A DNA stretch of 7,232 nucleotides. Source: Sulfurimonas sp. (lineage in GTDB: Bacteria > Campylobacterota > Campylobacteria > Campylobacterales > Sulfurimonadaceae). A model generated the notes under the pieces. That model saw only the letters and a list, made by a program, of their open reading frames with translations. It was not told the DNA's origin and did not search any database. Position numbers and translations under genes: made by a program. The stretch is taken from assembly GCA_022712775.1 (NCBI GenBank), contig JAFLJZ010000279.1, forward strand, positions 1 to 7,232. Reading direction: 5' to 3'. Below, in pieces: positions 1 through 7,232 of this stretch (position 1 is the stretch's first letter; every line of letters begins with the position of its first letter).

Positions 1-168
1 GCCTGCGATTACACAAAAACCATTAGATACTACAGTTTCACACGCAACACGTGCTTCTGTATCTCTCTCAATTATATAATCCAGAATTGCGTCACTGATT
101 TGATCTGCCATCTTATCAGGGTGCCCTTCTGTTACAGACTCTGAAGTAAATATATACTCTTTTGTCAT
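1..168 (-). CDS. metK: S-adenosylmethionine synthetase (MetK), N-terminal 56 residues; cut by the window edge
   Basis: This is the 5' part of the enzyme that makes S-adenosylmethionine from ATP and methionine in the cytoplasm. The visible 56 codons start [19 protein letters not shown] and continue with [12 protein letters not shown]; the FTSESV-EGHPDK stretch is the strongly conserved N-terminal MetK signature, whose His contributes to the ATP site in known family members. I chose the ATG at 168-166 because AAGGA lies 9 nt upstream. An in-frame ATG three codons earlier (177-175) is only about 2 nt from that ribosome binding site, which is too close. The rest of the gene runs off the left edge. 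It lies downstream of the desulforubrerythrin gene in the same direction, separated by about 200 bases of hairpin-rich DNA, so it is probably transcribed separately. Identification is confident; regulation is not visible. Confidence 0.95.
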
Positions 169-180
169 CGATTTCATTCC

Positions 181-347
181 TTAATTTTATTACATAAAAT
201 ATAAGGAAACCTTTTACTTTTTCCTTACGGTATTGGAACTCGTCCCAATACCTACGCTTCTGTGCTAAAGCACGACTTAGAAAAAGACTAAATCTTTTTC
301 TGAACGCTTGGTTTTCTTTGGCAGAAAGCCCATTACAGTAGTGTAAT
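181..347. repeat. Intergenic block of consecutive short hairpins between desulforubrerythrin and metK
   Basis: Six perfect or near-perfect inverted repeats follow one another. They are ATTTTAT/ATAAAAT at 184-200; TAAGGAAA/TTTCCTTA at 202-227; GGTATTGG/CCAATACC at 229-252; GTGC/GCAC at 262-273; AGAAAAAGA/TCTTTTTCT at 279-301, extendable by one wobble and one pair to 277-303; and ATTACA/TGTAAT at 332-347. A weaker TTTCT/AGAAA pair lies at 313-327. Positions 221-330 are visibly richer in G and C than the AT-rich spacers nearby. The block sits in the untranslated DNA before metK and after the stop of the desulforubrerythrin gene, both read on the minus strand. It could be a dispersed intergenic repeat, a transcription terminator region, or a structured leader of metK. 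I see no coding sequence in it. Confidence 0.55.
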
Positions 348-365
348 TTGATGAATGGATTATAT

Positions 366-1025
366 CTATTTTTTACTGTTTAGTCTAGATTGGTACTCTT
401 CACCATGTTTACAAACTGGGCATTTTTTAAGTGCTTTTTTTCCATAATGGACATGACCACATACTTCACAAATCCATGCTTCTTCTTCATCCTCACTTAC
501 ATGTTCTGCATCAGCTTCTAATCTATTTAAAAGCATCTGGAACATTTTTTCATGTTCTACTTCTATTTTACCTATTCCTGTAAAAAGTTTTTCTGCTTCT
601 TTGTGCCCCTCTTCTTTTGCAATAGCAGCAAAATCAGGATACATAGTTACATTTTCATAACTTTCACCATCTATCGCCATTTGAAGATTCTCTTTTGTAT
701 TTCTAAAACTATCTTCACCCCCACTTGCCATTCTATTATTTAAAGCAAGTTCCATCTTTGCATGCTGTTTTTCATTATTAGCAGCTCTAGCAAAATGTTC
801 AGCAATGTCTCTATAACCTTCTTTTTGTGCTACTTTTGCAAAATACTCATATTTATTTCTTGCTTGTGATTCTCCAGCGAAAGATTTCATCAAGTTAACC
901 ATAGTTAAATTTTCTGTAGTCATCTCCATAGCTTGACCACAACAATGAAGTTCTCCGCCACCTACATTTTGAACTTCTACTTCGTTACCACATTTGTTAC
1001 ATTTATAAGTTTCATACTGTCTCAT
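366..1025 (-). CDS. rrc: Desulforubrerythrin: desulforedoxin-like domain + diiron rubrerythrin domain + rubredoxin domain
   Basis: A 219-residue non-haem iron protein, expected to reduce hydrogen peroxide to water in the cytoplasm. Three domains are visible. Residues 1-36 carry a desulforedoxin-type iron site (C9, C12 and the adjacent pair C28-C29, in CNKCG and HCCGQAM). Residues about 40-172 form the four-helix rubrerythrin domain, with likely diiron ligands E52, E85, H88, E121, E124, E155 and H158; the two E-x-x-H motifs are NEKQH and EVEH. Residues 184-206 form a rubredoxin-like Fe(Cys)4 site (C186, C189, C202, C205). The same arrangement is known from Campylobacter jejuni desulforubrerythrin, the source of the symbol. 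A ribosome binding site AAGGA lies at 1037-1033, 7 nt before the ATG. The gene is divergent from the perR-like regulator and has a Fur/PerR-type palindrome over its -35 region, so peroxide-responsive control is likely. Confidence 0.93.
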   Translation of the reverse strand: MRQYETYKCNKCGNEVEVQNVGGGELHCCGQAMEMTTENLTMVNLMKSFAGESQARNKYEYFAKVAQKEGYRDIAEHFARAANNEKQHAKMELALNNRMASGGEDSFRNTKENLQMAIDGESYENVTMYPDFAAIAKEEGHKEAEKLFTGIGKIEVEHEKMFQMLLNRLEADAEHVSEDEEEAWICEVCGHVHYGKKALKKCPVCKHGEEYQSRLNSKK

Positions 1026-1052
1026 CTTATTTTCCTTATTTGAATTAAGAAA

Positions 1053-1081
1053 ATTATACTCCTATATAACTTAAAGGATAA
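1053..1081 (-). promoter_or_regulatory. Promoter of the desulforubrerythrin gene
   Basis: On the minus strand a perfect TATAAT lies at 1058-1053, and TTATCC occupies the -35 position (1081-1076) with exactly 17 nt between them. The start point would fall near 1046, giving a leader of about 20 nt that contains the AAGGA ribosome binding site. The -35 element is the inner part of the palindrome at 1072-1094, so a bound regulator would block it. This is inferred from sequence only. Confidence 0.6.
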
Positions 1082-1094
1082 TTATTATCCTTTA
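1072..1094. promoter_or_regulatory. Fur/PerR-type operator, box 1 (perfect 11-1-11 palindrome)
   Basis: The two 11-base arms, TAAAGGATAAT and ATTATCCTTTA, are exact reverse complements around one central T. The core GGATAATTATTATCC (1076-1090) has the 7-1-7 layout of Fur-family boxes: Bacillus PerR TTATAATnATTATAA and Fur TGATAATnATTATCA. It covers the -35 region of the desulforubrerythrin promoter. The Fur-family gene lies immediately across the intergenic region, making its product the obvious candidate binder. Confidence 0.75.
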
Positions 1095-1117
1095 GTACTT
1101 TATAGTTTTATTAAATA

Positions 1118-1140
1118 TAAATAATAATTTTTATCCTTTA
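1118..1140. promoter_or_regulatory. Fur/PerR-type operator, box 2 (near copy of box 1)
   Basis: This 23-base stretch matches box 1 at 20 of 23 positions. The differences are in the left arm (GG replaced by TA) and at one base beside the centre. It starts 46 bp after box 1. Its TTATCC (1131-1136) lies exactly 17 nt before the TATAAT of the perR-like gene, so it would cover that promoter's -35. This suggests autoregulation. The degenerate left arm may mean weaker binding than box 1. Confidence 0.6.
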
Positions 1141-1159
1141 TTCCTAGTTAGTGTATAAT
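1131..1159 (+). promoter_or_regulatory. Promoter of the perR-like gene; transcript probably leaderless
   Basis: TATAAT at 1154-1159 is a perfect -10, with TTATCC at 1131-1136 in the -35 position (17-nt spacer). The ATG at 1166 begins 7 nt after the last base of the -10, which is where transcription normally starts, and no ribosome binding site can be seen before it. An mRNA beginning at or within a base or two of the ATG is therefore likely. Confidence 0.55.
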
Positions 1160-1165
1160 GTCATT

Positions 1166-1567
1166 ATGATTAATTATACAACTATACTAAGAGAACATAA
1201 TTTAAAAGCTACTCCTCAAAGATTAGCAATTACAGATATACTATATATAAATGGGCACATTAATGTAGAATCACTTTATCAGATGATGATAAAAAAGTTT
1301 AATTCTATCTCTCTCGCTACTATATATAAGAACGTAAACCTTATGCTAGAAAACTCTTTCATACAAGAGGTAAAGCTTCCCAATGCAAAACCTGTCTATG
1401 AACTAACAAAAGAAACACATTCTCATTTAGTATGTAAAAAGTGTGATTCTGTAAAAGACATTACTATAAACCTAGAAAGTGTTATCGCAGATATATCACA
1501 ATCAAGTACTTTTAAAATTACCTCAACTGACCTAGTTTTATCTGGTCTTTGTAAAAACTGTAAGTAA
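1166..1567 (+). CDS. perR: Fur-family transcriptional regulator, PerR-like
   Basis: A 133-residue DNA-binding metalloregulator, expected to repress peroxide-defence genes until its metal site is oxidised. Residues about 13-70 form the winged helix, with LKATPQR and the recognition region SLATIYKNV. Two CxxC pairs, C90/C93 and C129/C132, would hold the structural zinc. H31, E79, H85, H87 and D98 align by eye with the regulatory metal ligands of Bacillus PerR (H37, D85, H91, H93, D104). The Asp at the last position favours PerR over Fur, while Glu replaces Asp at the second. I chose ATG 1166 rather than the upstream GTG at 1151, because the GTG lies in front of the -10 and could not be in the transcript. 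It is divergent from desulforubrerythrin and upstream of the peroxiredoxin gene, and all three have matching operators. The family call is firm; PerR rather than Fur is likely, not proven. Confidence 0.88.
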   Translation: MINYTTILREHNLKATPQRLAITDILYINGHINVESLYQMMIKKFNSISLATIYKNVNLMLENSFIQEVKLPNAKPVYELTKETHSHLVCKKCDSVKDITINLESVIADISQSSTFKITSTDLVLSGLCKNCK

Positions 1568-1576
1568 AAGACGGGG

Positions 1577-1591
1577 TCCCCCTTGAGGGGA
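1577..1591 (+). terminator. GC-rich hairpin after perR, touching box 3
   Basis: TCCCC and GGGGA pair around the loop CTTGA, ten bases after the perR stop codon; GGGG at 1573-1576 could compete for the same C run. It is the most GC-rich spot in the area and is well placed to stop or pause perR transcription. No T-run follows, so it is not a classic intrinsic terminator. Its last three bases, GGA, are also the first bases of operator box 3. Confidence 0.35.
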
Positions 1592-1603
1592 TAAAAATTA
1601 TCC
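1589..1603. promoter_or_regulatory. Fur/PerR-type operator, box 3, upstream of peroxiredoxin
   Basis: GGATAAAAATTATCC matches the box 1 core at 13 of 15 positions and keeps the 7-1-7 layout with one arm mismatch. It lies 89 bp before the peroxiredoxin ATG. A weak -10 such as TATATC (1623-1628) sits 19 nt after its TTATCC half-site, but this promoter is less convincing than the other two. Confidence 0.55.
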
Positions 1604-1692
1604 TTAAATAAAATTACTACTTTATATCTACTAAGAATTTATTAATTATTTTTAGTTAAACTTCTTCCAAATTAATCCAAAGGACATATTAT

Positions 1693-2289
1693 ATGTTAGT
1701 AACAAATCAAGCTCCAGACTTCACAGCAACAACAGTTTTAGGTGACGGTTCAATCGTTGACGACTTTAAATTATCAGAAAACATGGGTGAGAAAGGTACA
1801 GTTTTATTCTTTTATCCACTAGATTTCACTTTTGTATGTCCTTCAGAGCTAATCGCTTTTGATCACAGACTTAAAGATTTTAAAGATCGTGGTGTTAATG
1901 TTATTGGTTGTTCAGTAGATAGTCAATTTTCTCACTTTGCATGGAGAGAAACACCAATCAACGAAGGTGGAATCGGGCGTGTTGGTTATCCTCTAGTAGC
2001 TGACCTTACAAAACAAATCTCTAAAGATTATGATGTACTTTTTGGTGGAGCAGTAGCTTTACGTGGTTCGTTTTTAATTGATGCTAAAGGTGTTGTTCGT
2101 CACGCTGTAGTTAATGATTTACCACTTGGTCGTAACATTGATGAAATGTTAAGAATGGTAGATACTATGCAGTTTACTGATGAGCACGGTGAAGTTTGTC
2201 CTGCTGGTTGGGTAAAAGGTGACGAAGGTATGAAAGCAACAACTGAAGGTGTAGCTGAATATCTTGGTAAGCATGAGGGTGATTTATAG
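1693..2289 (+). CDS. ahpC: Typical 2-Cys peroxiredoxin (AhpC/TSA, Prx1 type)
   Basis: A 198-residue cytoplasmic thiol peroxidase that reduces hydrogen peroxide, organic peroxides and peroxynitrite, usually recycled by thioredoxin in Campylobacterota. The active site is PLDFTFVCP, with P42, T46 and peroxidatic C49; R124 in ALRGSF completes the conserved set. The resolving cysteine is C169 in EVCPAGW, as in dimeric 2-Cys enzymes. A GGIG motif at 92-95 corresponds to the GGLG of peroxiredoxins prone to overoxidation, but the matching C-terminal YF motif is not present (AEYLGKH instead), so sensitivity cannot be predicted. Length is normal. AAAGGA at 1679-1684, 8 nt before the ATG, is the ribosome binding site. 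The gene follows perR in the same direction, has operator box 3 upstream, and ends before a hairpin. Relatives are called tsaA or ahpC. Confidence 0.95.
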   Translation: MLVTNQAPDFTATTVLGDGSIVDDFKLSENMGEKGTVLFFYPLDFTFVCPSELIAFDHRLKDFKDRGVNVIGCSVDSQFSHFAWRETPINEGGIGRVGYPLVADLTKQISKDYDVLFGGAVALRGSFLIDAKGVVRHAVVNDLPLGRNIDEMLRMVDTMQFTDEHGEVCPAGWVKGDEGMKATTEGVAEYLGKHEGDL

Positions 2290-2318
2290 TAAGCACTTTA
2301 CTTATTATAGAATCATGC

Positions 2319-2343
2319 TAACAACGCATCTTTCGCGTTGTTA
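2319..2343. terminator. Hairpin between converging peroxiredoxin and PAS genes; likely shared terminator
   Basis: TAACAACGC (2319-2327) pairs perfectly with GCGTTGTTA (2335-2343) around a 7-base loop. It lies 30 bp after the peroxiredoxin stop. The stop codon of the opposing PAS gene (2343-2341) is part of the stem. There is no strong T-run on either side, so termination is plausible from position but not certain. Confidence 0.5.
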
Positions 2344-3369
2344 TACTCTTTGAACAATCACAATATAAAACTTAGAATCTTCTTTTTTACCACTTAACAT
2401 TCTAATATTGACTTTCAATCTTACATTATTCTCATGCATAATAGTATCTATGCTATAACTCATCTCTTTTATAAGTTGTATGTTTTCATTTAGTTTTTTA
2501 AAACCAATATTTTTCTTAAAAAAGTCTATATCATCAAACTTTATATTTTTGTCATCTTTATTAAGATGAAACATTTTTGCAAACCTTGGGTTTACCTTTG
2601 TAAATTCACTATTAACATTCATATACCCAACACTAAATGGAAAATATTCAAACCCAATATTAATACTCTTTATTTCATGTTTAAGCGTGTTGTTTTCTTC
2701 CACAAGTATACTTACATCACCGCCAACTGCTATGATATATGTTTGATTTTGTTTCTCGATTTTTGAGACCTGCCAATTAATTCTATAGCTAGTACCATCT
2801 TTTGCTTTTAACGGTGTAACAAAATGTTTGTTATGTGTCTCTTTTGACATTATATCCCCAAGGCGTTCACTGAGTTGTTCTACATTATTTGGCATAAAAG
2901 TTTCAAAAAAAGATTTTTCTATAACCTCTTCATACTCCATACCTACCATCTCACAAAAACACTTATTTACATCAACTACATATCCATTTAGATCTAAAAT
3001 AACCATAAGCGCATTGCTAGCTGCACTTACATCATCTAAAATAAAGTTTAAAGAAGATTCCTTGTCTTTATTTTGTATAAATAATATCAATATACCATTA
3101 TCATTTTTATTAAAAATAATATTATAGCTATTATGAAAAAGCAGGGCATTATTTATTGTATGATAATCAGATTCTTCTTCAATAAATTGCTTAATAAACT
3201 TTAGTATATTCTCATCAACTATAGAATTATTTTTATCGTCTTTAGGTAAGAGCTTATCCATCGAAATATTTGAATAGATTCTTTCATATACATCTGCATT
3301 TTCTTTTACTAATAAAATCGGATTAGACAAAGTATTTATAGTCTCTAAAATTATTTCTGTATTCTCCAT
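2341..3369 (-). CDS. PAS-domain protein without a recognisable output domain
   Basis: A 342-residue protein, apparently cytoplasmic (no signal peptide or membrane segment), that looks like a ligand or redox sensor. The clearest PAS domain is at about 112-222: SNALMVILDLNGYVVDVNKC, then the VGMEYEEVIEKSF stretch, and the closing strand YIIAVGGDVS. Residues 1-100 (NPILLVKENADVYERIY) and 243-342 (FPFSVGYMNVNSEFTKVNPR) look like two more divergent PAS folds. A short charged helix (about 223-238) links the last two. No histidine kinase, GGDEF, EAL, HTH or methyl-accepting region follows; the protein ends at the last PAS strand (YIVIVQRV). It may signal by binding a partner, or may be the sensor part of a gene that lost its output. 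GGAG lies 5 nt before the ATG, and TATAGT at 3390-3385 is a possible -10. Ligand and partner are unknown. Confidence 0.75.
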   Translation of the reverse strand: MENTEIILETINTLSNPILLVKENADVYERIYSNISMDKLLPKDDKNNSIVDENILKFIKQFIEEESDYHTINNALLFHNSYNIIFNKNDNGILILFIQNKDKESSLNFILDDVSAASNALMVILDLNGYVVDVNKCFCEMVGMEYEEVIEKSFFETFMPNNVEQLSERLGDIMSKETHNKHFVTPLKAKDGTSYRINWQVSKIEKQNQTYIIAVGGDVSILVEENNTLKHEIKSINIGFEYFPFSVGYMNVNSEFTKVNPRFAKMFHLNKDDKNIKFDDIDFFKKNIGFKKLNENIQLIKEMSYSIDTIMHENNVRLKVNIRMLSGKKEDSKFYIVIVQRV

Positions 3370-3440
3370 AATTACTCCATTTTAACTATATCGATTTTTT
3401 AACTTTTCAATATTTTATCATTATTTTATTGCATTATTTA

Positions 3441-3463
3441 GATGATTAAACTATTTAACCATC
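3441..3463. promoter_or_regulatory. Imperfect palindrome between the divergent PAS and unknown genes
   Basis: GATGATTAAA and TTTAACCATC are reverse complements at 9 of 10 positions around the trinucleotide CTA. It is followed by five T on the plus strand, so it could also fold as a terminator. However, no plus-strand gene ends upstream. Its place 31 bp before the start of the 3495 gene, in a divergent intergenic region, makes an operator the simpler reading. It does not match the Fur/PerR boxes. Confidence 0.35.
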
Positions 3464-3494
3464 TTTTTACAACTTTTAGGTAACATATTAAATC

Positions 3495-4205
3495 ATGAAT
3501 ACAAAAAGAAACAAAGATGAAATAAGAGCTGGTAAGTATTTACAAACACTTAACTTTACTGAAGTGAAGTATGAACCACTAGGTAATGTAACCCCTGACT
3601 TTCTTCTTGATAAAACAGTAGCTGTTGAAGTTAGACGAATTAATAATAATTATATAGATGGTGATAATCTTCTTAGTATAGAAAACTTAGAAATTCCACT
3701 TATTAAAAATATCAAAAAAGTTATTGACAATTATTTTTATAGTTCACATGCAAATTCCGCATATATTTCAATTAATTTTCTAAAACAAATTACTATCCAA
3801 ACGAAAAAAAATATTATAAAAAAGGTAAAAAAACTTCTTAAAAAACATAGCCGTTGTATTAACGAAGATAAAATTTATAAAATTGCTCAACTACTTGAGA
3901 TAACATTTACTCCAACTGATAAAAAATCTAACATCTATATCTATACTGGTTGTAATGGTGATGTACTCTGGCTTGTTCATCAATTACATCAAAATATTCA
4001 ATTGGTTATTGAAGAAAAAAATAAGAAGATTGAAAAAAACTTTCATCTTTATAATGAGTGGTGGTTAGTTTTAGTAGATTCTATAATCTACGGTTTAGAT
4101 AGTGAAGACTTTAAAGAGCTAAAAAAAATCAAATTTAATAAACAAAAATTTACAAAAGTTATCATACTCTCACCCAAGGGTAATTTTAAAACCTTTGAAA
4201 TTTAA
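3495..4205 (+). CDS. Protein of unknown function with a PD-(D/E)XK-nuclease-like motif
   Basis: I do not recognise a named gene. The 236-residue product is lysine- and asparagine-rich, with no signal peptide or membrane segment. Near the N-terminus GNVTPDFLLDKTVAVEVRRI has a Pro-Asp (34-35) followed after nine residues by E45-V-R47 on a predicted strand. This resembles the core of PD-(D/E)XK nucleases, except that Arg stands where the catalytic Lys usually is. I recall similar PDF...AVEVRRLN stretches in uncharacterised bacterial proteins, but cannot check this. Residues 100-120 are a very basic helix (KKNIIKKVKKLLKKH), and 187-197 (NEWWLVLVDSI) is a hydrophobic strand with a Trp pair. The ribosome binding site is weak: the nearest AGG is 14 nt before the ATG. 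The gene converges on upp with 2 nt between stop codons and is more AT-rich than its neighbours, which could mean acquisition. Function is unproven. Confidence 0.7.
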   Translation: MNTKRNKDEIRAGKYLQTLNFTEVKYEPLGNVTPDFLLDKTVAVEVRRINNNYIDGDNLLSIENLEIPLIKNIKKVIDNYFYSSHANSAYISINFLKQITIQTKKNIIKKVKKLLKKHSRCINEDKIYKIAQLLEITFTPTDKKSNIYIYTGCNGDVLWLVHQLHQNIQLVIEEKNKKIEKNFHLYNEWWLVLVDSIIYGLDSEDFKELKKIKFNKQKFTKVIILSPKGNFKTFEI

Positions 4206-4207
4206 TT

Positions 4208-4831
4208 TTATTCTGGAGTATTATACGCTCTGTCACCAGCATCACCAAGACCTGGAATTATATATTTATCATCATTTAGTTTTTCATCTATTTGTGCAAT
4301 GAAAATATCTACATTAGGGTAAGCATCATTCACAACTTTTAATCCCTCAGGCGAGCCTATGATATTAAGAGTAATTACATTTAACGGTTCTCTACTTTTA
4401 ATAAGTTCTAATGCATCCACCATGGAACCACCAGTTGCAACCATAGGGTCAACAAGTAAAATAGTTTTACCCTTACAATCAGGTAATCTGTCATAATAGA
4501 GTACACTCTTATGAGTTGTTTCATCTCTTTTCATCGCTAAAAACCCAGCCTGCGCCTCAGGTAAAAGATCCATAACACTATCGAGCATCGGCATACCAGC
4601 TCGTAAGACGGTAACTACCATTATATTTTCTTCATCTATAGTATAAAAATCTCCATCACCCTGCCAGACCGATATTTTTTTCTCTATAAGGGGAAAGTTT
4701 TTCAAGGCTTCATAAACAAGTTGCTTTGTAAGTTCCGCAATAGTATGACGAAAACGTATAGCATCTCTTCTTTGATCTCGAAGATGCGTTATTAAAGTTT
4801 TTGTAAGTGGATTTTGCAACTCATAAATCAT
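4208..4831 (-). CDS. upp: Uracil phosphoribosyltransferase
   Basis: A 207-residue cytoplasmic salvage enzyme that joins uracil and PRPP to give UMP. The PRPP-binding loop is clear at 124-136 (ILLVDPMVATGGS), and the uracil-binding segment near the C-terminus is YIIPGLGDAGDRAY (190-203). RAGMPM (78-83) is the conserved region preceding the flexible loop. Length is normal for the family. Its ATG overlaps the slipin stop as ATGA, with AAGGG about 5 nt upstream inside the slipin gene. Translational coupling to slipin is therefore likely, and the gene appears to be the last of the nfeD-slipin-upp operon. No terminator is visible, because the converging gene of unknown function begins 2 nt after the stop. 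There is no obvious functional link between pyrimidine salvage and the two membrane-protein genes upstream. Confidence 0.96.
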   Translation of the reverse strand: MIYELQNPLTKTLITHLRDQRRDAIRFRHTIAELTKQLVYEALKNFPLIEKKISVWQGDGDFYTIDEENIMVVTVLRAGMPMLDSVMDLLPEAQAGFLAMKRDETTHKSVLYYDRLPDCKGKTILLVDPMVATGGSMVDALELIKSREPLNVITLNIIGSPEGLKVVNDAYPNVDIFIAQIDEKLNDDKYIIPGLGDAGDRAYNTPE

Positions 4832-5583
4832 TTTTCACCCTTGAAAAGCTTACTTAACTCTGTAGAAAAGGGGAAAATAATAGTATTTGTCTTATCGCTA
4901 GATATATCACTTAGTGTCTGAAGGTATCGTAACTGTATTCCCAAATCATTTTCACTTAGCTTCTTAGCAGCTGCAAGTATGTTCTCACTCGCTTCAAGTT
5001 CCCCTTTAGCATTAATTACTTTTGCACGGCGTTCACGCTCTGCCTCTGCTTGTTTAGCAATAGCCCTAACCATGCTCTCATCCAAGTCTATATGTTTAAT
5101 CTCCACATTTGAGATTTTAATACCCCAAGCATCAGTTTGTTTATCTAAAATATTTTGAATATCAGTATTGAGTCTTTCTCTTTCAGCTAACATCTCATCA
5201 AGTTCATGTCCACCAAGGACTGAACGAAGAGTTGTCTGTGCTAATTGACTCGTAGCTGTATGAAAATCTTCCACCTGGATGATCGCCTTTTCGGGATTGA
5301 TGACACGAAAATAGACAACTGCATTCACATGAACAGACACATTATCATGTGAAATTACATCTTGAGTAGGTACATCAAGAACAATAGTACGCAAATCAAC
5401 CCTTACCATCTGTTGAATAAAGGGAATCAATATAATAAGTCCTGGGCCCTTAACACCCGTAAAACGACCAAGTGTAAAAATTACACCACGTTGGTACTCC
5501 CGTAAAATACGAATAGACATCGATAAAAATATAATTACAAATATAACGATATATATTCCTGTAATAGGTAAATCAAAATACAT
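4828..5583 (-). CDS. Slipin (stomatin-like SPFH/band 7 membrane protein)
   Basis: A 251-residue membrane-anchored scaffold of the prokaryotic stomatin type, thought to assemble into rings at the membrane. Residues 6-22 form one transmembrane helix, followed by REYQRGVIFTLGRF (29-41), the start of the SPFH domain that extends to about 185. Residues 178-212 (AEAERERRAKVINAKGELEA) form the charged coiled coil typical of slipins. The tail contains a hydrophobic patch, NTIIFPF (233-239), like the site in Pyrococcus stomatin PH1511 that its partner NfeD protease PH1510 cleaves. The gene starts 3 nt after nfeD with AAGGAG in the last codons of nfeD, 7 nt from the ATG, and overlaps upp by 4 nt. The slipin-NfeD pairing is a known conserved operon. 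Here the gene is intact while its NfeD partner is broken. Confidence 0.92.
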   Translation of the reverse strand: MYFDLPITGIYIVIFVIIFLSMSIRILREYQRGVIFTLGRFTGVKGPGLIILIPFIQQMVRVDLRTIVLDVPTQDVISHDNVSVHVNAVVYFRVINPEKAIIQVEDFHTATSQLAQTTLRSVLGGHELDEMLAERERLNTDIQNILDKQTDAWGIKISNVEIKHIDLDESMVRAIAKQAEAERERRAKVINAKGELEASENILAAAKKLSENDLGIQLRYLQTLSDISSDKTNTIIFPFSTELSKLFKGEK

Positions 5584-5586
5584 CTC

Positions 5587-6438
5587 TTACTCCTTAATTG
5601 GTTTAACACTCAAAACAAGACCAGAGAGTTCAATAACTTCAACTCTTTGACCAACATTTAACTTATTTTGACTTATTGTACTCCATGTTTCACCATGACA
5701 ATGAACAAGGTAACCTTTCTCATTTGATTCTATCACCTCAGCAGTACTCCCAATCATTTCTTCTATCCCTGTAACAACTTTTCCATTACGTGCATTTATA
5801 AAAAGTTTCATCACTAAGATAAAAAATGAAAGACTTACTAAAGTAAAGGCTATGATTAATGGGATTGATACACTGCTACCTAAAGTATCTGCATCAAAGA
5901 GTAAAAATGAACCAAAAGAAAAAGCAATAACACCTCCAATTCCGAGTATTCCAAATCCAGAGATAAAAACCTCTGCAATCATAAAAGATACACCCAATAA
6001 TATTAGCAATAATCCTGCATAATTAAAAGGAATCATATTTAAAGCGTAAAGAGCTATCACACCAGCAATTACACCGATAACACCAGGGACTATTGCACCT
6101 GGATTCATCAACTCAAAAAATATACCATACATAGCTATAAGTAAAAATATATACGCGATATTTGGGTTCGTGATTATAGATAAAATACGTGTTTTGAAAT
6201 TAGCATCATAGTTTAATATCACAGCCTCATTTGTATTAAGCGTGATGTTTTTGTCCAAAATTTTCACACTTCTTCCATCTAACTTCTTTAAAAGCGCCTC
6301 AGTATCATCAGCCATTAAATCAATAACACCAGACTTTAAAGCATCTCTAGCAGATAGACTTTTTCCCTCTTTAACAGCTTCTATAGCCCAAGAAGCATTG
6401 CGGTCATTTAACTGTGCTAAACTTTTTATATACGCCAT
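5587..6438 (-). CDS. C-terminal fragment of NfeD (end of protease domain, membrane helices, OB-fold)
   Basis: This is a 283-codon open stretch if translation restarts at the ATG at 6438-6436, 48 nt after the internal stop. It contains AYIKSLAQLNDRNASWA, then four or five membrane helices between about residues 80 and 215, and the C-terminal OB-fold NfeD domain (220-283). The ATG is an ordinary internal methionine of the NfeD family, and I see no good ribosome binding site before it; GAGAAAAAAG is about 15 nt away. Independent expression is therefore doubtful. If made, it could still contact the slipin through the OB-fold, but it has no nucleophile and starts after the predicted catalytic Lys. 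Confidence 0.5.
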   Translation of the reverse strand: MAYIKSLAQLNDRNASWAIEAVKEGKSLSARDALKSGVIDLMADDTEALLKKLDGRSVKILDKNITLNTNEAVILNYDANFKTRILSIITNPNIAYIFLLIAMYGIFFELMNPGAIVPGVIGVIAGVIALYALNMIPFNYAGLLLILLGVSFMIAEVFISGFGILGIGGVIAFSFGSFLLFDADTLGSSVSIPLIIAFTLVSLSFFILVMKLFINARNGKVVTGIEEMIGSTAEVIESNEKGYLVHCHGETWSTISQNKLNVGQRVEVIELSGLVLSVKPIKE

Positions 6439-6486
6439 AGCATCATTAATAACTTTTTTCTCTAAAATACCGAGAGTACTGGTATT

Positions 6487-6876
6487 TTAATCTTTACTCT
6501 TTGGCATTATACTAACAGGAGTAGCTGCACCAAGGTTTGTTCCAGGTGCCATCGCAGCAACATGGGAGGCGTAAAGAAGATATGTTCCTGCACTAGCCGC
6601 TCTTGCACCTTTTGGTGATACATATGTTACCACTGGAATCGAACTATTGGTAATTTCTTGAATCATCTCACGCATAGAGGAAGAAAGACCTCCGGGAGTA
6701 TCAAGTTCAATTAAAATAATATTAGAATCTTTAAGTGTGGCGAATACTATACCCTCTTTAAGGTAGCTACTACTCGCAGGACCGATAGCCCCTCTTATCT
6801 CCAACTTGACAATCGTTGAAGTAGAAGAATAAAGAGGAAAAGCGAATAAAATAAATAAAAATAATAAATGTTTCAT
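6487..6876 (-). CDS. N-terminal fragment of NfeD (signal peptide and first part of the protease domain)
   Basis: This is the 129-residue product expected if the TAA is obeyed. It begins with a hydrophobic signal sequence (MKHLLFLFILFAFPLYSS), then IVKLEIRGAIGPASSSYL, the LDTPGGLSSSMREMI loop and the nucleophile segment ARAASAGTYLLYA (S95), and stops just after the conserved GTNLGAATP. It would be exported but lacks the predicted catalytic lysine and all membrane helices, so an active protease is unlikely. Confidence 0.55.
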   Translation of the reverse strand: MKHLLFLFILFAFPLYSSTSTIVKLEIRGAIGPASSSYLKEGIVFATLKDSNIILIELDTPGGLSSSMREMIQEITNSSIPVVTYVSPKGARAASAGTYLLYASHVAAMAPGTNLGAATPVSIMPKSKD

Positions 6877-6897
6877 CGTCTAAGACCTTAAAAGGAA

Positions 6898-6925
6898 TTT
6901 ACCTGAATCTCTGTAACCTTATAAT
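6898..6925 (+). promoter_or_regulatory. Possible promoter reading toward the CRISPR array
   Basis: A perfect TATAAT lies at 6920-6925 on the plus strand, with TTTACC at 6898-6903 (16-nt spacer, 4 of 6 matches to TTGACA). A transcript would start near 6932 and run about 90 nt before the first repeat. The same bases on the other strand (TATAAG, 6923-6918) could serve nfeD. The region is AT-rich, so chance matches are likely. Confidence 0.35.
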
Positions 6926-6942
6926 TTATTTTATTCTTATAG

Positions 6943-6963
6943 AGCTTAATACCCCTTTAAGCT
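6943..6963. repeat. Short inverted repeat in the nfeD-CRISPR intergenic region
   Basis: AGCTTAA and TTAAGCT are perfect reverse complements around TACCCCT. It lies just downstream of the possible leader promoter and 60 bp before the first CRISPR repeat. No T-run follows. It could be a small hairpin in the leader transcript or have no role. Confidence 0.3.
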
Positions 6964-7022
6964 TATATGATATATATAAATCAGGAAAATTTATCTCTAA
7001 AATAAAAGGTCTTGAAAAGCTG

Positions 7023-7232
7023 GTTATAGCCCCCTTTCTCACTCGGATACGCTATACTTATCTTTCACATGGTAAGAACTATGCCTACGTTATAGCCCCC
7101 TTTCTCACTCGGATACGCTATACTCATCGTTGCTCGTAGAACAGCGGCAGCAGGGTTATAGCCCCCTTTCTCACTCGGATACGCTATACTAAAGGTGCGA
7201 TTGAGGGTTTTACTGCTTGGTTATAGCCCCCT
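7023..7232 (+). CRISPR. Start of a CRISPR array, 36-bp repeats, probably type II-C; continues past the window
   Basis: Three identical 36-bp repeats lie at 7023-7058, 7089-7124 and 7155-7190, and the first 13 bases of a fourth at 7220-7232. Spacers are 30, 30 and 29 bp (7059-7088, 7125-7154, 7191-7219) and unrelated to one another. The repeat begins GTTATAGCCCCC, has the core CCCTTTCTCAC, and ends GCTATACT; TATAGC near the start is the reverse complement of GCTATA near the end. Repeat and spacer lengths and the GTTnTAG start fit type II-C. From memory the repeat agrees with the Neisseria meningitidis repeat at about 25 of 36 positions. The last six bases, TATACT, form a -10-like element, as in Neisseria and Campylobacter arrays where each repeat carries a promoter. 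No cas gene or tracrRNA is visible here. Confidence 0.96.

Follow-up and report, generated by a model that had tools for sequence, protein, structure and literature searches.

The Bacillus per-box consensus, as given in the available portion of PMC545781, is TTATAATNATTATAA, and the same text uses comparative genomics to predict PerR operators ahead of perR, rbr and ahpC in delta-proteobacteria. On the protein side, the accessible part of PMC8638851 assigns the separation of PerR from Fur box recognition to residue 61 (Asn in PerR, Arg in Fur) and that of peroxide sensitivity to residue 104 (Asp versus Glu), and calls N61 canonical for PerR, from Bacillus. In Campylobacter jejuni, according to the excerpted texts of PMC4491227, PMC2772861 and PMC4518328, PerR controls katA, ahpC, rrc and its own gene; a MEME consensus was obtained in this species only for the iron-repressed targets of Fur, as far as the available text of PMC4491227 goes. 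For Sulfurimonas or Arcobacter, no account of such a box or regulon came up in the open-access literature, which leaves most subscription papers outside.

Here, we analysed a stretch of 7,232 nucleotides of a Sulfurimonas sp. contig (hereafter, the window), which contains three similar palindromes around a gene for a Fur-family regulator (Table 1). We consider it highly probable that these palindromes are operators of that regulator, a predicted PerR of a Sulfurimonas-like lineage that would repress peroxide genes. The boxes, their conservation and spacing, the genome-wide gene association and the PerR-type ligand set are read at the sequence level; from them we infer DNA binding, repression and its direction, the metal and the response to peroxide. 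The genes next to the palindromes had been named desulforubrerythrin, Fur-family regulator and peroxiredoxin in a first-pass annotation, with which the domain matches agree. The first combines a desulfoferrodoxin N-terminal domain with rubrerythrin and rubredoxin-like domains, the regulator matches the FUR domain with 91 bits (cut-off 23.1), and the best NCBIfam match of the third is peroxiredoxin C, with 290 bits, slightly under the cut-off of 301.

Table 1. Genes, predicted PerR boxes and candidate promoter elements in the window.
Feature	Position	Strand	Description or basis
desulforubrerythrin (rrc/drbr)	366-1025	-	PF06397, PF02915, PF21349 above cut-offs
candidate drbr -10	1053-1058	-	TATAAT, downstream of box 1; by eye
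box 1	1072-1094	.	predicted PerR box, perfect 11-1-11 palindrome TAAAGGATAATTATTATCCTTTA
second candidate drbr -10	1099-1104	-	TATAAA, between boxes 1 and 2; by eye
box 2	1118-1140	.	predicted PerR box, TAAATAATAATTTTTATCCTTTA, 46 bp from box 1
candidate perR -10	1154-1159	+	TATAAT, begins 12 nt before ATG; conservation
Fur-family regulator, PerR-type	1166-1567	+	133 aa; PF01475; alignments
box 3	1585-1607	.	predicted PerR box, GAGGGGATAAAAATTATCCTTAA; core 1589-1603
candidate prx -10	1657-1662	+	TAAACT, ~50 nt past the end of box 3; by eye, aligned upstream regions
2-Cys peroxiredoxin (AhpC/TSA), prx	1693-2289	+	PF00578, PF10417

Three other features of the window deserve mention. A CRISPR-like array at 7023-7232 has three repeat copies with identical first 36 nt and a 66-nt spacing, plus a truncated fourth repeat, recognised by reading, at the contig end; no cas genes were seen among the window ORFs with Pfam matches. 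An NfeD-like gene on the minus strand (5587-6438 and 6487-6876) appears to be split into two ORFs by a stop or frame change (a MAG error or a pseudogene). Finally, a 236-aa protein encoded at 3495-4205 has no Pfam or NCBIfam matches, and its relative in L003 appears as two tblastn pieces.

The core of box 1, GGATAATTATTATCC (1076-1090), lies within arms (1072-1082 and 1084-1094) that are 100% complementary, so that its earlier description as a perfect palindrome with 11-1-11 arms is correct. The repeat identities first reported were also recovered by our recount: box 2 differs from box 1 at 3 of 23 positions (20/23 identical), and the core of box 3 matches that of box 1 at 13 of 15 positions on the plus strand, or 14 of 15 when read on the minus strand. 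With up to three mismatches allowed, the core gave five strand-matches (at three places) in the window versus 0.59 expected, and none of 200 dinucleotide shuffles reached five. The 22-mer gave three strand-matches at two places, boxes 1 and 2, versus 0.00 expected.

The boxes before the regulator gene are conserved in position. We retained the best 80 of 181 related places. In 78 of them the sequence ahead of the regulator gene extends over at least 60 nt; among these 78, a box precedes the regulator with at least 12 of 14 matches in 34 loci and with at least 11 of 14 in 49, and in 37 the upstream box reached p<=0.01 against Markov shuffles. A divergent drbr is present in 13 Sulfurimonas-type loci up to L046. 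Ten of these have box 1 at -90 relative to the perR ATG, as in the window, and one more has it at -89; box 2 is at -44 in eleven, again as in the window, and at -43 in one more. The two boxes are 45-47 bp apart in 24 of the 35 loci that contain the pair, as compared with means of 1.1 pairs overall and 0.025 pairs at this spacing in a shuffle control of 40 rounds. In the Arcobacteraceae, the distance from box to perR is variable and that between boxes mostly constant. Since a TATAAT-like drbr -10 element is found, by eye, between the boxes in many relatives, the pair may bracket the drbr promoter. Before perR, a box with at least 11 of 14 matches is present in only 3 of the 25 loci L023-L047, and in most of these loci perR does not adjoin drbr. 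Identity to the regulator is 65-77% among the best 120 of its 776 relatives, self aside, and several of those that bear a name are Sulfurimonas.

This regular arrangement argues against the palindromes being terminators, UP elements or AT-rich low-complexity matches. The region is indeed very AT-rich and short inverted repeats are common there; nevertheless, shuffled sequences stay below the observed counts, no terminator-like site was found between 1000 and 1700, the spacing of the pair is maintained and, in other genomes, the sites are associated with particular classes of genes (see below), which makes a non-operator origin extremely improbable.

A sigma-70 scan retrieved two promoters versus 4.6 expected, which is not above chance, so that we argue for promoters from conservation and partly by eye. 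The regulator begins, by alignment, at the ATG at 1166, whereas the mechanical ORF list has the GTG at 1151; an in-frame GTG or TTG occurs 15 nt upstream of the perR ATG in many loci, including the window, and is out of frame in L013. Of 75 regions upstream of perR, that of the window among them, 49 have a TANAAT hexamer beginning 14 to 10 nt before the ATG, 47 times at -12. Shine-Dalgarno-like tetramers are present in none of these 49 regions and in 20 of the other 26. Four of the Sulfurimonas-type loci examined up to L047 deviate: L024, which has a Shine-Dalgarno-like sequence, and L041, L043 and L045, which have a TATACT-like hexamer instead. The simplest reading is that the perR mRNA is predicted to be leaderless, or nearly so, in most of the Sulfurimonas-type loci examined.

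The geometry of prx requires separate consideration. Its best -10 candidate, TAAAAT-like in relatives (alignment of prx upstream regions, by eye), lies so far from box 3, whose centre is ~60 nt upstream of it, that the box is beyond simple promoter occlusion and the control of prx may differ. Box 3 could thus be an activator site or serve another promoter, with prx controlled unlike drbr and perR. What speaks for such an arrangement is the long distance: of 16 prx upstream regions aligned, 14 have their best box 103-111 nt ahead of the start codon, with only 9 of 14 matches in one of these 14. However, the boxes of other regulon genes are mostly 20-100 nt ahead of the start, and up to 140 nt for KatG-type genes, and a conserved element immediately after box 3 may be another promoter. 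Overall, we see a different mode of control at prx as somewhat unlikely, and favor repression from box 3 as well.

The association of the box with genes was addressed by whole-genome scans. We trained a model, R1, on perR/drbr intergenic sites from relatives, leaving the window aside: 21 of 25 such sites were used, 20 of which were entered in both orientations to give 41 rows, and the promoters of prx, ahpC, catalase, ccp and Dps genes were absent from the training set. All regulon evidence comes from relatives of the window, which are non-independent samples, and the R1 E-values are rough because calibration was shortened. At E<=0.1, R1 detected 43 places in 12 genomes: 20 in perR/drbr intergenic regions, mostly the training sites, and 23 elsewhere. 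Twenty of these 23 precede genes for prx, ahpC, catalase (katA), di-haem cytochrome c peroxidase (ccp) or a separate drbr, as checked with Pfam on representatives; the remaining three correspond to a symporter-like and a leuA-like gene (both by reading) and to one contig edge. Between E 0.1 and 0.25, two of seven sites fit, both before superoxide reductase genes, and another is leuA-like. Among the 20 matches read at E 0.32-0.94 (leaving out G004:C87:4993, a training locus) only one precedes a peroxide-defence gene. The exact 23-mer occurs once outside the perR/drbr locus, before a second AhpC-type gene (L086). In eight genomes, the plain pattern with at most one mismatch has 11 places: eight belong to perR/drbr, prx or ahpC loci and three lie in or at other genes, whereas the reversed pattern has none.

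R1 was also run on further samples. In a genus sample of 60 genomes, five of which were also in the 12-genome scan, 39 had an R1 site at E<=0.02 and 21 had none at this threshold, where filters lose weak matches. We read all 38 regions with E<=0.01 in genomes new to the scan, dropping L244 and L249 as training loci and leaving a second L253 site uncounted. Of the resulting 37 non-training sites, 32 lie before oxidative-stress genes or perR, perR being counted: 28 were recognised by BLAST to reference enzymes or perR, two by PF00141 (KatG-type) and two by PF00210 (ferritin-like, Dps-family). The five misses are an ankyrin gene (L243) and, by reading, pckA-like (L250) and leuA-like (L266) genes, a TPP-enzyme-like gene with the site inside (L256) and a membrane-protein gene (L265). 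Six of eight Arcobacteraceae genomes had places, and 17 of the 21 places fit, perR/rubrerythrin loci included, the other genes being prx, ahpC, katA, KatG-type, Dps-type and rubrerythrin-family; the four misfits are two sites located within genes and one each at the genes of a chemotaxis protein and of an unknown protein. At E<=0.02, sites were found in 41 of 61 genomes of a larger Arcobacteraceae-family sample and in 20 of 61 of a class sample. Ten new loci of the latter comprise five sites before catalase, ccp, Dps-like (two) and superoxide dismutase genes (by reading), two before cysteine-desulfurase-like genes and three misfits, with L279 perhaps misplaced.

Some loci of these samples are of interest by themselves. 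In L229, L230, L234 and L258, a PerR-like protein (45-52% identity) is encoded divergently from a ccp gene, with the same box between them. A box-like site precedes a leuA-like gene in L120, L127 and L266 (E 0.01-0.19), with a glnA-like neighbour in two of them. The record of L066, titled Helicobacter pylori PMSS1 MAG, has an Arcobacteraceae-like perR/rubrerythrin/prx locus and is possibly mislabelled.

The first-pass annotation had suggested scanning related genomes with a matrix of the motif and had proposed that this may be the native PerR box of the lineage. With R1, 20 of 23 and 32 of 37 non-training sites fell at expected genes and not at random places, and the association drops to 1 of 20 at low scores. 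This gene association supports the proposal: TAAARGATAAT-N-ATTATCYTTTA is very probably the native PerR operator of the lineage, as predicted from sequence comparison, and its regulon extends beyond the genes of the window. In relatives, the regulon is not compact, since the sites are spread over the genome.

The operator is 23 bp long, with conserved TAAA/TTTA arms and G or A as the outer base of the 7-mer. Leaving the perR/drbr training locus aside, 59 regulon sites give a half-site that reads TAAA, then G (0.58) or A (0.39), then GATAAT, with G at +-6 in 98%, a composition biased by the selection of the sites with R1. The Bacillus-type box is not the spelling of these sites, the half-site being TAAARGATAAT instead. 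The GG...CC flanks had been presented as the difference from Bacillus; the difference is real, but G is not strict, since the left half of box 2 is TAATAAT, without GG, and the outer base can be G or A.

How far this box differs from that of Fur is a more delicate question, as the iron regulator Fur, and not the adjacent PerR-like protein, might control these genes, or both might share the sites. The PerR box and the Fur-type pattern of the same genomes, TGATAATNATTATCA, have the core GATAAT-N-ATTATC in common and differ by one base per half-site: the outer base is T in the Fur-type pattern and a purine in the PerR box, whereas TAAA arms are not clear in the former. This pattern was chosen by us, so the T at the outer position is circular, and it is weakly defined: with at most one mismatch it has 60 places in 12 genomes versus 32 for the reversed control, approximately twofold. 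In addition, as far as the available texts of PMC4491227 and PMC4518328 indicate, C. jejuni Fur acts on katA and rrc too, and metal-free Fur binds rrc. Nevertheless, in five of five genomes examined a Fur (with Arg and Glu at positions 61 and 104) coexists with a separate PerR-type protein (with Lys and Asp), and the box follows perR and peroxide genes. Out of 18 Fur-pattern loci read, none has a peroxide gene behind the site; eight are inside genes, and four of the other ten lie, by reading, before iron-uptake-like genes (feoA-like, Fe-ABC-like, PepSY-like and TonB-like), the remainder having other genes or none behind the site. Control by Fur hence appears quite improbable, and we retain PerR as the predicted regulator. 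The outer base of the 7-mer, together with the TAAA arms, seems to distinguish PerR sites from Fur sites, with weak support on the Fur side.

The regulator itself was compared by alignment. H31, E79, H85, H87 and D98 are invariant in an alignment of the window protein with 17 relatives (18 sequences), as are C90, C93, C129 and C132 of the Cys4 zinc site. Aligned to B. subtilis PerR, they correspond to H37, the D85 position, H91, H93, D104 and the Cys4 site; among the regulatory ligands H37, D85, H91 and H93, the three histidines are kept and the D85 position is occupied by Glu. The best of ten NCBIfam families matched was NF052545 (TransRegPerRClab), with 94 bits, below its cut-off of 180. The residue at the N61/R61 position is Lys (K55), neither the Asn of PerR nor the Arg of Fur. 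Lys is likewise found at this position in 6dk4, the solved chain closest to the regulator, which bears the name ferric uptake regulation protein and which we take to be C. jejuni PerR, so we do not treat N61 as defining outside Bacillus-type PerR.

We also considered that Lys might generally read GG-type boxes, a rule that we dropped. From 30 class-sample perR loci given, 29 were parsed, five of them Arg-type and 24 PerR-type (YKN) with Lys, at least one start (L187) being misplaced; none of these 24 has a GG-type box with at least 12 of 14 matches within 300 nt of perR. Lys alone therefore does not dictate the spelling of the box: on this comparative basis, it is compatible with a GG-type box and not sufficient to set its spelling.

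We envisage the following mechanism. Between the divergent drbr and perR genes, boxes 1 and 2 would be occupied by metal-loaded PerR dimers, which would likewise bind box 3 upstream of prx, keeping drbr, perR and prx low, with perR self-repressed. In relatives, PerR would also hold down ahpC, katA, katG and the genes for cytochrome c peroxidase, Dps-like proteins and superoxide reductase. Peroxide would then oxidise the Fe site of PerR and release the repressed genes. More speculatively, and with somewhat less than even confidence, Sulfurimonas and Arcobacteraceae might use a third PerR/Fur recognition code, in which a Lys-61-type PerR would recognise a 23-bp 11-1-11 operator, a purine outer base and TAAA/TTTA arms would separate it from Fur, two dimers would sit 46 bp apart over drbr/perR, and perR mRNA would be leaderless in Sulfurimonas. 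These predictions define a PerR operator and regulon that can be tested across a large group of environmental Campylobacterota, and they include a leaderless perR mRNA for most Sulfurimonas. They also suggest that one cell separates PerR from Fur via a single outer base per half-site, and the residue-61 rule finds a natural test case in the Lys at this position.

Compared with known systems, the site very probably represents a familiar type of switch that is spelled in a lineage-specific way. The B. subtilis per box and the Sulfurimonas box have the 7-1-7 layout in common, but the half-site is TTATAAT in the former and RGATAAT with TAAA arms in the latter. Similarly, the window regulator shares with B. 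subtilis PerR the Fur fold, the H37, H91, H93 and D104 positions and the Cys4 site, and has Lys and Glu in place of N61 and D85. The chain 6dk4 resembles it by its Lys at the N61 position and differs by Asp at the D85 position, where the window regulator has Glu. Some of the delta-proteobacterial PerR operators listed in the available portion of PMC545781 contain GG..CC (AATAGGAATCGTTCCTGTT) like those of Sulfurimonas, although their core differs (GGAAT..). Finally, the targets described for C. jejuni PerR in the sources available to us (katA, ahpC, rrc and perR autoregulation) are of the same types as those of the regulon predicted in Sulfurimonas.
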